Part shown: one piece after another, positions 1 to 64,000 of the stretch | Numbering within the stretch: the first letter of the stretch is position 1 | How the letters are laid out: each line of letters starts with the position of its first letter | Assembly (NCBI RefSeq): GCF_018603885.1 | Contig: NZ_JAHGAW010000011.1 | Coordinates: 124,001 to 188,000, forward strand | Reading direction: 5' to 3' | Source of the DNA: Sphingobium nicotianae | Lineage (GTDB): Bacteria > Pseudomonadota > Alphaproteobacteria > Sphingomonadales > Sphingomonadaceae | DNA: 64,000 nucleotides | Position numbers and translations under genes: made by a program | Notes under the pieces: generated by a model | Seen by the model: the letters and a program-made list of their open reading frames with translations, nothing else | Database searches by the model: none | What the model was told of the DNA's origin: nothing

Positions 1-922
<922 letters not shown>

Positions 923-1058
923 GAGCGCGCTCTAGACGCATCGGATCGCCAGCGCAAAGCGTCGCGGCCGCTATTTTGGGAGAAGATTTGCGGAGGGGCC
1001 GCGCAATATTGCCTTGCCCACCCTGTATTTCCTCAGTTCGCCTCCCTATAGAAGCCCT

Positions 1059-2165
1059 ATGGACACGGACATGACGGAGCGCACAGGCCGCCCGCTGGCA
1101 ATGAGCGAGGGCGGCCCCTGGGGCGGCAAGGATGAGGACCAGTCGGGCGGCAAGGGCGGCGATGGCCCCCGTAACCCGTGGACGCCGCCTCCGCGCGACG
1201 ACGCCGGCGGCCGCGGTCCACGCGGTCCCAGCGCGATCGACGAACTGCTCCGGCGCGCCCGTGAGAGCTTCGGCGGCGGGATGCCGAACGGCCCGACCGC
1301 CCGCTCGCTGTGGCCCTATGCCGTCGGCGCGGTGGTCGTCATCTGGCTCGCTTTGACCAGCTTCCACAGCATCGGCGCCAAGCAGCAGGGCGTCGTCTCC
1401 TTCCTGGGCAGCTACAGCCGCATCCTGACTCCCGGCGTCAGCATGACTCTGCCGGCCCCGCTCGAAACGGTCCAGGTCATCGACGTGCAGGAGATCCGCA
1501 CGCTCGATCTCGGCTCGGCCGGCGACGAATCGCAGCGCCTGATGCTGACCGAAGACCAGAACATCATCGATCTGGGCTATTCGGTGCGCTGGAACATCAG
1601 CAATCCCAAACTCTATGCCTTCCAGATCGCCGATCCCGACAAGACGATCGAAGATGTCGCCGAATCCGCCATGCGTGCAGTCATTGCGACCGTCTCGCTG
1701 ACGGACGCGATGGGATCGGGACGTGGCGCGATCGAGACGCAGGTGCAGCAGCGCATGCAGGAGATTCTCGACGGCTATCATGCCGGCATCCGCATCCAGG
1801 GCGTTGCGGTCAAGCAGGCCGATCCGCCGGACGCCGTCAACGACGCGTTCAAGGAAGTCACCGCCGCGCAGCAGACCGCCGAGACCTATATCAACCAGTC
1901 GCGCACCTATGCGCAACAGCTCGAGGCGCAGTCGCTCGGCGAGACGGCGGCGTTCGACAAGGTCTATGAGCAGTATAAGCTGGCGCCGGAAGTGACGCGT
2001 CGCCGCATGTATTACGAGACGATGGAGACGGTGCTCGCGGGCATCAACAAGACCATCGTCGAGCCCGGCGGCGTGACGCCCTATCTGCCGCTTCCCGCCG
2101 TTCGCCCACCGACGCGGCCGAGCACCAGCGTCGAAGCGGTGCCGGCACAGGGAGGCGGCCGATGA
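1059..2165 (+). CDS. hflK: HflK, subunit of the FtsH-regulating membrane complex
   Basis: SPFH/band-7 protein that with HflC forms a membrane complex controlling the FtsH protease. The 368-residue product has a Gly/Pro-rich cytoplasmic N-terminus, one transmembrane segment at about residues 85-104, then the periplasmic band-7 domain containing the SVRWNISNP region and an Ala/Gln-rich helical stretch. The ATG at 1059 was chosen; an in-frame ATG at 1101 would give a protein beginning MSEGGPWGG, which is also a common HflK start, and the ribosome site is weak for both. The stop overlaps hflC by 4 bases (ATGA), indicating translational coupling. Confidence 0.93.
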   Translation: MDTDMTERTGRPLAMSEGGPWGGKDEDQSGGKGGDGPRNPWTPPPRDDAGGRGPRGPSAIDELLRRARESFGGGMPNGPTARSLWPYAVGAVVVIWLALTSFHSIGAKQQGVVSFLGSYSRILTPGVSMTLPAPLETVQVIDVQEIRTLDLGSAGDESQRLMLTEDQNIIDLGYSVRWNISNPKLYAFQIADPDKTIEDVAESAMRAVIATVSLTDAMGSGRGAIETQVQQRMQEILDGYHAGIRIQGVAVKQADPPDAVNDAFKEVTAAQQTAETYINQSRTYAQQLEAQSLGETAAFDKVYEQYKLAPEVTRRRMYYETMETVLAGINKTIVEPGGVTPYLPLPAVRPPTRPSTSVEAVPAQGGGR

Positions 2166-3010
2166 CCCTGTCCCTGCGCAACCCCATCCTGATCGCCGTG
2201 CTGGCGACGATAGCGCTGGTCCTGCTCGGCAGCACCTTCGCGATCGTGCCCGAGACGAGCCAGGCTGTCGTGCTGCGGCTCGGCAAGCCCGAGGCGATCT
2301 ACAATCCGTATCGCGCCAATGAGGATTTCGGCCATACCGGCGCGGGCCTCAAGATCCGCCTGCCGTTCTTCGACCAGATCGTGTGGATCGACAAACGCAT
2401 CCAGTCCGTCGCGATGGAGCGCCAGCAAGTGCTCTCGACCGACCAGCTGCGGCTGCAGGTCGATGCCTTCGCGCGCTATCGCATCGTCGATCCGCGGCAG
2501 ATGTATATCGCAGCGGGCAGCGAGGAGCGCGTCGCCGATGCGCTCAAGCCCATCCTGGGCTCGGCGCTGCGCAACGAGCTCGGAAAGCGGCAGGCCCGCC
2601 TGCTGCTGAGCCCCGAGCGGGGCGAGGTGATGACCAACATCCGCAAGAGCCTGAATGTCGTGGCGCGGCAATATGGCGCGCAGATCGTCGACGTGCGCAT
2701 CACCCGCACCGACCTGCCCGACGGCGCACCGCTGCAGAACACGCTCCAGCGCATGCGCTCGGCGCGCGAGCAGGAAGCCGCGACGATCCGGGCCGAAGGC
2801 GCACGGCGTGCACAGGAAATTCGCGGCCAGGCCGACGCGGATGCAGCCAAAGTCTATGCCGCGAGTTTCGGCAAGGACCCAGCCTTCTATGATTTCTATC
2901 GGGCGATGCAGTCCTATCGTGTCAGCCTCAAGCCCGATGCCGCGGCTGGCGAGACGACGGCGATCCTGTCGCCGGACAGCGAGTATCTCCGCCAGTTCCG
3001 CGGGCGCTGA
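2162..3010 (+). CDS. hflC: HflC, subunit of the FtsH-regulating membrane complex
   Basis: Partner of HflK, 282 residues, typical for the family. An N-terminal transmembrane segment (about residues 8-28) is followed by the band-7/SPFH domain, with the family stretch around VRITRTDLP and a charged helical region rich in Ala, Glu and Arg. It starts inside the hflK stop codon. The hflK-hflC pair followed by a DegP-type protease forms a membrane protein quality-control neighbourhood that is common in alphaproteobacteria. Confidence 0.94.
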   Translation: MTLSLRNPILIAVLATIALVLLGSTFAIVPETSQAVVLRLGKPEAIYNPYRANEDFGHTGAGLKIRLPFFDQIVWIDKRIQSVAMERQQVLSTDQLRLQVDAFARYRIVDPRQMYIAAGSEERVADALKPILGSALRNELGKRQARLLLSPERGEVMTNIRKSLNVVARQYGAQIVDVRITRTDLPDGAPLQNTLQRMRSAREQEAATIRAEGARRAQEIRGQADADAAKVYAASFGKDPAFYDFYRAMQSYRVSLKPDAAAGETTAILSPDSEYLRQFRGR

Positions 3011-3163
3011 TTTCAAGAGCCGGTGCGCCGTCGCGGAACGGCGGCGCGCCATTCAATGCCGGTTAATCCGGCGCGCGTCATGGCCCAAGCCGGGATGCCT
3101 GACCAGTTTCGGTCCAGCCCGTGAGGGGCGCCTTGACGATGATTGAATGAGAGGAAGGTTTTC

Positions 3164-4681
3164 GTGCGCTACGCTTATGCCATCACAGCAGCCCTGCTCG
3201 TCGGCGGCACAACACTCGCCCTGACGTCCAACTCGACCAGCGTGGTCGCCCAGACCGCGCAGAATGAAGGCATGTCCGCCGCCGCTCCGCGCGGCGCACC
3301 GGTCAGCCTCGCCGACATGGTCGAGCGCCTGCAGCCGGCGGTGGTCAACATCTCCACCCGCCAGCGCGTCCAGGTCCAGAATCAGAATCCCTTTGCCGGC
3401 ACGCCGTTCGGCAGCCTGTTCGGCGGTGACGACGGCAGCGGCGGTGCGCCGCAGACCCGCCAGGCCCAGTCGCTCGGCTCGGGCTTCATCATCTCGCCCG
3501 ACGGCTATATCGTGACCAACAACCATGTCGTGGCGCCCGGCGCGCGCGGCGCGATCGTCGATTCGATCACGGTGATCCTGCCCGATCGCACCGAATATAC
3601 CGCCAAGCTGATCGGCACCGACCAGCGCTCCGACCTCGCCGTGCTCAAGATCCAGGCGCCCAAGCCGCTGCCGTTCGTGAAGTTCGGCGATTCGACCAGG
3701 TCGCGCGTCGGCGACTGGGTGGTGGCAATCGGCAATCCGTTCGGCATCGGCAGCACCGTCACCGCCGGCATCATCTCGGCGCTTCATCGCAACACCGGCG
3801 GCGCGGATCGCTTCATCCAGACCGACGCCTCGATCAACCAGGGCAATTCGGGCGGCCCGATGTTCGACATGAACGGCAACGTGATCGGCATCAACTCGCA
3901 GATCCTCTCGCCCACCGGCGGCAATGTCGGCATCGGCTTCGCCATCCCCGCCGAGGAAGCGATCCCGGTCATTGAGACGCTGCGCAAGGGCGGCAGCGTC
4001 AAGCGCGGCTATCTGGGCATCCAGATCAGCCAGCTCTCCGACGACATGGCCGATTCGCTCGGCCTGCCCAAGAATCGCGGCGAGTTCGTCCAGTCGGTCG
4101 AGGCCGGCAAGGGCGCGGACAAGGCCGGGATCAAGGCCGGCGACGTGATCGTGCGCGTCAACGGCCAGTCGGTGACGCCGGACGAAACGCTGTCCTACAT
4201 CATCTCGGGCCAGCCGGTCGGCGCCACGGTGCCGATCGATATCATCCGCAACGGCAAGCCGATGACCGTGCGCGCGCTGATCGGCGAGCGGCCGTCCGAG
4301 GACGAGCTCGCCAATTTCGCGCAGCCGTCGCAGGATGATTTCTCCGACCAGGACGCGCAGTCGGTCAAGCAGGCCGCGCAGCAGCTGCTCGGCATCGCGG
4401 TACAGACGCTCACCCCCAATATCGCGCGCCAGCTCGCCCTGCCGGCCGAAACGACCGGCGTCGTGGTAACCGCGGTCGATCCGTCCACGGACGCGGGCGC
4501 CAAGGGCCTGCGCCGCGGGGACGTCATCACCCAGGCCAATTACGAGCGCGTCACCAACGAGGCGGATCTCAACCGCCTGGCTCAGGCCGCCAAGGATGCC
4601 AAGCGCAGCGCCGTGCTGCTCCAGGTCACCCGGCGCGGAACACCGCCCGCATTCGTGCCGATCCGCCTGCGCGGCGAGTAA
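3164..4681 (+). CDS. degP: DegP/HtrA-type periplasmic serine protease
   Basis: Do-family trypsin-like protease that degrades or holds misfolded envelope proteins. From the GTG at 3164 (505 residues) the catalytic triad is His121 (TNNHVV), Asp157 (RSDLAVLKI) and Ser229 (NQGNSGGP), followed by two PDZ domains (near KRGYLGIQI and TTGVVVTAV). An N-terminal hydrophobic signal segment runs from about residue 4 to 30. The start is decided by the ribosome site: GAGGAAGG lies about 6 bases before the GTG, whereas the upstream in-frame TTG at 3143 has none. It follows hflC after 153 bases and may have its own promoter. Confidence 0.92.
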
Positions 4682-4703
4682 GCGGGCAGCCAGGATTTCG
4701 AGG

Positions 4704-4727
4704 GGGCGCGGGGTAAAATCCGCGCCC
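4704..4727 (+). terminator. Candidate terminator hairpin after degP
   Basis: GGGCGCGG (4704-4711) and CCGCGCCC (4720-4727) form a perfect 8-bp stem with an 8-base loop just after the degP stop. The T-run that follows is poor, so this may be a weak or Rho-assisted terminator. Confidence 0.5.
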
Positions 4728-4799
4728 TTCGTCATTTCCACCCCTCGTCATACGGGCGGAAGCTGGTATCTCATGCGGGACGACAAAGCGGAGAGCGGC

Positions 4800-6422
4800 A
4801 TGAGCGACGAGACGAGCATCTTCATCGGCGTGGGCGGCGGACAGCCGCAGTCCCTCGTCCTGCGCCGCGCCAATCGCCACGGTCTGATCGCCGGCGCGAC
4901 CGGCACCGGCAAGACGGTGACCCTGCAGGGCATTGCCGAGAGCTTCTCCGCCGACGGCGTCCCGGTCTTCGTCGCCGACGTGAAGGGCGACCTCTCCGGC
5001 ATCGCCATGGCCGGCTCGCCGACCGCCAAGAATGCCGACAAGCTGGTCGCCCGCGCACAGGAGATCGGCCTCACCAACTATGCTTTCTCCGACAATCCCG
5101 CGATCTTCTGGGATCTGTACGGCGAACAGGGTCACCCGATCCGCACCACCATCTCCGAGATGGGGCCGCTGCTGCTCGCGCGCCTGATGGACCTCAACGA
5201 AGTGCAGGAAGGCGTGCTCACCATCGCCTTCCGCTATGCCGACGAGGAGAAGCTGCTGCTCCTCAATCTCGACGATCTCCAGGCCATGCTGGCTTATTGC
5301 GCCGAGAATGCGGATGCGCTGAGCGCCAGATATGGCAATATTACCAAGGCCAGCGTCGGCACGATCCAGCGCCAGCTCCTCCAGCTCGACAGCCAGGGCG
5401 GCGGCAGATTCTTCGGCGAGCCGGCGCTCGACATTCACGATTTCCTGAAGCTCGACGAGAAGGGCCGCGGCTACATCAGCATACTCGCCGCCGACAAGCT
5501 GATGCAGAGCCCCAAGCTCTATGCGACCTTCCTGCTCTGGCTGATGTCGGAGATTTTCCAGACGCTCCCGGAAGTGGGCGATCCCGACAAGCCGGTCCTC
5601 GTCTTCTTCTTCGACGAGGCGCATCTGCTGTTCGACGACGCGCCCAAGGCGCTGACCGACAAGATCGAGCAGGTCGTGCGGCTGATTCGCTCCAAGGGCG
5701 TGGGCGTCTATTTCATCACGCAGAATCCGATCGACATTCCGGAGGATGTCGCCGGCCAGCTCGGCAACCGCGTTCAGCACGCCCTGCGCGCCTTCACCCC
5801 GCGCGACCAGAAGGCGGTGAAGTCCGCCGCCGAGACGTTCCGCGCCAATCCCGACATCGACGTCGAGACCGTCATCACCGAGCTCAAGGTGGGCGAAGCG
5901 CTGGTGTCGCTGCTGCAGGAGGACGGCTCGCCCTCGCCGGTGCAGCGCACCCTGATCGCGCCGCCGCGCTCACGCGTCGGGCCGCTCGAGCCCAAGGAGC
6001 GCGCAATCATCCAGTCCATCTCGCCCTGCGCGGGCAAATATGACCAGGAGGTCGATCGCGAATCGGCCGAGGAAATTCTCCTGGCGCGCGGTCAGGCCGC
6101 GGCGGCGGCGGCGACCGCCGCCAAGGCGCAGGCCGAGGCAGACAAGGCGGCCGCCGAGCAGGCCAAGGTCGAGGCCAGGCAGCGCGAGGCACAGCTCAAG
6201 GAAGAAGCGCGCGCCAAGGCTGCGGCCGAACGCGAGGCGGCGAAGCCCGGCATGTTCGACAAGGCGATCCAGTCGGCAACGCGCGCAGCTGCTTCCTCCG
6301 TTGGTCGGCAAGTAGCCAACGAACTTGGCCGTGCAATCGGAGGATCGAGCCGAGGGCGCAGCAGCGGCGGAGGCATCATTGGCAGCATCGTCCGCGGTGT
6401 ACTCGGCAGCTGGATCAAATAA
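4800..6422 (+). CDS. DUF853 / HerA-like P-loop ATPase
   Basis: 540-residue protein of the DUF853 (YjgR-like) family, related to HerA/FtsK-type translocating ATPases; the physiological role is unsettled. Walker A GATGTGKT is at residues 32-39 and a Walker B-like stretch ends in [11 protein letters not shown]. After the ATPase core there is an Ala/Lys/Glu-rich coiled-coil segment (roughly residues 425-490), then a Gly/Ser/Arg-rich tail ending in a short hydrophobic helix ([13 protein letters not shown]). The ATG at 4800 has GCGGAGAG upstream and gives the conserved start [10 protein letters not shown]. It stands alone between degP and the oppositely oriented queF. Confidence 0.9.
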
Positions 6423-6456
6423 GATCAGGCAAATGTCATTCTTCGCGGAACGGGTG

Positions 6457-6903
6457 TTATCCCCGTCCGCGATAGCCCGCCACGCCTTGGTCCGGCAGCC
6501 ACACGCCCTCGATCGGCGCGCCCGATTGCCAGAAGACGTCGATCGGGATGCCGCCGCGCGGATACCAATAGCCGCCGATGCGCAGCCACAGCGGCTTCAT
6601 CTCCGCGAACAGCCGCTCGCCGATGCCGACCGTGCAATCCTCATGGAAGGCGCCATGATTGCGGAAGCTGCCGAGGAAGAGCTTGAGCGATTTGGATTCG
6701 ACGATCGTCTCGCCCGGCACATAATCGATCACCAGATGGGCGAAATCGGGCTGGCCGGTGATCGGGCAGAGCGAGGTGAATTCCGGTGCGGAAAGGCGCA
6801 CCAGATAGGGGCGGCCGGGTCGCGGATTGGCCACATAGTCGAGGACCGCCTCGTCCGGGCTGGCGGGCAGAGCGCTGGACTGGCCGAGATGCTTGAGTGT
6901 CAT
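6457..6903 (-). CDS. queF: QueF, NADPH-dependent 7-cyano-7-deazaguanine reductase
   Basis: Reduces preQ0 to preQ1 in queuosine tRNA-modification synthesis. The short unimodular form is 148 residues. Motifs are the catalytic Cys46 in [11 protein letters not shown], Asp53, the family signature ESKSLKLF (Glu69) and the FHED stretch. The ATG at 6903 follows AAAGGCG; longer upstream frames lack family similarity. It is divergent from sseA (76 bases). Confidence 0.95.
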
Positions 6904-6979
6904 GGCCGCGCCTTTAATATGATTCGGCGCCCGCGCGAACCCCCTTGCGCGGCGGCGGCAATGAGAAGAGGGCAAGGCG

Positions 6980-7825
6980 ATGGACAAGCTTGTTTCCACC
7001 GAATGGCTTGCGAGCCAGTTAGGCGCGCAGGATCTGCGCATCCTCGACGCGACCAGCTTCCTGCCCGGCACGCCGCGCGATCCGCTCGCCGAATTTCGCG
7101 AGGCCCATATTCCGGGCGCAGCGTTCCTCGATCTTTCGAACCTGAAGGACGTCGACGATCCACGCCCTTCGATGGTGCCGACCAATGCCCAGTTCGCAGC
7201 GCATCTGGGCGCGCTGGGGGTGAGCGAGACGGATCGCATCATCGTCTATGACAATAGCCCACTGGCAAGCTCGGGCCGCGCCTGGTGGCTGCTGCGCCTG
7301 TTCGGCGCGCGGCAGGTCGCGATTCTCGACGGCGGTTTCGCGCGCTGGCTGACCGAGGGCCGGCCGACCGAAAGCGGCGAGGGTCGTGCACGCCCCCCCG
7401 CGACCTTCGCCGCCGCGAAGGACGAGCGCCAGGTGCGCAGCATGGCGGACGTGCTGGACAATATCGAGAGTTGCGCGGCGCAAGTGGTCGATGCCCGCGG
7501 CGCGGCGCGGTTTGCCGGCGAGGATCCGGAGCCCCGCGCCGACATGGCCTCGGGCCATATTCCCGGCTCGGTCAATCTGCCGACCGGCCAGATGCTGGAC
7601 GCTGACGGCCTGTGGAAGCGAGACGAGGCGATGCGCGAGACCTTTGCGAAAGCCGGCGTCGATCTCGACCGGCCGCTGATCATGAGCTGCGGCAGCGGCG
7701 TCACCGCCTGCAATCTCCTGTTCGGCGCGGCGCTCATCGGCAAGGACGACGTGACCATCTACGACGGCAGCTGGTCCGAATGGGGCGCCGATCCGCACAC
7801 GCCCAAGGCGACCGGCCCGGCATGA
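6980..7825 (+). CDS. sseA: 3-mercaptopyruvate sulfurtransferase (SseA)
   Basis: Two-domain rhodanese-family enzyme of 281 residues that transfers sulfur from 3-mercaptopyruvate to thiol acceptors. The C-terminal domain carries the active loop CGSGVTA with catalytic Cys237; this loop is characteristic of mercaptopyruvate rather than thiosulfate sulfurtransferases. The N-terminal rhodanese domain is inactive-like ([13 protein letters not shown]). It ends in an ATGA overlap with metC, so the two sulfur amino-acid genes are probably co-translated. Confidence 0.93.
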
Positions 7826-9051
7826 GCGGCGAAGACGGCGACGGCGAGCGCATGCTGAAGCCCGCGACCCGACTCGTCCAGGCCGGCCGGCGCGCCGAAT
7901 GGACGGGCATGCCCGGCGACCGGGGCGGCATCGTCAACCCGCCGGTCTGGCGCGCCTCGACGATCCTCTATGAAGATGTGGCGCATCTGCGCGGCACCCA
8001 CATGACCGATCAGCACAAGCTCTATTATGGCCGGCGCGGCACGCCGACGAGCTGGGCGCTGGCCGAGGCGATCACGCAGATGGAGCCGGAAGCAGCGGGC
8101 ACCATGCTCTTCCCGTCCGGCGTCGCGGCGATCGCCGGCGCCCTGCTCGCCGTGATGCGACCGGGCGACGAGTTGCTGATGGTCGACAGCGCCTATGGCC
8201 CGACTCGCGCGCTCTGCGACGGGCTGCTGCGCGAGTTCGGCGTCGTTACGCGATATTATGATCCGCAGATCGGCGCCGGCATCGCCAATCTGGTCAGCGA
8301 CAAGACGCGCGCCATTTTCCTGGAGAGCCCGGGTAGCCTGACCTTCGAGGTGCAGGACATTCCCGCCATCGTGGCCGTGGCGAAGGCGAGCGGTATCGTC
8401 ACCCTGCTCGACAATACCTGGGCGACACCGCTGCTGCTGCCGGGCCTGGGCCTCGGCGTCGACATCTCGATCGTCGCCTGCACCAAATATATCGTCGGCC
8501 ATAGCGACGTCATGATGGGATCGGTGAGCGCCAATGCCGCGCTCTGGCCCCGCGTCCAGCGGCGCGGGCATATGCTGGGGCAGATGGCGAGTCCCGACGA
8601 TTGCTGGCTCGCTCTGCGCGGCCTGCGCACGCTCGCGGTGCGCCTGAAGGAGCAGGGCGCCAGCGCCCTGAAGGTCGCGCAATGGCTGGAGGAGCGGCCG
8701 GAGGTGGCGAGCGTGCTGCATCCGGCGCTGCCCTCCTGCCCGGGGCATGATGCCTGGACGCGGGATTTCAGGGGCGCGTCCGGCCTGTTCGCCTTCGAGC
8801 TCAGGGGCGGCGGCGAGGCGGAGCGGGCCGCCTTCATCGATGCGCTCGGCCTGTTCGGCATCGGCTATAGCTGGGGCGGCTATGAGAGCCTGGCCCTGCC
8901 CGTCGATCCCGACGGCCTGCGCACGGCCACCCCGTGGGATGCAAATCGAGGTCCGCTGGTCCGAATCAATGTCGGTCTGGAGGACCCGGCGGATCTTATC
9001 GCCGATATGGATGGGGCTTTCGGGGCGTGGCGCGCAGCCATGAACGGCTGA
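7822..9051 (+). CDS. metC: Cystathionine beta-lyase (Cys/Met metabolism PLP enzyme)
   Basis: 409-residue PLP enzyme of the trans-sulfuration family, best matching cystathionine beta-lyase (cystathionine to homocysteine, pyruvate and ammonia). The PLP lysine is Lys222 in ACTKYIVGHSDVMMG; LLDNTWATP and YYGRRGTPT are family landmarks. The start is the ATG overlapping the sseA stop; the frame is open further upstream but that part lies inside sseA. Exact substrate among related lyases cannot be settled by reading alone. Confidence 0.9.
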   Translation: MSGEDGDGERMLKPATRLVQAGRRAEWTGMPGDRGGIVNPPVWRASTILYEDVAHLRGTHMTDQHKLYYGRRGTPTSWALAEAITQMEPEAAGTMLFPSGVAAIAGALLAVMRPGDELLMVDSAYGPTRALCDGLLREFGVVTRYYDPQIGAGIANLVSDKTRAIFLESPGSLTFEVQDIPAIVAVAKASGIVTLLDNTWATPLLLPGLGLGVDISIVACTKYIVGHSDVMMGSVSANAALWPRVQRRGHMLGQMASPDDCWLALRGLRTLAVRLKEQGASALKVAQWLEERPEVASVLHPALPSCPGHDAWTRDFRGASGLFAFELRGGGEAERAAFIDALGLFGIGYSWGGYESLALPVDPDGLRTATPWDANRGPLVRINVGLEDPADLIADMDGAFGAWRAAMNG

Positions 9052-9376
9052 AACGGTTCTTCCGACCAAGCCGCCTTCACGCTTTCCCTCGTGTTGCAGC
9101 ACGGCTGCTTTGCGGCGCGCGGCTATGTTGTAATTAAATTATACGGCAGGATTCCGCACCGTCTGATCGGGACAGGCATCGTTGCACGCATGCAACAGAG
9201 TTGCGCGTTGCAACATGGCGGTAACGATTTTTGCTTGTGCGCCGCACAACGAGGCGGCAGGTTGCAGGCGGTTTACCGGACAGGTCGCTCGGCCGCCATC
9301 TGGCGGATGCAAGACGAAGGGATCGACGGTACCGCAGGTAGGGACGATCGCATCATCTCGATAAGGGGAAATTCCC
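9052..9376. promoter_or_regulatory. Intergenic leader of the TorF porin with GTTGCA/TGCAAC inverted motifs
   Basis: No credible gene is visible in this gap. It holds an A+T-rich stretch near 9127-9145 and a cluster of inverted motifs: GTTGCA/TGCAAC arms at 9181-9186 and 9191-9196, and GTTGC/GCAAC at 9200-9204 and 9210-9214, with a further GTTGCA near 9260. This could be an operator for the porin gene; no named regulator is recognised. Confidence 0.45.
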
Positions 9377-10114
9377 ATGCGTAAGTCCATTCTCGGCCTC
9401 TCGGCCATCGCTCTGCTTTCCGCCATCTCGACGCCGGCCCTGGCGGAAGATGCGCCGGCGGCCGAACCATTCAAGATCACCGGCAATGTCGCCCTGGTGT
9501 CCGACTATCGCTTCCGCGGTTTCTCGCAGAGCAGCCAGAATGCAGCCATTCAGGGCGGCATCACCGCGACGCATGACAGCGGCTTCTATGTCGGCACCTG
9601 GGGCTCCAGCATCACCTTCGCGGGTGGCACGGAGATCGATCTGTTCGCCGGCTGGTCCAAGGCGATCACGCCGGGCGTGACGCTCGATGTCGGCCTGCTC
9701 TATTATCTCTATCCCAAGCATGGCGGCGGCGACACCGACTTCTTCGAGCCCTATGTGAACCTCACCGGCGCGATCGGCCCGGCGACGCTCAAGGTCGGCG
9801 TCAATTATGGCTGGTCGCAGGATGCGCTCGCCAACCTCAAGACCGGCGTCGGCAACTCGGACGAGATCTACATCCATGCCGAGCCGTCGTTGGCGATCCC
9901 CGGCACGCCGTTCGGCGTGAACGGCCATCTCGGCTATGCCAGCAGCGATGCCTTCCCGGGCGGCACCGACGGCGAGGTGGTCGACTGGTCGCTCGGCGCG
10001 ACGGCGACCTACAAGATGCTGACCTTCGGCGTCTCCTATGTCGACACCAACGAGCCGGGCTTCATTCGCGGTTCGGACGCGGCCGTGGTCTTCTCGCTGA
10101 CCGCCGCCTTCTAA
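9377..10114 (+). CDS. TorF-family outer-membrane beta-barrel (putative porin)
   Basis: 245-residue outer-membrane protein of the TIGR02001/TorF family. A Sec signal peptide (cleavage about ALA-ED near residue 23) precedes a barrel with the family start NVALVSDYRFRGFSQSS, alternating hydrophobic strands and a terminal aromatic (AAF at the C-terminus), as expected for BAM-dependent insertion. The substrate is unknown. A ribosome site AAGGGGAAA precedes the ATG. Monocistronic, with its own leader and a strong terminator. Confidence 0.9.
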   Translation: MRKSILGLSAIALLSAISTPALAEDAPAAEPFKITGNVALVSDYRFRGFSQSSQNAAIQGGITATHDSGFYVGTWGSSITFAGGTEIDLFAGWSKAITPGVTLDVGLLYYLYPKHGGGDTDFFEPYVNLTGAIGPATLKVGVNYGWSQDALANLKTGVGNSDEIYIHAEPSLAIPGTPFGVNGHLGYASSDAFPGGTDGEVVDWSLGATATYKMLTFGVSYVDTNEPGFIRGSDAAVVFSLTAAF

Positions 10115-10158
10115 GACAAGGCACTGCCGCCCGCCGTGGGAGCGGCGGCACGCCATAA

Positions 10159-10194
10159 GGGGCTGCGACCTAGGTCGCGGCCCCTTTTCTTTTG
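10159..10194 (+). terminator. Rho-independent terminator of the porin gene
   Basis: A 12-bp stem, 10159-10170 with 10173-10184 (one G-T wobble, 2-base loop), is followed by TTTTCTTTT. It lies between two convergent genes and could also slow transcription from the other side. Confidence 0.9.
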
Positions 10195-10218
10195 CGGATC
10201 GGCCGTGATTGCAGAGGT

Positions 10219-11007
10219 TCAGGACCCCGGTGCACGCCGGGCGGTCAGGATCTTGACCGTCGGATCGAGCATCTGGCCCCTCATCACGCCTTCGCCGGCC
10301 GTTGCGCTGCGTGGTGCGTCGGCGATGGCGCGCACGACATCCATGCCCTCGACCACCCGCCCGAACACGGCGAAGCCCGGCTGCGTCGCATCCGCATCAA
10401 AGCCCTTGATGCTGCCGACCATGATGAAGAAATCGCCCGTGCCGGTGCCGGGCGCGGCCTGTGCGATCGAGACGGCGCCGTTGACGTGGCTGAGGCCGGT
10501 CTTGCTCGTCGGCTCGTGCGGCACGGGCTTCAGGATCCGCTTGGGATCATTCTGCGTGCCGCCCTGGATGAACCCGCCAGGCGTGCCGTCGGGATATTTG
10601 AACGAACGATAGAAGCTGGTTCCGTCGAACCGCTTCTCGTCGACATAGCGCAGGAAATAGGCGGAGGTGATCGGCGCCCGCTCGACTTCGAGCGCGATGG
10701 TGATCGTCCCGAGGCTGGTCGTCAGGATGACAGGGACGGTCCTGTAGGTCGGCGCGCTGGCCTGCGCGGCCTGTGCTTCTCGGGCGATCCGCGCTTCCTC
10801 GGCCGCATCGGCGTCGGCCTGGCGTTTGGCAGCCTCGGCCCTTGCCTGCGCCTCGGCCTTCGCCTGGGCGGCCAGATCCGCCTCGATCCGCGCCTGGATC
10901 TCCTCCTCGGTGGGCCGGGCGGCAGCGGCCGGCGCCGTTTGCGTGCCCGTCATGCCAAGAAGCGCCAGCGGCAGCGCGATACGGCAAAGAGTCGCAAGGG
11001 CGGTCAT
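10219..11007 (-). CDS. Periplasmic cyclophilin-type peptidylprolyl isomerase with helical N-terminal extension
   Basis: 262-residue cyclophilin expected to catalyse proline isomerisation in the periplasm. A signal peptide (about residues 1-29) is followed by an Ala/Glu/Lys-rich helical segment (about 33-85) and then the PPIase domain, with landmarks FDGTSFYR, GGFIQGGTQ, GAVSIAQ and FAVFGRVVEGMDVV. The helical insertion is absent from the second cyclophilin in this window (53621-54295). Divergent from crtZ. Confidence 0.9.
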   Translation of the reverse strand: MTALATLCRIALPLALLGMTGTQTAPAAAARPTEEEIQARIEADLAAQAKAEAQARAEAAKRQADADAAEEARIAREAQAAQASAPTYRTVPVILTTSLGTITIALEVERAPITSAYFLRYVDEKRFDGTSFYRSFKYPDGTPGGFIQGGTQNDPKRILKPVPHEPTSKTGLSHVNGAVSIAQAAPGTGTGDFFIMVGSIKGFDADATQPGFAVFGRVVEGMDVVRAIADAPRSATAGEGVMRGQMLDPTVKILTARRAPGS

Positions 11008-11095
11008 GATCGCAATGCTAGCGCGCGCCGCCGTCCTGACAAGAGTCGTCCCTCCGCTTCACAGCCCGGCCCGCCGTGCCTATAGCCGTTTCGCC

Positions 11096-11599
11096 ATGTC
11101 ACTTGCCGGTCTCATCCTGCTCTTCCTGCTTACCGTCGCCCTGATGGAGGGCTTCGCCTATGTGATGCACCGCTGGGTGATGCATGGTCCGGGCTGGTTC
11201 CTGCATGCCAGCCATCACCGTGCGCGGAGCGGCTTGTGGGAGCTGAACGATCTCTACTTCGTGATCTTCGCGAGCCCGTCGATCCTGTTGCTCCTGGGCG
11301 GCGTCCAGCTCGGCTGGGGCGATTGGGCGATCGCCGTGGGCGCCGGCATCGCGGCCTATGGCGCCATCTATCTCGGCTTCCATGACATCATCGTGCACCA
11401 GCGGATCGCGCATCGCTATGTGCCGCGCTCCTCTTATATGAAGCGGATCGTCCAGGCGCACCGGCTGCACCATGTCGTGGAGACGCGCGCGGGCAATGTC
11501 AGCTTCGGCTTCCTCGTCGCGCCGGCGCCCGAGACGCTCAAGCGCCAGCTCGCGCAGATGCAGGACGGCCGGATTCGCGCCGCACGGCCGAGGCCCTAA
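11096..11599 (+). CDS. crtZ: CrtZ-type beta-carotene hydroxylase
   Basis: 167-residue di-iron membrane hydroxylase of the fatty-acid hydroxylase superfamily, adding 3-hydroxyl groups to beta-ionone rings (zeaxanthin synthesis, typical of yellow sphingomonads). Histidine motifs are HRWVMH (25/30), HASHH (37/40/41), HDIIVHQRIAH (96/101/106) and HRLHH (122/125/126), separated by hydrophobic segments. The ATG at 11096 was chosen because the family begins there; the longer open frame lies over the opposite-strand cyclophilin. The stop overlaps that of the convergent ligase by 4 bases. Confidence 0.93.
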   Translation: MSLAGLILLFLLTVALMEGFAYVMHRWVMHGPGWFLHASHHRARSGLWELNDLYFVIFASPSILLLLGGVQLGWGDWAIAVGAGIAAYGAIYLGFHDIIVHQRIAHRYVPRSSYMKRIVQAHRLHHVVETRAGNVSFGFLVAPAPETLKRQLAQMQDGRIRAARPRP

Positions 11600-13281
11600 C
11601 CCGCGAGATAGGTCTCGCGCAGCGCTCTCTTGTCGATCTTCTCGGAGCCGAGTCGCGGGAGCGGCGCGTCGTGCAGCAGGATACGGCTCGGCCGCTTGTA
11701 GGCCGCGAGCCGGCCGTTCAGCGCCTCGCCGATCATGCGCTCGTCCAGGCCGCTCGCCGCATCGAGATGCACGACCGCGACCGACACTTCGCCGAGACGC
11801 GCATCAGGGATGCCGAACACCGCGCATTCGCGCACGTCGGCGATCGCATAGAGCGCCGCCTCGACTTCCGGGCAGGCTATGTTCTCGCCGCCGCGAATGA
11901 TGATGTCCTTGCTGCGCCCGACGATGGTCAGATAGCCGTCCGCATCCAGGTTGCCGAGATCGCCGGTCAGCACGTGGCCGCTGGGCGTGAACAGAGCCGC
12001 ATTGTCCGCGGCGCGCTTCCAGTAGCCGGAAATATTGGCGAGGGCGCGGATGCCAACTTCACCAACCTCACCCGTATCAAGCACGGCATGATCCTCGCCG
12101 AAGATGGCGAGATCGACCAGCGGCGCCGTCGCGCGGCCGGGGCTGTGAGGATAAGCGAGGCAGGTCTCGCGGACGATGCCGGTCCCGACCGCGTTGGTCT
12201 CGGTGAGGCCGAAGCCGAAGGACGGCCAGATGTTCGGCAAGGAAGCGCGGATCCGCTCGACATGCTCGGCCGGACGCGGCGCGCCCCCCGCCGCCAGATC
12301 GCTGAGCGACGAGAGATCGAAGCCCTCGCGCTCCCCATGCGTCGCCAGCTCCAGCCCCATAAGCGGCACGCCGGTGACATAGGTCACCCGCTCGGCTTCG
12401 ATCAGGCGCAGCGCCTCGGGCACGTCCCACCGGCGCATGACCACCATCTTGCGGCCGAGCACGAAGCTCTGCAGCATCACCACCACCTCGCCGGTGACGT
12501 GGAACAGGGGCAGGTTCAGCAAGGTCGCCGGAGCGGGATCGGCGGGCGTGCCGCGCTGGGCGAGCAAGGTCGCGACGCACAGGCCGTTGCAGGCGAAGTT
12601 CAACACCGCCTGCACCTTGGCGCGATGATCGGAGAGCGCGCCCTTGCTTTGCCCCGTGGAGCCGGAGGTGAACAGGATGGTCGCCGGCGCGTCGGGCCCA
12701 GGCGCGGGAAAGGTGATGTCAGCCGGATCGGCGCAGAGCGGCGCCAGCGCTTCGGCGACTGGTATGTCGAGATCGAGCAGGATCGGCCGTGCGCCGCTTT
12801 CCTCTCCCCGCGCCACGAGGGCGTCGTGGCGGAAGCGATCGGCCAGAACCAATCGGCAGCCGACGTCGCGGACAGCCGCGGCCATTTCCGGCCCGGTCCA
12901 GAAGGCATTGATGAGAGTCGCGACCCCGCCGGCCATGACGATGCCCATATAAGCGACGATCCAGCCCGCGCCGTTTCGCCCGGCAAGGCCCACCGGCTCG
13001 CCAGGCGTGACGCCATGATGCGCGATGAGGCCGGCAGCCAGCCGGCGTGCCAGCGCATGGACCTGCGCGAAGCTCAGCCGCTCGGCGCCGTCGACCAGAC
13101 ATGTCCGCTCGCCATGCTCCGCGCAAAAATGGGCGAAGAAGCGCGGCAGATCGGGCGGGGCGGCAACGAAGCCAGGATAGAGCGCGCCCCGCGCCGTGAC
13201 CTGCCCGACCGGAAGGGGGCCGTCCGGAGCGGTGATGACCATGCGGATCGCATCGAGGGCTTCTTCAAAGGGATGCGCCAC
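11596..13281 (-). CDS. Acyl-CoA synthetase / AMP-dependent ligase
   Basis: 561-residue class I adenylate-forming enzyme. The AMP-binding P-loop [14 protein letters not shown], the adenine motif FGFGLTETN and the hinge-side [14 protein letters not shown] are present, with a C-terminal lysine region (YKRPSRILL...[10 protein letters not shown]). It activates a carboxylic acid, probably a fatty or aryl acid, as the acyl-CoA; the substrate is not readable. It is divergent from lgt (68 bases) and converges on crtZ with a 4-base overlap. Confidence 0.9.
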
Positions 13282-13349
13282 TGCGTCTCTCCGGCCTTGG
13301 TCTTGTTCTCGTCTTGCACTATGCAGCGCAAAACCTCCGGGGAAAAGAC

Positions 13350-14222
13350 TTGACGCTTGCCATGCTCGCGGCCGCCGCCGCTGCCCAGCCGATCCGGTTC
13401 GACGATCTCGGGCTCGATCCCGTCGCGCTGAACCTGGGCTTCTTCGCCATCAAATGGTATAGCCTCGCCTATCTCGCCGGCATCCTGATCGGCTACTGGT
13501 ATCTGACCGTGCTGATCCGCCAGCCCGGATCGCCGATGGCGCGGCGCCACGCCGACGATTTCATCTTTCACGCGACGCTCGGCATCATCGTGGGCGGACG
13601 CCTCGGCTATGTGCTCTTCTACCAGCAGAAGATCCTCGAGCACCCGCTCGACGTCTTCAAGCTGTGGGAAGGAGGCATGTCGCTGCATGGCGGCGCGATC
13701 GGCGTGATCCTCGCCATCTGGATCATGACGCGGCGAGAGAAGCTGAACTTCCTGCGCGTGTGCGATTATATCGCCTGCGTCGTGCCCTTCGGCCTGTGCT
13801 TCGGCCGGATCGCCAATTTCGTGAATGGCGAGCTGTGGGGCAAGGTGACGGACGTGCCGTGGGCCATCATCTTCCCGACCGGCGGTGATCTGCCGCGCCA
13901 TCCGAGCCAGCTCTATGAGGCGACCCTGGAAGGCCCGCTCATGTTCGCCATCCTCGCTTTCTTCTTCTGGAAGACGAAGGCGCGCTATGAGCCGGGCAAG
14001 CTCTTCGGCATCGCCGCCCTGACCTATGGCGCGGCGCGCTTCTTCGTGGAATTTTACCGCGAAGCGGATTCGCAGCTCATGGAATTTGCCGAGCGCACCG
14101 GCTTGCACATGGGCCAGTGGCTGAGCATCCCGCTGATCGTGCTCGGTATCTATCTGATCGCGACCGCCAAGGGCCGGCGCACACGGGTGGAGCCGACGGT
14201 CGGGCTGGACAGCGTCGCCTGA
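13350..14222 (+). CDS. lgt: Prolipoprotein diacylglyceryl transferase (Lgt)
   Basis: Multi-pass inner-membrane enzyme that adds diacylglycerol to the lipobox cysteine of prolipoproteins. The 290-residue product carries the signature around [13 protein letters not shown] and the HGG motif in [12 protein letters not shown]. The TTG at 13350 has GGGGAAAAG just upstream; an ATG at 13362 is an alternative. The head of an apparent lgt-midA-pgeF operon; the window's own lipoprotein (19894-20535) is a client candidate. Confidence 0.93.
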
Positions 14223-14240
14223 CGCGCTCGCGCTTCCGAA

Positions 14241-15242
14241 ATGGTCGCCAGCGCAAAACCAATCTCGCTCCACGATTATATGGCGTCCGCGAACGCCGCT
14301 TATTACGCGACACGCGATCCGCTCGGGGCGGAAGGCGATTTCATCACCGCGCCGGAGATCAGCCAGATGTTCGGCGAGCTGATCGGGCTGTGGTTCGCCG
14401 ATCTGGCCTTGCGCGCGGGCGCGGGGAATGCTGTCGCCTATGTCGAGCTCGGGCCGGGGCGGGGGACGCTCGCCACCGATGCGCTGCGCGCGATGGGACA
14501 GGCAGGGCTTTCGCCGCCGGTCCATTTCGTCGAGACGAGCCCGGTGCTGCGGGCACGGCAGGGCAGGGCGGTGCCGCAAGCGAGCTGGCACGAGAGCATC
14601 GACGATCTGCCCGATAACCGCCCGCTCATCATCATCGCCAACGAGTTTTTCGATGCGCTGCCGATCCGGCAGTATGAGCGGACAGGCCGGGGCTGGCACG
14701 AGCGGATGGTGGCGAACGGCCACTTCGCCCTGGGTGAGGGAGACTGCGCCGACGCAATCCCCGCGCAGTTGGCCGACGCGCCGCTCGGCAGCATCGTCGA
14801 GCGCAATCCGGCGAGCGAAGCGATCGTCGCCAGGCTGGGCACGCGCATCGCGAAGCAGGGCGGGGCGCTGCTCGCCATCGATTATGGCTATGAGGGCCCC
14901 GCGACCGGCGATACGCTGCAGGCCATGCAAGCCCATGCTTTCGTCGATCCGCTGGCCGAACCAGGCAGTCGCGATCTCACCGCCCATGTCGATTTCGCCA
15001 TGCTCGCCGCTGTCGGCCGGGTTGTGGGACTGCGCGCGAGTCCCTGCGTCGGCCAGGGCGCATTCCTGACCGCGCTGGGCATCGAAGCGCGCGCTGCCTC
15101 GCTGGCGCGGACAAATCCGGAGCGGGCCGATGAGCTCCAGGCCGCGAAGACGCGCCTCGTTGCCCCGGCGCAGATGGGCCGGCTGTTCAGGGCGCTGGCC
15201 CTGCGCCATCCCGCCTGGCCCGAACCGGCAGGCTTCGCATGA
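14241..15242 (+). CDS. MidA/NDUFAF7-family SAM-dependent methyltransferase
   Basis: 333-residue protein of COG1565 (DUF185), the family whose mitochondrial members (NDUFAF7) methylate an arginine of a complex I subunit. The motif I variant VELGPGRGTLA and the family N-terminal EGDFITAPEISQMFGE are clear. The bacterial target is not known. It begins 18 bases after lgt and overlaps pgeF by ATGA. Confidence 0.9.
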   Translation: MVASAKPISLHDYMASANAAYYATRDPLGAEGDFITAPEISQMFGELIGLWFADLALRAGAGNAVAYVELGPGRGTLATDALRAMGQAGLSPPVHFVETSPVLRARQGRAVPQASWHESIDDLPDNRPLIIIANEFFDALPIRQYERTGRGWHERMVANGHFALGEGDCADAIPAQLADAPLGSIVERNPASEAIVARLGTRIAKQGGALLAIDYGYEGPATGDTLQAMQAHAFVDPLAEPGSRDLTAHVDFAMLAAVGRVVGLRASPCVGQGAFLTALGIEARAASLARTNPERADELQAAKTRLVAPAQMGRLFRALALRHPAWPEPAGFA

Positions 15243-16003
15243 GCGTCGAGGTTCTTCGCGCGCCTTTGCTCGGCGCCGTGCCCCATGGCTTCCTCGGCCG
15301 GCGCGGCGGCGTCTCGACCGGCATCCATGCCGGCCTCAATGTCGGACTCGGGTCCGACGACGATCAGGCGGCGGTGCTGCGCAATCGCGATCTGGCGCGC
15401 GACGCCGTGCTGCCCGGCTCGACTCTGGTCACCGCGCATCAGGTCCATTCTCCCGATGTCGTGACGGTGAGCGAACCGATCCCGGTCGATGCGCGGCCCA
15501 GGGCGGACGCGCTGGTGACCGACCGGCCCGGCCTGCTGCTCGGCATCCTGACCGCCGACTGCGTACCGATCCTCTTCGCCGACCCCGAGCGGGGCGTCGT
15601 GGGCGCGGCGCATGCGGGCTGGAAGGGCGCGCTGCATGGCGTGGGCGAGGCGACGCTTGACGCCATGATCGCGCTCGGCGCGCGGCGCGGCGCCATCGCC
15701 TGCGCGATCGGCCCCTGCATCGGCCGGGCGAGCTATGAAGTGAGCGAGGGGTTCGAGCGGCCGTTCCTGGAGCGGGATGGCGAGGATGCCCGCTTCTTCT
15801 CGGCAGGGCGGGCGGGGCATCTCCAGTTCGACATTGCCGGCTATGTGGCGGCCCGGCTGGCGGCAGCGGGTGTCGGCCAGGTCGCGATGCTGGACGAGGA
15901 CACCTACAGCCAGCCCGAGCGCTTCTTCAGTTATCGCCGTTCCTGCCATCTCGGCGAGCCGGGCTATGGGCGGGAGATTTCGCTGATCGGGTTGACGGAC
16001 TAG
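15239..16003 (+). CDS. pgeF: PgeF/YfiH multicopper-oxidoreductase-like protein (peptidoglycan editing factor)
   Basis: 254-residue YfiH/laccase-domain protein. In E. coli it prevents misincorporation of non-canonical amino acids in peptidoglycan precursors. Conserved metal-site motifs TAHQVHS, TADCVPILFAD and AAHAGWKG are present. Last gene of the lgt-midA-pgeF run. Confidence 0.92.
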   Translation: MSVEVLRAPLLGAVPHGFLGRRGGVSTGIHAGLNVGLGSDDDQAAVLRNRDLARDAVLPGSTLVTAHQVHSPDVVTVSEPIPVDARPRADALVTDRPGLLLGILTADCVPILFADPERGVVGAAHAGWKGALHGVGEATLDAMIALGARRGAIACAIGPCIGRASYEVSEGFERPFLERDGEDARFFSAGRAGHLQFDIAGYVAARLAAAGVGQVAMLDEDTYSQPERFFSYRRSCHLGEPGYGREISLIGLTD

Positions 16004-16011
16004 CAAATCCT

Positions 16012-16127
16012 CCGTTCGATTCGAGCTGAGGTTCGAGCCTGTCGAGAACCGGAGTCGAGAAGACCAATGCAGCGCGATGGTCTCGACAACCATCTCGACA
16101 AGCGCGATGGCCGCTCGAACCGAACGG
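16012..16127. repeat. Intergenic inverted-repeat element (REP-like)
   Basis: CCGTTCG (16012-16018) pairs with CGAACGG (16121-16127) and GGTTCGAGC (16030-16038) with GCTCGAACC (16113-16121); several TCGA-rich repeats (TCTCGACA, GCGCGATGG twice) lie inside. It sits between the convergent pgeF and HAD genes. It resembles the dispersed sphingomonad TTCGAGC/GTCGAGAA palindromes, and may act as a transcription stop. Confidence 0.6.
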
Positions 16128-16156
16128 GATGGGAACCCCGGTCGCGCGGCGCAACC

Positions 16157-16834
16157 TCACCAGTGCAGGATCGGCCAGCCCTTGAGTTTGGCCAGCGTCA
16201 CCAGCGGCTTGTGCGGATTGGCCGCATAGGGTTCATCGGCGAAATCGAGCATCGGCGCATCGGTGACATGGTCGCTATAGGCGCGGACATGGGCCTGGAG
16301 CCGTCCGACCCCCTCAGCCGCCATCCACGCCTCGATCATCCGCAGCTTGGCGGTGTCGTAGCAATTCTCGCCGGCGATCCTGGCGCGGATATAGTCCACG
16401 CCCTGGGTGAAATGATCGGTCGCGATGACATGATCGAAGCCCAGCCGCCGGGCGATCGGCTCGACATAGAGACGATAGGAGGCCGAGGCGATGACGAGCC
16501 GGCATCCGGCTGCCTTGTCAGCCGCGATCTGCGCGAGGGCGCCGGCGCGGATGTTGGTCGTGACGACCTTGTCCGCATAGGCCTCGACCGCAGGCAGAAT
16601 GCGCGCGCGGCTCACCCGGCGCCCCATCAGCAGCGCCTGGTTCAGTTCCTTGGCACGGCTGCGCGGCACCAGCTTTAAGATATAGCCGAGCATGATCAGC
16701 CCGACGAGCGGCAGCAGGATCAGCCGCCACGGCGCCACCGACAGGGCCATGTGCACCAGGAACGCGGCATAGGTGCCACGGACGGTGATGGTGCGGTCCA
16801 TGTCGTAAATGGCGATCTTCTGCACTCGCTGCAT
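16157..16834 (-). CDS. HAD-IB family phosphatase
   Basis: 225-residue haloacid-dehalogenase hydrolase of the SerB-like IB group. Motif I is DMDRT (Asp11, Asp13) next to the N-terminus, motif II lies in VIASASY, and the AYSDHVTDAPML stretch supplies the acidic motif. A hydrophobic cap region (about residues 25-55) could contact the membrane. The ATG at 16834 follows CCGGGGATGG. The substrate is unknown; it is divergent from the Mla operon but may be unrelated to it. Confidence 0.85.
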   Translation of the reverse strand: MQRVQKIAIYDMDRTITVRGTYAAFLVHMALSVAPWRLILLPLVGLIMLGYILKLVPRSRAKELNQALLMGRRVSRARILPAVEAYADKVVTTNIRAGALAQIAADKAAGCRLVIASASYRLYVEPIARRLGFDHVIATDHFTQGVDYIRARIAGENCYDTAKLRMIEAWMAAEGVGRLQAHVRAYSDHVTDAPMLDFADEPYAANPHKPLVTLAKLKGWPILHW

Positions 16835-16914
16835 CCATCCCCGGTTTCGCGCGTTGGGGGCGCATGGGGCAAATCGGCTTGCCGCGCAACGCAAACTGGC
16901 ACAGTGTGGGCGCG

Positions 16915-18024
16915 ATGACGCAAGAGGCCGATCTCAGCGAACGCGACGACGCGCAGGGCCGCACCGTCGCGCTTTCCGGCAGTCTCTCCCTCGCCCATCT
17001 CGGCGACATTCCCCAGCGGATCGACGCCATCGACGGCGAGGTCGCCCAGATCGACCTCAAGGGCATCGATCATATCGACACGATCGGCGCCTGGATCGTC
17101 CATCGCTTCGCCGAGCGCACCCAGGCCAGGGTCATCGGCGCGGACGAGGATGCGACCCGGTTGCTCGAGGTCGTGGCGCGCAACGACACGCCGCTGGCGT
17201 TGACCGAGCCTGAGCCGCATCCGACGATCCGCGTCCTCGCCCAGATCGGCGCCGCGACCAAGATCGTCGGTCACACCATGTATGGCCTGCTCGGCTTCCT
17301 CGGCGCGACCGTCATGGCGATGGGCCACATGATCGCTCATCCCCGCTCGATCCGGATCAACGCGCTTGTCCAGCGGCTCGAGGTGGTCGGCATCGCGGCG
17401 CTGCCGATCATCGGCCTGATGAGCTTCCTGGTCGGCATCGTCATCGCCCAGCAGGGATCGGTGCAGCTCAAGCAGTTCGGCATGGAAGTGCTGACGGTGA
17501 ATCTGGTCGGGCGCCTGACCTTCCGCGAGCTCGGCGTGCTGATGACCGCGATCATGGTCGCGGGCCGGTCCGGCTCCGCCTTCGCGGCGCAAATCGGCAC
17601 GATGATGCTCAACGAAGAGGTCGACGCGATGCGGACCATCGGCGTCCAGCCGATGCAGGCACTGGTCATGCCGCGGATCCTCGCCGCCGTCATCATGATG
17701 CCTCTGCTCGGCTTCTATGCGTCGATCTGCGCGATCATCGGCGGCGGCTTCCTCTGCGCCGTCAGCCTCGACATTCCGCCGATCACCTTCATCCAGCGGC
17801 TGCGTGAGGTGGTGCCGATCACCGATCTCTATGTCGGGCTGGTCAAGGCGCCGGTGTTCGGCCTGATCATCGGCATCGCCGGCTGCTTCCAGGGCCTCCA
17901 GGTGCGCGGCGATGCCGAGGAAGTCGGCCTGCGCACCACCTCTGCTGTCGTGCAGGCGATCTTCCTCGTCATCGTGCTCGATGCCGTCTTCGCGGTCTTC
18001 TTCACCTGGATCGGCTGGACATGA
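16915..18024 (+). CDS. mlaE: MlaE-type ABC permease with N-terminal STAS domain
   Basis: Integral membrane permease (MlaE/DUF140 family) of a phospholipid transport system between inner and outer membranes. Residues 1-100 form a STAS-like domain (VALSGSLSLAHLGDI, IDLKGIDHIDTIGAW), fused to the permease core with its LTFRELGVLMTAIMVAGRSG and EEVDAMRTIGV motifs. In the E. coli system the STAS protein (MlaB) is separate, so this is a natural fusion as in other alphaproteobacteria. ATG 16915 was preferred; an in-frame ATG at 16864 exists. ATGA overlap with mlaF. Confidence 0.92.
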   Translation: MTQEADLSERDDAQGRTVALSGSLSLAHLGDIPQRIDAIDGEVAQIDLKGIDHIDTIGAWIVHRFAERTQARVIGADEDATRLLEVVARNDTPLALTEPEPHPTIRVLAQIGAATKIVGHTMYGLLGFLGATVMAMGHMIAHPRSIRINALVQRLEVVGIAALPIIGLMSFLVGIVIAQQGSVQLKQFGMEVLTVNLVGRLTFRELGVLMTAIMVAGRSGSAFAAQIGTMMLNEEVDAMRTIGVQPMQALVMPRILAAVIMMPLLGFYASICAIIGGGFLCAVSLDIPPITFIQRLREVVPITDLYVGLVKAPVFGLIIGIAGCFQGLQVRGDAEEVGLRTTSAVVQAIFLVIVLDAVFAVFFTWIGWT

Positions 18025-18863
18025 CGCAAGACCCGGCCGCGTCGTCGCGGCGATCCGATGCGCCGATCATCGAGATTCGCGGACTGGTCAACCGGTTCGG
18101 CGATCAGCTGGTCCATGACGGGCTGGATCTCGACGTGCGGCGCGGCGAGATATTGGGCGTGGTCGGCGGATCCGGCACCGGCAAATCGGTGCTGATGCGC
18201 TCGATCATCGGCCTGCAGAAGCCCGAGGCCGGCGAGATCAACGTGCTGGGCGAACCGATGCTCGATCGCGATCCGGACGATCCGGCGCTGCTCGCCGTGC
18301 GCAAGCGCTGGGGCATCCTCTTCCAGAGCGGGGCGCTCTTTTCGACCCTGACGGTGTCGGAGAATGTGCAGGTGCCCCTGCGCGAATATTATCCCGAGAT
18401 GCCCAGGCAACTGCGCGAGGAGATCGCAGCCTACAAGATCCTGATGACCGGGCTGCCCGACAATGCCGGGCCGAAATTCCCGTCCGAGCTCTCCGGCGGC
18501 ATGAAGAAGCGCGCCGGCCTCGCCCGCGCATTGGCACTCGATCCGGATCTGCTGTTCCTCGATGAGCCGACCGCGGGCCTCGATCCGATCGGCGCGGCGG
18601 CCTTTGACGAGCAGACCCGCGAGCTTCAGCAGACGCTCGGCCTCACCATCTTCCTCATCACCCACGACCTCGACACGCTGCACGCGATCTGCGACCGGGT
18701 CGCCGTGATCGCGGATCACAAGGTGATCGCGGTCGGCACGATCGACGAGTTGCTGGCGCTCGACCATCCCTGGATCCAGGAATATTTCAACGGCCCGCGC
18801 GGGCGCATCGCCCATGGCCAGAGCCGGCATCCGGGCCGCCCCGTCGCCGGAGCGCCCGCATGA
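18021..18863 (+). CDS. mlaF: MlaF-type ABC ATPase
   Basis: ATPase subunit of the lipid transporter, 280 residues. Walker A GGSGTGKS, signature LSGGMKKRAGLARAL and Walker B LLFLDEPTAGLDP are intact, and the switch histidine follows in FLITHDLDT. Translationally coupled to mlaE and followed by mlaD after 71 bases. Confidence 0.94.
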   Translation: MTQDPAASSRRSDAPIIEIRGLVNRFGDQLVHDGLDLDVRRGEILGVVGGSGTGKSVLMRSIIGLQKPEAGEINVLGEPMLDRDPDDPALLAVRKRWGILFQSGALFSTLTVSENVQVPLREYYPEMPRQLREEIAAYKILMTGLPDNAGPKFPSELSGGMKKRAGLARALALDPDLLFLDEPTAGLDPIGAAAFDEQTRELQQTLGLTIFLITHDLDTLHAICDRVAVIADHKVIAVGTIDELLALDHPWIQEYFNGPRGRIAHGQSRHPGRPVAGAPA

Positions 18864-18934
18864 CCGCACCGCCGCACCCATGGACAGGCTGGAACCGCCT
18901 CGCCATAAGCGGGTTCTTGGGGAACAGGGGATAA

Positions 18935-19897
18935 ATGGAAACACGATCCAACAATGTGTTCGTGGGCGTTGTCGTCCTGATCCTCGTGGCTGTGACCATC
19001 GGGGCGGCCTTCTGGTTCTCGCGGATCGGCGAGGGCAGCAAACGCGAATATGACATCTTCTTCAAGCAGGCCGTGAACGGCCTCGCCAAGGGATCGGCCG
19101 TCACTTATTCGGGCGTGCCCTCCGGCCAGGTCAAGCTGGTCGAGCTTTGGCCCAAGGATCCCGAGTTCGTGCGTGTGCGCATCGTGGTCGACCGCAGCAC
19201 GCCGGTGCTGCAAGGCACGACGGCGACGATCGACGGCGGCGGTTTCACCGGCGTCTCGACCATCCAGCTCGACGGCGCCGTGCGCGGCGCACCGCAGATC
19301 GTCTGCCCGGACAATAACAGCGAAGCGGTCTGCCCGGAGGGCGTGCCCGTCATCCCGACCAAGCCGGGCGCGCTCGGCCAGCTGCTGACCAGTGCGCCGA
19401 TGCTGCTGCAGCGGCTGACCACTCTGACCGAGCGACTGACCGAGGCGCTCGACGACAAGAATCTCAAGCACATCGCCGGCATCCTCGCCAATGTCGACAA
19501 GCTTTCCGGCGATCTCGCCGCACGCGGCCCGGACCTCGCCCAGACCATCGTGCAGGCGCGCCTCACGCTGGAAAGCGCGGCAAAGGCGGGCGATGCCCTG
19601 GCGGCGGCCGCCAACAATGCCAACGAGTTGGTCAACAGCGAGGGGAAGCCGCTGATCGGCGACCTGCGCGCGACGATCCGATCGGCCAAGACGACACTCG
19701 ACAGCCTCGATACGACGCTGAAGGATGCCAAGCCCGGGGTCGAGAATTTCACGCAGGACACCATGCCGCAGATCGGCCTGCTCGTGCGCGACCTGCGCCA
19801 GATGTCCCGCTCGATCCTCGCCATCACCGAGAAGATCGACCAGCAAGGAGCAGGCGGTCTGATCGGCTCGCCTGCGCTCCCGGATTACAAGCCATGA
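18935..19897 (+). CDS. mlaD: MlaD-type MCE-domain lipid-binding protein
   Basis: 320-residue MCE protein anchored by one N-terminal transmembrane segment (about residues 8-30), followed by the MCE domain (YDIFFKQAVNGLAKGSAVTYSGVP, split by variable loops) and a long helical C-terminal region (about 150-310). Forms the periplasmic lipid channel docked on MlaE. A short Cys-containing loop (VCPDNNSEAVCPEG) could form a disulfide. Overlaps the lipoprotein gene by ATGA. Confidence 0.92.
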   Translation: METRSNNVFVGVVVLILVAVTIGAAFWFSRIGEGSKREYDIFFKQAVNGLAKGSAVTYSGVPSGQVKLVELWPKDPEFVRVRIVVDRSTPVLQGTTATIDGGGFTGVSTIQLDGAVRGAPQIVCPDNNSEAVCPEGVPVIPTKPGALGQLLTSAPMLLQRLTTLTERLTEALDDKNLKHIAGILANVDKLSGDLAARGPDLAQTIVQARLTLESAAKAGDALAAAANNANELVNSEGKPLIGDLRATIRSAKTTLDSLDTTLKDAKPGVENFTQDTMPQIGLLVRDLRQMSRSILAITEKIDQQGAGGLIGSPALPDYKP

Positions 19898-20535
19898 CAG
19901 GAAAGCATGCCATGCCGCGACCCGCTCCTCGCGCCTATCGCCGCCCGGCGGGGCTGGCCCTGCTCGCCGGCGCGCTCATTCTGACGGGTGGCTGCGTGCG
20001 GTTCGGCGGCAAGGCGCCGGCGCGGCTGCTGGCGATCACGGCCGCCTCGCCGGCGCCGGCAGGCGAGACGATTTCGGCCAGTGTCGACAAGGCGCTGTTC
20101 GTGAACCTGCCAACCACGCCCCGCGCCATCGCCCCGCTGCGTGTCGCGGTGCGCAACAACGACAACAGCTATGCCTATGTAAAGGACGCCGTCTGGGCGG
20201 ACACCCCCGCGCGCCAGTTTCAGGCCGTGCTGGCCGAGACGATCCGCACCCGCGCGGGCAGGCTGGTTCTCGATCCGGGCCAATATCTTGCGCGGCGCGG
20301 GCAAATGCTCGAAGGTAATCTGCTCGACTTCGGCATCGATGCGGCGGCGCATCGCGCAGTCGTGACCTATGATGCCAGCCTCATGTCGATGGACGGCCAA
20401 AGCCTGAAGCGTCAGCGCTTCTCGGCCGCCGTGCCGGTGAACCAGATCGACGCGGACACGGTCGCGCCCGCGATCAGCGAGGCGGCCAACCAGGTCGCAA
20501 CCGCCGTGGCGGACTGGGTGAAGGCGCAGAACTGA
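19894..20535 (+). CDS. ABC-type transport auxiliary lipoprotein (PqiC-like)
   Basis: 213-residue lipoprotein. The lipobox is LTGGC after a hydrophobic signal (about residues 17-34), so it should be processed by Lgt and LspA. The rest resembles the ABC_trans_aux/PqiC family, which partners MCE transporters at the outer membrane. Being coupled to mlaD, it probably supplies the outer-membrane end of the pathway, in place of MlaA/MlaC, which are not in the window. Confidence 0.85.
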   Translation: MTGKHAMPRPAPRAYRRPAGLALLAGALILTGGCVRFGGKAPARLLAITAASPAPAGETISASVDKALFVNLPTTPRAIAPLRVAVRNNDNSYAYVKDAVWADTPARQFQAVLAETIRTRAGRLVLDPGQYLARRGQMLEGNLLDFGIDAAAHRAVVTYDASLMSMDGQSLKRQRFSAAVPVNQIDADTVAPAISEAANQVATAVADWVKAQN

Positions 20536-20546
20536 GCTGCTTCAGC

Positions 20547-20567
20547 CCCCTCCGTTCAAGGGAGGGG
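20547..20567. terminator. Hairpin between convergent mla operon and pepN
   Basis: CCCCTCC (20547-20553) pairs with GGAGGGG (20561-20567) across a 7-base loop. There is no T-run, so its terminator role is tentative. The same G/C-rich core recurs in the larger palindrome at 41351-41482. Confidence 0.45.
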
Positions 20568-20578
20568 CCATGTACGGG

Positions 20579-23182
20579 TCAGGCCAGGCTCTTGGTCGCC
20601 TGCTCCAGCACGTCCTTCGACAGATTCGGCGTTGCCGCGATTCGCTCCAGCTCCGCCTTCATCATGGCGCCGCGCTCATCATCGAAGCGCCGCCAGCGGC
20701 CGAGCGGCGGCACCAGCCGCGCGGCGGTCTGCGGATTGAGCTTGTCGAGCGCGATGATCGCGTCGGCCACCATCCTGTAGCCCTTGCCGTCCTTGCTATT
20801 GAAGCCCCATTGATTGGCCGCGAACGCCGCGTATAGCGCCCGTGCCCGGTTGGGATTGGACAAAGTGAAATCGGGATGTTGCCCGAGCGCCTCGACCATC
20901 TCGACCACGTCGGGATGAAGCGACAGCGCCTGCGTCTGGAACCATTTGTCGACGACCAGCGCATTGCCCGCGTAGCGATCGTAGAAGGCTGCCAGTGCCT
21001 GCGCCCGCTCGCCGCTCGCGCCGCTGGCCAGGATTGCGAGGGCTGCCTGCCGCTCCGTCATATTGTCGGCGCGGTCGAACTGGTCGAAGGCCAGCGCCGG
21101 CCCGTCCTCCGCGTCCGACGCCACGATATAATTGAGCGCCACGCCACGCAGCTTGCGTGCCGCTCGCGCGTCCGCCGACAGGGAGAAGCCGTTGCGCGCG
21201 CACTCGGCGTGGATGGCGCGCCACTCCTTCTGCAGCGCCACGCCTATCTCGCGCTGCAACGCGTCACGCGCGGCGTGGATGGCGTCAGGATCGACCACCT
21301 GCATCTGGTCGCCCAGATAGGCCTCGCTCGGCAGGCGGACCGCCTCCGCGACGAAGGACCGATCGAGCGCGGCATCGGCGATCGTGCCGCGGATCGAGTC
21401 GATGACGGCCGCGCTGTCGAGCGGACCGCCGGCAATGGAGCCGAGCAGTGCATGGATCATGAGCTGCTGCATCGCCTCGTAGCGGCTGAACGGATCATCG
21501 TCATGCGCGGCGAGGAAGGCCAGATCCTGCGCGCTCTGCTCGGCCTCGATGATCACCGGGGCGGCAAACCCGCGATTGATCGAGAGCACCGGCGCCTGCG
21601 CAAAGCCCTCGCGGCGCGTTTCCATCTGCGCTTCGGTCAGCAGCAGAACCTCCTCGCCATCATGCTTCTCGCCCGTCGCCGGATCGAACAGGGCGAACTT
21701 GACCGGGATCGCCATGGGTTGCTTGACGTCCTGACCGGGCGTGGCCGGGATTGTCTGGCGCATCGCGAGCGTCAGCGCGCCGCTCTCCGGATCATAGCTC
21801 GGCCGTACGGTAACGCGCGGCGTACCGGCCTGACTGTACCACAGGCGAAACTGGGAGAGATCGATGTCGCCACCATCCTCCATCGCCTTGACGAAATCCT
21901 CGCAGGTCACGGCCTGCCCGTCATGCCGCGCGAAATAAAGGTCCGTCCCCTTGCGGAAGCGCTCCGGCCCCAGCAGCAGCGCCATCATGCGGATCACCTC
22001 GGCGCCTTTGTTATAGACGGTCGCGGTGTAGAAGTTGCTGATCTCCATGTAGGATTCGGGCCGGATCGGGTGTGCCAGCGGCCCGGCATCCTCCTGGAAC
22101 TGCGCGGCGCGCAGCACGCGCACATCCTCGATCCGCTTGACGGCGGGACTGCCCATATCGGCCGAAAAGCTCTGATCGCGATAGACGGTGAAGCCTTCCT
22201 TCAGCGAGAGCTGGAACCAGTCGCGGCAGGTGACGCGGTCGCCCGACCAGTTGTGGAAATATTCATGGGCAACGACGCTCTCGATCGCGTCATAGTCCGG
22301 GTCCGTCGCCGTCTCGGGATCGGCCAGCACGTAGCGTGAGTTGAAGATGTTGAGACCTTTGTTCTCCATCGCGCCGAAGTTGAAATCGGCCACCGCCACG
22401 ATGTTGAACACGTCGAGATCATATTCGCGGCCATAGGTCCGCTCGTCCCAGGCCATGCTGTCCTTGAGCGCCTTCATGGCATGGCCGGTGCGCGGCAGGT
22501 CGTTCTCCGCCACCCAGATGCCGAGCTTGACCTCCCGGCCGCTCATCGTCGTGAAGCTGTCGGCATTGCAGGCGAGATTGCCCGCCACCATCGCGAACAG
22601 ATAGCTCGGCTTGGGGAAGGGATCGACCCAGCGCGCCCGGTGGCGGCCATCGGCCAGATCGCCCTGCTCGATCGGGTCGCCATTGGCGAGCAGCACCGGA
22701 TAGGCCGCCTTGTCGGCGCGCATCGTCACGTCATAGCGCGAGAGCACGTCCGGCCGATCCGGGAAGAAGGTGATGCGGCGGAAACCCTCCGGCTCGCATT
22801 GGGTGCAGAGCAGCCCGCCCGAGGCATAAAGGCCCATGAGCTGGGTGTTGCTGGCCGGGACGATCTCGACCTCGGTCTCCACGACATGATCGTCGCCGGG
22901 CAGCGCAATGATCAGCACGCCATCGTCCATCCGCCAGTCGCCAGCGCTCAGCGCCTTGCCGTCGACACTGACCGCGCGCGGGGTAAGGCCATCGCCGTCG
23001 AGCCGCAGCGGCCGGTCATGCGATCCGGCGCGAGTGACGGTCAGCCGCGCCTTCACCAGCGTCGCGGCGGGATCGAGATCGAACTCGAGCGCGATCTGCG
23101 GCACTTGCCAGAGCGGCGCCTTGTAATCTTCGCGGCGAATGACGGGCGGAGCGGCGGAAGCCTGAGTGGTCTGGGTGTCCAT
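20579..23182 (-). CDS. pepN: Aminopeptidase N (PepN), M1 zinc metallopeptidase
   Basis: 867-residue cytoplasmic M1 aminopeptidase removing N-terminal residues from peptides. The exopeptidase motif is GAMEN (270-274) and the zinc site HEYFH (306-310) with Glu329 in LKEGFTVYRD. The length and full four-domain layout match the proteobacterial PepN type. Monocistronic. Confidence 0.96.
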   Translation of the reverse strand: MDTQTTQASAAPPVIRREDYKAPLWQVPQIALEFDLDPAATLVKARLTVTRAGSHDRPLRLDGDGLTPRAVSVDGKALSAGDWRMDDGVLIIALPGDDHVVETEVEIVPASNTQLMGLYASGGLLCTQCEPEGFRRITFFPDRPDVLSRYDVTMRADKAAYPVLLANGDPIEQGDLADGRHRARWVDPFPKPSYLFAMVAGNLACNADSFTTMSGREVKLGIWVAENDLPRTGHAMKALKDSMAWDERTYGREYDLDVFNIVAVADFNFGAMENKGLNIFNSRYVLADPETATDPDYDAIESVVAHEYFHNWSGDRVTCRDWFQLSLKEGFTVYRDQSFSADMGSPAVKRIEDVRVLRAAQFQEDAGPLAHPIRPESYMEISNFYTATVYNKGAEVIRMMALLLGPERFRKGTDLYFARHDGQAVTCEDFVKAMEDGGDIDLSQFRLWYSQAGTPRVTVRPSYDPESGALTLAMRQTIPATPGQDVKQPMAIPVKFALFDPATGEKHDGEEVLLLTEAQMETRREGFAQAPVLSINRGFAAPVIIEAEQSAQDLAFLAAHDDDPFSRYEAMQQLMIHALLGSIAGGPLDSAAVIDSIRGTIADAALDRSFVAEAVRLPSEAYLGDQMQVVDPDAIHAARDALQREIGVALQKEWRAIHAECARNGFSLSADARAARKLRGVALNYIVASDAEDGPALAFDQFDRADNMTERQAALAILASGASGERAQALAAFYDRYAGNALVVDKWFQTQALSLHPDVVEMVEALGQHPDFTLSNPNRARALYAAFAANQWGFNSKDGKGYRMVADAIIALDKLNPQTAARLVPPLGRWRRFDDERGAMMKAELERIAATPNLSKDVLEQATKSLA

Positions 23183-23523
23183 GGCGCCGTCCTAACCGCC
23201 CGCGCCGGGCGCGACAATCGGCCTTGGCTGACAGAAGCGCCCTTTCGCTGCGATTCGCCTCAGGTGCAGGCCGTGTCGGCGGTCTGCGCTTCGAACCAGC
23301 CATCGATCATGCCGGCCAAGCGCTTGAGGGCCGAGAGCACAGAGGGATAGGCGTTGATGGGCGGGCAGCGGCCTGCAATAGGCGGGGATGCTCTGCGCAA
23401 GCGCGGCGAAGGCCGTGTTGGTCAGTCGGACCCGACCAGATTGGCGCTGAAGATCTGTATTCACGGACGATCCAGCATTTGGCCGTCGGAAAAATGCCGC
23501 ATCGGAGTTAACGGAGGGTCACC
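23183..23523. other. Gap between divergent pepN and SDR genes; possible gene remnant
   Basis: No convincing gene. On the reverse strand, ending in a TGA at 23260-23262, about 30 codons read like natural protein (INAYPSVLSALKRLAGMIDG and onward), but the frame becomes Pro/Arg-rich immediately upstream and has no start. This may be the tail of a decayed gene. Promoters for pepN and for the SDR (ribosome site GGAGGG before 23524) must also lie here. Confidence 0.3.
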
Positions 23524-24363
23524 ATGCCTCATCTCCTGATCTTCGGTCTCGGCTACACGGCGGCGCGCCTCGCCCGGCGCCTCGCGCACGATGGCTGGCA
23601 GATCGAGGCAACCGGCGCCGCCGGCACGATCCGCTTCGACGACGACGCTGCGGTGGCCGCAGCGTTGCGCCGCGCGACCCACATCCTGTCGTCCGTGCCG
23701 CCCGTCGACGCGCGCGATCCCGTGCTCGACCGGTATGGCGATGCGATCCGGGCCACGCCTGCCGGCTGGATCGGTTATCTCTCCGCGACCGGCGTCTATG
23801 GCGACACGGGCGGTGCCTGGGTCGACGAGGCTTCGCCGGTCGGCCATGGGCGCCGCAATGCACGGACCACCGCCGATCTGGCCTGGCAGGCGCTCGGCCG
23901 CCCCGTCCATCTCTTCCGCCCGCCGGGAATCTATGGACCGGGCCGCAGCGCGCTCGACCGGATTGCCGACGGCCGGGCGCGGCGCATCGACCTGCCCGGC
24001 CAGATCTTCAGCCGCATCCATGTCGACGACATCGTCTCGGGCGTGATCGCGGGCATGGCCGGGCCGGCGGGCCTGTACAATCTCGCCGACGATCATCCCT
24101 GCCCACAGAATGACGTGATCGCCCATGCCGCCGCCCTGCTCGGCATCCCGCCGCCGCCCCTGCAAAGCCTGGACGCGGCGCAGCTCTCGCCCGCCGCCGC
24201 CGCTTTCTACGCCGAGAATCGCCGGATCGCCAATGGCAGGGCGAAGCGCCTGCTCGGCTGGGCGCCGCTTTATCGCGACTACCGCGCCGGGCTAGCCGCG
24301 TGCCTGGCGGAGACGCGCATGCAAGGCAATGACCATGCCGCCGAGCGCCAGGGCCACGCCTGA
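23524..24363 (+). CDS. NAD(P)-dependent SDR / epimerase-like protein (YeeZ-like)
   Basis: 279-residue extended-type short-chain dehydrogenase. The N-terminal nucleotide fold motif is FGLGYTAARLARRL; a YLSATGVYGDTGG stretch supplies the Ser/Tyr region, though the lysine three residues after the tyrosine typical of active SDRs is not present (YGDTG). That suggests an atypical or inactive catalytic centre, as in YeeZ-type proteins. GGAGGG precedes the ATG. Its last 72 bases overlap the convergent DMT gene. Confidence 0.8.
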   Translation: MPHLLIFGLGYTAARLARRLAHDGWQIEATGAAGTIRFDDDAAVAAALRRATHILSSVPPVDARDPVLDRYGDAIRATPAGWIGYLSATGVYGDTGGAWVDEASPVGHGRRNARTTADLAWQALGRPVHLFRPPGIYGPGRSALDRIADGRARRIDLPGQIFSRIHVDDIVSGVIAGMAGPAGLYNLADDHPCPQNDVIAHAAALLGIPPPPLQSLDAAQLSPAAAAFYAENRRIANGRAKRLLGWAPLYRDYRAGLAACLAETRMQGNDHAAERQGHA

Positions 24364-25221
24364 CGCGGCGAGCGGCGTCCAGCGATATTGCTCGAACGCG
24401 GTCGAGAGCGCCATTGCGAGGATCGGGATCAGCACGCTCGTATAGGCGGCCGGCCCGGCACCGATCTGCTGGATCAGCCGGAAATAGAGCGGGAAGGTGA
24501 CGACCGATCCGGCAATGGCGAGATAGAGAATGCCCAGGCCATAGCCCGGCCGTGGATCGAAGGGCGGCGGCCCGGTCGTGATCCAGGCATAAGCGGCGTC
24601 TGCCCCGGCGCCGATCGCCATCGACCAGACCAGCAGGCTCGCCGTCGGGATACGCCGCGCGATCGGCGCGACCTGCATGACATTCGCGGCCGAGGCGAAC
24701 AGCACGGCGAGGACACACAGCCCCATGCCCAGCAGCACTTCGCCCGGCGCGGCCGTGACGCTCGCGCGATATTCATTGAGGAAGAGCAGGCCGATGCCCG
24801 CCACCGCAACCGCCGAACCGACCAGGAAGCCGCCGCTCACCTTCTCGCCGAAGAGGAGCCGCGAGGCGAGGCTGTTGGGGATCAGCAGCAGCGCATAGAC
24901 CAGGGCGCACAGGCCCGAGGTCAGATGTGCCTCGGCCCGATAGAGCAGGTTGAAATTGAGCACGAACTGGCAGAGGCCAAGCACGCCGCAGAACAGGATC
25001 TCCCGCCGTCCCAGTCGCAGCGCCACGCCGCTCATCTTCGCCAGCACCGCCATGCCGAGCGCAGCGACCGCGAAGCGATAGCAGACCGACCAGCTCGGCG
25101 GCACCACGCCCAGCTGATCGCGGATGACGATCCATGTCGAGGACCAGATCAGGGTGACGATCAGGAACGGCAGGATGATCCCGCCGGTCAGCCGCTGGCC
25201 CGTCCCAGCGCTACGGTTCAC
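24292..25221 (-). CDS. DMT-superfamily (EamA) membrane transporter
   Basis: 309-residue ten-helix drug/metabolite transporter with two EamA repeats; the family usually exports amino acids or metabolites. It starts at a GTG whose bases overlap the ltaE stop (GTGA), so it is likely co-translated with threonine aldolase and might export an amino acid related to it. The 3' end overlaps the convergent SDR gene by 72 bases. Confidence 0.88.
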   Translation of the reverse strand: MNRSAGTGQRLTGGIILPFLIVTLIWSSTWIVIRDQLGVVPPSWSVCYRFAVAALGMAVLAKMSGVALRLGRREILFCGVLGLCQFVLNFNLLYRAEAHLTSGLCALVYALLLIPNSLASRLLFGEKVSGGFLVGSAVAVAGIGLLFLNEYRASVTAAPGEVLLGMGLCVLAVLFASAANVMQVAPIARRIPTASLLVWSMAIGAGADAAYAWITTGPPPFDPRPGYGLGILYLAIAGSVVTFPLYFRLIQQIGAGPAAYTSVLIPILAMALSTAFEQYRWTPLAASGVALALGGMVIALHARLRQARG

Positions 25222-26219
25222 AGGGCGGCGATGGCGGCGGCGAAGGGCGCCACATCCGCCTCGCTCTGGTGCCAGCTCGCCACCAGCCGCGCCGCGCCCG
25301 GCCCGGCCGGGTGAAAGCCGAAACCCTGAGCGCGCAGCCGCGCCGCCTCTTCGTCCGAGAAGCGCACGAACAGCATATTGGCATCGACCGGGTGGATCAG
25401 GCGATCCCCCGCCGCCTGCGCCAGCACGGCCCCGGCCGCATTGGCGGCGCGGGCATTGGCGAGCCAGAGGTCGCCCTCCAGCATCGCGTGAAGCTGCGCC
25501 GCCATATAACGCCCCTTGGAGAGGAGATGCCCGGCGCGCTTGCGACGGCGCCGGGCCTCGTCCGCCTTGGCCGGATCGAACAGGATCAGCGCCTCGGCAT
25601 TCATCGCGCCGTTCTTGGTGAAGCCGAAGCTCAGCGCATCGACACCTGCTCGCCAGGTCAGGTCGGCCGGCCGTGCATTGAGGCGCACCAGCGCATTGGC
25701 GAAGCGGGCGCCGTCCATATGCAGCTTGAGCCCCTGATCGCGGCAGAAGGCCCCGATCGCGGCGACCTCGTCGGCGCGATAGACACGGCCATATTCAGTC
25801 ACGTTGGTCAGCGAGACGGCGAACGGCCGGGTGTGATGCACGCCCTTGCCGAGCTTCGCGATCCGCGCGCGCAGAATGTCGACATCGAGCTTCGCGCCGT
25901 TCCCCGGACAGGTCAGCAGCCGGGCTCCGCCGGTCGCATGTTCGATCGCGCCGCACTCGTCGAGCACGATATGCGCCTCTTCGTGGCAGAGGATCCCGCC
26001 ATAAGGCGGGCAGAGCAGTGACAAAGCGAGCGCGTTGGCCGAGGTGCCCGTCGACGACCAGACGACCGTCACTTCATGCTCGAACAGCGCCGAGAAGCGC
26101 GCGTCCAGCGACTGGCTCAGCGCGTCGCCATCATAGGCATGATCGACCGCGTCGGCGGCGGCCAGCGCCTGCCAGATGGCGGGGTGCACCGGCGCAGTAT
26201 TGTCCGAGAAAAAGTCCAT
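25218..26219 (-). CDS. ltaE: Low-specificity threonine aldolase
   Basis: 333-residue PLP enzyme splitting threonine/allo-threonine to glycine and acetaldehyde. Motifs: SDNTAPVHP at the start, HMDGARFANAL, and the PLP lysine in SFGFTKNGAM. The ATG at 26219 gives the canonical MDFFSDN start; the frame is open for 20 further codons upstream without family similarity. It leads a two-gene operon with the DMT transporter. Confidence 0.9.
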   Translation of the reverse strand: MDFFSDNTAPVHPAIWQALAAADAVDHAYDGDALSQSLDARFSALFEHEVTVVWSSTGTSANALALSLLCPPYGGILCHEEAHIVLDECGAIEHATGGARLLTCPGNGAKLDVDILRARIAKLGKGVHHTRPFAVSLTNVTEYGRVYRADEVAAIGAFCRDQGLKLHMDGARFANALVRLNARPADLTWRAGVDALSFGFTKNGAMNAEALILFDPAKADEARRRRKRAGHLLSKGRYMAAQLHAMLEGDLWLANARAANAAGAVLAQAAGDRLIHPVDANMLFVRFSDEEAARLRAQGFGFHPAGPGAARLVASWHQSEADVAPFAAAIAAL

Positions 26220-26281
26220 GTCGCTCGCATGGCGAGCTTGGCCGGGCGCGTCAATCCGCCGATCTTCCCTAAAGAACATCG

Positions 26282-26338
26282 TTAACCAACCCTAAACATC
26301 TGGCAGGTATCCCGGCCCGTGCATCGGAACCGGATGCA
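26282..26338 (+). promoter_or_regulatory. Leader with TTAACCAA motif and small hairpin upstream of the glycan block
   Basis: TTAACCAA at 26282-26289 recurs at 28207-28214, upstream of the next gene. TGCATC (26320-26325) and GATGCA (26333-26338) form a 6-bp stem. TTAACC resembles a CtrA half-site of alphaproteobacteria; binding is an inference only. Confidence 0.3.
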
Positions 26339-26419
26339 GGAGCCGTCGGGTTGCAACCATCGGCAACGACGGTCTCGCACACCCTGTGCGGGACTGCATC
26401 CGCGGTCGGGGAGACGAAG

Positions 26420-28183
26420 ATGAGCATCCAGACGGCATCTGCAATCGTTCAACGCCTCGGCCCGTGCAGGATCGCGCTGGACCGCAGCCTTTTCGCGGAT
26501 TTCGCGAACGAACTGGCCCTGCTCGGCTGCGATCCGATCGACCTGCCGCGGCCGGGCGCCAAACGCCGACCCGGCAAGACCATCGGCTTCCTCGACTGGC
26601 CCGGCGCCGAGATCGGCAAGCCCTTCGCCCAGGCCCTGCGTGCCTATGCCGGCATGGACGCGCTCGTCCTCCAGTCAGCCGGCCAGCAGCGCCACGCGCT
26701 CGAGCAGGCGCTGTTCGATGCCGGCTGGCAGCGGCACCCCGCAGGCATGATGCTGCATGAATTCGGCGGCTGGTCGGCCTATTTCCTGCCCGGTCTCACT
26801 TATTATTCCCGCGCAGTGCAGGGCCGCCCCGGGGCGCTGCGCAGCAGCGGCGGCGAGGCCGACGCGCTGATCGCCCGCTATGCCATGGCCGCCACTCATG
26901 CCCGCCCCGGCGATCATCTGCTCGTCGATAGTGCCGGATCCGCTGATGGCGCCTCTATCCTCGCCGCCCTCTCTCGCGCGGGATCGGTCAGCCGGACCGG
27001 AGAGGATCGCGCTGGGATCAAGCCCGATCTTGCCTCCGTTGCCGACAACAGCGTCGACATGATCGTCGCCATCGAGCCCATCATTCCCGGCGACTGGACG
27101 CGGCGACTCGCCGACTATGCGCGCATCCTCAAATGCGATGGCCGCATCATCCTGGGCTGGCGCCGCAGCGACGGAAGCAATGCCCGGCCGGGCGACTGGG
27201 CGACGCTGGTCGAGGCGGCCTCCGCATATTTCCTGCCCGAGTCGCGCCAGCTTCTTGGTCCGACCAGCGCCGATCTCGGTGGCCCGCAAGTAATTCAGTC
27301 GGCTCCCTTCGATCAGGATGTGGACCTCGACTGGATGATCCTCATCGCGTCGGCCAACCCGCTCGCGGGCGAAGGGCGTGGCGCGGACTATGACCACCCC
27401 GCCTTCCCCAAGACCGATGGTCCCTGGCCGGCGCTGGTCGATTTCGGCGCGGCCTATGATAATCCCTACCTCTATCGCGCCATGGTGCAGATGGGCGAGC
27501 GGCTGAGCCATGACGTCACGCTGGCGCGCCTCGCCGAATGCGTGATCGAGGATGCACGGCCGGATTCGGCTGATCGCGGCGCGGCGCTGGCCGTGCTGGG
27601 CTATCGCGTCCTGGAGATGCGCCTGCCCGATCTCGCCGCGCCGGTTCTGCCGGTCATCGCCGCTTATGCGCAGCAGCCGCTCGACGATGCGCCACCACAT
27701 GTGCGCCGCTGGGCGATCTCGCTCGCCTTCCTTGCCGGGCGCCTGGCGGAGCTGACTGGCGACCGCGCCGCCGCGCGGGACTGGTATCACCGGGCCGCGC
27801 TGGCGCAGTGGGAAGATTTCTCGCCGCTCCTCGCGACCAAGGCGATCGCCGCTTCATTTTACGAAGCACGCCTCTCCCTCGCCGATGGGGACGCGGCGGC
27901 AGCGCGCGCCTGCTTCCAGCGGGGCCTCGATACGGCGCTGAGCGCGGCGGCTTTTCCGCACGCGCAGCAGATCGGCCCGGCCGAGCATCCGCTCTCCTTC
28001 TACATGACCGAACTCGCCGAGGTCATCGACATGGGGTCGCAATGCGCCAATGCGCTCACCCACTTCCATCTGTGGGCGCGCGATCCGGGCCTGTTCTGGC
28101 GCCAGGTCGATGTCCGGCGCTTCGGCCTCGCCTCCTGGGCGCGCGATCTGGAGCGCGAGAATGACCGCCTGCGCGCAGCGTGA
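26420..28183 (+). CDS. Uncharacterised protein with degenerate class I methyltransferase region and helical repeats
   Basis: 587 residues, no confident family. Residues about 160-250 resemble a Rossmann methyltransferase (PGDHLLVDSAGSADGASIL, then DNSVDMIVAIEPI and ARILKCDGRIILGW), but the Gly-rich SAM loop is degraded. The part from about 350 onward is helical and TPR-like, with Ala-rich repeats (ALAVLGYRVLEMRLPD, AARDWYHRAALAQWED), and the protein ends in a short coiled coil (LERENDRLRAA). GGGGAGACGA precedes the ATG. Next to the FkbM fusion and kdsD/kdsA, a role in surface-glycan modification is the best guess; the direct function is unknown. Confidence 0.7.
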   Translation: MSIQTASAIVQRLGPCRIALDRSLFADFANELALLGCDPIDLPRPGAKRRPGKTIGFLDWPGAEIGKPFAQALRAYAGMDALVLQSAGQQRHALEQALFDAGWQRHPAGMMLHEFGGWSAYFLPGLTYYSRAVQGRPGALRSSGGEADALIARYAMAATHARPGDHLLVDSAGSADGASILAALSRAGSVSRTGEDRAGIKPDLASVADNSVDMIVAIEPIIPGDWTRRLADYARILKCDGRIILGWRRSDGSNARPGDWATLVEAASAYFLPESRQLLGPTSADLGGPQVIQSAPFDQDVDLDWMILIASANPLAGEGRGADYDHPAFPKTDGPWPALVDFGAAYDNPYLYRAMVQMGERLSHDVTLARLAECVIEDARPDSADRGAALAVLGYRVLEMRLPDLAAPVLPVIAAYAQQPLDDAPPHVRRWAISLAFLAGRLAELTGDRAAARDWYHRAALAQWEDFSPLLATKAIAASFYEARLSLADGDAAAARACFQRGLDTALSAAAFPHAQQIGPAEHPLSFYMTELAEVIDMGSQCANALTHFHLWARDPGLFWRQVDVRRFGLASWARDLERENDRLRAA

Positions 28184-28300
28184 GGCGCCCCTTTCAGCGC
28201 ACGTCATTAACCAAGCGATAACCATGTCCCGCTACGCCCTCTTCAGTTTCGGGATCGCGCGCCATCGGCCCATCACCGGCTGCGTTTGAGGAGACACACG

Positions 28301-30454
28301 ATGAACATCATGGCCCATCGCCTGGAAGCCGGGCAGTTCCATACGATCGAAGCCAAGGGTCACCTCATCCACTATGACAACAATGCCGCAGGATGGCGCT
28401 ATGCGACCCTCCTCGACAAGGAACCCGAGACGATCGAGTGGATCGACAGCTTCGAGCCGGGCGATACTTTGTGGGATATCGGCGCCAATGTCGGCATCTA
28501 CAGCGTCTATGCCGGCGTAAAGGGTATCCGTACGCTGGCCTTCGAACCGCACTTCGCCAATTATCAGCAACTGTGCTGCTCGATCGCGCTCAACGGGCTG
28601 CAGGATCTGGTGACGCCGCTATGCCTGGCGTTCGACAATCGCAAATCGATCGGCGAGCTGAATCTGGCCAGTCTCGACGTTGGGACGTCGATGAGCAATT
28701 TTGGCGCCGCTCTGGATTTCCGCGGTCAGCCGTTCGTTCCGGCCTTCCGCCAGGGCATGATCGGCTATGATATCGACAGCTTCATCGCCGATTTCGGACT
28801 GGCGATTCCGACTCACCTCAAGATCGACGTCGATGGCATCGAACTGGCGATCGTGCAGGGCGCGCAGGCGCTCCTGGCCAACGAGACGTTACAGTCCGTC
28901 TCGATCGAGCTCATCGAAAGCGACCTCGATCAGGTTGCGAGCGTGACCGCACTCCTTGAAGGCGCCGGGCTCCAGTTCGTCCACAAGAAGCAGAATGCCC
29001 ATTTTGCGACGCCCCAGACCGCCGATGTGAAAAATTTCCTGTTTCATCGCGATCCTGCCAAGCTGCTGCGCGCCACGACGCCGGGTGCCGACGCCGGCCC
29101 CGATGAGGATGACGAGGCGCTGGTGACGGTCGACCAGATCGTCGAGCGGATCGTCAGCCGGATCGAGGCAGCGCCTGTCGACGGCGACCCGTGCGATCAT
29201 CTCGTCATGGAGGGCCTGTTCGCGTCGAATGTCTATCGCGAGCTTCTCGCGCGCCTGCCCCAGGATAGTGCGCTTGAGCCGATCGCGCATCCTGATGCGG
29301 TCGACAGCGACGGTCGCGTCACGCGCTACCTTCTCGATCTGACGCGCAATTCGCTCGCGCGGCTCGATCCTGACGATCAGCAATTCTGGCAGGCAATGAT
29401 CGAGGTCTTCACCGCGCCCGCCATCGCGCGCGCCGTTGTCGCCAAGTTTGAAGACAAGCTGCGCGATCGTTTCGGCGACGACATGCCTGAGCTGATCGCC
29501 GTTCCCCTGCTCTATCGCGATTTCCCGGGTTATCGTATCGGCATTCATCCCGATGCGGCGAGCAAGGTCGCCACGCTGCAATTCTATCTGCCGGCGGACG
29601 AGACGCAGGCGCATCTGGGGACCGTATTCCACCGCAAGGGCGCAGCGGGCTTTGAACGCGTGAAGACCAACAACTTCCACCCCAACAGCGCCTATGCCTT
29701 TGTGCGGACGGAAGAGAGCTGGCACAGCGTCGATGAAATCGGCCCGCACGAGGCGCCCCGCAATACGATCGCCCTCACCTTCTACATCAAGGGGCAGGAA
29801 TATAGGTCGGCGCCCATGGCGGACATGAACTCGATCGCGCCCCAACCGGCCGCGGTTGCCCCGACCCCATCCCACATCCTCAACGACGTCTACGATGCGT
29901 CGATGAGCGAGGCGCTGCGCGTCCTCGCCGCCACCTTCACGCGCCGCGACGATGTCGCCACCCTGTTCCTAGAGGGCGGCACGGGCGTCGAGCTGGGCGT
30001 TGCCGGGGGCGACTTTTCCGAACGCATCCTCAAGCGCTCGAAGGTCGGCTATCTTTACAGCATCGACATGTGGGCCGGCGATCGCGGCCATGACATGGAT
30101 CAGTATCGCGAGACCATCGTGCGCCTGGCGCCCTATCGCGACCGCAACGCCATCTGGCGGATGCGCTTCGAGGATGCGCTGCCGCTCTTCGCCGACCATT
30201 CGCTCGATTATGTCTATGTCGATGGCTATGCCCATGACGGCGAGCTCAACGGCGCGACCTTCCGCGACTGGTTCCCCAAGCTGAAGCGGGGCGGCTTCAT
30301 CGCGGGGGACGACTACCACGCCGATTGGCCGCTGGTAGTCGCAGCCGTCGACAGGTTCGCGGCCGATGTCGGGCTGGAGCTCCACGTGATCAGGTGCGGC
30401 GAGGTCGATACCTGGAATTCCAAATATCCGACCTGGTTCGCGATGAAGCCCTGA
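28301..30454 (+). CDS. Three-domain FkbM methyltransferase / 2OG-Fe(II) oxygenase-like / class I methyltransferase fusion
   Basis: 717-residue protein with three apparent catalytic domains. (1) FkbM-type SAM methyltransferase, about 20-255: WDIGANVGIYSVYA (58-71) and KIDVDGIELAIVQGA (174-188). (2) About 280-500, a 2OG-Fe(II) oxygenase-like fold: His416-x-Asp418 (GYRIGIHPD), distal His475 (SWHSVDEI), Arg487 twelve residues later, as expected for iron and 2-oxoglutarate binding. (3) About 525-717, class I methyltransferase: GVELGVAGGDFSE (562-574), YSIDMW, YVYVDGYAHDGE. The ATG at 28301 follows GAGGAG. The domain order suggests consecutive methylation and hydroxylation of one substrate, probably a sugar or lipid-linked glycan. 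No function is proven. Confidence 0.8.
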   Translation: MNIMAHRLEAGQFHTIEAKGHLIHYDNNAAGWRYATLLDKEPETIEWIDSFEPGDTLWDIGANVGIYSVYAGVKGIRTLAFEPHFANYQQLCCSIALNGLQDLVTPLCLAFDNRKSIGELNLASLDVGTSMSNFGAALDFRGQPFVPAFRQGMIGYDIDSFIADFGLAIPTHLKIDVDGIELAIVQGAQALLANETLQSVSIELIESDLDQVASVTALLEGAGLQFVHKKQNAHFATPQTADVKNFLFHRDPAKLLRATTPGADAGPDEDDEALVTVDQIVERIVSRIEAAPVDGDPCDHLVMEGLFASNVYRELLARLPQDSALEPIAHPDAVDSDGRVTRYLLDLTRNSLARLDPDDQQFWQAMIEVFTAPAIARAVVAKFEDKLRDRFGDDMPELIAVPLLYRDFPGYRIGIHPDAASKVATLQFYLPADETQAHLGTVFHRKGAAGFERVKTNNFHPNSAYAFVRTEESWHSVDEIGPHEAPRNTIALTFYIKGQEYRSAPMADMNSIAPQPAAVAPTPSHILNDVYDASMSEALRVLAATFTRRDDVATLFLEGGTGVELGVAGGDFSERILKRSKVGYLYSIDMWAGDRGHDMDQYRETIVRLAPYRDRNAIWRMRFEDALPLFADHSLDYVYVDGYAHDGELNGATFRDWFPKLKRGGFIAGDDYHADWPLVVAAVDRFAADVGLELHVIRCGEVDTWNSKYPTWFAMKP

Positions 30455-30469
30455 CCGGAGCCGCGATCC

Positions 30470-31489
30470 ATGTTTTATGACATCAAGCAACGTCTCGCTC
30501 TCCGGAGCAACCTCACCGCCGAGCAGATGCTTGCGCACGGCCGCTCGGTGCTTGCCATAGAGGCGAGTGCCCTCACCCAGCTTGGCGACCAGCTGGACGA
30601 ATCCTTTCCGCAGGCGATCGAGCTGCTGCTGGCGACCAGCGGCCGCGTGATCGTCAGCGGCATGGGCAAATCCGGGCATGTCGCCCGCAAGATGGCGGCG
30701 ACCTTCTCGTCGACCGGCCTCCCCGCCTTCTTCGTCCATCCCGGCGAGGCCGCGCACGGCGATCTTGGCATGATCACGCCGGGGGACGTGCTGGTCGCGC
30801 TTTCCAATTCCGGTGCGACAAGCGAGTTGCAACCGATCATGCGGCATGCGCGTCTTCTTGACTGCCCGGTGATCGGCATCACATCGCAGCGGGGCTCGCC
30901 GATGGGCCAGATCGCCACCGTCTGCCTGACCCTGCCACGGGTCCGCGAGGCATGCCCTGCGAACATCTCGCCGACCACCACGACAACCCTGATGCTCGCG
31001 CTGGGCGACGCCCTTGCCGTCACCGTTATGCACGCCCACGGCATCTCCCGCACCCAGCTCGAACTGCTGCATCCGGGCGGATCGATCGGCTCGCGCTTGC
31101 TGCCGGTCGACAAGATGATGCACGAGGGCGCCGAGCTTCCGCTCGTGTCGGCCGACGCGCCAATGCAGGATGTGCTGGTTATAATGACCGAGAAAAGCTT
31201 CGGCATCGCCGGCGTGATCGACGCGGCCGGGCGTCTGATCGGCACGATCACGGACGGCGACCTACGCCGCAAGATCGACGGTTTGCTTGCGCGCAGCGCG
31301 GGCGACGTCATGACCGCGAGCCCCAAGACCATCCCAGGCGGAACCTATGCCGAGGACGCCTTCGCGATCATGACCATCAATCGGATCACGGCCCTGTTCG
31401 TCATGGATGCCGATGCGCCGGAGAGGCCCATCGGCCTGCTCCACATCCACGATCTCAATCGTCTCGGCATGACGCCGGCCCAGCAATGA
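30470..31489 (+). CDS. kdsD: D-arabinose-5-phosphate isomerase (KdsD/KpsF/GutQ family)
   Basis: 339 residues: a SIS sugar-isomerase domain ([32 protein letters not shown]) followed by two CBS domains (near 215-335). It converts ribulose-5-phosphate to arabinose-5-phosphate, the first step to Kdo. It begins 15 bases after the trimodular gene and overlaps kdsA by ATGA. KpsF copies of this family often belong to capsule clusters. Confidence 0.92.
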
Positions 31490-32349
31490 GCTATGGCGCG
31501 CGCATGACAGAAACCCACCCGGACTATCGCACCGTCACGATCGGCCAGATCGAGGTGGCCAATGACCGGCCCCTGGCGCTGATCGCCGGCCCCTGCGCCA
31601 TGCAATCGCGCGCGCATGCGCTGGAGACGGCGCAGGCGCTGGTCGAGATGACCGCGGCGATCGGCATGCCGTTGATCTACAAGTCTTCTTTTGACAAAGC
31701 CAACCGCACGTCGGCCAACGCGCCGCGCGGTATCGGCCTCGCTAAGGCACTCGACATCTTCGCCGAGGTCAAGGAGCGCTTCGGCTGCCCGGTGATCACC
31801 GACGTACATGAAAACGGCCACTGCGCCCCGGTCGCCGAAGTTGTCGACGTCCTCCAGATTCCGGCTTTCCTTTGCCGCCAGACCGATCTCCTGCTTGCGG
31901 CGGCCGCGACCGGCCGCGCCATCAACGTCAAGAAGGGGCAGTTCCTCGCACCGTGGGACATGGCCAATGTTGCCGCGAAGGTCCGTAGCACCGGCAATGA
32001 CAGGATCCTGCTCACCGAACGCGGGGCGAGCTTCGGCTATAACACGCTGGTGAGCGACATGCGTGCCCTTCCCATTCTGGCCGAGACTGGTTGCCCGATC
32101 GTCTTCGACGCGACCCACAGCGTACAGCAGCCCGGCGGCCAGGGTACCAGCTCAGGCGGCGAGCGCCGCTTCGTTCCGGTGCTGGCCCGCGCGGCCGTTG
32201 CAATCGGCGTCGCGGCCGTCTTTATCGAGACGCATGAAGACCCGGACAATGCCCCGAGCGACGGGCCCAATATGGTGCCCCTCGACGAGCTACCAGCCCT
32301 TCTTGCCGACCTGCAGGCATTTGATGCGCTGGCCAAGCGCATCGGCTGA
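31486..32349 (+). CDS. kdsA: 3-deoxy-8-phosphooctulonate (Kdo-8-P) synthase
   Basis: 287-residue KdsA condensing arabinose-5-phosphate with phosphoenolpyruvate. Signatures: [47 protein letters not shown]. The ATGA overlap with kdsD supports the start at 31486; an ATG at 31504 is a possible alternative. It converges on parB with only 15 bases between stops and no visible terminator. Confidence 0.94.
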
Positions 32350-32364
32350 TCTCGCGAAGGAATT

Positions 32365-33267
32365 TCAGAAACCGCCGCCGGTCAGTTTCTGACAGATCAT
32401 ATCGAGCTGCTCGAGACTGGAATACTGCAAGGTCAGCGATCCCTTGCCGCCCTCGTGACTGATGCCGACCTTGAGGCCGAGCAGATCCGACAAATGCTGC
32501 TCCATCGCAACAAGATCGGGATCGCGCGATCCCGAGGGTGCCGCCTTCTCTCCACGTGACGATTCGCCGCCGTCGCGTGCAACGCGCACCAGCCGCTCGG
32601 TCTCGCGAACGGACAAATCCTTCGCCGCAATGTCATTCGCCAGTGCGATGCTGTTGGGCGCGCCGATCAGTGCGCGGCCGTGACCCATGCTGAGCCGGCC
32701 CGCCATGACGAGATCCTGCACCTCTCCCGGAAGATCGAGAAGCCGCATCAGGTTTGCGACGTGGCTGCGCGACTTTCCGACGATTCGCGCCAGCCCTTCC
32801 TGGCTGTGCTGGAACTGGGCGATGAGACGCCTGTAGGCCTGTGCCTCCTCGATCGGGTTGAGATCTTCCCGCTGGATATTTTCGACGAGCGCGATCTCCA
32901 GCGTTTCGCCCTCGCTAAAGTCGCGCACGATTGCGGGGATCTCGTGCAGCTGTGCCTTCTGCGCAGCACGCCACCGCCGTTCGCCGGCGACGATCTGATA
33001 GCGCTCGCCGGGCTTCGCCCGTACGATAATCGGCTGGATGACGCCGCGCGCACGAATACTCTCGGCAAGCTCGTCCAGCGCCGATTCATCGAAATGGCGG
33101 CGTGGCTGATCCGGATGTGGAGCTACCCGCGCGATGGGGAGGAGTTGGATGGAACGATCGCCGCTCGACGAATCGCCATCGGACTTGCCGCGCACCGGTA
33201 CATCGCGATTCGCCTCGCCGAGCAATGCGGAAAGGCCACGGCCGAGAGGGCGCCGGGCGTCGCTCAT
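32365..33267 (-). CDS. parB: ParB chromosome-partitioning protein (CTPase)
   Basis: 300-residue ParB. N-terminal [21 protein letters not shown]-binding motif region ([25 protein letters not shown]), helix-turn-helix for parS binding ([16 protein letters not shown]) and a C-terminal dimerisation domain are all recognisable. The start overlaps the parA stop (ATGA). Cognate parS candidates lie 0.9-4.8 kb upstream within the same operon. Confidence 0.96.
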
Positions 33268-34046
33268 GCGGCAATCTCCTGTTTCGGCAGTCGGTCGATC
33301 AACTCTCTTGCAAGCGCCATATAGGCTTCCGAGCCGGCGCAACGCATGTCGTAAATGAGCGCGGGCATCCCATGGCTGGGCGCTTCCGAAAGGCGCACGT
33401 TGCGCGGAATAACCGTCTTGAACACGAGATCGCCAAGGCAGGCGCGCACATCGTCGGCGACTTGATCGGTGAGACGATTGCGTCGATCATACATGGTCAG
33501 CGCCACTCCCAGGATCGACAAACCCGGGTTGAAGCGGGCACGGATGCGTTCGACCGTCTGTAGGAGCTGGGAGAGCCCCTCAAGCGCGAAGAACTCGCAT
33601 TGCAGCGGCACCAGCACGGATTGGACCGCGATCATGGCGTTGACGGTCAGCAGCCCGAGCGAGGGCGGACAATCGATCAGGCACACATCCCAGCGATGGT
33701 CACTCCCGTTCGAGAAGGCGTTGATCAGCCGGTGGGTACGCTGCTCGACTTCGATGAGTTCGATTTCGGCGCCCGAGAGATCCTGCGTTGCGGGGATCAG
33801 ATCAAGTCCTGGCACCAGAGTGGCCATGACGGCTTCATCAAGAGTGCAATCACCCATCAACAGGTCATAACTCGAATGCCCACGGTCGCGCTGATTGATC
33901 CCGAGTCCCGTGGAAGCATTGCCCTGGGGATCGAGGTCGATCAGCAGCGTGCGATGACCGGTCGCGGCAAGCGCGGTGGCGAGATTGATGGCGCTGGTCG
34001 TTTTCCCGACCCCGCCCTTCTGATTGGCGATGGCGATGCTGATCAT
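33264..34046 (-). CDS. parA: ParA chromosome-partitioning ATPase
   Basis: 260-residue Soj/ParA with the deviant Walker A NQKGGVGKTT at the N-terminus and Walker B-like CLIDCPPSLGLLT. It drives origin segregation with ParB. Overlaps rsmG and parB by 4 bases on each side, so rsmG-parA-parB are translationally coupled. Confidence 0.96.
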   Translation of the reverse strand: MISIAIANQKGGVGKTTSAINLATALAATGHRTLLIDLDPQGNASTGLGINQRDRGHSSYDLLMGDCTLDEAVMATLVPGLDLIPATQDLSGAEIELIEVEQRTHRLINAFSNGSDHRWDVCLIDCPPSLGLLTVNAMIAVQSVLVPLQCEFFALEGLSQLLQTVERIRARFNPGLSILGVALTMYDRRNRLTDQVADDVRACLGDLVFKTVIPRNVRLSEAPSHGMPALIYDMRCAGSEAYMALARELIDRLPKQEIAA

Positions 34047-34738
34047 GACGGTTTCCGCACGCGGGACGAATTGCTCCGTCCGCCATGCGGCGCGTAAGAA
34101 AAGCTGCTGGGCCGACGGACAAGCTGATTGATGGTCACGATAGCGCTTTCGGGATCGGTGATGCTCTGTTCCACGTGAAACACAGCTTGCCAGTCGCGGC
34201 GGATGATTTCCAGTTCCTTCTCGCCCTGACGGCCTTTTGGTAACAGCCAGACGGTCTTTTCATCCGACAGGTGGCGCGCGGTCATCAGCAGACGATCCAG
34301 CGGTGCATAGGCCCGCGCTGATATGACCGCGGCGGGTTCCCTGAACCGACTATTCTCCACCTTCCCCCCGATCACCTCCGCATGGCGAAGGCCAAGCTCA
34401 TCGACGCAGCGCTGAAGGAAGGCCACGCGCAATGGGCGAGCTTCTACAAGCTTCATGGGCGAATCCCGCAGGCAGGCAATGACAATTCCCGGAAAGCCGG
34501 CACCCGTCCCAAGATCGATCCAGTCGGCATCCGCCCTGGGCGGCGGTGCCAGGCGGACCAGTTGCGCCGAGTCGGCAATGTGCCGCGCCCAGATATGAGG
34601 GCGGCTACTGCCGGAAATCAGGTTCTGCCGATCGGCTTCATCCAGCACCAATTCGACGAAGCGGCGCAATCGGTCCCCACCCTCGCTGTCCCACCAGCCC
34701 TGTTTGGCGAGCCATGCCTGAGCCTCTTCTTCGGTCAT
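34043..34738 (-). CDS. rsmG: RsmG, 16S rRNA (guanine-527-N7) methyltransferase
   Basis: 231-residue GidB/RsmG with the SAM motif [12 protein letters not shown] and the family stretch [17 protein letters not shown]. The C-terminus carries about 20 extra Ser/Arg-rich residues after the fold. It lies in the mnmG-rsmG-parA-parB series; a parS site is embedded in its coding sequence at 34167-34182. Confidence 0.94.
34167..34182. promoter_or_regulatory. parS site 1 (inside rsmG)
   Basis: The 16-mer TGTTCCACGTGAAACA matches the general parS palindrome TGTTTCACGTGAAACA at 15 of 16 positions. Close to parAB, so it is very likely a ParB loading site. Confidence 0.9.
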
Positions 34739-36591
34739 GCGGCGCGTTGTCGCACGGCGACGAGCAACGCCGCCAGGGCCGCCGGCGTGATTCCGCGAAT
34801 TCGCGCAGCGGCACCCAGCGTTTCCGGTCGAGCGAGGTCCAACCGCTCAATCATTTCGGCGCTCAGCCCGCCGATGCCCGCGAAATCGAGATTGGTAGGC
34901 AATGCGATCGCTTCATTGGCGCGCAGTGCCCGGACCTCGGCCTCCTGTCGCTCGACATAGGGCGCGTAGATTGCGTCCTGCATCACCTCGCCAAGGAGAT
35001 CGGCATCCGTGTCTTTCAGGATGTTCGGGAACACGGCCGCCAGATGCTCCATCGTCACCGCCGGAAAGCGGACCCATTCCCGAAGAGGCCGGCGAATGCC
35101 ATCGTCGCGAACGTCCGCACCGGCCAGTTGCAGCGAACCCGGCGGCGCGATCTCGTCGAACAAAGTATCAAGGTTGTGGCGCGCGCCAACCCTCTCTTCC
35201 AACCAGCGCACACGGTCCTCGCCTACGAGGCCCAGTCGCGCCCCTATCGGCGTCAGCCGGGTGGCGGCATTATCCGCGCGTAGGCGCAACCGAAACTCGG
35301 CCCGCGCCGTCAACATCCGATAGGGTTCGGTGATTCCCTGGAGACAGAGATCGTCGATCAACACGCCGAGATAGCTCTCCGCCCGGTCCAGCACCAACGG
35401 CTCCAAATCCAACGCATGAGCTGCTGCATTGGCCCCGGCGACAACGCCCTGCGCCGCTGCCTCCTCATAGCCGGTCGTCCCATTGATCTGTCCTGCGAGA
35501 AAGAGACCGGGCATTGCTGACAGACCAAGCCGACGATCGAGCGCGCGCGGATCGATATGATCATATTCCACCGCATAGCCGGCGACGACCATCTCGACCT
35601 GCTCGAGACCAGGCAGCGTGCGCAGGAAGGCCAATTGCACGTCCGCGGGCAGCGAGGTGCTCAGCCCATTCGGATAGACGAGGTGCGTCGTCAGACCTTC
35701 CGGCTCGAGGAAGATCTGGTGTCCGTCCCGATCGCCGAAGCGAACGACCTTGTCTTCAATAGACGGGCAATAACGCGGACCGCGCCCCTCAATGTCTCCG
35801 GAGAACAATGGCGATTGGTCGAGCCCATCGCGAATGATCTGGTGCGTATCGTCGTTCGTTCGCGTTATTGCGCACGCAAGCTCCGGCTGGCGCATCGCCT
35901 CGGGCAGACCGAGAAACGACATGCTCCAGACGTCGCGATCCGTCGGCTGGGCGTCCAGCCCTCCCCAGTCAATGGTGCGTCCGTCGAGCCGCGCGGGCGT
36001 CCCCGTCTTGAGGCGGCCCATTGGAAGGTCGAACGCACGTAGCTGCTGAGCGAGCATATTCGCGGCATGTTCGCCCAGCCTGCCCCCCACCATCCGCTCG
36101 GCGCCCCGGAATAGGCGACCGCCGAGGAACGTGCCCGTCGTCAGCACAACAGCGCTTGCGCAAATCACGGAACCGTCGCCGAGAACGACGCCCGATACAC
36201 GGCCATGCTCAACCTTCAGGGCAGCCGCCTCTCCGGCAATCACTTCGAGGCCAGACTGTGTCGCGACCATTTCCTGGATGGCGGATCGATACAGCAGGCG
36301 ATCTGCCTGAACACGTGGTCCGCGCACCGCTGCGCCCTTGCTGGCATTCAGCATACGCCGGTGGATCGCTGCGCGGTCGGCCGCGCGCGCCATAAGACCA
36401 TCGAGCGCGTCCACTTCGCGGACGAGATGCCCCTTGCCCAATCCGCCAATCGAAGGGTTGCAAGACATCTCGCCGATGCGCGCCGGATCGGCCGTCACAA
36501 GAGCAACGCGGGCGCCGCGCCGGGCCGCCACTGTCGCCGCCTCTGTTCCAGCATGGCCGCCGCCGACGATGATGACGTCGAATTTGTTCAT
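34735..36591 (-). CDS. mnmG: MnmG (GidA), tRNA U34 cmnm5 modification enzyme, FAD subunit
   Basis: 618-residue MnmG. FAD-binding [10 protein letters not shown] at the N-terminus, [20 protein letters not shown] and the later [16 protein letters not shown] are diagnostic. It works with MnmE to modify uridine-34 in several tRNAs. Overlaps rsmG by 4 bases. Confidence 0.97.
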
Positions 36592-36643
36592 GGCGCCGCT
36601 CTAGCCCTCGCGGCGAATGGGGTCAAAGCCTCTATCGGCCCCC

Positions 36644-36659
36644 CGTTCCACGTGGAACA
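36644..36659. promoter_or_regulatory. parS site 2 (mnmE-mnmG gap)
   Basis: A perfect 14-base palindrome GTTCCACGTGGAAC (36645-36658) flanked by C and A, close to the parS consensus. It lies in the only noncoding gap between mnmE and mnmG. Confidence 0.88.
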
Positions 36660-36707
36660 TAATAGGAAAAGCGTCCCAACAATCCCGGCCGAGAATCCCG
36701 GCCGCCT

Positions 36708-38009
36708 TCACTTTCCTATGCAGAATCCGGAAAAAAGTTCATCCAGAACGGCATCGGTCGTCGCCCGCCCCGTCAACTCATCCAATGCGCCAAGCGCCTG
36801 GCGCAGGCATTCACCGATCAGTATGTCGTCCTCGAGGCCGGCTGCATCTCGAAGCGAAACCGCCGCCCGCTGAAGGGCTGTGCGCTGCCGCCGCGACAGC
36901 GCATAATCTCCCGGCATAGGCAGCAGGGATTGCGCGGTATCGCAGAGCATTTCGACCAGCTCGTCCATGCCCTGCCCTGTTAGAGCCGACACCGACACGC
37001 CGTCCCTCCTCTCCTTTTCCCTATCCGCTTTGGCCGCGACCTGGATAATCCTGGCGTCCGTCTCTGGAGCCGCCCGTCCCTCGCCAAGCCAAAGCAGAAT
37101 GTCCGCTCCTGCTATCAGTGTCTCCGCGAGCGCCATCCCGACGCGCTCGATGGCGTCCTCTGTTGCGCCACGAAGCCCCGCCGTGTCGGCGATCACCATC
37201 GGAATGCCGCGGATCGCCAGGGACGCTTCGATTACATCACGCGTTGTGCCTGCAATGGGAGAGACGATCGCCCCCTCCCGGCCGATCAGCCGATTGAACA
37301 AGGTCGACTTACCCGCATTCGGCGGCCCCCCGATCGCCACTCTGACGCCGTCTCGCAATCGGTCGGCAGATGGTTTGCTCAGGTCGGCGTCCATGTCGTC
37401 CGCAATGGCGACACAGGCATCGCCAAACCCGGTCAATGCGCTTGTCGCTTCCACGTCCCCCTCATCGGAGAAATCAATCCTTGCCTCGACCTCCGCGGCG
37501 AGACGTCGAAGCCCGGTCGTCCATAATTCGATCTTGCGTGACAACGCCCCGCCCATCATTGCCATCGCCGCACGGCGCTGCAGCGCCGTCTCCGCCGCCA
37601 GCAAATCGCCCAGGCCTTCGATCGACGCGAGGTCCGTCTTGCCATTGACGAATGCGCGCCGCGTGAACTCCCCTGGTTCGGCGAGCCGGAGGCCCGGCAA
37701 GCGCTCAAGGGCCGTTTCAATCCCTCGCAAAACAGCGCGCGAGCCGTGCCCATGCAGCTCGGCCATATCCTCTCCGGTCTCGGTGCGCGGGCCGGGGAAG
37801 ATGATGAGCAGGCCCTCATCGAGCGTTTCACCCGTCGCCGGATCGATGAAGCGGCGGAAAGCAGCTTGACGCGGCGCAGGCAGATCGCGCGTGGTAAGAG
37901 CTCGGGCGGCCGTCATTGCCGCCGGGCCGGAGAGGCGGACAACAGCGATCGCCGCGGGCGGTTGCCCGCTCGACAAGGCAAAGATTGTGGAGGTCTCGGG
38001 CGCGCTCAT
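36708..38009 (-). CDS. mnmE: MnmE (TrmE), tRNA modification GTPase
   Basis: 433-residue MnmE: N-terminal tetrahydrofolate-binding domain (TIFALSSGQPPAAIAVVRLSG region), helical domain, inserted G domain with GPPNAGKSTLFN and DTAGLR, and the C-terminal Cys motif FCIGK. Partner of MnmG encoded just downstream. Confidence 0.96.
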   Translation of the reverse strand: MSAPETSTIFALSSGQPPAAIAVVRLSGPAAMTAARALTTRDLPAPRQAAFRRFIDPATGETLDEGLLIIFPGPRTETGEDMAELHGHGSRAVLRGIETALERLPGLRLAEPGEFTRRAFVNGKTDLASIEGLGDLLAAETALQRRAAMAMMGGALSRKIELWTTGLRRLAAEVEARIDFSDEGDVEATSALTGFGDACVAIADDMDADLSKPSADRLRDGVRVAIGGPPNAGKSTLFNRLIGREGAIVSPIAGTTRDVIEASLAIRGIPMVIADTAGLRGATEDAIERVGMALAETLIAGADILLWLGEGRAAPETDARIIQVAAKADREKERRDGVSVSALTGQGMDELVEMLCDTAQSLLPMPGDYALSRRQRTALQRAAVSLRDAAGLEDDILIGECLRQALGALDELTGRATTDAVLDELFSGFCIGK

Positions 38010-38014
38010 CTCAA

Positions 38015-38030
38015 TATTTCACGTGGGACC
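38015..38030. promoter_or_regulatory. parS-like site 3 (degenerate, just upstream of mnmE)
   Basis: TATTTCACGTGGGACC matches the alphaproteobacterial parS pattern at about 13 of 16 positions, with the central TTCACGTGG intact. It lies 6 bases upstream of the mnmE start. Confidence 0.6.
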
Positions 38031-38031
38031 T

Positions 38032-38298
38032 TCACCGATCCTTCTTCGTCGGCCCATTAGCCCCGCCCGCTGCGGCATTGATGCCCAAATCCATCAGGCT
38101 CGCGAAGAGCTTCATGCCAGCGTCGCCCATGGGAGACATGCTTCGGAACATGCGTTCCATCTGCTCAAGATTGGTCTGGCCGCTCATCGCGTCGGTTGCG
38201 GCCTGCAGATAGAGATCGTGGATCGGCTTCATGTCCGGCAGCCCCATGAAAGCCCGGGCTTCCTCGGGCGTGCAATCGACGTTGACGGTGAATTTCAT
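38032..38298 (-). CDS. DUF6489 family small protein
   Basis: 88-residue protein beginning MKFTVNVDCTPEEARAFMGL with a helical Met-rich middle (MERMFRSMSPMGD). This matches the alphaproteobacterial DUF6489 group, function unknown. It starts the mnmE-mnmG-rsmG-parAB direction of transcription, 22 bases before mnmE, so it is probably co-transcribed with it. Confidence 0.85.
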   Translation of the reverse strand: MKFTVNVDCTPEEARAFMGLPDMKPIHDLYLQAATDAMSGQTNLEQMERMFRSMSPMGDAGMKLFASLMDLGINAAAGGANGPTKKDR

Positions 38299-38397
38299 GG
38301 CTCTCGCTCCGTGTGATCGCTGGCCGGCATCACTGCCAGAGATGCCCCAAACGCGCGGGCTTGGCCAGAATTTTCCCCGATTCGCGCTGAGCCTGGC

Positions 38398-39036
38398 TCA
38401 GCCGAACAACCGCAGGATGCCCACCTGGGGGTGGACGATGCCATCATGAATCATGGTCAGCGCCACCCAGAGAATTACGGCAATGCCGAACCAGGCAATC
38501 CAGCGAAAACGCTCAATATAGCGGGCGATGACATTCGAGGCGACGCCCATCAGGGCGACCGACAGGACGAGACCGAAGACCAGCACATAGGGGTGTTCAC
38601 GCGCAGCGCCCGCCACGGCCAGAACATTGTCGAGGCTCATGCTGACATCGGCGACAGCGACGCCGAACGCCGCGCTGGCAAAGCTCCTGGCCGGCCGCAT
38701 GCCGGTATGTTCATCGCCAAGGACCTCGGGCGATCCGCTGTTCAGAACGCTGTGGGAGCGCAGCTCGCGCACCATGCGCCAGGCAACCCAGAGCAGCAGC
38801 AGCCCGCCGGCGAGAATCAGGCCGACAATTCCCATGAGCTGGCTTACGACGAGCGAGAAGGAGATGCGCAGCACCAGCGCCGCCGCCACACCGATCAGGA
38901 TCACCTTGCGACGCTGATCGGCCGGCAGTCCCGCCGCCAGAGCACCAACGACAATCGCATTGTCCCCTGCCAGCACGATATCGATCATCAGGATCTCGCC
39001 GAGAGCCTGCAGCGCGGAAGCATCGAAAAAAGCCAT
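38398..39036 (-). CDS. TerC/YjbE-family membrane protein (copy 2)
   Basis: 212-residue, about seven-helix TerC-family protein of the YjbE subgroup, linked in the literature to metal (manganese) efflux or metalation of secreted proteins. The membrane acidic motif is DIVLAGDNAIVVG. A central soluble loop (about 75-115) separates the two halves. It is a tandem paralogue of the next gene upstream, 41 bases away. Confidence 0.88.
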   Translation of the reverse strand: MAFFDASALQALGEILMIDIVLAGDNAIVVGALAAGLPADQRRKVILIGVAAALVLRISFSLVVSQLMGIVGLILAGGLLLLWVAWRMVRELRSHSVLNSGSPEVLGDEHTGMRPARSFASAAFGVAVADVSMSLDNVLAVAGAAREHPYVLVFGLVLSVALMGVASNVIARYIERFRWIAWFGIAVILWVALTMIHDGIVHPQVGILRLFG

Positions 39037-39077
39037 ATTCTCTGCGCCTTGCTTCGGGGGATGAAGGCGGCTCTCTG

Positions 39078-39731
39078 CTACAGATTGAGCAGGGTGCGCA
39101 AGCCCAGCACATGATCGCCGCCCATCCAGCCCTCATAGATCATCGAGCAGGCGACATAGAGAATGACGGCAAGGCCGATCCAGCCGATCCAGTGATAGCG
39201 CTGGATGAGGCGCGCGACATAGTTGGCGGCCAGGCCCATCAGCAGCACCGAGAAGCTGAGGCCGATAAACAGGAGCGCCGGATTTTCGCGCGCGATCGAC
39301 GCGACGAGCAACACATTATCCAGGCTCATCGACAGGTCGGCAAGCGTGATCTGGATAACGGCGCGCAGGAAGGTCTTGCTTGCGGGTGGCCCCTCGATCG
39401 CTGGCGTCGCGGGATCATCGGCTATCACGTCCGGTCGGGCGCGCAGCTCCCGATAGAGATTATAGGCGACCCAGAGCAGCAGCAACCCGCCCGCAAAGAC
39501 CAGACCTGTGATCTTGAGCAGCTGCGTCGCCAGCAGGGCGAAGCCGATCAGGAACACCAGCGCCAGGCCGACGCCGATGAAAAGGACCTTCTTGCGGTCC
39601 TTACCGGGCAGTCCCGACGCGAGCGACCCCATGATGACGACATTGTCGCCCGCCATGGTGAGATCGCCGATGATGATCTGGCCGAGCTGGATCAGCCCGG
39701 CGGTGGTGAAGACGGCGGAGAAATTGAACAT
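39078..39731 (-). CDS. TerC/YjbE-family membrane protein (copy 1)
   Basis: 217-residue TerC-family protein with DLTMAGDNVVIMG in the first helix and ADLSMSLDNVLLVA in the second half, the same two acidic motifs as its paralogue. The start lies 24 bases after the rho stop, so it may be read through from rho. No yybP-ykoY riboswitch fits in that short gap. Confidence 0.88.
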   Translation of the reverse strand: MFNFSAVFTTAGLIQLGQIIIGDLTMAGDNVVIMGSLASGLPGKDRKKVLFIGVGLALVFLIGFALLATQLLKITGLVFAGGLLLLWVAYNLYRELRARPDVIADDPATPAIEGPPASKTFLRAVIQITLADLSMSLDNVLLVASIARENPALLFIGLSFSVLLMGLAANYVARLIQRYHWIGWIGLAVILYVACSMIYEGWMGGDHVLGLRTLLNL

Positions 39732-39755
39732 CGCGGCGGCGCCCCCCGGCCCGCC

Positions 39756-41012
39756 TTACTGGTTCATGGTCGCGAAGAAGTCCTCGTTGGTCTTCGAGTC
39801 CTTCATCTTGTCGAGCAGGAACTCCATCGCGTCGATCGTCCCCATCTGCATGAGGATGCGGCGCAGCACCCACATCTTGGAGAGCGTGGCCTTGTCGACC
39901 AGCAGCTCCTCCTTGCGGGTGCCGGACTTGCCGACGTCGAGCGCCGGGAAGATGCGCTTGTCGGCCACCTTGCGGTCCAGCACGATTTCCGAGTTGCCGG
40001 TGCCCTTGAACTCTTCGAAGATCACCTCGTCCATGCGGCTGCCGGTATCGATCAGGGCCGTCGCGATGATCGAGAGCGAACCGCCCTCCTCGATGTTGCG
40101 CGCGGCGCCGAAGAAGCGCTTCGGGCGCTGCAGGGCGTTGGCGTCGACACCGCCGGTCAGCACCTTGCCCGAGCTCGGCACGACCGTGTTGTAGGCGCGG
40201 CCGAGACGCGTGATCGAATCGAGCAGGATGACGACATCCTTCTTGTGCTCGACCAGGCGCTTGGCCTTTTCGATCACCATTTCAGCCACTTGCACGTGGC
40301 GCGTGGCTGGCTCGTCGAAGGTGGAGGAGACGACCTCGCCCTTCACGCTGCGCTGCATGTCGGTGACTTCCTCCGGCCGCTCGTCGATGAGCAGCACGAT
40401 CAGGAACACTTCCGGATGATTGTCGGTGATCGCCTTGGCGATATTCTGCAGCATCACCGTCTTGCCGACGCGCGGCGGCGCGACGATCAAGGTGCGCTGG
40501 CCCTTGCCCTGCGGCGAGACGATGTCGATGACGCGCGCCGACTTGTCCTTGATCGTCGGATCCTGCGGATCGAGCGTCAGCTTCGATTCGGGATAGAGCG
40601 GCGTCAGATTGTCGAAATTGACGCGATGGCGAACGGCATCGGGATCGTCGAAATTGACGCTGACCAGCTTGGTGAGCGCGAAGTAACGCTCGCCATCCTT
40701 GGGCGAGCGGACCTCACCGTCAACCGTGTCGCCGGTGCGCAAGCCGAATCGGCGCACCTGATTCGGCGATACGTAGATGTCGTCCGGACCGGCGAGATAA
40801 TTGGATTCGGGGCTGCGCAAGAAGCCGAAACCATCCGGCATCACCTCGATCGTGCCCTCGCCCATGATCTCCGTGCCATTCTCGGCCTCGACCTTCAGGA
40901 TCGCGAACATCAGATCCTGCTTGCGCAAGGTCGATGCGCCCTCGATGCCAAGTTCTTCGGCCATCGCGACGAGGTCTGCGGGCGCTTTGCGTTTCAGGTC
41001 CTTGAGATGCAT
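39756..41012 (-). CDS. rho: Transcription termination factor Rho
   Basis: 418-residue hexameric RNA helicase. N-terminal SAP-like helices ([20 protein letters not shown]), RNA-binding cold-shock-like fold ([13 protein letters not shown]), Walker [11 protein letters not shown], and the Q/R-loop regions ([11 protein letters not shown]) are present. Upstream is a leader of more than 300 bases, consistent with the known autoregulation of rho in other bacteria, though no attenuator is proven here. Confidence 0.97.
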
Positions 41013-41350
41013 TGGTAGAGTCCGGGTGTTGGGAGGTTGTGCAAGGTGATCGGATAAGCCGGGATCGCCATTGGACCGGCGTCACGAGCGCGAGAGCCGC
41101 ACTCAGGAAGGAATGATTTCGAATTAGGGACTGGCCCGGATCAAGTCAAGGCACGCCGTCAACACCCAGGCGCATATGTCCGGCTCTCCCGGCGCCCTCA
41201 ATCCCTGGGTATATGCAGCACATCAGCGGGTCGGCGCTGACGGGGTCGGCCTAGCTGCGTGGACAAATTCCCGCTTCAATGATTGTCCGCTCTTAAGCGC
41301 TGACTCTCGAATCCGGATGGGTGAAAGGGAGTGGGGAGCTGACGCACCTA
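41013..41350 (-). other. Noncoding rho leader/promoter region
   Basis: No gene seen. This is the 5' region of rho; short hairpins occur but no family riboswitch is recognised. GGTTGTGCAAGG-type sequences and A+T-poor composition make promoter assignment unreliable. Confidence 0.4.
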
Positions 41351-41482
41351 TTCCTCCCCGAGCTTGTCTCGGGGAGGGGAACCGCGAAGCGGTGGAGGGG
41401 CCGCCGAAGGCGGAAGGCCCGTCCATTTCCCCTCCACCACCCTTCGGGTGGTCCCCCTCCCCGAGACAAGCTCGGGGAGGAA
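41351..41482. repeat. Large nested palindrome (sphingomonad-type intergenic repeat)
   Basis: The 29-base outer arms 41351-41379 and 41454-41482 are exact reverse complements. Each arm is itself a hairpin (CTCCCCGAG/CTCGGGGAG). Inside are GGTGGAGGGG (41391-41400) with CCCCTCCACC (41429-41438), and three local hairpins with GAA or TTC loops (41381-41393, 41401-41413, 41437-41452). Short ORFs across it are artefacts of the repeat. It looks like a dispersed REP/BIME-like or miniature mobile element. Confidence 0.85.
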
Positions 41483-41629
41483 CTAAATGTCCGAAAAGTC
41501 GTCGCGTCCTGACTGTCGGCTTCTGGACGATATCTCGGATAGCCGTTTTTTCGAATTTCTCCCCCCGCCTGACACTCAACGGCGCGATAGAGCATCAGAT
41601 CGTTCGCCACCACGAGCGCTCGTCCCCGG

Positions 41630-41986
41630 TCATTGCACTGTCTGCAGCGCCTTGCCGACTGCCTGGAGGCGCTGACCCTTCTCGGAGAGAATGCCGCCGC
41701 AGCGGATGCGCTCGGTCTCGACCACTTCCTGCGTCAACGCGGTGTAGATGCGCCGCAATTCCGCCTCGAGATCGATCGCCGGTGCCCGTCCTTCCACGCG
41801 GCCGATGAAATACATCATCCCGCCAATGACCCCCGTCCGCGCCTCGCCTTGCGCCTGGCCCACCGCCGCGGCGACGATCGCGATGCAGCGCAGATCGGCT
41901 TCAACCTCAGGCGGCTGCGCGGCCAGACCTGGCGACCCGGCCATCAGCGCGACACCCCCGACTGACGCGGCAAACGATGTGCGCAT
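41630..41986 (-). CDS. Small secreted protein of unknown function
   Basis: 118 residues with a signal peptide (cleavage near LAA-QP, residue 23) and a helical mature part containing two cysteines (RCIAIV and RCGGILSEKG) that could form a disulfide. No family recognised. It starts 42 bases after the hemJ stop in the same direction, so it is probably in the hemE-hemJ transcript. Confidence 0.65.
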   Translation of the reverse strand: MRTSFAASVGGVALMAGSPGLAAQPPEVEADLRCIAIVAAAVGQAQGEARTGVIGGMMYFIGRVEGRAPAIDLEAELRRIYTALTQEVVETERIRCGGILSEKGQRLQAVGKALQTVQ

Positions 41987-42028
41987 CCCCTGCTCCTCCC
42001 CCTATTTTTGCCGACCGGAAAGCGCCGG

Positions 42029-42487
42029 TCAGAAGGGCCTCACAATGACGAGGATGATGATGAACGTCACCAGCAACGCCGGCACCTCGTTGATCATGCG
42101 CAGTCGCTTTTCCGGCCAGGGGCGCTGCCCCACGGCCAGCTTCTTCGCATAGCCGACCATCCAGCCGTGGAAACCGGAGAGGATGATCACCAGCAGCAGC
42201 TTGGCGTGGAACCAGCCCTGGCTGAACGCGCCGACATTCAATGCCAGCGCGAGGCCGAGCAGCCAGACAATGATCAGCGACGGGTTCATGATGATGCGCT
42301 TGAGCCGCATCTCGCGGTCGATCCAGGCAATGTCCTCCGGGGATCCCACCGCGGTCTGGTGATGATAGACGAAGAAGCGCGGCATCATGAACAGGCTGGC
42401 CATCAGGAAGATGACGAAGATGACATGAGCTGCGCGGATCCAGGGATAAGCGGCGCCGAGAAAACCGACGCCCGGCAGGATAGACAT
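42029..42487 (-). CDS. hemJ: HemJ protoporphyrinogen IX oxidase
   Basis: 152-residue four-helix membrane protein of the HemJ (UPF0093/CopD-like) family, oxidising protoporphyrinogen to protoporphyrin. His21 in the first helix (RAAHVIFVIF) and the GWFHAKL motif (His94, Lys96) match the conserved heme-ligand/catalytic positions of the family. The ATG at 42487 was chosen as the family start; the frame is open much further upstream but overlaps hemE antisense-like sequence. Adjacent to hemE, the same pathway. Confidence 0.9.
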   Translation of the reverse strand: MSILPGVGFLGAAYPWIRAAHVIFVIFLMASLFMMPRFFVYHHQTAVGSPEDIAWIDREMRLKRIIMNPSLIIVWLLGLALALNVGAFSQGWFHAKLLLVIILSGFHGWMVGYAKKLAVGQRPWPEKRLRMINEVPALLVTFIIILVIVRPF

Positions 42488-42587
42488 GGGGAGAATGTTC
42501 CTCTGCTTTGACCATGCGCGATGTCGGTGCCTTGTAGAACGGCACGGAGAGAATTGGAACGGGCCTGACCTGCGTCTGTCCTCTTCC

Positions 42588-43622
42588 TCAGAGGCCCCGA
42601 ACCCGTGCCACCAGCCGCTCGACATAGGCGATCGGCGTGTCGGGCAGGATGCCGTGGCCAAGGTTGAAGATGTGCGGCCGCCCGGCCAGTGCTTCGAGAA
42701 TCTCGTCCACCGCCCGGTCGAGCGTGGCGCCACCGGCAATCAGCGCCAGCGGATCGAGATTGCCCTGCACCGGCATGCCGCGCGGCAATTCCCGGTTCGC
42801 CCAGCTCGGATCCAGCGTCTCGTCGAGGCCAAGCGCATCGACACCTGTCCCTGCGGCATAATCGATCAGCTTGGCGCCGGCGCCCTTGGGGAAACCGATG
42901 ATCGGCGTCTCGGGATGACGCGCCTTGAGCCCCGCGACGATCGCGGCATTGGGCGCGATCACCCATTCGCGGAACTGATCGGGGCTGAGCGAGCCTGCCC
43001 AGCTGTCGAAGAGCTGCACGGCATCGACGCCCGCCTCGATCTGAGCGGAGAGATAGTCGACGGTCATCTCGACGATCGCCGCGATGATCCCGCCGAAGCG
43101 CACCGGATCGCCATAAGCGAGACGCCGCGCCGCCGCATGATCGCGGCTGCCCTGGCCTGCGACCATATAGGTGGCGACTGTCCAGGGACTGCCGGCGAAC
43201 CCCAGGAAGGTCGTTTCCGGTGAGAGCGCCGCCCGCACGCGCCGCACCGTCTCGATCACCGGCGCGAGCCGCTCGGGCGCCGGCGCCAGGTCCGCCAGAT
43301 CGGCGCCCGAAAGCGGCGGCGCGAGGCGCGGCCCCTCCCCCGTTTCGAACCAGAGATGCTGGCCCAGAGCATGCGGCACGACAAGGATATCGGAAAACAG
43401 GATCGCGCCGTCGAAGCCGAACCGCCGGATTGGCTGGAGCGTCACTTCCGCCGCGCTCGCCGGATCATAGCAAAGATCGAGAAACCCGCCTTTTTCGGCC
43501 CGCAAGGCGCGATATTCCGGCAGATAGCGCCCCGCCTGCCGCATCAGCCAGAGCGGCGGACGTGCCGGCATCTGGCCCTTGAGCACGCCAAGCAGAGGCG
43601 GCGTGATGGCGGAAACGTCCAC
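42588..43622 (-). CDS. hemE: Uroporphyrinogen decarboxylase (HemE)
   Basis: 344-residue heme-pathway enzyme converting uroporphyrinogen III to coproporphyrinogen III. The signature PLWLMRQAGRYLPEYR is intact and GFAGSPWTVATYM follows. Starts at GTG 43622 with TTAGGAAG eight bases upstream. hemE borders the replication origin in Caulobacter and Rickettsia, as here. Confidence 0.96.
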   Translation of the reverse strand: MDVSAITPPLLGVLKGQMPARPPLWLMRQAGRYLPEYRALRAEKGGFLDLCYDPASAAEVTLQPIRRFGFDGAILFSDILVVPHALGQHLWFETGEGPRLAPPLSGADLADLAPAPERLAPVIETVRRVRAALSPETTFLGFAGSPWTVATYMVAGQGSRDHAAARRLAYGDPVRFGGIIAAIVEMTVDYLSAQIEAGVDAVQLFDSWAGSLSPDQFREWVIAPNAAIVAGLKARHPETPIIGFPKGAGAKLIDYAAGTGVDALGLDETLDPSWANRELPRGMPVQGNLDPLALIAGGATLDRAVDEILEALAGRPHIFNLGHGILPDTPIAYVERLVARVRGL

Positions 43623-43802
43623 GGGTCTACTTCCTAATAAAGAGTTAATTAAAGATTGTTGGAGTCTGTTGGTCGGTGGATGACGGGCATTATTGCCTTG
43701 TCACGATTTTGCCAACAGCTTGACCGCAGCAGGTCCGCTTGGTGCGTACGAGTCCCGATCCTCATCCCCGTTTCCCACAGGCTGTTGGCGATGGACGGGC
43801 CG

Positions 43803-43811
43803 TGTGGATAA
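43803..43811 (-). promoter_or_regulatory. Perfect DnaA box in oriC
   Basis: TGTGGATAA, the reverse complement of the consensus TTATCCACA. Confidence 0.85.
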
Positions 43812-43894
43812 GCAGGCTGATTCCAGACAGGGTTGCGCGGACGAAACCGGCGGATCGACTTCTCCACAGAGCCGTCCCTTGCCTTATCCGCGAT

Positions 43895-43903
43895 TTATCC
43901 ACA
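43895..43903 (+). promoter_or_regulatory. Perfect DnaA box in oriC, next to ppsR start
   Basis: TTATCCACA, 12 bases upstream of the ppsR ATG; DnaA bound here could also repress that gene. Confidence 0.85.
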
Positions 43904-43915
43904 TGGTTTGACGTC

Positions 43916-44761
43916 ATGGATCGGCTCAATCTCCATCTCCTCTCGGATTCGACCGGCGAGACGCTGGAGCATATCGGCAAGGCCGCGATCGCACAGTTCG
44001 AGAATGTCGAGACGATCCGCCATTTCTGGCCCATGGTCCGCTCCGAACAGCATCTGCAGCGCATTCTCGAGGAAGTGGCGCGCAATCCCGGGATGGTTCT
44101 GTTCACGCTTGCCAATCAGGCGCTGCGCAAGAAGCTGGAAAATGGCTGCCGGGCGCTCGGCATTCCCTTCGTCGCGCCGCTCGATCCCGTGACCGATGCG
44201 ATGTCCAATCTGCTGGGGCAGGAGACGCGCAACCGACCCGGCCGCAAGCATGTGCTGGACGACGCCTATTTCGCGCGCATCGATGCGATCCAGTTCACGA
44301 TCGCGCATGATGACGGGGTCGGCTGGGAGAATTGGGAGGAGGCCGATATCGTCCTTGCCGGCGTCTCGCGCACCTCCAAGACGCCGACCAGCATCTATCT
44401 CGCCAATCGCGGCTACAAGACGGCGAACATTCCCCTCGTACCGGAATCGCCGCCGCCGCCGAGCCTCTTCACGCTCAGGCATCCGATGGTCGTTGGCCTC
44501 ACCACCAGTCCGGAGCGGCTGGTGCAGATCCGCCGCAACCGGCTGCTGACGCTCAATCAGGCGCCGGAAACGGCTTATGTCGATCTCGATCGGGTGAATG
44601 GCGAGGTGGCGCATGCCCGCCGCCTGTTTGCCGATCAGGGTTGGGCCGTGATCGACGTCACTCGCCGCTCGATCGAGGAGACGGCTGCCGCGATCGTTCA
44701 GCTTTATCAGGAGCGTCTCAAAGGCGTGGCCGAGGGGATAGGGAGCTCGGCCAGCCTATGA
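43916..44761 (+). CDS. ppsR: PpsR-type kinase/pyrophosphorylase (DUF299, RP001 homologue)
   Basis: 281-residue regulatory protein of the DUF299 family, which phosphorylates and dephosphorylates PEP synthase or pyruvate phosphate dikinase. The nucleotide loop GVSRTSKTPTSIYLA and the N-terminal HLLSDSTGETLE are typical. The ATG at 43916 begins the conserved part; open frame upstream lies in the origin region. ATGA overlap with maf. Confidence 0.94.
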   Translation: MDRLNLHLLSDSTGETLEHIGKAAIAQFENVETIRHFWPMVRSEQHLQRILEEVARNPGMVLFTLANQALRKKLENGCRALGIPFVAPLDPVTDAMSNLLGQETRNRPGRKHVLDDAYFARIDAIQFTIAHDDGVGWENWEEADIVLAGVSRTSKTPTSIYLANRGYKTANIPLVPESPPPPSLFTLRHPMVVGLTTSPERLVQIRRNRLLTLNQAPETAYVDLDRVNGEVAHARRLFADQGWAVIDVTRRSIEETAAAIVQLYQERLKGVAEGIGSSASL

Positions 44762-45360
44762 GCGAGACATTATTGCTGGCCTCGCAGAGCACGAGCCGCC
44801 GGCGCCTGCTCGCCGATGCGATGGTGCCCTTCGAGACGGTCGATGCCGGCGTGGATGAAGAGGCGCTCAAGGCGGCGCTGGATGCGGAGGGGATGGGCGC
44901 GCGCGATCTTGCTGACGCACTGGCCGAATGGAAGGCCAAGCGTCCCTCGATGCGTCATCCGACGGCGCTGGTTCTCGGTTGCGACCAGACGCTGGAACTC
45001 GAGGATGGCAGCCGGCTCGACAAGATCGATACACGGGAAGAAGCGGCCGACCTTCTCGCGCGGATGAGCGGGCGGACGCACAAGCTCCACAGCGCGGCGG
45101 TGATCGCGCAGGGCGGCGAGCCCGTCTGGCGGCAGGTCGAGAGTGTCACCCTGCAGATGCGGCCGTTGAGCGCGGCGTTCATCGATCATTATCTCGATCT
45201 CGATTGGGAGAATTGCCGCTGGTGTGTCGGCTGCTACCGGGTCGAGGGCCCCGGCGCGCAGCTCTTCGCGCGCATCCAGGGCAGCCTGTTCGCGGTGCAG
45301 GGCCTGCCGCTGCTTCCTTTGCTCGACTATTTGCGCGTGCGCTCTATTCTGCCCGCATGA
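44758..45360 (+). CDS. maf: Maf-family nucleotide pyrophosphatase
   Basis: 200-residue Maf/YhdE-type house-cleaning pyrophosphatase. The N-terminal SQSTSRRRLL is the substrate loop (usually SxSPRR) and GCDQTLELEDG the catalytic acidic motif. Coupled by ATGA overlaps to ppsR and aroE. Confidence 0.9.
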   Translation: MSETLLLASQSTSRRRLLADAMVPFETVDAGVDEEALKAALDAEGMGARDLADALAEWKAKRPSMRHPTALVLGCDQTLELEDGSRLDKIDTREEAADLLARMSGRTHKLHSAAVIAQGGEPVWRQVESVTLQMRPLSAAFIDHYLDLDWENCRWCVGCYRVEGPGAQLFARIQGSLFAVQGLPLLPLLDYLRVRSILPA

Positions 45361-46190
45361 GACAAGGCATACCTTACGCGGAAGTTATCGGCGATCCTAT
45401 CGCCCACAGCAAATCCCCCACCATCCACAATTTCTGGCTGGAAGCGCTCGGTATTGAGGCCGAATATCGCAAGACGCGTGTGACTGCGGCCGGTCTCGCT
45501 GCCTACTTCCTCCAGCGCCGCGCCGATCCCGACTGGCTGGGTTGCAACATTACCATCCCGCATAAGATCGCCGCGATGGACTATGTCGACGATCCCGGCG
45601 GCGTACGCCAGCGGATCGGGGCGATCAACACGGTTGCCTGCGAGACGGGCGGCCCGCTGATCGGAACCAATACTGATGCCGGCGGTTTCCTCCAGCCGTT
45701 GGCCGCGCGGAAATGGCAGGGCAGCAGGGCGATCCTGGCTGGTGCGGGCGGTGCAGCGCAAGCGATTGGCTTTGCGTTGCGCTCGATCGGCATCAACGAA
45801 CTCACGCTGGTCGTGCGGGACGCCGCCAAAGGTCGCGCTCTGCTCGACAAGCTCGGACTGGACGGGATCGTGCAGGGTTTCGATGCGCCTCTTCCGGCGG
45901 CGGACTTGCTGGTCAATTCAACCTCCCTGGGCATGATCGGCAATGCGCCCTACGCGCCGGATCTCTCGACCCTGCCCGGCGCGGCTATGGTCTATGACAT
46001 CGTCTATGCTCCTCTTGAGACGCCCCTGCTGGCGGCTGCGCGGGCACGGGGGCTGGCGACGATCGACGGGCTGGAGATGCTGATCGGTCAGGCAGCCCTG
46101 GCCTTCGATATCTTTTTCGATGCAGTCGCTCCGCGCGAGCTGGATGCAGATCTGCGCGACCTGTTGCTCGCGCCGGTCGCTGCCGATTGA
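45357..46190 (+). CDS. aroE: Shikimate dehydrogenase (AroE)
   Basis: 277-residue NADPH enzyme of aromatic amino-acid synthesis. The substrate site is AEVIGDPIAHSKSP, catalytic Lys in NITIPHKIAA, and the dinucleotide motif is AGAGGAAQAIGFAL. Coupled to maf; coaE starts directly after its stop. Confidence 0.95.
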   Translation: MRQGIPYAEVIGDPIAHSKSPTIHNFWLEALGIEAEYRKTRVTAAGLAAYFLQRRADPDWLGCNITIPHKIAAMDYVDDPGGVRQRIGAINTVACETGGPLIGTNTDAGGFLQPLAARKWQGSRAILAGAGGAAQAIGFALRSIGINELTLVVRDAAKGRALLDKLGLDGIVQGFDAPLPAADLLVNSTSLGMIGNAPYAPDLSTLPGAAMVYDIVYAPLETPLLAAARARGLATIDGLEMLIGQAALAFDIFFDAVAPRELDADLRDLLLAPVAAD

Positions 46191-46796
46191 ATGGCGCATC
46201 GGCCCTTCCGGCTCGGCCTTACCGGTTCGATCGGGTCGGGTAAGTCCACGGTCGCGGCGGTGTTTCGCCAGGCCGGGGTGCCGGTATTCGATGCCGATGC
46301 CGAGGTCCACCGCCTGCAGGGGCCGGGCGGCGCCCTGCTCCCGGCCATTGAGGCGCGATTTCCCGGCACGACCGGGCCGATGGGCGTCAATCGGCAGGCC
46401 CTGAGCGCGCGCGTGATCGGAAAGCCGGCCGAATTGCGCGCGCTGGAAAGGATCGTGCACCCGGCAGTGGGGACCGCGCGGCAGGCCTTCCTGCGCCGCC
46501 AGGCGGGGCATCGGCTGGTGCTGCTCGACATCCCCTTGCTGTTCGAGACCGGCGGAGAGCGGGCGATGGACCGGGTGATCGTGCTGTCCACGCCCCTTTT
46601 CGTTCAGCGTCGACGCGTCCTGCGGCGCAAAGGCATGACCGAAGGGCGCCTGCGCAAGATCCGCGCGGCTCAGATGCCGGACCACCTGAAGTGCGCTCGG
46701 GCCGACTTCATCCTCAACACTGCCCGTCCGAAATGGCAGACAAGAGCGGAAATCTCCCGTTTGCTGGCTTGCCTTCGTCGGTCGCTGGTCCGATAA
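46191..46796 (+). CDS. coaE: Dephospho-CoA kinase (CoaE)
   Basis: 201-residue final enzyme of CoA synthesis. P-loop GSIGSGKST, DADAEVH motif and LLDIPLLFETGGE are family landmarks. Its ATG follows the aroE stop with no gap. Confidence 0.94.
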   Translation: MAHRPFRLGLTGSIGSGKSTVAAVFRQAGVPVFDADAEVHRLQGPGGALLPAIEARFPGTTGPMGVNRQALSARVIGKPAELRALERIVHPAVGTARQAFLRRQAGHRLVLLDIPLLFETGGERAMDRVIVLSTPLFVQRRRVLRRKGMTEGRLRKIRAAQMPDHLKCARADFILNTARPKWQTRAEISRLLACLRRSLVR

Positions 46797-46824
46797 TAGC
46801 TGTTTAAGTGAGTCACATTGCACG

Positions 46825-47523
46825 ATGCGCGAAATCGTCTTCGACACGGAAACAACGGGCCTGGATCCCTCGACAGGGGACCGTCTCGTCGAAATCGGTT
46901 GTATCGAACTGATCAACCGGATCCCGACCGGCGCGACCTTCCATGCATATTTTCATCCTGAGCGAACGATGCCGGCGCAGGCCGAGGCGGTCCACGGTCT
47001 TTCCGACCGCTTCCTGTCGGATAAACCGCGCTTTGCCGAACGTGCTGCGGAATTGCTCGAGTTTCTCGGTGACTCCAAGTTGGTGGCGCATAATGCGCGA
47101 TTTGACTTCGGCTTTTTGAACGCGGAACTGGAACGATGCCGCCATCCGATCGTCGATATGGGACGGATGATCGATACCATTGCCATTGCCCGCACGCTCC
47201 ATCCTGGTGCCAAGCACAGCCTGGACGCGCTCTGCTCGCGCTATGGGATTGATCGCAGCCACCGCGTGAAGCACGGCGCGCTTCTCGATGCCGAACTGCT
47301 TGCTCAACTCTATATCGAACTGACTGGGGGTCGTCAGATTGGTCTCACCCTGGTGGCCGAGTCACAGATCGAGGTCGTCGCCACGGACTGCCTCGTGACA
47401 GTCAACGTTGAGCGGACGGCGCGCCCCGCCCGCATCTTCACCCTGAGCGAGGAAGAGCGCCGGCGTCACGCTTCCTTCCTGGAGAAAATCGACAATCCCA
47501 TCTGGCTGGAACCGGCTGTCTGA
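46825..47523 (+). CDS. dnaQ: DNA polymerase III epsilon subunit, proofreading exonuclease (DnaQ)
   Basis: 232-residue 3'-5' exonuclease. Exo I FDTETTGLD, Exo II HNARFDFGFL and Exo III HGALLDAELLA motifs (DEDDh type) are intact. Located 28 bases after coaE, keeping the alphaproteobacterial order coaE-dnaQ near the origin. Confidence 0.95.
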   Translation: MREIVFDTETTGLDPSTGDRLVEIGCIELINRIPTGATFHAYFHPERTMPAQAEAVHGLSDRFLSDKPRFAERAAELLEFLGDSKLVAHNARFDFGFLNAELERCRHPIVDMGRMIDTIAIARTLHPGAKHSLDALCSRYGIDRSHRVKHGALLDAELLAQLYIELTGGRQIGLTLVAESQIEVVATDCLVTVNVERTARPARIFTLSEEERRRHASFLEKIDNPIWLEPAV

Positions 47524-47596
47524 TGCCGCTCTCGCGCTGGCAAAGCCGGTCGCGCCGCCTACATTGATCCAAAGCGCCAACAAAAGGAGAAAGCTG

Positions 47597-48199
47597 ATGG
47601 ACATTCGCATATCGGGTCACCAGGTTGAAACCGGTGAGGCCCTCCAGTCGCATGTCAACGCGCGCTTGCAGGGCATCGCCGACAAATATTTCGCGCGAGC
47701 TATCTCCTCCCACGTCACCTTCAGTCACGCACCGCACGGCGCTTTCCGCTGCGACATCATTTCGCACGTCATGTCCGGTCTCATCCTCAAGGGCGCCGGC
47801 GAAGCGCACGACGCGCACGTGTCCTTCGATCAGGCGGCTGAACGCATCGAGAAGCAGTTGCGTCGCTACATGCGCCGCCTGAAGGATCGCCATGAGCAGA
47901 GCGCCGCGGCTGAGGCCACCCGCGACGCGCCCGACGGCAACGGCATCGACAATGCCAATTACGTCGTGTTCCAGAGCAGCGGTTATGAAGAGGATGTCGA
48001 GGTCGAGGCTGATGCGCCGGCAATCATTGCCGAGATGCGCGTGGACATCCCCAAGGCAAGCGTGTCCGACGCCGTCATGATGCTTGACCTGCGCAACACC
48101 AATGCGCTCCTGTTCGTGAACAGCGGGACCGCGGCGTTCAACATGGTGTATCGCCGCAATGACGGCACGATCGGCTGGGTCGAGCCGCCCAGGGGCTGA
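47597..48199 (+). CDS. hpf: Long-form ribosome hibernation promoting factor (HPF/RaiA)
   Basis: 200-residue long HPF: N-terminal ribosome-binding domain (MDIRISGHQVETGEALQSHV) and C-terminal dimerisation domain (AEMRVDIPKASVSDAVMMLD to VYRRNDGTIGWVEPP) joined by a charged linker. It dimerises 70S ribosomes in stationary phase. Strong ribosome site AAAGGAGAAAG. ptsN follows after a 230-base gap, an association also seen near rpoN in other bacteria. Confidence 0.94.
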   Translation: MDIRISGHQVETGEALQSHVNARLQGIADKYFARAISSHVTFSHAPHGAFRCDIISHVMSGLILKGAGEAHDAHVSFDQAAERIEKQLRRYMRRLKDRHEQSAAAEATRDAPDGNGIDNANYVVFQSSGYEEDVEVEADAPAIIAEMRVDIPKASVSDAVMMLDLRNTNALLFVNSGTAAFNMVYRRNDGTIGWVEPPRG

Positions 48200-48429
48200 A
48201 GTTGCCTTTCCGGATGCGCCGGTCGCCTGGAACCCCCAGAGGTGCGATCGGCGTTTGGGTACGGGGTGGATGCTGCCCCGTCCCGCCCCGGGTCATCGGC
48301 CGCGCGCTCCAGTTGACCGCGCAACGCTTTGCTTCTATGGGGCGCCACGGCTTTTCCGGCGGTCGTGATGGACGTTCCTCACCCCGCCGCGCGGCGCGAC
48401 CTGTCGGCGACCGCAGGACACAGGTGAAC

Positions 48430-48897
48430 ATGGATAATTTCAGCGACTTGCTGGCGGCGGACGCGGTTTCGTCAGCCGTCACGATTTCCAACAAGAAGCA
48501 GCTCTTCCAGAAGCTCGGCCAACTGGCGGCGGACGCCTATGGCCTTAGCGCATCCGACGTGATCGAGCGAATCACCGAACGCGAGCGGCTGGGTTCGACG
48601 GGCTTCGGAGGCGGCATCGCTATTCCGCATGCCAAGCTCGATGCGGTGGACAAGGTGCGCGGCGCGGTGATCCTCCTGGCGGAGCCGATCGGCTTCGACG
48701 CCATCGACGACATGCCCGTTGATCTTGTCTTCATGCTATTATCCCCCTCGGATAGCGGCGCCGAGCATCTCAAGACACTCGCCCGCGTCTCGCGCCTGCT
48801 GCGTAACGAGCGGCATCTGGCACGGATCCGCGGCGTTCGCTCCGATGCGGCGCTTTACGCCCTGCTCGCCGGTGGCGAGACGCGTGACGCGGCCTGA
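48430..48897 (+). CDS. ptsN: PtsN, nitrogen-PTS enzyme IIA
   Basis: 155-residue EIIA-Ntr regulator, phosphorylated at the His in GIAIPHAKL. The ATG at 48430 gives the usual start (MDNFSDLL); the frame is open back to 48202 but that part is low-complexity and not family-like. The last 14 bases overlap the thioesterase gene. Confidence 0.93.
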   Translation: MDNFSDLLAADAVSSAVTISNKKQLFQKLGQLAADAYGLSASDVIERITERERLGSTGFGGGIAIPHAKLDAVDKVRGAVILLAEPIGFDAIDDMPVDLVFMLLSPSDSGAEHLKTLARVSRLLRNERHLARIRGVRSDAALYALLAGGETRDAA

Positions 48898-49399
48898 CGA
48901 GGCAATCCATCCGGAGACGGAGCCTTCCGGCGAGGACGCGCACTTCCGCGCGCTCGAACGGCTCTATGCCTCCGCGCCGATCAACCGGTTGTTCCCCTCG
49001 CGGCTGCATATCCCGGCTCCGGGAGAGGCGCGCATCCAATTCGATGTTGCGCCCGCCTATTTCCATGCCGCCGGCGCGACGCACGGTACGCTCTATTTCA
49101 AGATGCTGGACGATGCGGCCTTCTATGCCGCTAACAGTCTGGTCAGCGACCGATTCCTGCTTACCACGGCTTTCAATCTCTTGTTCACCAAGCCATTGAA
49201 AGCGGGGCCGATCATCGCCGAAGGACGCTGGCTCTCGGGCAAGCGGCGCGTTTATGTTGCGGAGGCGCGGCTGATCGACGGCGATGGCGAGGAGGTTGGA
49301 CGTGGTACCGGCACCTTCATGCGTTCGACCATCCCGCTCGCGAGCTTGCCCGGCTACAGCACGTCCAACGGCGACGAGCAGAGTCTTTCCGAGGCATGA
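48884..49399 (+). CDS. PaaI/hotdog-fold thioesterase
   Basis: 171-residue hotdog protein, with HAAGATHGTLYFKMLDDAAF as the PaaI-type active helix and FNLLFTKPLKAGPI following. It probably hydrolyses an acyl-CoA thioester; substrate unknown. It starts at GTG 48884 with GGTGGCGAG upstream, within ptsN, and ends in an ATGA overlap with the DUF1491 gene. Confidence 0.85.
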   Translation: MTRPDEAIHPETEPSGEDAHFRALERLYASAPINRLFPSRLHIPAPGEARIQFDVAPAYFHAAGATHGTLYFKMLDDAAFYAANSLVSDRFLLTTAFNLLFTKPLKAGPIIAEGRWLSGKRRVYVAEARLIDGDGEEVGRGTGTFMRSTIPLASLPGYSTSNGDEQSLSEA

Positions 49400-49737
49400 G
49401 CGGCCGGCTGACGAGCCAGATGCTCGTCAGCGCGCTGATCCGCCGCGCCCAGGCGGCCGGAGGCTTCGCGACCGTGCTTCACAAGGGTGAGTCGATGAGC
49501 GGGGCAATCGTCGTGCAGGTTGTCGAAAGCGCGCGACATACCGGCTTTTTCGAGCGAATCATGGGCTTGGACGGGCGGTCCCACCTGGTCTCTACAGGTC
49601 CGAAGCTTGTGTCCGATTTCAGCGACATCTCACAATATATAGATCGGCGTTTGCGCGCCGATCCCGACATCTGGTTTGTCGAGCTGGATGTCGCAGAGGG
49701 GGAACAGCTCGCCGCCGACATCCTCTGTGCGGGTTGA
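49396..49737 (+). CDS. DUF1491 family protein
   Basis: 113-residue small protein of the alphaproteobacterial DUF1491 family (LTSQMLVSALIRRAQAAGGF, WFVELDVAEGEQL). Function unknown. Translationally coupled to the thioesterase. Confidence 0.88.
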   Translation: MSGRLTSQMLVSALIRRAQAAGGFATVLHKGESMSGAIVVQVVESARHTGFFERIMGLDGRSHLVSTGPKLVSDFSDISQYIDRRLRADPDIWFVELDVAEGEQLAADILCAG

Positions 49738-49909
49738 CACAAAGGTTCCCAACGGCGAAAGGGCCCCACCCGCGCAGGTTGCACGAGGGTTGGTCATGGG
49801 GGCCAGCCGACGCAAACACGCAGACGGGGGGCGGACCGACGCACCGACAGATCGCATCCCACGCGACCGGTGCATCGCCATCCGACCCACCGCACAGACC
49901 TGAGACTCA

Positions 49910-50545
49910 ATGCCCAAGAATATCGTTGTTGCCGCTCTGGCGGCCTTTGGAATGCTATCTTCCACGTTCGCCCTGGCAGAAGTCACCACAGACATTGCCA
50001 CACCCACAGAGAATAGCCTTGAGGCTCCTGTCATCATCGCCGACGCCAGCGTCGCGCTTGAAGATGCGGTCGAGCCCGGCAAGGAAAGCAATTTCGTTCA
50101 GCCCACGCCGCGACCCAGCACAGCTGATGGCGTCGACACCCTTGCTGAACTGGTCGCGGAATCCGGCGGCCGGTCCGAACTCGATGCTGAGGCGAACTGC
50201 CTCGCCTCCGCCATCTATTATGAAGCGCGCAGCGAGAGTCTCTCCGGCCAGCTCGCGGTCGCCCATGTCGTCATCCAGCGCGCCCGTTCGGGCCGTTTTC
50301 CCAGCAGCCTGTGTGGCGTGGTGACGCAACCGGGGCAGTTCAGCTTTGTGCGTAGCGGTCATCTGCCAGCCGCGCCGGTCAATAGCGGCCAGTGGAAGAC
50401 CGCCACTGCGATCGCTCGCATTGCCCAACAGGGCAGCTGGCAAAATCCCGTCAAGGGTGCCCTCTATTTTCATGCAGCTAATGTTGCACCGGGCTGGGCC
50501 AAGGAGCGCGTGACGCGTATCGGCGGACACGTTTTCTATCGTTAG
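49910..50545 (+). CDS. SleB-like cell-wall hydrolase
   Basis: 211-residue secreted protein: signal peptide (about residues 1-23), a Pro/Thr/Glu-rich linker to about 95, then a Hydrolase_2/SleB domain with EANCLASAIYYEARSES, QRARSGRFPSSLCGVV and GALYFHAANVAPGWA. The Glu in the YYEARSES region is the expected catalytic residue for this lysozyme-like fold. Monocistronic with a terminator. Confidence 0.9.
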   Translation: MPKNIVVAALAAFGMLSSTFALAEVTTDIATPTENSLEAPVIIADASVALEDAVEPGKESNFVQPTPRPSTADGVDTLAELVAESGGRSELDAEANCLASAIYYEARSESLSGQLAVAHVVIQRARSGRFPSSLCGVVTQPGQFSFVRSGHLPAAPVNSGQWKTATAIARIAQQGSWQNPVKGALYFHAANVAPGWAKERVTRIGGHVFYR

Positions 50546-50560
50546 ATAACGCAGCGCCGC

Positions 50561-50585
50561 GCGGGGAACAATCAACGTTCCCCGC
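50561..50585 (+). terminator. Terminator of the SleB-like gene
   Basis: GCGGGGAAC (50561-50569) and GTTCCCCGC (50577-50585) form a perfect 9-bp stem with a 7-base loop, followed by TTGAGTTTGTT, a moderate T-rich tail. Confidence 0.75.
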
Positions 50586-50593
50586 TTGAGTTT

Positions 50594-50608
50594 GTTCCCG
50601 ACATGTTC
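50594..50608. promoter_or_regulatory. LexA (SOS) box upstream of mmcB
   Basis: GTTC-N7-GTTC (GTTCCCGACATGTTC) exactly matches the alphaproteobacterial LexA operator. It ends 12 bases before the mmcB ATG, a position suited to repression. Confidence 0.85.
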
Positions 50609-50620
50609 TAGTTTGGGTCG

Positions 50621-51130
50621 ATGGACCCCGCCTCACTTCCCGATCTCGCTCCCGGTTCCCTGCTCTGCGAGGGCACGGCGCTGGCGGTGACCCGCGGCAT
50701 TTTGCGGCTGTTTGCGCGTCATGACATTTTCGGCGTAACCGAGGTGCCGCTGCCCAACGGTCGGCGCCTCGATATCATGGCTGTCGATGCGCGCGGCATG
50801 ATCGTCGCGGTGGAGATCAAATGCAGCCGGGCGGACCTGCTCGGTGATGGCAAGTGGCCGGACTATTTCGACTATTGCGACCGTTATTACTGGGCGGTGC
50901 CGGCAGGCTTCGACCTCGCCCTGTTCGAGAGCGAAGCGCTCTGGCCGGCGCGCACTGGTCTCATCGTCGCCGATCAATATGATGCGGAGATCATCCGCCC
51001 CGCGCCAAGCGAGCCGTTGGCGGCGTCGCGCCGCAAGGCCGAGGTCCAGCGCCTCGCGCGCCGCGCTTCGCGGCGGCTCGCGCAGATTGCCGATCCGGAC
51101 GGCCGGATTCTGTGGGGCGCCGAGGGTTAG
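50621..51130 (+). CDS. mmcB: MmcB-family DNA repair protein
   Basis: 169-residue protein of the MmcB family (COG5321), first linked to mitomycin C tolerance in Caulobacter. A restriction-endonuclease-like core is suggested by RRLDIMAVDARGMIVAVEIK with CSRADLLGDGKW following. The LexA box just upstream fits SOS induction, as reported for Caulobacter mmcB. Confidence 0.9.
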   Translation: MDPASLPDLAPGSLLCEGTALAVTRGILRLFARHDIFGVTEVPLPNGRRLDIMAVDARGMIVAVEIKCSRADLLGDGKWPDYFDYCDRYYWAVPAGFDLALFESEALWPARTGLIVADQYDAEIIRPAPSEPLAASRRKAEVQRLARRASRRLAQIADPDGRILWGAEG

Positions 51131-51258
51131 GCGGAGAGGGCAGGCAGCTTGTCCCTTGCGCAGTCGCGAAATCGGGCTGTCCCATTGGATCGCGTTAGAG
51201 CATGACGAGTCGGGCATGCGGTATCCGGGCTGGCGCTCGCCATGGATCGTTGCTCATA

Positions 51259-51319
51259 GTGTGACCTGGTGTGACCTTCGGGCAATCAGATCGGGCAGAT
51301 ACTGAACAAGTTCAGTATC
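51259..51319. promoter_or_regulatory. Candidate operator region of acs: direct repeat and 10-bp palindrome
   Basis: GTGTGACC occurs at 51259-51266 and again at 51269-51276 (10-base period). GATACTGAAC (51298-51307) and GTTCAGTATC (51310-51319) form a perfect inverted repeat with a 2-base centre. Both lie in the 255-base gap before acs. The regulator is not identified. Confidence 0.6.
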
Positions 51320-51385
51320 AACCACACTTGGCAGGGCGTGGAGACTCCCGCTAAGGTCATCCCAACCAGTCTTGGGAGAGTCCTT

Positions 51386-53325
<1,940 letters not shown>

Positions 53326-53329
<4 letters not shown>

Positions 53330-53580
53330 CGTCCACGCAGGCGCTCAGTACCGACAAAGATAAGGAGCTGCTCATCGCCCTTGTCTGGTCGTGCGAGCGG
53401 TATCTCGGTATCGGAAATGGGGGTCGCGACCAGCTTGAGCGCGAGAGAAGATGCCGTTGCTCTGCTCGCGCGTCATGGATTAGTCGACGAGGATGGCTGG
53501 GGCGGGTAAGGCGCTGCTGTCGGCGGACTGATGACGATGGAGGCCGGCACGGGTTGAATCGTGGCCGCTTCCTGTGACAT
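53326..53580 (-). pseudogene. Small gene interrupted by an in-frame TGA (possible pseudogene)
   Basis: Reading the reverse strand from ATG 53580, about 35 codons (beginning MSQEAATIQPVPASIVIS) end at a TGA (53473-53475). The same frame then continues open for 48 further codons with natural-looking sequence (SLALKLVATPISD, then DEQLLIFVGTERLRGR) to a TAA at 53326-53328, overlapping the acs stop as real convergent genes often do. Either a nonsense-mutated gene, a sequencing error, or chance. No ribosome site is evident and no family is recognised. Confidence 0.35.
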
Positions 53581-53620
53581 GTTCAGGTGACGTTCGTCCA
53601 AAACCCCTATCCCGAGAGAC

Positions 53621-54295
53621 ATGTTGCCGATTTTCCGCTTTCTCGCCGCGTGCCTTCTTGCCCTGCTTCCGCTCACTGCCGCTTCCGCGCAAAGTGCCAC
53701 GCGGCCGACGCCCGGCTTCGTGCGGGTGCGGCTGGAGACGAGCGCGGGCAATATCGTGATCGCGCTGGACGCGAAACGCGCGCCCAAGACCGTGACGAAT
53801 TTCCTGATCTATGTCGATGACGGTCGGCTCGACAATACAAGCTTCTATCGGGCCTATCGGCGCAAGAATAATCCGAAGACCGGCTTCGTGCAGGGCGGCA
53901 TCGGCACCGAAGCGCGGCGCGTCTATTTTCCGACTGCGGAGCTGGAGCCGACAAACAAGACGGGCCTGCGCCACCTCGACGGCACCATTTCGATGGCCCG
54001 GCACAAGGAGGAAAATAGCGGTACCGGCAACTTCTCGATCCAGGTTGGCGCCAATCCGACACTGGACGCACGGCCTGGCTATGCCGGCTATGCCGCTTTC
54101 GGTCAGGTGGTCGCGGGGATGGATGTGATCAAACGGATCATGGCGCTGGACACCTGCTGTGGCGAGGGACCGATGTTCGGCCAGATGATCAAGAAGCGGG
54201 TGACGATCATCCGTGCGGTCCGGCTCGACGGTACGCCCCGGCCGAGCGGTCCGCTCAAGCCGTGGCTGATGCGCAAGCGCGACGCGGCGAAGTAA
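53621..54295 (+). CDS. Periplasmic cyclophilin-type peptidylprolyl isomerase
   Basis: 224-residue cyclophilin with a signal peptide (about residues 1-24) and a compact PPIase domain: NTSFYRAYR, GFVQGGIG, GTISMARHK, FGQVVAGMDVIKRI. It lacks the helical insertion of the other cyclophilin at 10219-11007 and has a basic C-terminal tail. A CC pair (DTCCGEGP) is unusual for the family. Confidence 0.9.
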   Translation: MLPIFRFLAACLLALLPLTAASAQSATRPTPGFVRVRLETSAGNIVIALDAKRAPKTVTNFLIYVDDGRLDNTSFYRAYRRKNNPKTGFVQGGIGTEARRVYFPTAELEPTNKTGLRHLDGTISMARHKEENSGTGNFSIQVGANPTLDARPGYAGYAAFGQVVAGMDVIKRIMALDTCCGEGPMFGQMIKKRVTIIRAVRLDGTPRPSGPLKPWLMRKRDAAK

Positions 54296-54325
54296 GGCCG
54301 AAGCCGCACCATTTCATCTGGCGCC

Positions 54326-57300
54326 TTATCGCGCCAGCAATGCCCGCGCCTGTCCGGTCAGTTCCGCCACCATCGCCGCCGTCGGATTGGCCGAGGCCTG
54401 CGCTCGCGCGATGAGCTGGCGATATTTGGCGACGGCTGAGGCATGCTTCGCCAGCCATTCGGCAACGAAGATATTGGCTTCCTTATATTTTGCGGCAGAC
54501 AGGAAGGAGAGGCGCATCTGCTGAAGATCGCGCGAATTGCCCGCGACGAGCAGGCGTTCCCAGGGATCGGCCGGGCTCATGCGTGCGGCAAGGCCTTGCA
54601 GCCAATCGATTCCGAGCGCTTCGCCCAACTGGGTGAAGGCGCGGACGGTTCCGACTTCGGGCTGGCCGAGATTGCGGGCCAGGATGGAGAGACCGATGAC
54701 GCCATCCATCTTGATGAGCATCACCGTGCGCGCGGCGAGCGCCTTGCTGACGCCTAGTGCCAGCAAGTCTTCCATCGCCGAAGAGACGCGGCGCGCCGGC
54801 TCGGGCTGGAGCAGACTGTCGACATCCTTGCCGATGGTCGTCATGGCCGGTGTCAGCGTAGCGATCGCGCCGCTGGGCTTCATATCGCCAGGCAGCGAGC
54901 GGTGCGTGTCGCCAATATGGCCAGCCATGGCATTGGCGACCTGCCGATAGAGGGCGAGGCGGGCCTGCTCGGAGAGGCGAGCCGCATCGATATCGTCCCA
55001 CAACTTGCGCACATCGAGCAATTGCTCGGCGATGACGAAAGCGCGGGCGATCTCGTCGAGCGTGCAGCTCGCTTCTTCGGCCAGCGTGAACGGCAGGATG
55101 ACACCCAACCGGTTGACGATGCGATTGGCAAGCTTGGTTGCGATGATTTCGCCGCGCAGCTGATGATGCGCGATGGCATCGCCCTCGCGTTCCTGCATCT
55201 GCGGCGGGAAGGCGCGGACAAGGTCGCCGGCCAGAGCCGGGTCGGCGGCGAGGCTGCTCTGCTCGATCGCCGCCTGCAGCGCGAGCTTGGCGGTCGAGAA
55301 GAGCACGGCGAGCTCGGGGCGGGTAAGGCCCAGCCCGTCGCCCGCGCGGCGCAGCAGCTCCTGGTCGCCGGCCAGCCCCTCGACGCGCCGGTCGAGATGT
55401 CCGCCGGCCTCGAGGGTGGCGATGAGACGTACATAGGAAGCCAGATCCCCGGCGCCGCCGGCCTGCGCGATGGACAGGCCGAGCGCCTGGAGGCGATTAT
55501 CCTCCAGCACGATCTCGGCGACATCCTCCGTCATCTCGCGTAGCAGCTGGTTGCGGGCATCTTCGCTCAAGCGGCCCTCGGCCACTTCCTTGTTGAGCGC
55601 GATCTTGATGTTGACCTCATTGTCCGAACAGTCGACGCCAGCGGAATTGTCGATGAAGTCGGTGTTGATCCGTCCACCCCTGAGCGCGAAGGCGATGCGG
55701 CCGGCCTGGGTGACGCCGAGATTGGCGCCCTCGCCGATCACCTTGGCCTGCACGTCTTCCGCATCGACGCGCAGGCGGTCGTTGGCGGCGTCCCCGACCT
55801 CGGCATTATTCTGGGCGGCCGCCTTGATGTAGGTGCCGATGCCGCCGAACCAGATCAGGTCGGTCGGGGCTTTCAGCAGCGCGGAGATCAGCGCAGCGGG
55901 CTCCAGAGAGGTCTCGCTGGTGCCGATGATCGCCTGCATTTCCTTGCTGAGCGGGATCGACTTGAGATTGCGCGGGAAGACGCCGCCGCCGTGGGAGATC
56001 AGCTTCTTGTCATAATCGTCCCAGCTTGAGCGCGGCAGCTTGAACAGGCGAGCGCGTTCCTTCCAACTCGCCGCCGGATCGGGAGTCGGATCGACGAAGA
56101 TGTGCCGATGATCGAAGGCGGCGACCAGCCTGATCGATTTCGACAACAGCATGCCGTTGCCGAACACGTCGCCGGACATGTCGCCCACACCGATGACCTG
56201 CACCGGCTCCTTCTGCACGTCGACGCCCATCTCGGCGAAATGGCGCTGGACGCTGATCCAGGCGCCCTTGGCGGTTATGCCCATCGCCTTGTGATCATAG
56301 CCGTTCGAGCCGCCGCTGGCGAAAGCGTCGCCCAACCAGAATTTGCGTTCGATGGCGAGCGCATTGGCGACGTCCGAGAAGGTTGCGGTGCCCTTGTCGG
56401 CGGCGACGACGAAATAGGGATCCTCGCCATCATGGATGGTGATGCCCTTGGGATGGACGACCTTGCCCTTAACCAGATTATCGGTGACGGAGAGCAAAGC
56501 GCGGATGAAAATGCGGTAGCTTTCCGTGCCTTCGGCGAACCAGGCGTCGCGATCCGAGGCGGGCGGGAGCTGCTTGGGATAGAAGCCGCCCTTGGCGCCG
56601 GTCGGCACGATCACCGCATTCTTGACGCGCTGCGCCTTCATCAGGCCGAGCACTTCTGTCCGGAAATCGTCGCGCCGATCGGACCAGCGCAGGCCCCCGC
56701 GGGCAACGCGCCCGGCGCGCAGGTGAATGCCCTCGACGCGGGGGGAATAGACCCAAATCTCGCGCCAGGGCAACGGCTTGGGCAGGCCCGGAACCTGCGC
56801 CGAATCGAGCTTGAAGGCGAGTGCCTCCTGCGCCGCCGGCGAGAAGGCATTGGTGCGCAGGGTTGCCATGATGACGGCGCGATAGAGCCGCAGGATGCGG
56901 TCGTCATCGAGGCCGCTCACCTGTTCCAGCGCCTCGTCGATCGCCTTGTTGAGCGCCCCGGCATCGGTGGCGTTGGCGGCGCGTTCGGGGTCATGACGGG
57001 CGAAGAAGAGATCGACCAGCAGGCGCGCGATCGCGGTCTCGCGACGCAGCGATTCGACGACGGTCGAGAGACCGTAGGAAATGCCGGTCTGCCGCAGATA
57101 GCGGAAGATGGCGCGCAGGAAGACGATATCGCGCGGGCCGATGCCGGCGGTGACGATGAGTTCGGCGAAGCGGTCATTCTCCGCCCGCCCTTCCAGCACC
57201 GCGTCGAGCGCCTCGGCGATGATTCCGGCGCGATCGAGCACCGGCGCCGCCGGGCCGCCATCCTGACGGACCAGGGAGAAACGCTGGATGTGACCCAGAT

Positions 57301-58996
57301 GTCGGCCGGGCGATTCCGATCCGTCGGAGCGGACCGGCGTGCTGCGCTCCTCGAGCGCGCGGAAGCCGAAATTCTCGAGCGCGGGAACCGCCTCCGACAG
57401 GACCAGCGGCTCCTGGCTGTAGATTTTCACGCGCAAGGTGCGCTCGTCGTCGCTGTGAGCACGATAGAAGCGGACATTACGCTCGCTTGGCCCGCCGAGC
57501 TGGTGGAGCGCGATGATGTCCTTGGCCGCTTCGGCCGCACCGGTACTCTCGCGATAGGCGACGGGCAGGCCAGGCGCGTAACGCTGCGCCAGCACCGCCG
57601 CGCGCGCGCCTTCGCCCAGATCGGCCAGCCCCTGCTCGACGGCCGGCACCCAGCCGCGCAACGTCTGCTCGATCTGCTGATCGAGCGTCTGCGCATCGGG
57701 CACATGGCCATGGTCGCGCAGGTCGAACGTGTAACGCACCAGCGCGAGGCCGCTTTCCTCCAGTGCGATGGACCAGCCGAGCAGGGTCGAGGCGGACGCA
57801 TGGAGCAGCATGTCGCCGATCATCTCGCGCCGATTGGTGGTGAGATCCTCGCGCAGCATCCAGACGAACGCGAAGAGATGGCGGCCGAGCGCATCGCTCG
57901 CCAGTTCGAGCTTGGGCCGCGGCCGGTCGGTGAGCGACATGGCGGTGAGGGTGATGCGCTCGCGGTCCTCGGCCTTGAAGGCCAGCATCAGATCGTGCGG
58001 CAGGGTGATGAGCGCATGGACCATGGTCTTGGCGGCGTGGCCGGCCGGATCATAGCCGAAGCGCGCCATCAGGGTGGAGAGCGTGTCGCGCAGGACCGGA
58101 ATCTCGTCGGGCTTGGCGGCGAGGGCGGCGCTGGTCCACAGGCCGGCATGGATCGACAGGCCGGTGATCGCATCGCCCTCGCGCAGCGGCACGATGAACA
58201 GGTCGATGAGCACATTGCGATGGACGCGCGAGACGCGGTTGGACTTGAGGATGAGCGGCGCAGCATTGCCTGCCTCGAACCAGGCGATCGCCTCGCCGAT
58301 GCGCGTCTCGGCCAGCAGCGGCTCGTCGGTGAACGTGCAGATGCCCTTGGCGCGGGTCGCTTTGCCGTCCCGGTCGCGCAGCTCATGGCCGAGCAAGGTG
58401 AGATGGCCCTTCTGGAACCAGCGGAGCAGGTCGCCGCCCTCTCCGGGCCCAAGCCGGTTGGCGTCGGCATTCATGGCATCGAGCGCCCCGCGCCATCCGG
58501 CGACGGCGGCGCGGACATGCGCGAGCGTCAGCTCGAGCGCCTTGGCGAGGGCTTGCCGCCCCTTCGCATCGACCCGATCGGTCTCGATATAGATGAAGGA
58601 TTCGCGGATCGCGCCGTCATCGTCGCCGATCGCGACGAGTCTGCCGTCCGTGTCGCGCCGGACCGAAAGAATGGGGTGGGCGAGCAAGTGGATGACGAGC
58701 CCGGCTTCGCTCAGGCAATGGCCGATGCTGTCGACCAGAAAGGGCATGTCGGCATTGATGATGGCGAGGCGCAGGCGGCGCTGGCCGCCGTCGCTGCGCA
58801 ACTCGTCGGTGCTCGAATCGATGAGGATCGCCGTCTCGCCGCTCCTGCGGGTAACAGCAGCTTCACTGACGAGGGCGACGGCAGCGTCGAGCGCCACGCC
58901 GCTCAGCGCCGCGCGCTCGCTGCCATGCAGGCCTTCGACAAGGGCCTCGGCGATGACGGATGAAGGCGGATTATCGATCTGAATAGCTGCGCTCAT
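54326..58996 (-). CDS. gdhZ: NAD-specific glutamate dehydrogenase, 180-kDa class
   Basis: 1,556-residue GDH of the L180 class, converting glutamate to 2-oxoglutarate with NAD. Large N-terminal regulatory region (ACT-like folds), then the catalytic domain with YSPRVEGIHLRAGRVARGGL, TGAKGGFYPK and VIGVGDMSGDVFGNGML, and a helical C-terminal region. The ATG at 58996 (MSAAIQ) fits the ribosome site GAGAGG better than the ATG two codons upstream (59002). A very long open frame on the opposite strand is a composition shadow. Confidence 0.95.
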   Translation of the reverse strand: MSAAIQIDNPPSSVIAEALVEGLHGSERAALSGVALDAAVALVSEAAVTRRSGETAILIDSSTDELRSDGGQRRLRLAIINADMPFLVDSIGHCLSEAGLVIHLLAHPILSVRRDTDGRLVAIGDDDGAIRESFIYIETDRVDAKGRQALAKALELTLAHVRAAVAGWRGALDAMNADANRLGPGEGGDLLRWFQKGHLTLLGHELRDRDGKATRAKGICTFTDEPLLAETRIGEAIAWFEAGNAAPLILKSNRVSRVHRNVLIDLFIVPLREGDAITGLSIHAGLWTSAALAAKPDEIPVLRDTLSTLMARFGYDPAGHAAKTMVHALITLPHDLMLAFKAEDRERITLTAMSLTDRPRPKLELASDALGRHLFAFVWMLREDLTTNRREMIGDMLLHASASTLLGWSIALEESGLALVRYTFDLRDHGHVPDAQTLDQQIEQTLRGWVPAVEQGLADLGEGARAAVLAQRYAPGLPVAYRESTGAAEAAKDIIALHQLGGPSERNVRFYRAHSDDERTLRVKIYSQEPLVLSEAVPALENFGFRALEERSTPVRSDGSESPGRHLGHIQRFSLVRQDGGPAAPVLDRAGIIAEALDAVLEGRAENDRFAELIVTAGIGPRDIVFLRAIFRYLRQTGISYGLSTVVESLRRETAIARLLVDLFFARHDPERAANATDAGALNKAIDEALEQVSGLDDDRILRLYRAVIMATLRTNAFSPAAQEALAFKLDSAQVPGLPKPLPWREIWVYSPRVEGIHLRAGRVARGGLRWSDRRDDFRTEVLGLMKAQRVKNAVIVPTGAKGGFYPKQLPPASDRDAWFAEGTESYRIFIRALLSVTDNLVKGKVVHPKGITIHDGEDPYFVVAADKGTATFSDVANALAIERKFWLGDAFASGGSNGYDHKAMGITAKGAWISVQRHFAEMGVDVQKEPVQVIGVGDMSGDVFGNGMLLSKSIRLVAAFDHRHIFVDPTPDPAASWKERARLFKLPRSSWDDYDKKLISHGGGVFPRNLKSIPLSKEMQAIIGTSETSLEPAALISALLKAPTDLIWFGGIGTYIKAAAQNNAEVGDAANDRLRVDAEDVQAKVIGEGANLGVTQAGRIAFALRGGRINTDFIDNSAGVDCSDNEVNIKIALNKEVAEGRLSEDARNQLLREMTEDVAEIVLEDNRLQALGLSIAQAGGAGDLASYVRLIATLEAGGHLDRRVEGLAGDQELLRRAGDGLGLTRPELAVLFSTAKLALQAAIEQSSLAADPALAGDLVRAFPPQMQEREGDAIAHHQLRGEIIATKLANRIVNRLGVILPFTLAEEASCTLDEIARAFVIAEQLLDVRKLWDDIDAARLSEQARLALYRQVANAMAGHIGDTHRSLPGDMKPSGAIATLTPAMTTIGKDVDSLLQPEPARRVSSAMEDLLALGVSKALAARTVMLIKMDGVIGLSILARNLGQPEVGTVRAFTQLGEALGIDWLQGLAARMSPADPWERLLVAGNSRDLQQMRLSFLSAAKYKEANIFVAEWLAKHASAVAKYRQLIARAQASANPTAAMVAELTGQARALLAR

Positions 58997-59160
58997 GCCC
59001 ATCCTCTCTCGATGGTTCGCGTCTGGGTGCGACGCTTGTCTGCGCCAGTCTCATGAGACCAACTAAACCCCCACCGTCCGCGCCGCAACCGTGAGCCGGC
59101 GAGATCGACGGAATTTAATTATATTAGCGCGAAACTTTCATAAAGCGTCGCCACTGGCTA

Positions 59161-60498
59161 TTAAAGTTGCTTGGCAGCGCTCGCATAGACGCGACCAATG
59201 ACGCGGTCGTCCTGCGGCAACGCGCCGACAATCGCCAGCGAGCCATCGCCCTCCTGACGCACGACGACCACCGCGAGGCCATTTTCATCGACCGGAAGCA
59301 GTGCGTTCTCGATAGGGGCGGCGCGGCCGAGCTTGCGCAGGACACGGGCATTTTTCTTCGGTGGGGGGGCCGGCGTTTCGCCGCGCTTCGCGGCGCGGAC
59401 GCTCGCGACGAGGCCCTTGAGGCCGCCGGGGAGCGCCAGCAAGTGGTCTGTCAGTGCGCCTGGCGCCATGTCCGCATCGAGCGCATACTGGATGGCGCAG
59501 ACGAACTCGGTGAGGCGCGTCTTGTCATAGTTATGGCCGAAGACGAGCTTCGCGAGCGCGGTCAGCGGGCTGCGCTCCTGCACGGCGATGCCCGAATCGG
59601 TGAGCAACTCGGTATAGTCGGCCGGCCGCGCGGCAGCGACGCAAGCAAAGGCATGGGCAAGGCCGATGGCGCGATAAAGCGCGGCGCGCGTGCGACCCTC
59701 GCTGGCGTGGGCGGCGGCGGCCGCTTCCCGCGCCAGAGCGAGCGAATCGCCCAGCATCGTTTCCTCGTCCGGCTGGGCGATCATGTCCGAGGTAAGCTCG
59801 AACGCTTCGCCAATCCCGTCCTGCGCGTCGTCCTCGTCTTCTTCTTCACCGAAATCGAGATCGAGCGCCGACGGTCGATCGGCCCAGACCGGCACTGTCG
59901 TCGGCGCCGGGAGGGGCGCGGGGCCGGACGCCGCGACTTCCGCCGCGATGCTGTCGGCAAATGTGTCGCTCACCACTTCCTTCCAGTTGATGACGCCATA
60001 GACGAAGTCGATCGTGTCATCATCCGTCGAGAAGGGCATCATGATGCCCCGATACATGATTTCACTGTCGCGCTGGTTGGTGAACTCGGCCTCGAAACCG
60101 ATGGGCGCCGCATTGGCGATGATCTGCAGATAATGGTCGGTGAGTCGCGACAGCAAGGTGCGCGGCGGAATCTGGCTGGCGCGGGCAATCGGTGTGGTGA
60201 CGTCGCACTGCGCGGCGAGGGCCGTTCCAAGAAACGCGATAGAGGGATCGTCGATGCCGCTGGTGAAGTCGAGCAGCACGCTGTGCGAGCCGAAATCGTG
60301 GATTTCCGCAGGATTGAGATCCTCGATCGACGGTAATGTACGATCGCCGAGTAGCGAGGCCCAATAATTATAGGCACGGATGTGCATGCGCCGCTCGTCG
60401 AAGCGCACGATGGGCGGGGCTTCCATGCCCTCGTCCAGCATCAGGGCCTCATCGGGCATCATGGCCTCGTCGGCCCGGCTATGCGCATGTGCGTCCAT
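59161..60498 (-). CDS. PAS-domain (PAS_5-like) protein
   Basis: 445 residues. An N-terminal PAS_5-type domain (about 35-175; AYNYWASLLGDRTLPSIEDL, DFTSGIDDPSIAFLG) is followed by an acidic linker (DLDFGEEEDEDDAQDG, about 210-225), a helical region and a basic Pro/Lys segment (PAPPPKKNARVLRKLG) before a C-terminal beta-rich part. No output domain such as kinase or GGDEF is visible, so the mechanism is unknown. Transcribed alone, upstream of gdhZ in the same direction. Confidence 0.78.
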   Translation of the reverse strand: MDAHAHSRADEAMMPDEALMLDEGMEAPPIVRFDERRMHIRAYNYWASLLGDRTLPSIEDLNPAEIHDFGSHSVLLDFTSGIDDPSIAFLGTALAAQCDVTTPIARASQIPPRTLLSRLTDHYLQIIANAAPIGFEAEFTNQRDSEIMYRGIMMPFSTDDDTIDFVYGVINWKEVVSDTFADSIAAEVAASGPAPLPAPTTVPVWADRPSALDLDFGEEEDEDDAQDGIGEAFELTSDMIAQPDEETMLGDSLALAREAAAAAHASEGRTRAALYRAIGLAHAFACVAAARPADYTELLTDSGIAVQERSPLTALAKLVFGHNYDKTRLTEFVCAIQYALDADMAPGALTDHLLALPGGLKGLVASVRAAKRGETPAPPPKKNARVLRKLGRAAPIENALLPVDENGLAVVVVRQEGDGSLAIVGALPQDDRVIGRVYASAAKQL

Positions 60499-60686
60499 CT
60501 GTCTGACCCGCCTGTTCCGCGATTTCGAGAGCCATACCCTGCGCCAGAAACGGTAAATGCGTGGTAAAGGGCGATGATCGCGTAACGCTGCGTTAGGAGA
60601 TGATGCGCTATCGGCTTGTCAGCGGTGGCGGCTGCTGATAAGCGCCGCCGCTGCATGGATGCCCCTCAAGCGGGTCACCCACCGGA

Positions 60687-60762
60687 GCCGCTTTAGCTCA
60701 GCCGGTAGAGCATCGCATTCGTAATGCGAGGGTCAGGTGTTCGAGTCACCTAAGCGGCACCA
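60687..60762 (+). tRNA. tRNA-Thr (anticodon CGT)
   Basis: 76 bases with encoded CCA. The acceptor stem GCCGCTT/AAGCGGC, a TCGCATT-CGT-AATGCGA anticodon arm and a T arm AGGTG-TTCGAGT-CACCT all pair. It lies beside an integrase, whose family commonly uses tRNA 3' ends as attachment sites. Confidence 0.97.
60731..60762 (+). other. Probable attachment site (att) at tRNA-Thr 3' end
   Basis: The 3' half of the tRNA gene, next to the integrase, is the likely attB/attL core. No second copy of this segment is visible further right in the window, so the other junction should lie beyond 64000. Confidence 0.5.
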
Positions 60763-60948
60763 TTTCTCCGTTCGCACGCGTTCGTGAGCGTCTTTACATC
60801 TCCGAAAACTGCGATATTCATCGGCGCGCAGATCATGCGAGTTCGCATGAGTTCGTCTGCCTTCGGTGAAAATCGGGGGTATTTTCTGGGGTAGGATAGC
60901 GCGCCGCGGTCTAACTACCCCCAGATACTCCATTGTGAAGGGCTTCAA

Positions 60949-62184
60949 GTGGCGCTGACCGACGTCCAGATTCGCAACGCCAAGCCTCGTGATAAGGCGT
61001 ACAAGTTATCGGATGCCGGAGGACTGCATCTTTTCGTATCGCCCGCGGGCGGGAAACTGTGGCGTTTTAAGTTCCGCATAGCTGGAAGGGAGAAGCTGCT
61101 CTCGTTAGGCGGCTGGCCTACCGTGAGCCTGGCCGCTGCTCGCAAGGCGCGAGATAGAGCGAAGGCTCAACTTATCGCCGGCGACGATCCTGCCCATGAG
61201 AAGCGGAAAGAGAAAATCGCCCGCCAGGTCAGCGCTGGAAACAGTTTTCGGTCGGTTGCAGAGGACTGCATAGCGGTGAAGCTCGAAGCGAACCGCAAGG
61301 CCGATGCGACGGTTGGAAAGGCGCGTTGGTTTCTTTCCCACCTCACGCCAGCGCTGGGATCGCGCCCTATTTCGGAAATCGAACCTGCCGAGGTGCTTGC
61401 CGTATTGAAAGCTCTAGAGCGGAAGGGACATCGTGAAACGGCGCGGCGAACGCGTGCCTTCGCCAGCAGGGTTTTCCGTCATGGCGTTGCGAACACGTTC
61501 TGCAGAAGCGATCCGGCCGCACTGCTTGCTGACGCTCTCTCGCAGCCCATCGTGAAGCACCATGCTGCGATCCTGGATCCGACTGAGTTGGGCATCTTTC
61601 TGCGATCGATCGACGAGTATGGAGGTGGCGCAACGGTGAAGCTGGCCATGCAACTCTCTCCACATCTGTTTCTGCGACCCGGAGAGCTGCGCCAAGGCCG
61701 GTGGGAGGAGGTGGACCTGGCCGACGCGATCTGGACAGTGCCTGCTGTCCGTACAAAACTCCGTCGGCCTCACAGTGTGCCCCTCTCGCGTCAAGCCCGG
61801 GCATTGCTCGCTGAGTTACGGCTGGTCAGCGGTGGCCATGACCTGATGTTCCCAGGCTTGCGGTCCCACCTACGTCCTACGAGCGAAAATGCCTTGAACG
61901 CGGCGTTCCGTCGTATGGGTTTCGGCGCGGATGTCGTGACAGCACATGGACTTCGAGCAACGGCATCTACCTTGTTGAATGAAAGTGGAAAGTGGCATGC
62001 TGATGCGATCGAGCGGGCGCTTGCTCACGGCCGCAGTGACGCAGTGCGCGGTGCGTATGCGCGCGGACAGCATTGGGCCGAGCGCGTCGAGATGGCGCAG
62101 TGGTGGAGCGATTACCTCGACGCGTTGCGTGACGGCGTCCAGATCGTGCCGTTTCCGGCGCAGGATGCCGCGGTCGCTTCATGA
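60949..62184 (+). CDS. Tyrosine integrase (P4-like, DUF4102/phage integrase)
   Basis: 411-residue site-specific recombinase. N-terminal DUF4102-type arm domain (LTDVQIRNAKPRDKAYKL, DAGGLHLFVSPAGGKLWRF), core-binding helices, then the catalytic domain with Arg in LRPGELRQGRW, HGLRATAS (HxxR), a histidine in LAHGRSDAVRGAY and the terminal Tyr in that stretch. It starts at GTG 60949 after AAGGG. Oriented away from tRNA-Thr, as in genomic islands. ATGA overlap with a 32-codon ORF. Confidence 0.93.
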   Translation: MALTDVQIRNAKPRDKAYKLSDAGGLHLFVSPAGGKLWRFKFRIAGREKLLSLGGWPTVSLAAARKARDRAKAQLIAGDDPAHEKRKEKIARQVSAGNSFRSVAEDCIAVKLEANRKADATVGKARWFLSHLTPALGSRPISEIEPAEVLAVLKALERKGHRETARRTRAFASRVFRHGVANTFCRSDPAALLADALSQPIVKHHAAILDPTELGIFLRSIDEYGGGATVKLAMQLSPHLFLRPGELRQGRWEEVDLADAIWTVPAVRTKLRRPHSVPLSRQARALLAELRLVSGGHDLMFPGLRSHLRPTSENALNAAFRRMGFGADVVTAHGLRATASTLLNESGKWHADAIERALAHGRSDAVRGAYARGQHWAERVEMAQWWSDYLDALRDGVQIVPFPAQDAAVAS

Positions 62185-62279
62185 GCAGTAGTCGCCCGCC
62201 TTTCCAGTTCACGGCGAGCCATCTCGCCCAGATGTCCGTGACCAAATTACCCAGTTTCGCCGGGAGGATATCGAGATGA
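62181..62279 (+). CDS. Tiny ORF coupled to the integrase (32 aa)
   Basis: Starts in the ATGA overlapping the integrase stop and ends in an ATGA overlapping the next ORF. Product begins MSSSRPPFQFTASHLAQMSV; no family recognised. The two-sided coupling is the main argument that it is translated. Confidence 0.4.
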   Translation: MSSSRPPFQFTASHLAQMSVTKLPSFAGRISR

Positions 62280-62428
62280 CAGCCTTTGCTTCTCGGCATG
62301 TAGGCGCGTGGCCGATCGAAAGAATCGTTCAAGAGTGGGATGCCTATAGGGAAATGGCGCGCTACAACTATTCATGGCAGCGGGACCGCATTGCGCGCGA
62401 AGCCAGCGTGTGTACTCCGCCAAGCTAA
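62276..62428 (+). CDS. Small ORF with strong ribosome site (50 aa)
   Basis: Begins MTAFASRHVGAWPIERIVQE, with GGGAGG eight bases before the ATG. Rich in Trp, Tyr and Arg, predicted helical; could be an excisionase-like or other small island protein, but no similarity is recognised. Coupled by ATGA to the 32-codon ORF. Confidence 0.5.
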   Translation: MTAFASRHVGAWPIERIVQEWDAYREMARYNYSWQRDRIAREASVCTPPS

Positions 62429-62582
62429 GCGTTTGGCTCGGCTGCTTGCGCCTTCATGTCGCACATTGTGATTGGATCTTGAGCTTCCCAATAGCGGTCG
62501 TTTGTTCATGCTGTCCGCTTCTGCAACGGCATCGGCATCTCTGTAGAAATTACGATGGAAGCAGAGCACGATTTCCGTCCGC
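62429..62582. other. Noncoding gap in the integrase-side region
   Basis: No supported gene. Short frames here are scrambled-looking and have no ribosome sites. Composition is lower in G+C than the chromosome core. Confidence 0.4.
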
Positions 62583-62903
62583 TTAATCGCCGTTGGCATC
62601 AACCATGAAGACGGTGGGCTTGCCTCGCGACGCCGGATCCCATCCTGCCGACAACGCTGCCCTCACGCCTCGCGAAGCAATCGCGTCGTTGATATGCAAA
62701 CGCCCTTTCGGCAATCCTTTCAACAGGCGCTTTGGTGCCGGAAATTCTAGCACTGCTTCACGTGGCATGTCGTGCTGACGCAGGGAAACCGTCATGCCCT
62801 TCCAGCCATCGGAAGAGGACAATTGGGGATCGCTGAGCAGTTCCCAGTCATACTTGGATCCGTCGACTTCGACGGTGCCACCACGGCCATGTTTATGAAG
62901 CAT
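62583..62903 (-). CDS. Conserved-looking hypothetical protein
   Basis: 106 residues, beginning MLHKHGRGGTVEVDGSKYDW and containing a strand-rich first half and the stretch EFPAPKRLLKGLPKG, ending TVFMVDANGD. The regular amphipathic pattern and even composition indicate a real gene; it resembles small hypothetical proteins of sphingomonads, function unknown. Confidence 0.7.
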   Translation of the reverse strand: MLHKHGRGGTVEVDGSKYDWELLSDPQLSSSDGWKGMTVSLRQHDMPREAVLEFPAPKRLLKGLPKGRLHINDAIASRGVRAALSAGWDPASRGKPTVFMVDANGD

Positions 62904-62960
62904 GACACGCCTTTAGCATGCCGGCAGCCGCACTCCACCCTTCACTGGTGAGGGTTTGTT

Positions 62961-63791
62961 TTAGTCGCCCAACCAACCGAAAAGTACTTCGCCCTGATGC
63001 CCTTCGGGCGCCAGTGCGGCACGCAGGGCTTCCAGCAGAGATGGCAGCATCTGCATGAAGGCGTAAGGCGGGTTGACGATAAAAAGGCCCGCGCCGTTAT
63101 AGATTCCGGGCTGATCGCTATCGTACAACCAATGCTCCACCGTCAGCAATTTCGGGATGCCGAGCTTGCGTAACTGTTTCTTCCACCGCCAATGCATGGT
63201 GCGATCTTTCAGTGGATACCAGATCACCGTCACGCCATGCGCCCATTTACGGCAAGCGGCGGCGAGGGTGGCTGTGATGCGTGCGCGTTCGTCCAGTTGC
63301 TCATAGGGCGGGTCGACCACCACCACGCCGCGCGCGGTGCGGGGAGGCACAATAGCCAGCCAAAGCTCGTAGGCGTCGCGCTCATGCACGGCGGCAAATG
63401 TGTCGCGCATCACGCCGCGTAGGGCATAGGCGTCTTCGGGATGTTTTTCGTTCAGGATCAGGAAATCCTGCGGGCGCAGAAGCTGCGCCAGAATTTGCGG
63501 CGAGCCGGGGTAGAGCTGCGGCTCGGCCCCGATATTCACCGCCTGTACGGCGGCGCGGTAGTCATTCAGCAAGGGGGTCGGGTCGGCAAAGGCCCGCAGC
63601 ACGCCCTGCGCGGCCTCGCCGGTGCGTTGAGCTTCGTCGCCACCAAGGTTGTATAGCCCGCGACCGGCATGGGTGTCGATCAAGGTCAGCGCGCCCGGCT
63701 TGTGCTGCAAGGCCCGCACGAGGGCGATCAGCAGGCTGTGCTTCACGACATCGGCGCTATTTGCAGCATGGAAAGAATGACGATAATTCAT
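62961..63791 (-). CDS. rlmJ: RlmJ, 23S rRNA (adenine-2030-N6)-methyltransferase
   Basis: 276-residue RlmJ (formerly ComJ/YhiR). The N-terminus MNYRHSFHAANSADVVKHS is diagnostic, with SAM motif DTHAGRGLYNL and catalytic VVDPPYEQ. It is normally a housekeeping gene, so its location beside an integrase is either the chromosome flank or captured cargo. Confidence 0.95.
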   Translation of the reverse strand: MNYRHSFHAANSADVVKHSLLIALVRALQHKPGALTLIDTHAGRGLYNLGGDEAQRTGEAAQGVLRAFADPTPLLNDYRAAVQAVNIGAEPQLYPGSPQILAQLLRPQDFLILNEKHPEDAYALRGVMRDTFAAVHERDAYELWLAIVPPRTARGVVVVDPPYEQLDERARITATLAAACRKWAHGVTVIWYPLKDRTMHWRWKKQLRKLGIPKLLTVEHWLYDSDQPGIYNGAGLFIVNPPYAFMQMLPSLLEALRAALAPEGHQGEVLFGWLGD

Positions 63792-63811
63792 TGTAATTCA
63801 AAATCCTGACG

Positions 63812-63833
63812 ATCTGCTCTTATACGAGCAGAT
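63812..63833. promoter_or_regulatory. Palindrome upstream of rlmJ
   Basis: ATCTGCTC (63812-63819) and GAGCAGAT (63826-63833) form an 8-bp inverted repeat with a TTATAC centre. GCTCGTATA recurs at 63879-63887 inverted relative to 63821-63829. Possible operator or recombination-linked site. Confidence 0.45.
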
Positions 63834-64000
63834 GGGCGCGGAAACCGAGCGCGAGACGATTCGAACAAGCAATCCCGTGCTCGTATACAGTGGCGCGAAA
63901 ACTCTCAAAGTACTTCGGCGCGCGGCCTCAAGCCGTCTATGGCGATCGTCGCCGGACGCGGAGACGCAAGGCTCCGGGTGCATGGGAATGTCCGATCATC
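63832..64000 (+). CDS. Possible partial ORF running off the window end
   Basis: An ATG at 63832 opens a frame to base 64000 (MGAETERETIRTSNPVLVYS...). It has only a weak ribosome site and no recognised family; the opposite strand is also open. Kept as a low-confidence entry. Confidence 0.2.
   Translation, partial: MGAETERETIRTSNPVLVYSGAKTLKVLRRAASSRLWRSSPDAETQGSGCMGMSDH

Follow-up and report, generated by a model that had tools for sequence, protein, structure and literature searches.

Sphingobium nicotianae encodes a single polypeptide in which an FkbM methyltransferase, a predicted 2-oxoglutarate- and Fe(II)-dependent (2OG/Fe(II)) oxygenase and a Methyltransf_24 domain are joined, and this three-part form is both real and rare. 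The gene lies in a stretch of 64,000 nucleotides that was analysed as a whole and is here called the window. Its operon partners, together with the surroundings of its relatives in other genomes, lead to the proposal, which we hold with close to even confidence, that the fusion tailors an ulosonic acid of eight or nine carbons, most probably Kdo or one of its derivatives, with which flagellin is decorated. The features on which the analysis draws are the following:

26420..28183, forward strand: upstream operon gene (MTTPR), a diverged methyltransferase/TPR-like protein
28288..28293, forward strand: likely ribosome-binding site GAGGAG, read from the sequence before the fusion ATG
28301..30454, forward strand: fusion protein FkbM methyltransferase - 2OG/Fe(II) oxygenase - Methyltransf_24, 717 aa, with fused homologues elsewhere
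28358..29086, forward strand: FkbM methyltransferase domain, residues about 20-262
29114..29815, forward strand: predicted 2OG/Fe(II) oxygenase domain, residues 272-505
29546..29554, forward strand: HxD iron-binding motif, H416 and D418
29723..29725, forward strand: distal iron ligand H475
29759..29761, forward strand: R487, predicted 2-oxoglutarate-binding arginine
29873..30451, forward strand: Methyltransf_24 domain, residues about 525-717
30470..31489, forward strand: kdsD, sugar-phosphate (arabinose-5-phosphate) isomerase of the KpsF/GutQ family (TIGR00393, 263 bits, cut-off 203.7)
31504..32349, forward strand: kdsA, Kdo-8-phosphate synthase (TIGR01362, 404.9 bits, cut-off 314)

The fusion is read from a single open frame that begins with the ATG at 28301 and ends with the stop at 30454. 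Its N-terminal part scores above the curated cut-offs of both TIGR01444 (61.4 bits, cut-off 37.7) and the Pfam model Methyltransf_21 (PF05050; 35.9 bits, cut-off 22.7), which assigns it to the predicted members of the FkbM family, and the C-terminal part is likewise placed in Methyltransf_24 by a curated cut-off (PF13578; 45.5 bits over residues 563-672, cut-off 26.3), with the motifs of this putative second methyltransferase present in the window copy. Since the same fusion is found in 10 genomes, it is neither a chance product nor an assembly artefact, and the three-domain protein that the original prediction had placed at these coordinates, with two methyltransferases flanking an oxygenase, is borne out by the 717-residue frame, the two outer domains and the predicted fold of the middle one. 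The AlphaFold model of the full-length protein is poor (pLDDT 69.4, pTM 0.39, with 8 alignment rows), so that no conclusion on domain packing is drawn from it and its FkbM part was left unused.

The middle domain matched no Pfam model at E <= 1, and its assignment comes from structure prediction and conserved residues. Modelled by itself (residues 272-505), it gave a confident AlphaFold prediction (pLDDT 93.4, pTM 0.90) with the double-stranded beta-helix that had been anticipated for it, and fold comparison placed PolD (9blq; Z 20.2, rmsd 2.6 over 192 residues) and PasI (9ei6 and 9ei7; Z 19.6, rmsd 3.1 over 202 residues) first, followed by OGFOD1 (Z 17.5, rmsd 3.0 over 192 residues) and Tpa1, these two spanning Z 17.5 to 16.2, and by PHD2 (Z 15.5, rmsd 3.3 over 191 residues). 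A Foldseek search against the PDB, with 550 matches at E <= 0.001, also ranked PolD and PasI at the top, and PolD is the best solved relative by sequence as well (E 6e-5 for the single domain, 1.3e-6 with a profile), with PasI second to it in the profile search (E 0.077). The iron-binding H416, D418 and H475, together with R487, which we take from the superfamily to be the 2-oxoglutarate-binding arginine, are unchanged in 15 of 15 aligned oxygenase domains with identity down to 19%; all four had been proposed from the letters of this one protein, and their numbering proved exact. By its predicted fold and these residues, the middle domain is thus a 2OG/Fe(II) oxygenase. PolD and PasI are closest to it in fold, and the sequence similarity to PolD is detectable, but both are separate proteins that share only 16-20% identity with the oxygenase domain of the fusion. 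PasI was solved with octosyl-acid phosphate, and the two enzymes presumably belong to nucleoside antibiotic pathways, a context unlike the kds operon of the fusion. No paper describing the PolD structure was found among the matches listed from the open-licence literature. The Kdo 3-hydroxylase KdoO, which we take to be a 2OG/Fe(II) enzyme, is absent from the best 50 entries of the fold comparison and from the two sequences returned by the profile search.

The fusion is infrequent even among close relatives, as shown by the architecture search that had been suggested for it: a full-length match occurs in three of the 298 family genomes (that of the window, G114 and G289), while two further ones (G257 and G076) hold the C-terminal domain alone (identity 76-80%). 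A scan of the GTDB contig collection, seeded by six short peptides of the window protein, gave 53 loci with a relative of the fusion, a number that is therefore a lower bound. Seven of these are full fusions (L031-L037), two of them outside the sphingomonads by label (L032, a betaproteobacterium, and L033, Burkholderiales); seven carry FkbM and oxygenase as separate genes (L038, L039, L040, L041, L053, L078 and L080), one (L058) has the pair as broken remnants, and the remaining 38 match in the FkbM part only, with identities of 29-48%.

In the window the operon runs MTTPR, fusion, kdsD, kdsA; the kdsD product falls below the cut-off of a stricter KdsD model (291.7, cut-off 505). This linkage is conserved: kdsD stands directly after the fusion in five of the 10 fused loci (window, L031, L034, L084 and L085), and kdsA follows kdsD in the fused operon of the window only. 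MTTPR or a homologue is present on seven of the 10 fused loci (window, L031, L032, L034, L035, L084 and L085) and also on L039, L040 and L058; within the family it occurs in eight of 298 genomes from three genera, all eight of which also encode kdsA and the HAD-domain protein described below (the HAD partner). The MTTPR homologue in L039 (Phenylobacterium) matches Methyltransf_11 over the cut-off and TPR below it, and a Pfam search of the window MTTPR returned no match over cut-off. MTTPR as an active methyltransferase was rejected, given that the copies in the window, L031 and L116 lack a Pfam methyltransferase match; the protein may be catalytically dead.

A second line of evidence on the substrate comes from the FkbM-only relatives. 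Genes for ulosonic acids (Kdo, pseudaminate) were recognised in the fetched flanks of 26 of the 38 FkbM-only loci, a count that stands without matched control loci, includes a few matches below 35% identity and three at locus ends, and becomes 21 of 33 when the five of the 26 loci that supplied queries are set aside. By class, the flanks held NeuB/PseI-like (7), PseF/NeuA-like (9) and KdsB-like (17) genes; the NeuB-like (L047) and NeuA-like (L042) queries were named by eye, and representatives of the matches were named by family search, the PseF-like one below the cut-off of its model. This proximity points to an ulosonic acid as the probable substrate of the FkbM domain. A glycan had been proposed at the outset as the substrate, and this fits kdsD and kdsA beside the fusion, the ulosonic-acid genes near its relatives and a ribofuranosyltransferase-like partner.

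This partner is an 800-residue protein with a HAD domain and an overall HAD/phosphoribosyltransferase-like character. All 10 fusion genomes encode it, G302 in two parts that do not share a reading frame, and so do 14 of the 18 genomes with fusion, pair or remnants, the exceptions being G305, G309, G311 and G312; on L032, L035, L039, L040 and L058 it lies on the same locus as the fusion, pair or remnants. Overall it is found in 33 of the 298 family genomes and in 4 of 385 genomes of a class sample. In a profile comparison it is similar to Bcs3, the capsule polymerase of Hib (E 4.5e-22), and, in two stretches, one per half, to the ribofuranosyl transferase 7shg (E 9.7e-18), and it has the predicted layout of a PRP-gPRT ribofuranosyltransferase, with a HAD phosphatase and a phosphoribosyltransferase-like half. 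Passages of PMC11127046 and PMC10299916 describe PRP-gPRT and Bcs3-type enzymes as transferring ribofuranose-5-phosphate from PRPP and then removing the phosphate. The homology of the HAD partner to these enzymes, Bcs3 CrpP-CriT among them, extends over both halves and suggests that it probably adds a pentofuranose.

The connection with flagellin rests largely on this protein. A flagellin gene is present in all 33 family genomes with the HAD partner, compared with 166 of the other 265 (Fisher p 7.5e-7, kinship ignored), and in 19 of the 33 no more than 5 kb separates the HAD partner from a Flagellin_N gene, where 0.28 would be expected under random placement, again with kinship ignored. This position sets the homologues apart from the PRP-gPRT and Bcs3 enzymes, which act on polysaccharides in the passages of PMC11127046 and PMC10299916. 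Individual loci add relatives of the other parts to the picture. In L112 and L113 a Methyltransf_24 gene sits between the HAD partner and flagellin, and L115 (genome G182) carries two methyltransferase-like genes, of which the second scores below cut-off, followed by kdsA, kdsD and a MTTPR homologue; after MTTPR come, on the other strand, the HAD partner, two flagellin genes and then flagellar-looking genes. An FkbM-oxygenase pair lies 1.3 kb from flagellin in L053, a SAR116 genome, and in L058 the remnants of a pair, a MTTPR homologue and the HAD partner are found between flgL and flagellin; the oxygenase and FkbM genes of L058 are broken, and the locus is therefore counted as position evidence only. 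Neighbourhood names given without a family search (e.g. flgD, flhA, flgK, integrase) were assigned by eye.

The fusion itself is placed differently. None of the 10 fused loci has a flagellin gene in the flanks examined, against two of the eight separate or broken-pair loci (L053 and L058) and one of the 38 FkbM-only loci (L057), so that the fusion does not lie in or beside a flagellin locus and is by position no member of a flagellin glycosylation island; a place beside flagellin holds only for relatives of its parts (L053, L058 and L115). The genome of the window has the fusion (C3), the HAD partner (C4) and two flagellins (C20 and C24) on different contigs, in G114 and G289 a single contig carries both fusion and flagellins but with roughly 2.0 and 2.9 Mb between them, and the 14 HAD partners more than 5 kb from flagellin include all five from genomes with the fusion or the C-terminal domain (G000, G076, G114, G257 and G289). 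The surroundings of L038 and L041 look non-flagellar. Flagellin is present in 17 of the 18 genomes with fusion, pair or remnants, and this co-occurrence alone was rejected as proof, the base rate in the family being already 199 of 298. An exclusive tie between Kdo and flagellin was rejected too: kdsA is found in 80 of the 298 family genomes and in 4 of the 20 flagellin-negative genomes listed, and among the 33 genomes with the HAD partner it is present in 16 and missing in 17 (Fisher p 0.004, kinship ignored).

The absence of flagellin near the fused loci, the high base rate and the occurrence of kdsA without flagellin make a capsule or other cell-surface polysaccharide containing Kdo a serious rival to flagellin as the structure that the fusion decorates. 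The adjacency of kdsD and kdsA to the fusion would suit such a polymer, and Bcs3, the homologue of the HAD partner, makes capsule according to the same passages on PRP-gPRT enzymes. What speaks for flagellin instead is the HAD partner beside flagellin in more than half of its family genomes, the L115 cluster in which kdsA, kdsD, MTTPR, HAD partner and flagellin come together, and the intact pair and the remnants beside flagellin in L053 and L058; on this balance the capsule reading appears somewhat unlikely. It is less plausible that the fusion methylates and hydroxylates flagellin, or another protein, directly. Structures of the prolyl-hydroxylase type (OGFOD1, PHD2) do match the oxygenase model, and lysine methylation of flagellin by FliB is known, but the closest structural matches are PolD and PasI, FkbM relatives sit near ulosonic-acid genes, and a protein substrate would leave the kds genes without a role, all of which makes this reading improbable.

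Slightly more improbable still is a role in tailoring a small molecule or peptide. Natural-product clusters contain FkbM and 2OG oxygenases, PolD is presumably part of a Streptomyces antibiotic pathway, and YhhC, a model of a peptide oxygenase, is matched weakly and below its cut-off (E 0.059). However, that match scores 13 bits where 150 are required, inspection of the genes of the window by eye revealed no recognisable synthase or precursor gene, and the neighbours of the fusion are kds and housekeeping genes.

If the fusion does tailor an ulosonic acid destined for flagellin, the following route can be inferred, covering catalysis, the identity of the sugar, the order of steps and the attachment to flagellin. 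The Kdo skeleton would come from KdsD and KdsA, whose genes follow in the operon; the FkbM domain would O-methylate the sugar, the PolD/PasI-like domain would hydroxylate it with Fe(II), O2 and 2-oxoglutarate, and in those fusions that have an intact C-terminal methyltransferase this domain would add a second methyl group. The HAD partner, encoded elsewhere in the genome, would probably add a pentofuranose, perhaps ribofuranose, to the same glycan, and the finished glycan would be placed on flagellin. Joining the three domains in one chain would supply them in a fixed one-to-one ratio and let each intermediate be handed on to the next. Polymers of ribofuranose and Kdo are found as capsules of E. 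coli. Taken to its full extent, the proposal is that sphingomonads and other proteobacteria glycosylate flagellin by a system that has not been described before, in which a PRPP-dependent ribofuranosyltransferase with its own phosphatase and Kdo from a dedicated kdsD-kdsA operon would give rise to a glycan that one trifunctional enzyme O-methylates, hydroxylates and methylates again, the FkbM-oxygenase module being gained and lost between close relatives; as a whole, this larger scheme is doubtful.

Parts of the scheme have precedents. In PMC4875605 (Enterobacteriaceae) and PMC5109656 (Geobacillus), FkbM methyltransferases occur in flagellin glycosylation islands as likely methylases of the flagellin glycan. 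The FkbM family is common to those islands and the fusion, but the island genes are described there without a fused oxygenase, whereas the window enzyme is fused and lies outside a flagellar locus; the words oxygenase, hydroxylase, hydroxylat and 2OG appear nowhere in the main texts of the two papers. For Kdo on flagellin, a precedent is given by Maf flagellin glycosyltransferases, which accept Kdo: in passages of PMC11339370, flagellin carried Kdo in engineered E. coli, although Kdo was there a substitute donor. A sphingomonad system of this kind did not appear in titles and abstract starts among the matches listed for flagellin and Kdo, and no report of a ribofuranosyltransferase tied to flagellin was met in the open-licence literature. 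FkbM enzymes in flagellin islands and the oxygenase fold are hence already known, and the three-part fusion is new insofar as no description of it was met among the matches listed in the open-licence literature on FkbM, 2-oxoglutarate/dioxygenase and flagellin, which leaves the statement of the original prediction that no system with this order had been described uncontradicted within that literature.

The glycans on flagellin can influence how bacteria move, whether phages attach and how hosts recognise them, and sphingomonads are, to our knowledge, reported to lack ordinary lipopolysaccharide. If the proposed role is true, these bacteria gain a reason to keep Kdo genes, the HAD partner is named as a candidate for a new family of flagellin glycosyltransferases, and methylation and hydroxylation of an acidic sugar become open to study in a single enzyme.

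The composition of the fusion varies between genomes. The C-terminal SAM-binding and YVDGYAHDG motifs have decayed in three of the eight fusions aligned (L035, L036 and L037; the alignment covers all of the ten except L002 and L003), and the third, Methyltransf_24 domain therefore appears dispensable rather than essential. The FkbM-oxygenase part, for its own part, comes and goes between close relatives. In G257 the C-terminal domain is preceded, in the same reading frame, by the leader and roughly the 19 opening codons of the fusion; this leader and start DNA, compared with that of L031, scores 158, a value that none of 300 shuffles attained. G076 retains the linker (0 of 1000 shuffles), and G174 and G220 have kdsD immediately after the upstream gene, with no fusion between. 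The succession of methylation, hydroxylation and second methylation on one substrate that the original prediction envisaged is not supported as such, and a fixed order of the three is accordingly not required, with the C-terminal domain decayed in some fusions and the FkbM-oxygenase part missing in two close relatives; its idea of a single functional set fared better, as separate neighbouring genes elsewhere encode the same parts. FkbM and oxygenase occur as adjacent separate genes in either order, FkbM first in L038, L053 and L080 and oxygenase first in L039, L040, L041, L078 and the remnants of L058, and once as three separate genes, which suggests that the parts work as a set. The third gene, in L038, is methyltransferase-like, follows the pair and is cut by the contig end (33% identity over 46 aa to the C-terminal domain, E 6e-8). 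For the number of fusions and splits, a tree built from the FkbM part gives no more than a lower limit: its starred branches require two or more switches between the fused and the separate state. L038 groups with the fused proteins, on a branch that is long (96/93); its three separate genes were dropped as the ancestral state, and they may represent a split fusion or a tree artefact. Upstream of this separate set, L038 carries FabH-, FabG-, PglD- and Rieske-oxygenase-like genes.

Relatives of the HAD + phosphoribosyltransferase-like protein, the partner of the FkbM methyltransferase-oxygenase-methyltransferase fusion, occur in 33 of the 298 family genomes, and in 19 of these 33 a flagellin gene lies within 5 kb of the gene encoding it. 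Taken independently, these proteins are a candidate new family of flagellin glycosyltransferases.

L097:8957-11344 (own-genome contig C4:119959-122343), HAD + phosphoribosyltransferase-like protein gene
L058:6001-6823, broken oxygenase and FkbM genes, flanked by flgL and flagellin
L053:10496-13390, gene for a 964-aa protein, adjoining flagellin
L087:6914-7570, relative of the fusion gene in genome G257, with no FkbM-oxygenase part
Window 60687-62184, tRNA-Thr followed by a tyrosine-integrase-like gene

At L058 the oxygenase gene lacks its first part and the FkbM gene its middle, whereas the HAD partner and the homologue of the gene upstream of the fusion are open frames. The 964-aa protein of the SAR116 locus L053 combines a NanM-like sugar O-methyltransferase match above the cut-off with TPR-type matches. 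G257 retains the fusion gene's leader and start, joined in frame to the last domain, but has no FkbM-oxygenase part; this arrangement looks like the product of a deletion that kept the frame, or else like the form that preceded an insertion.

Fusion, HAD partner and upstream-gene homologue occur together at L032, from a metagenome bin labelled as a betaproteobacterium, and this grouping may reflect either their transfer as a cassette or a mis-binned contig.

Within the window, the region 60687-62184 probably marks an integrated element at the tRNA-Thr; the gene following this tRNA (60949-62184) has the appearance, by eye, of a tyrosine integrase.
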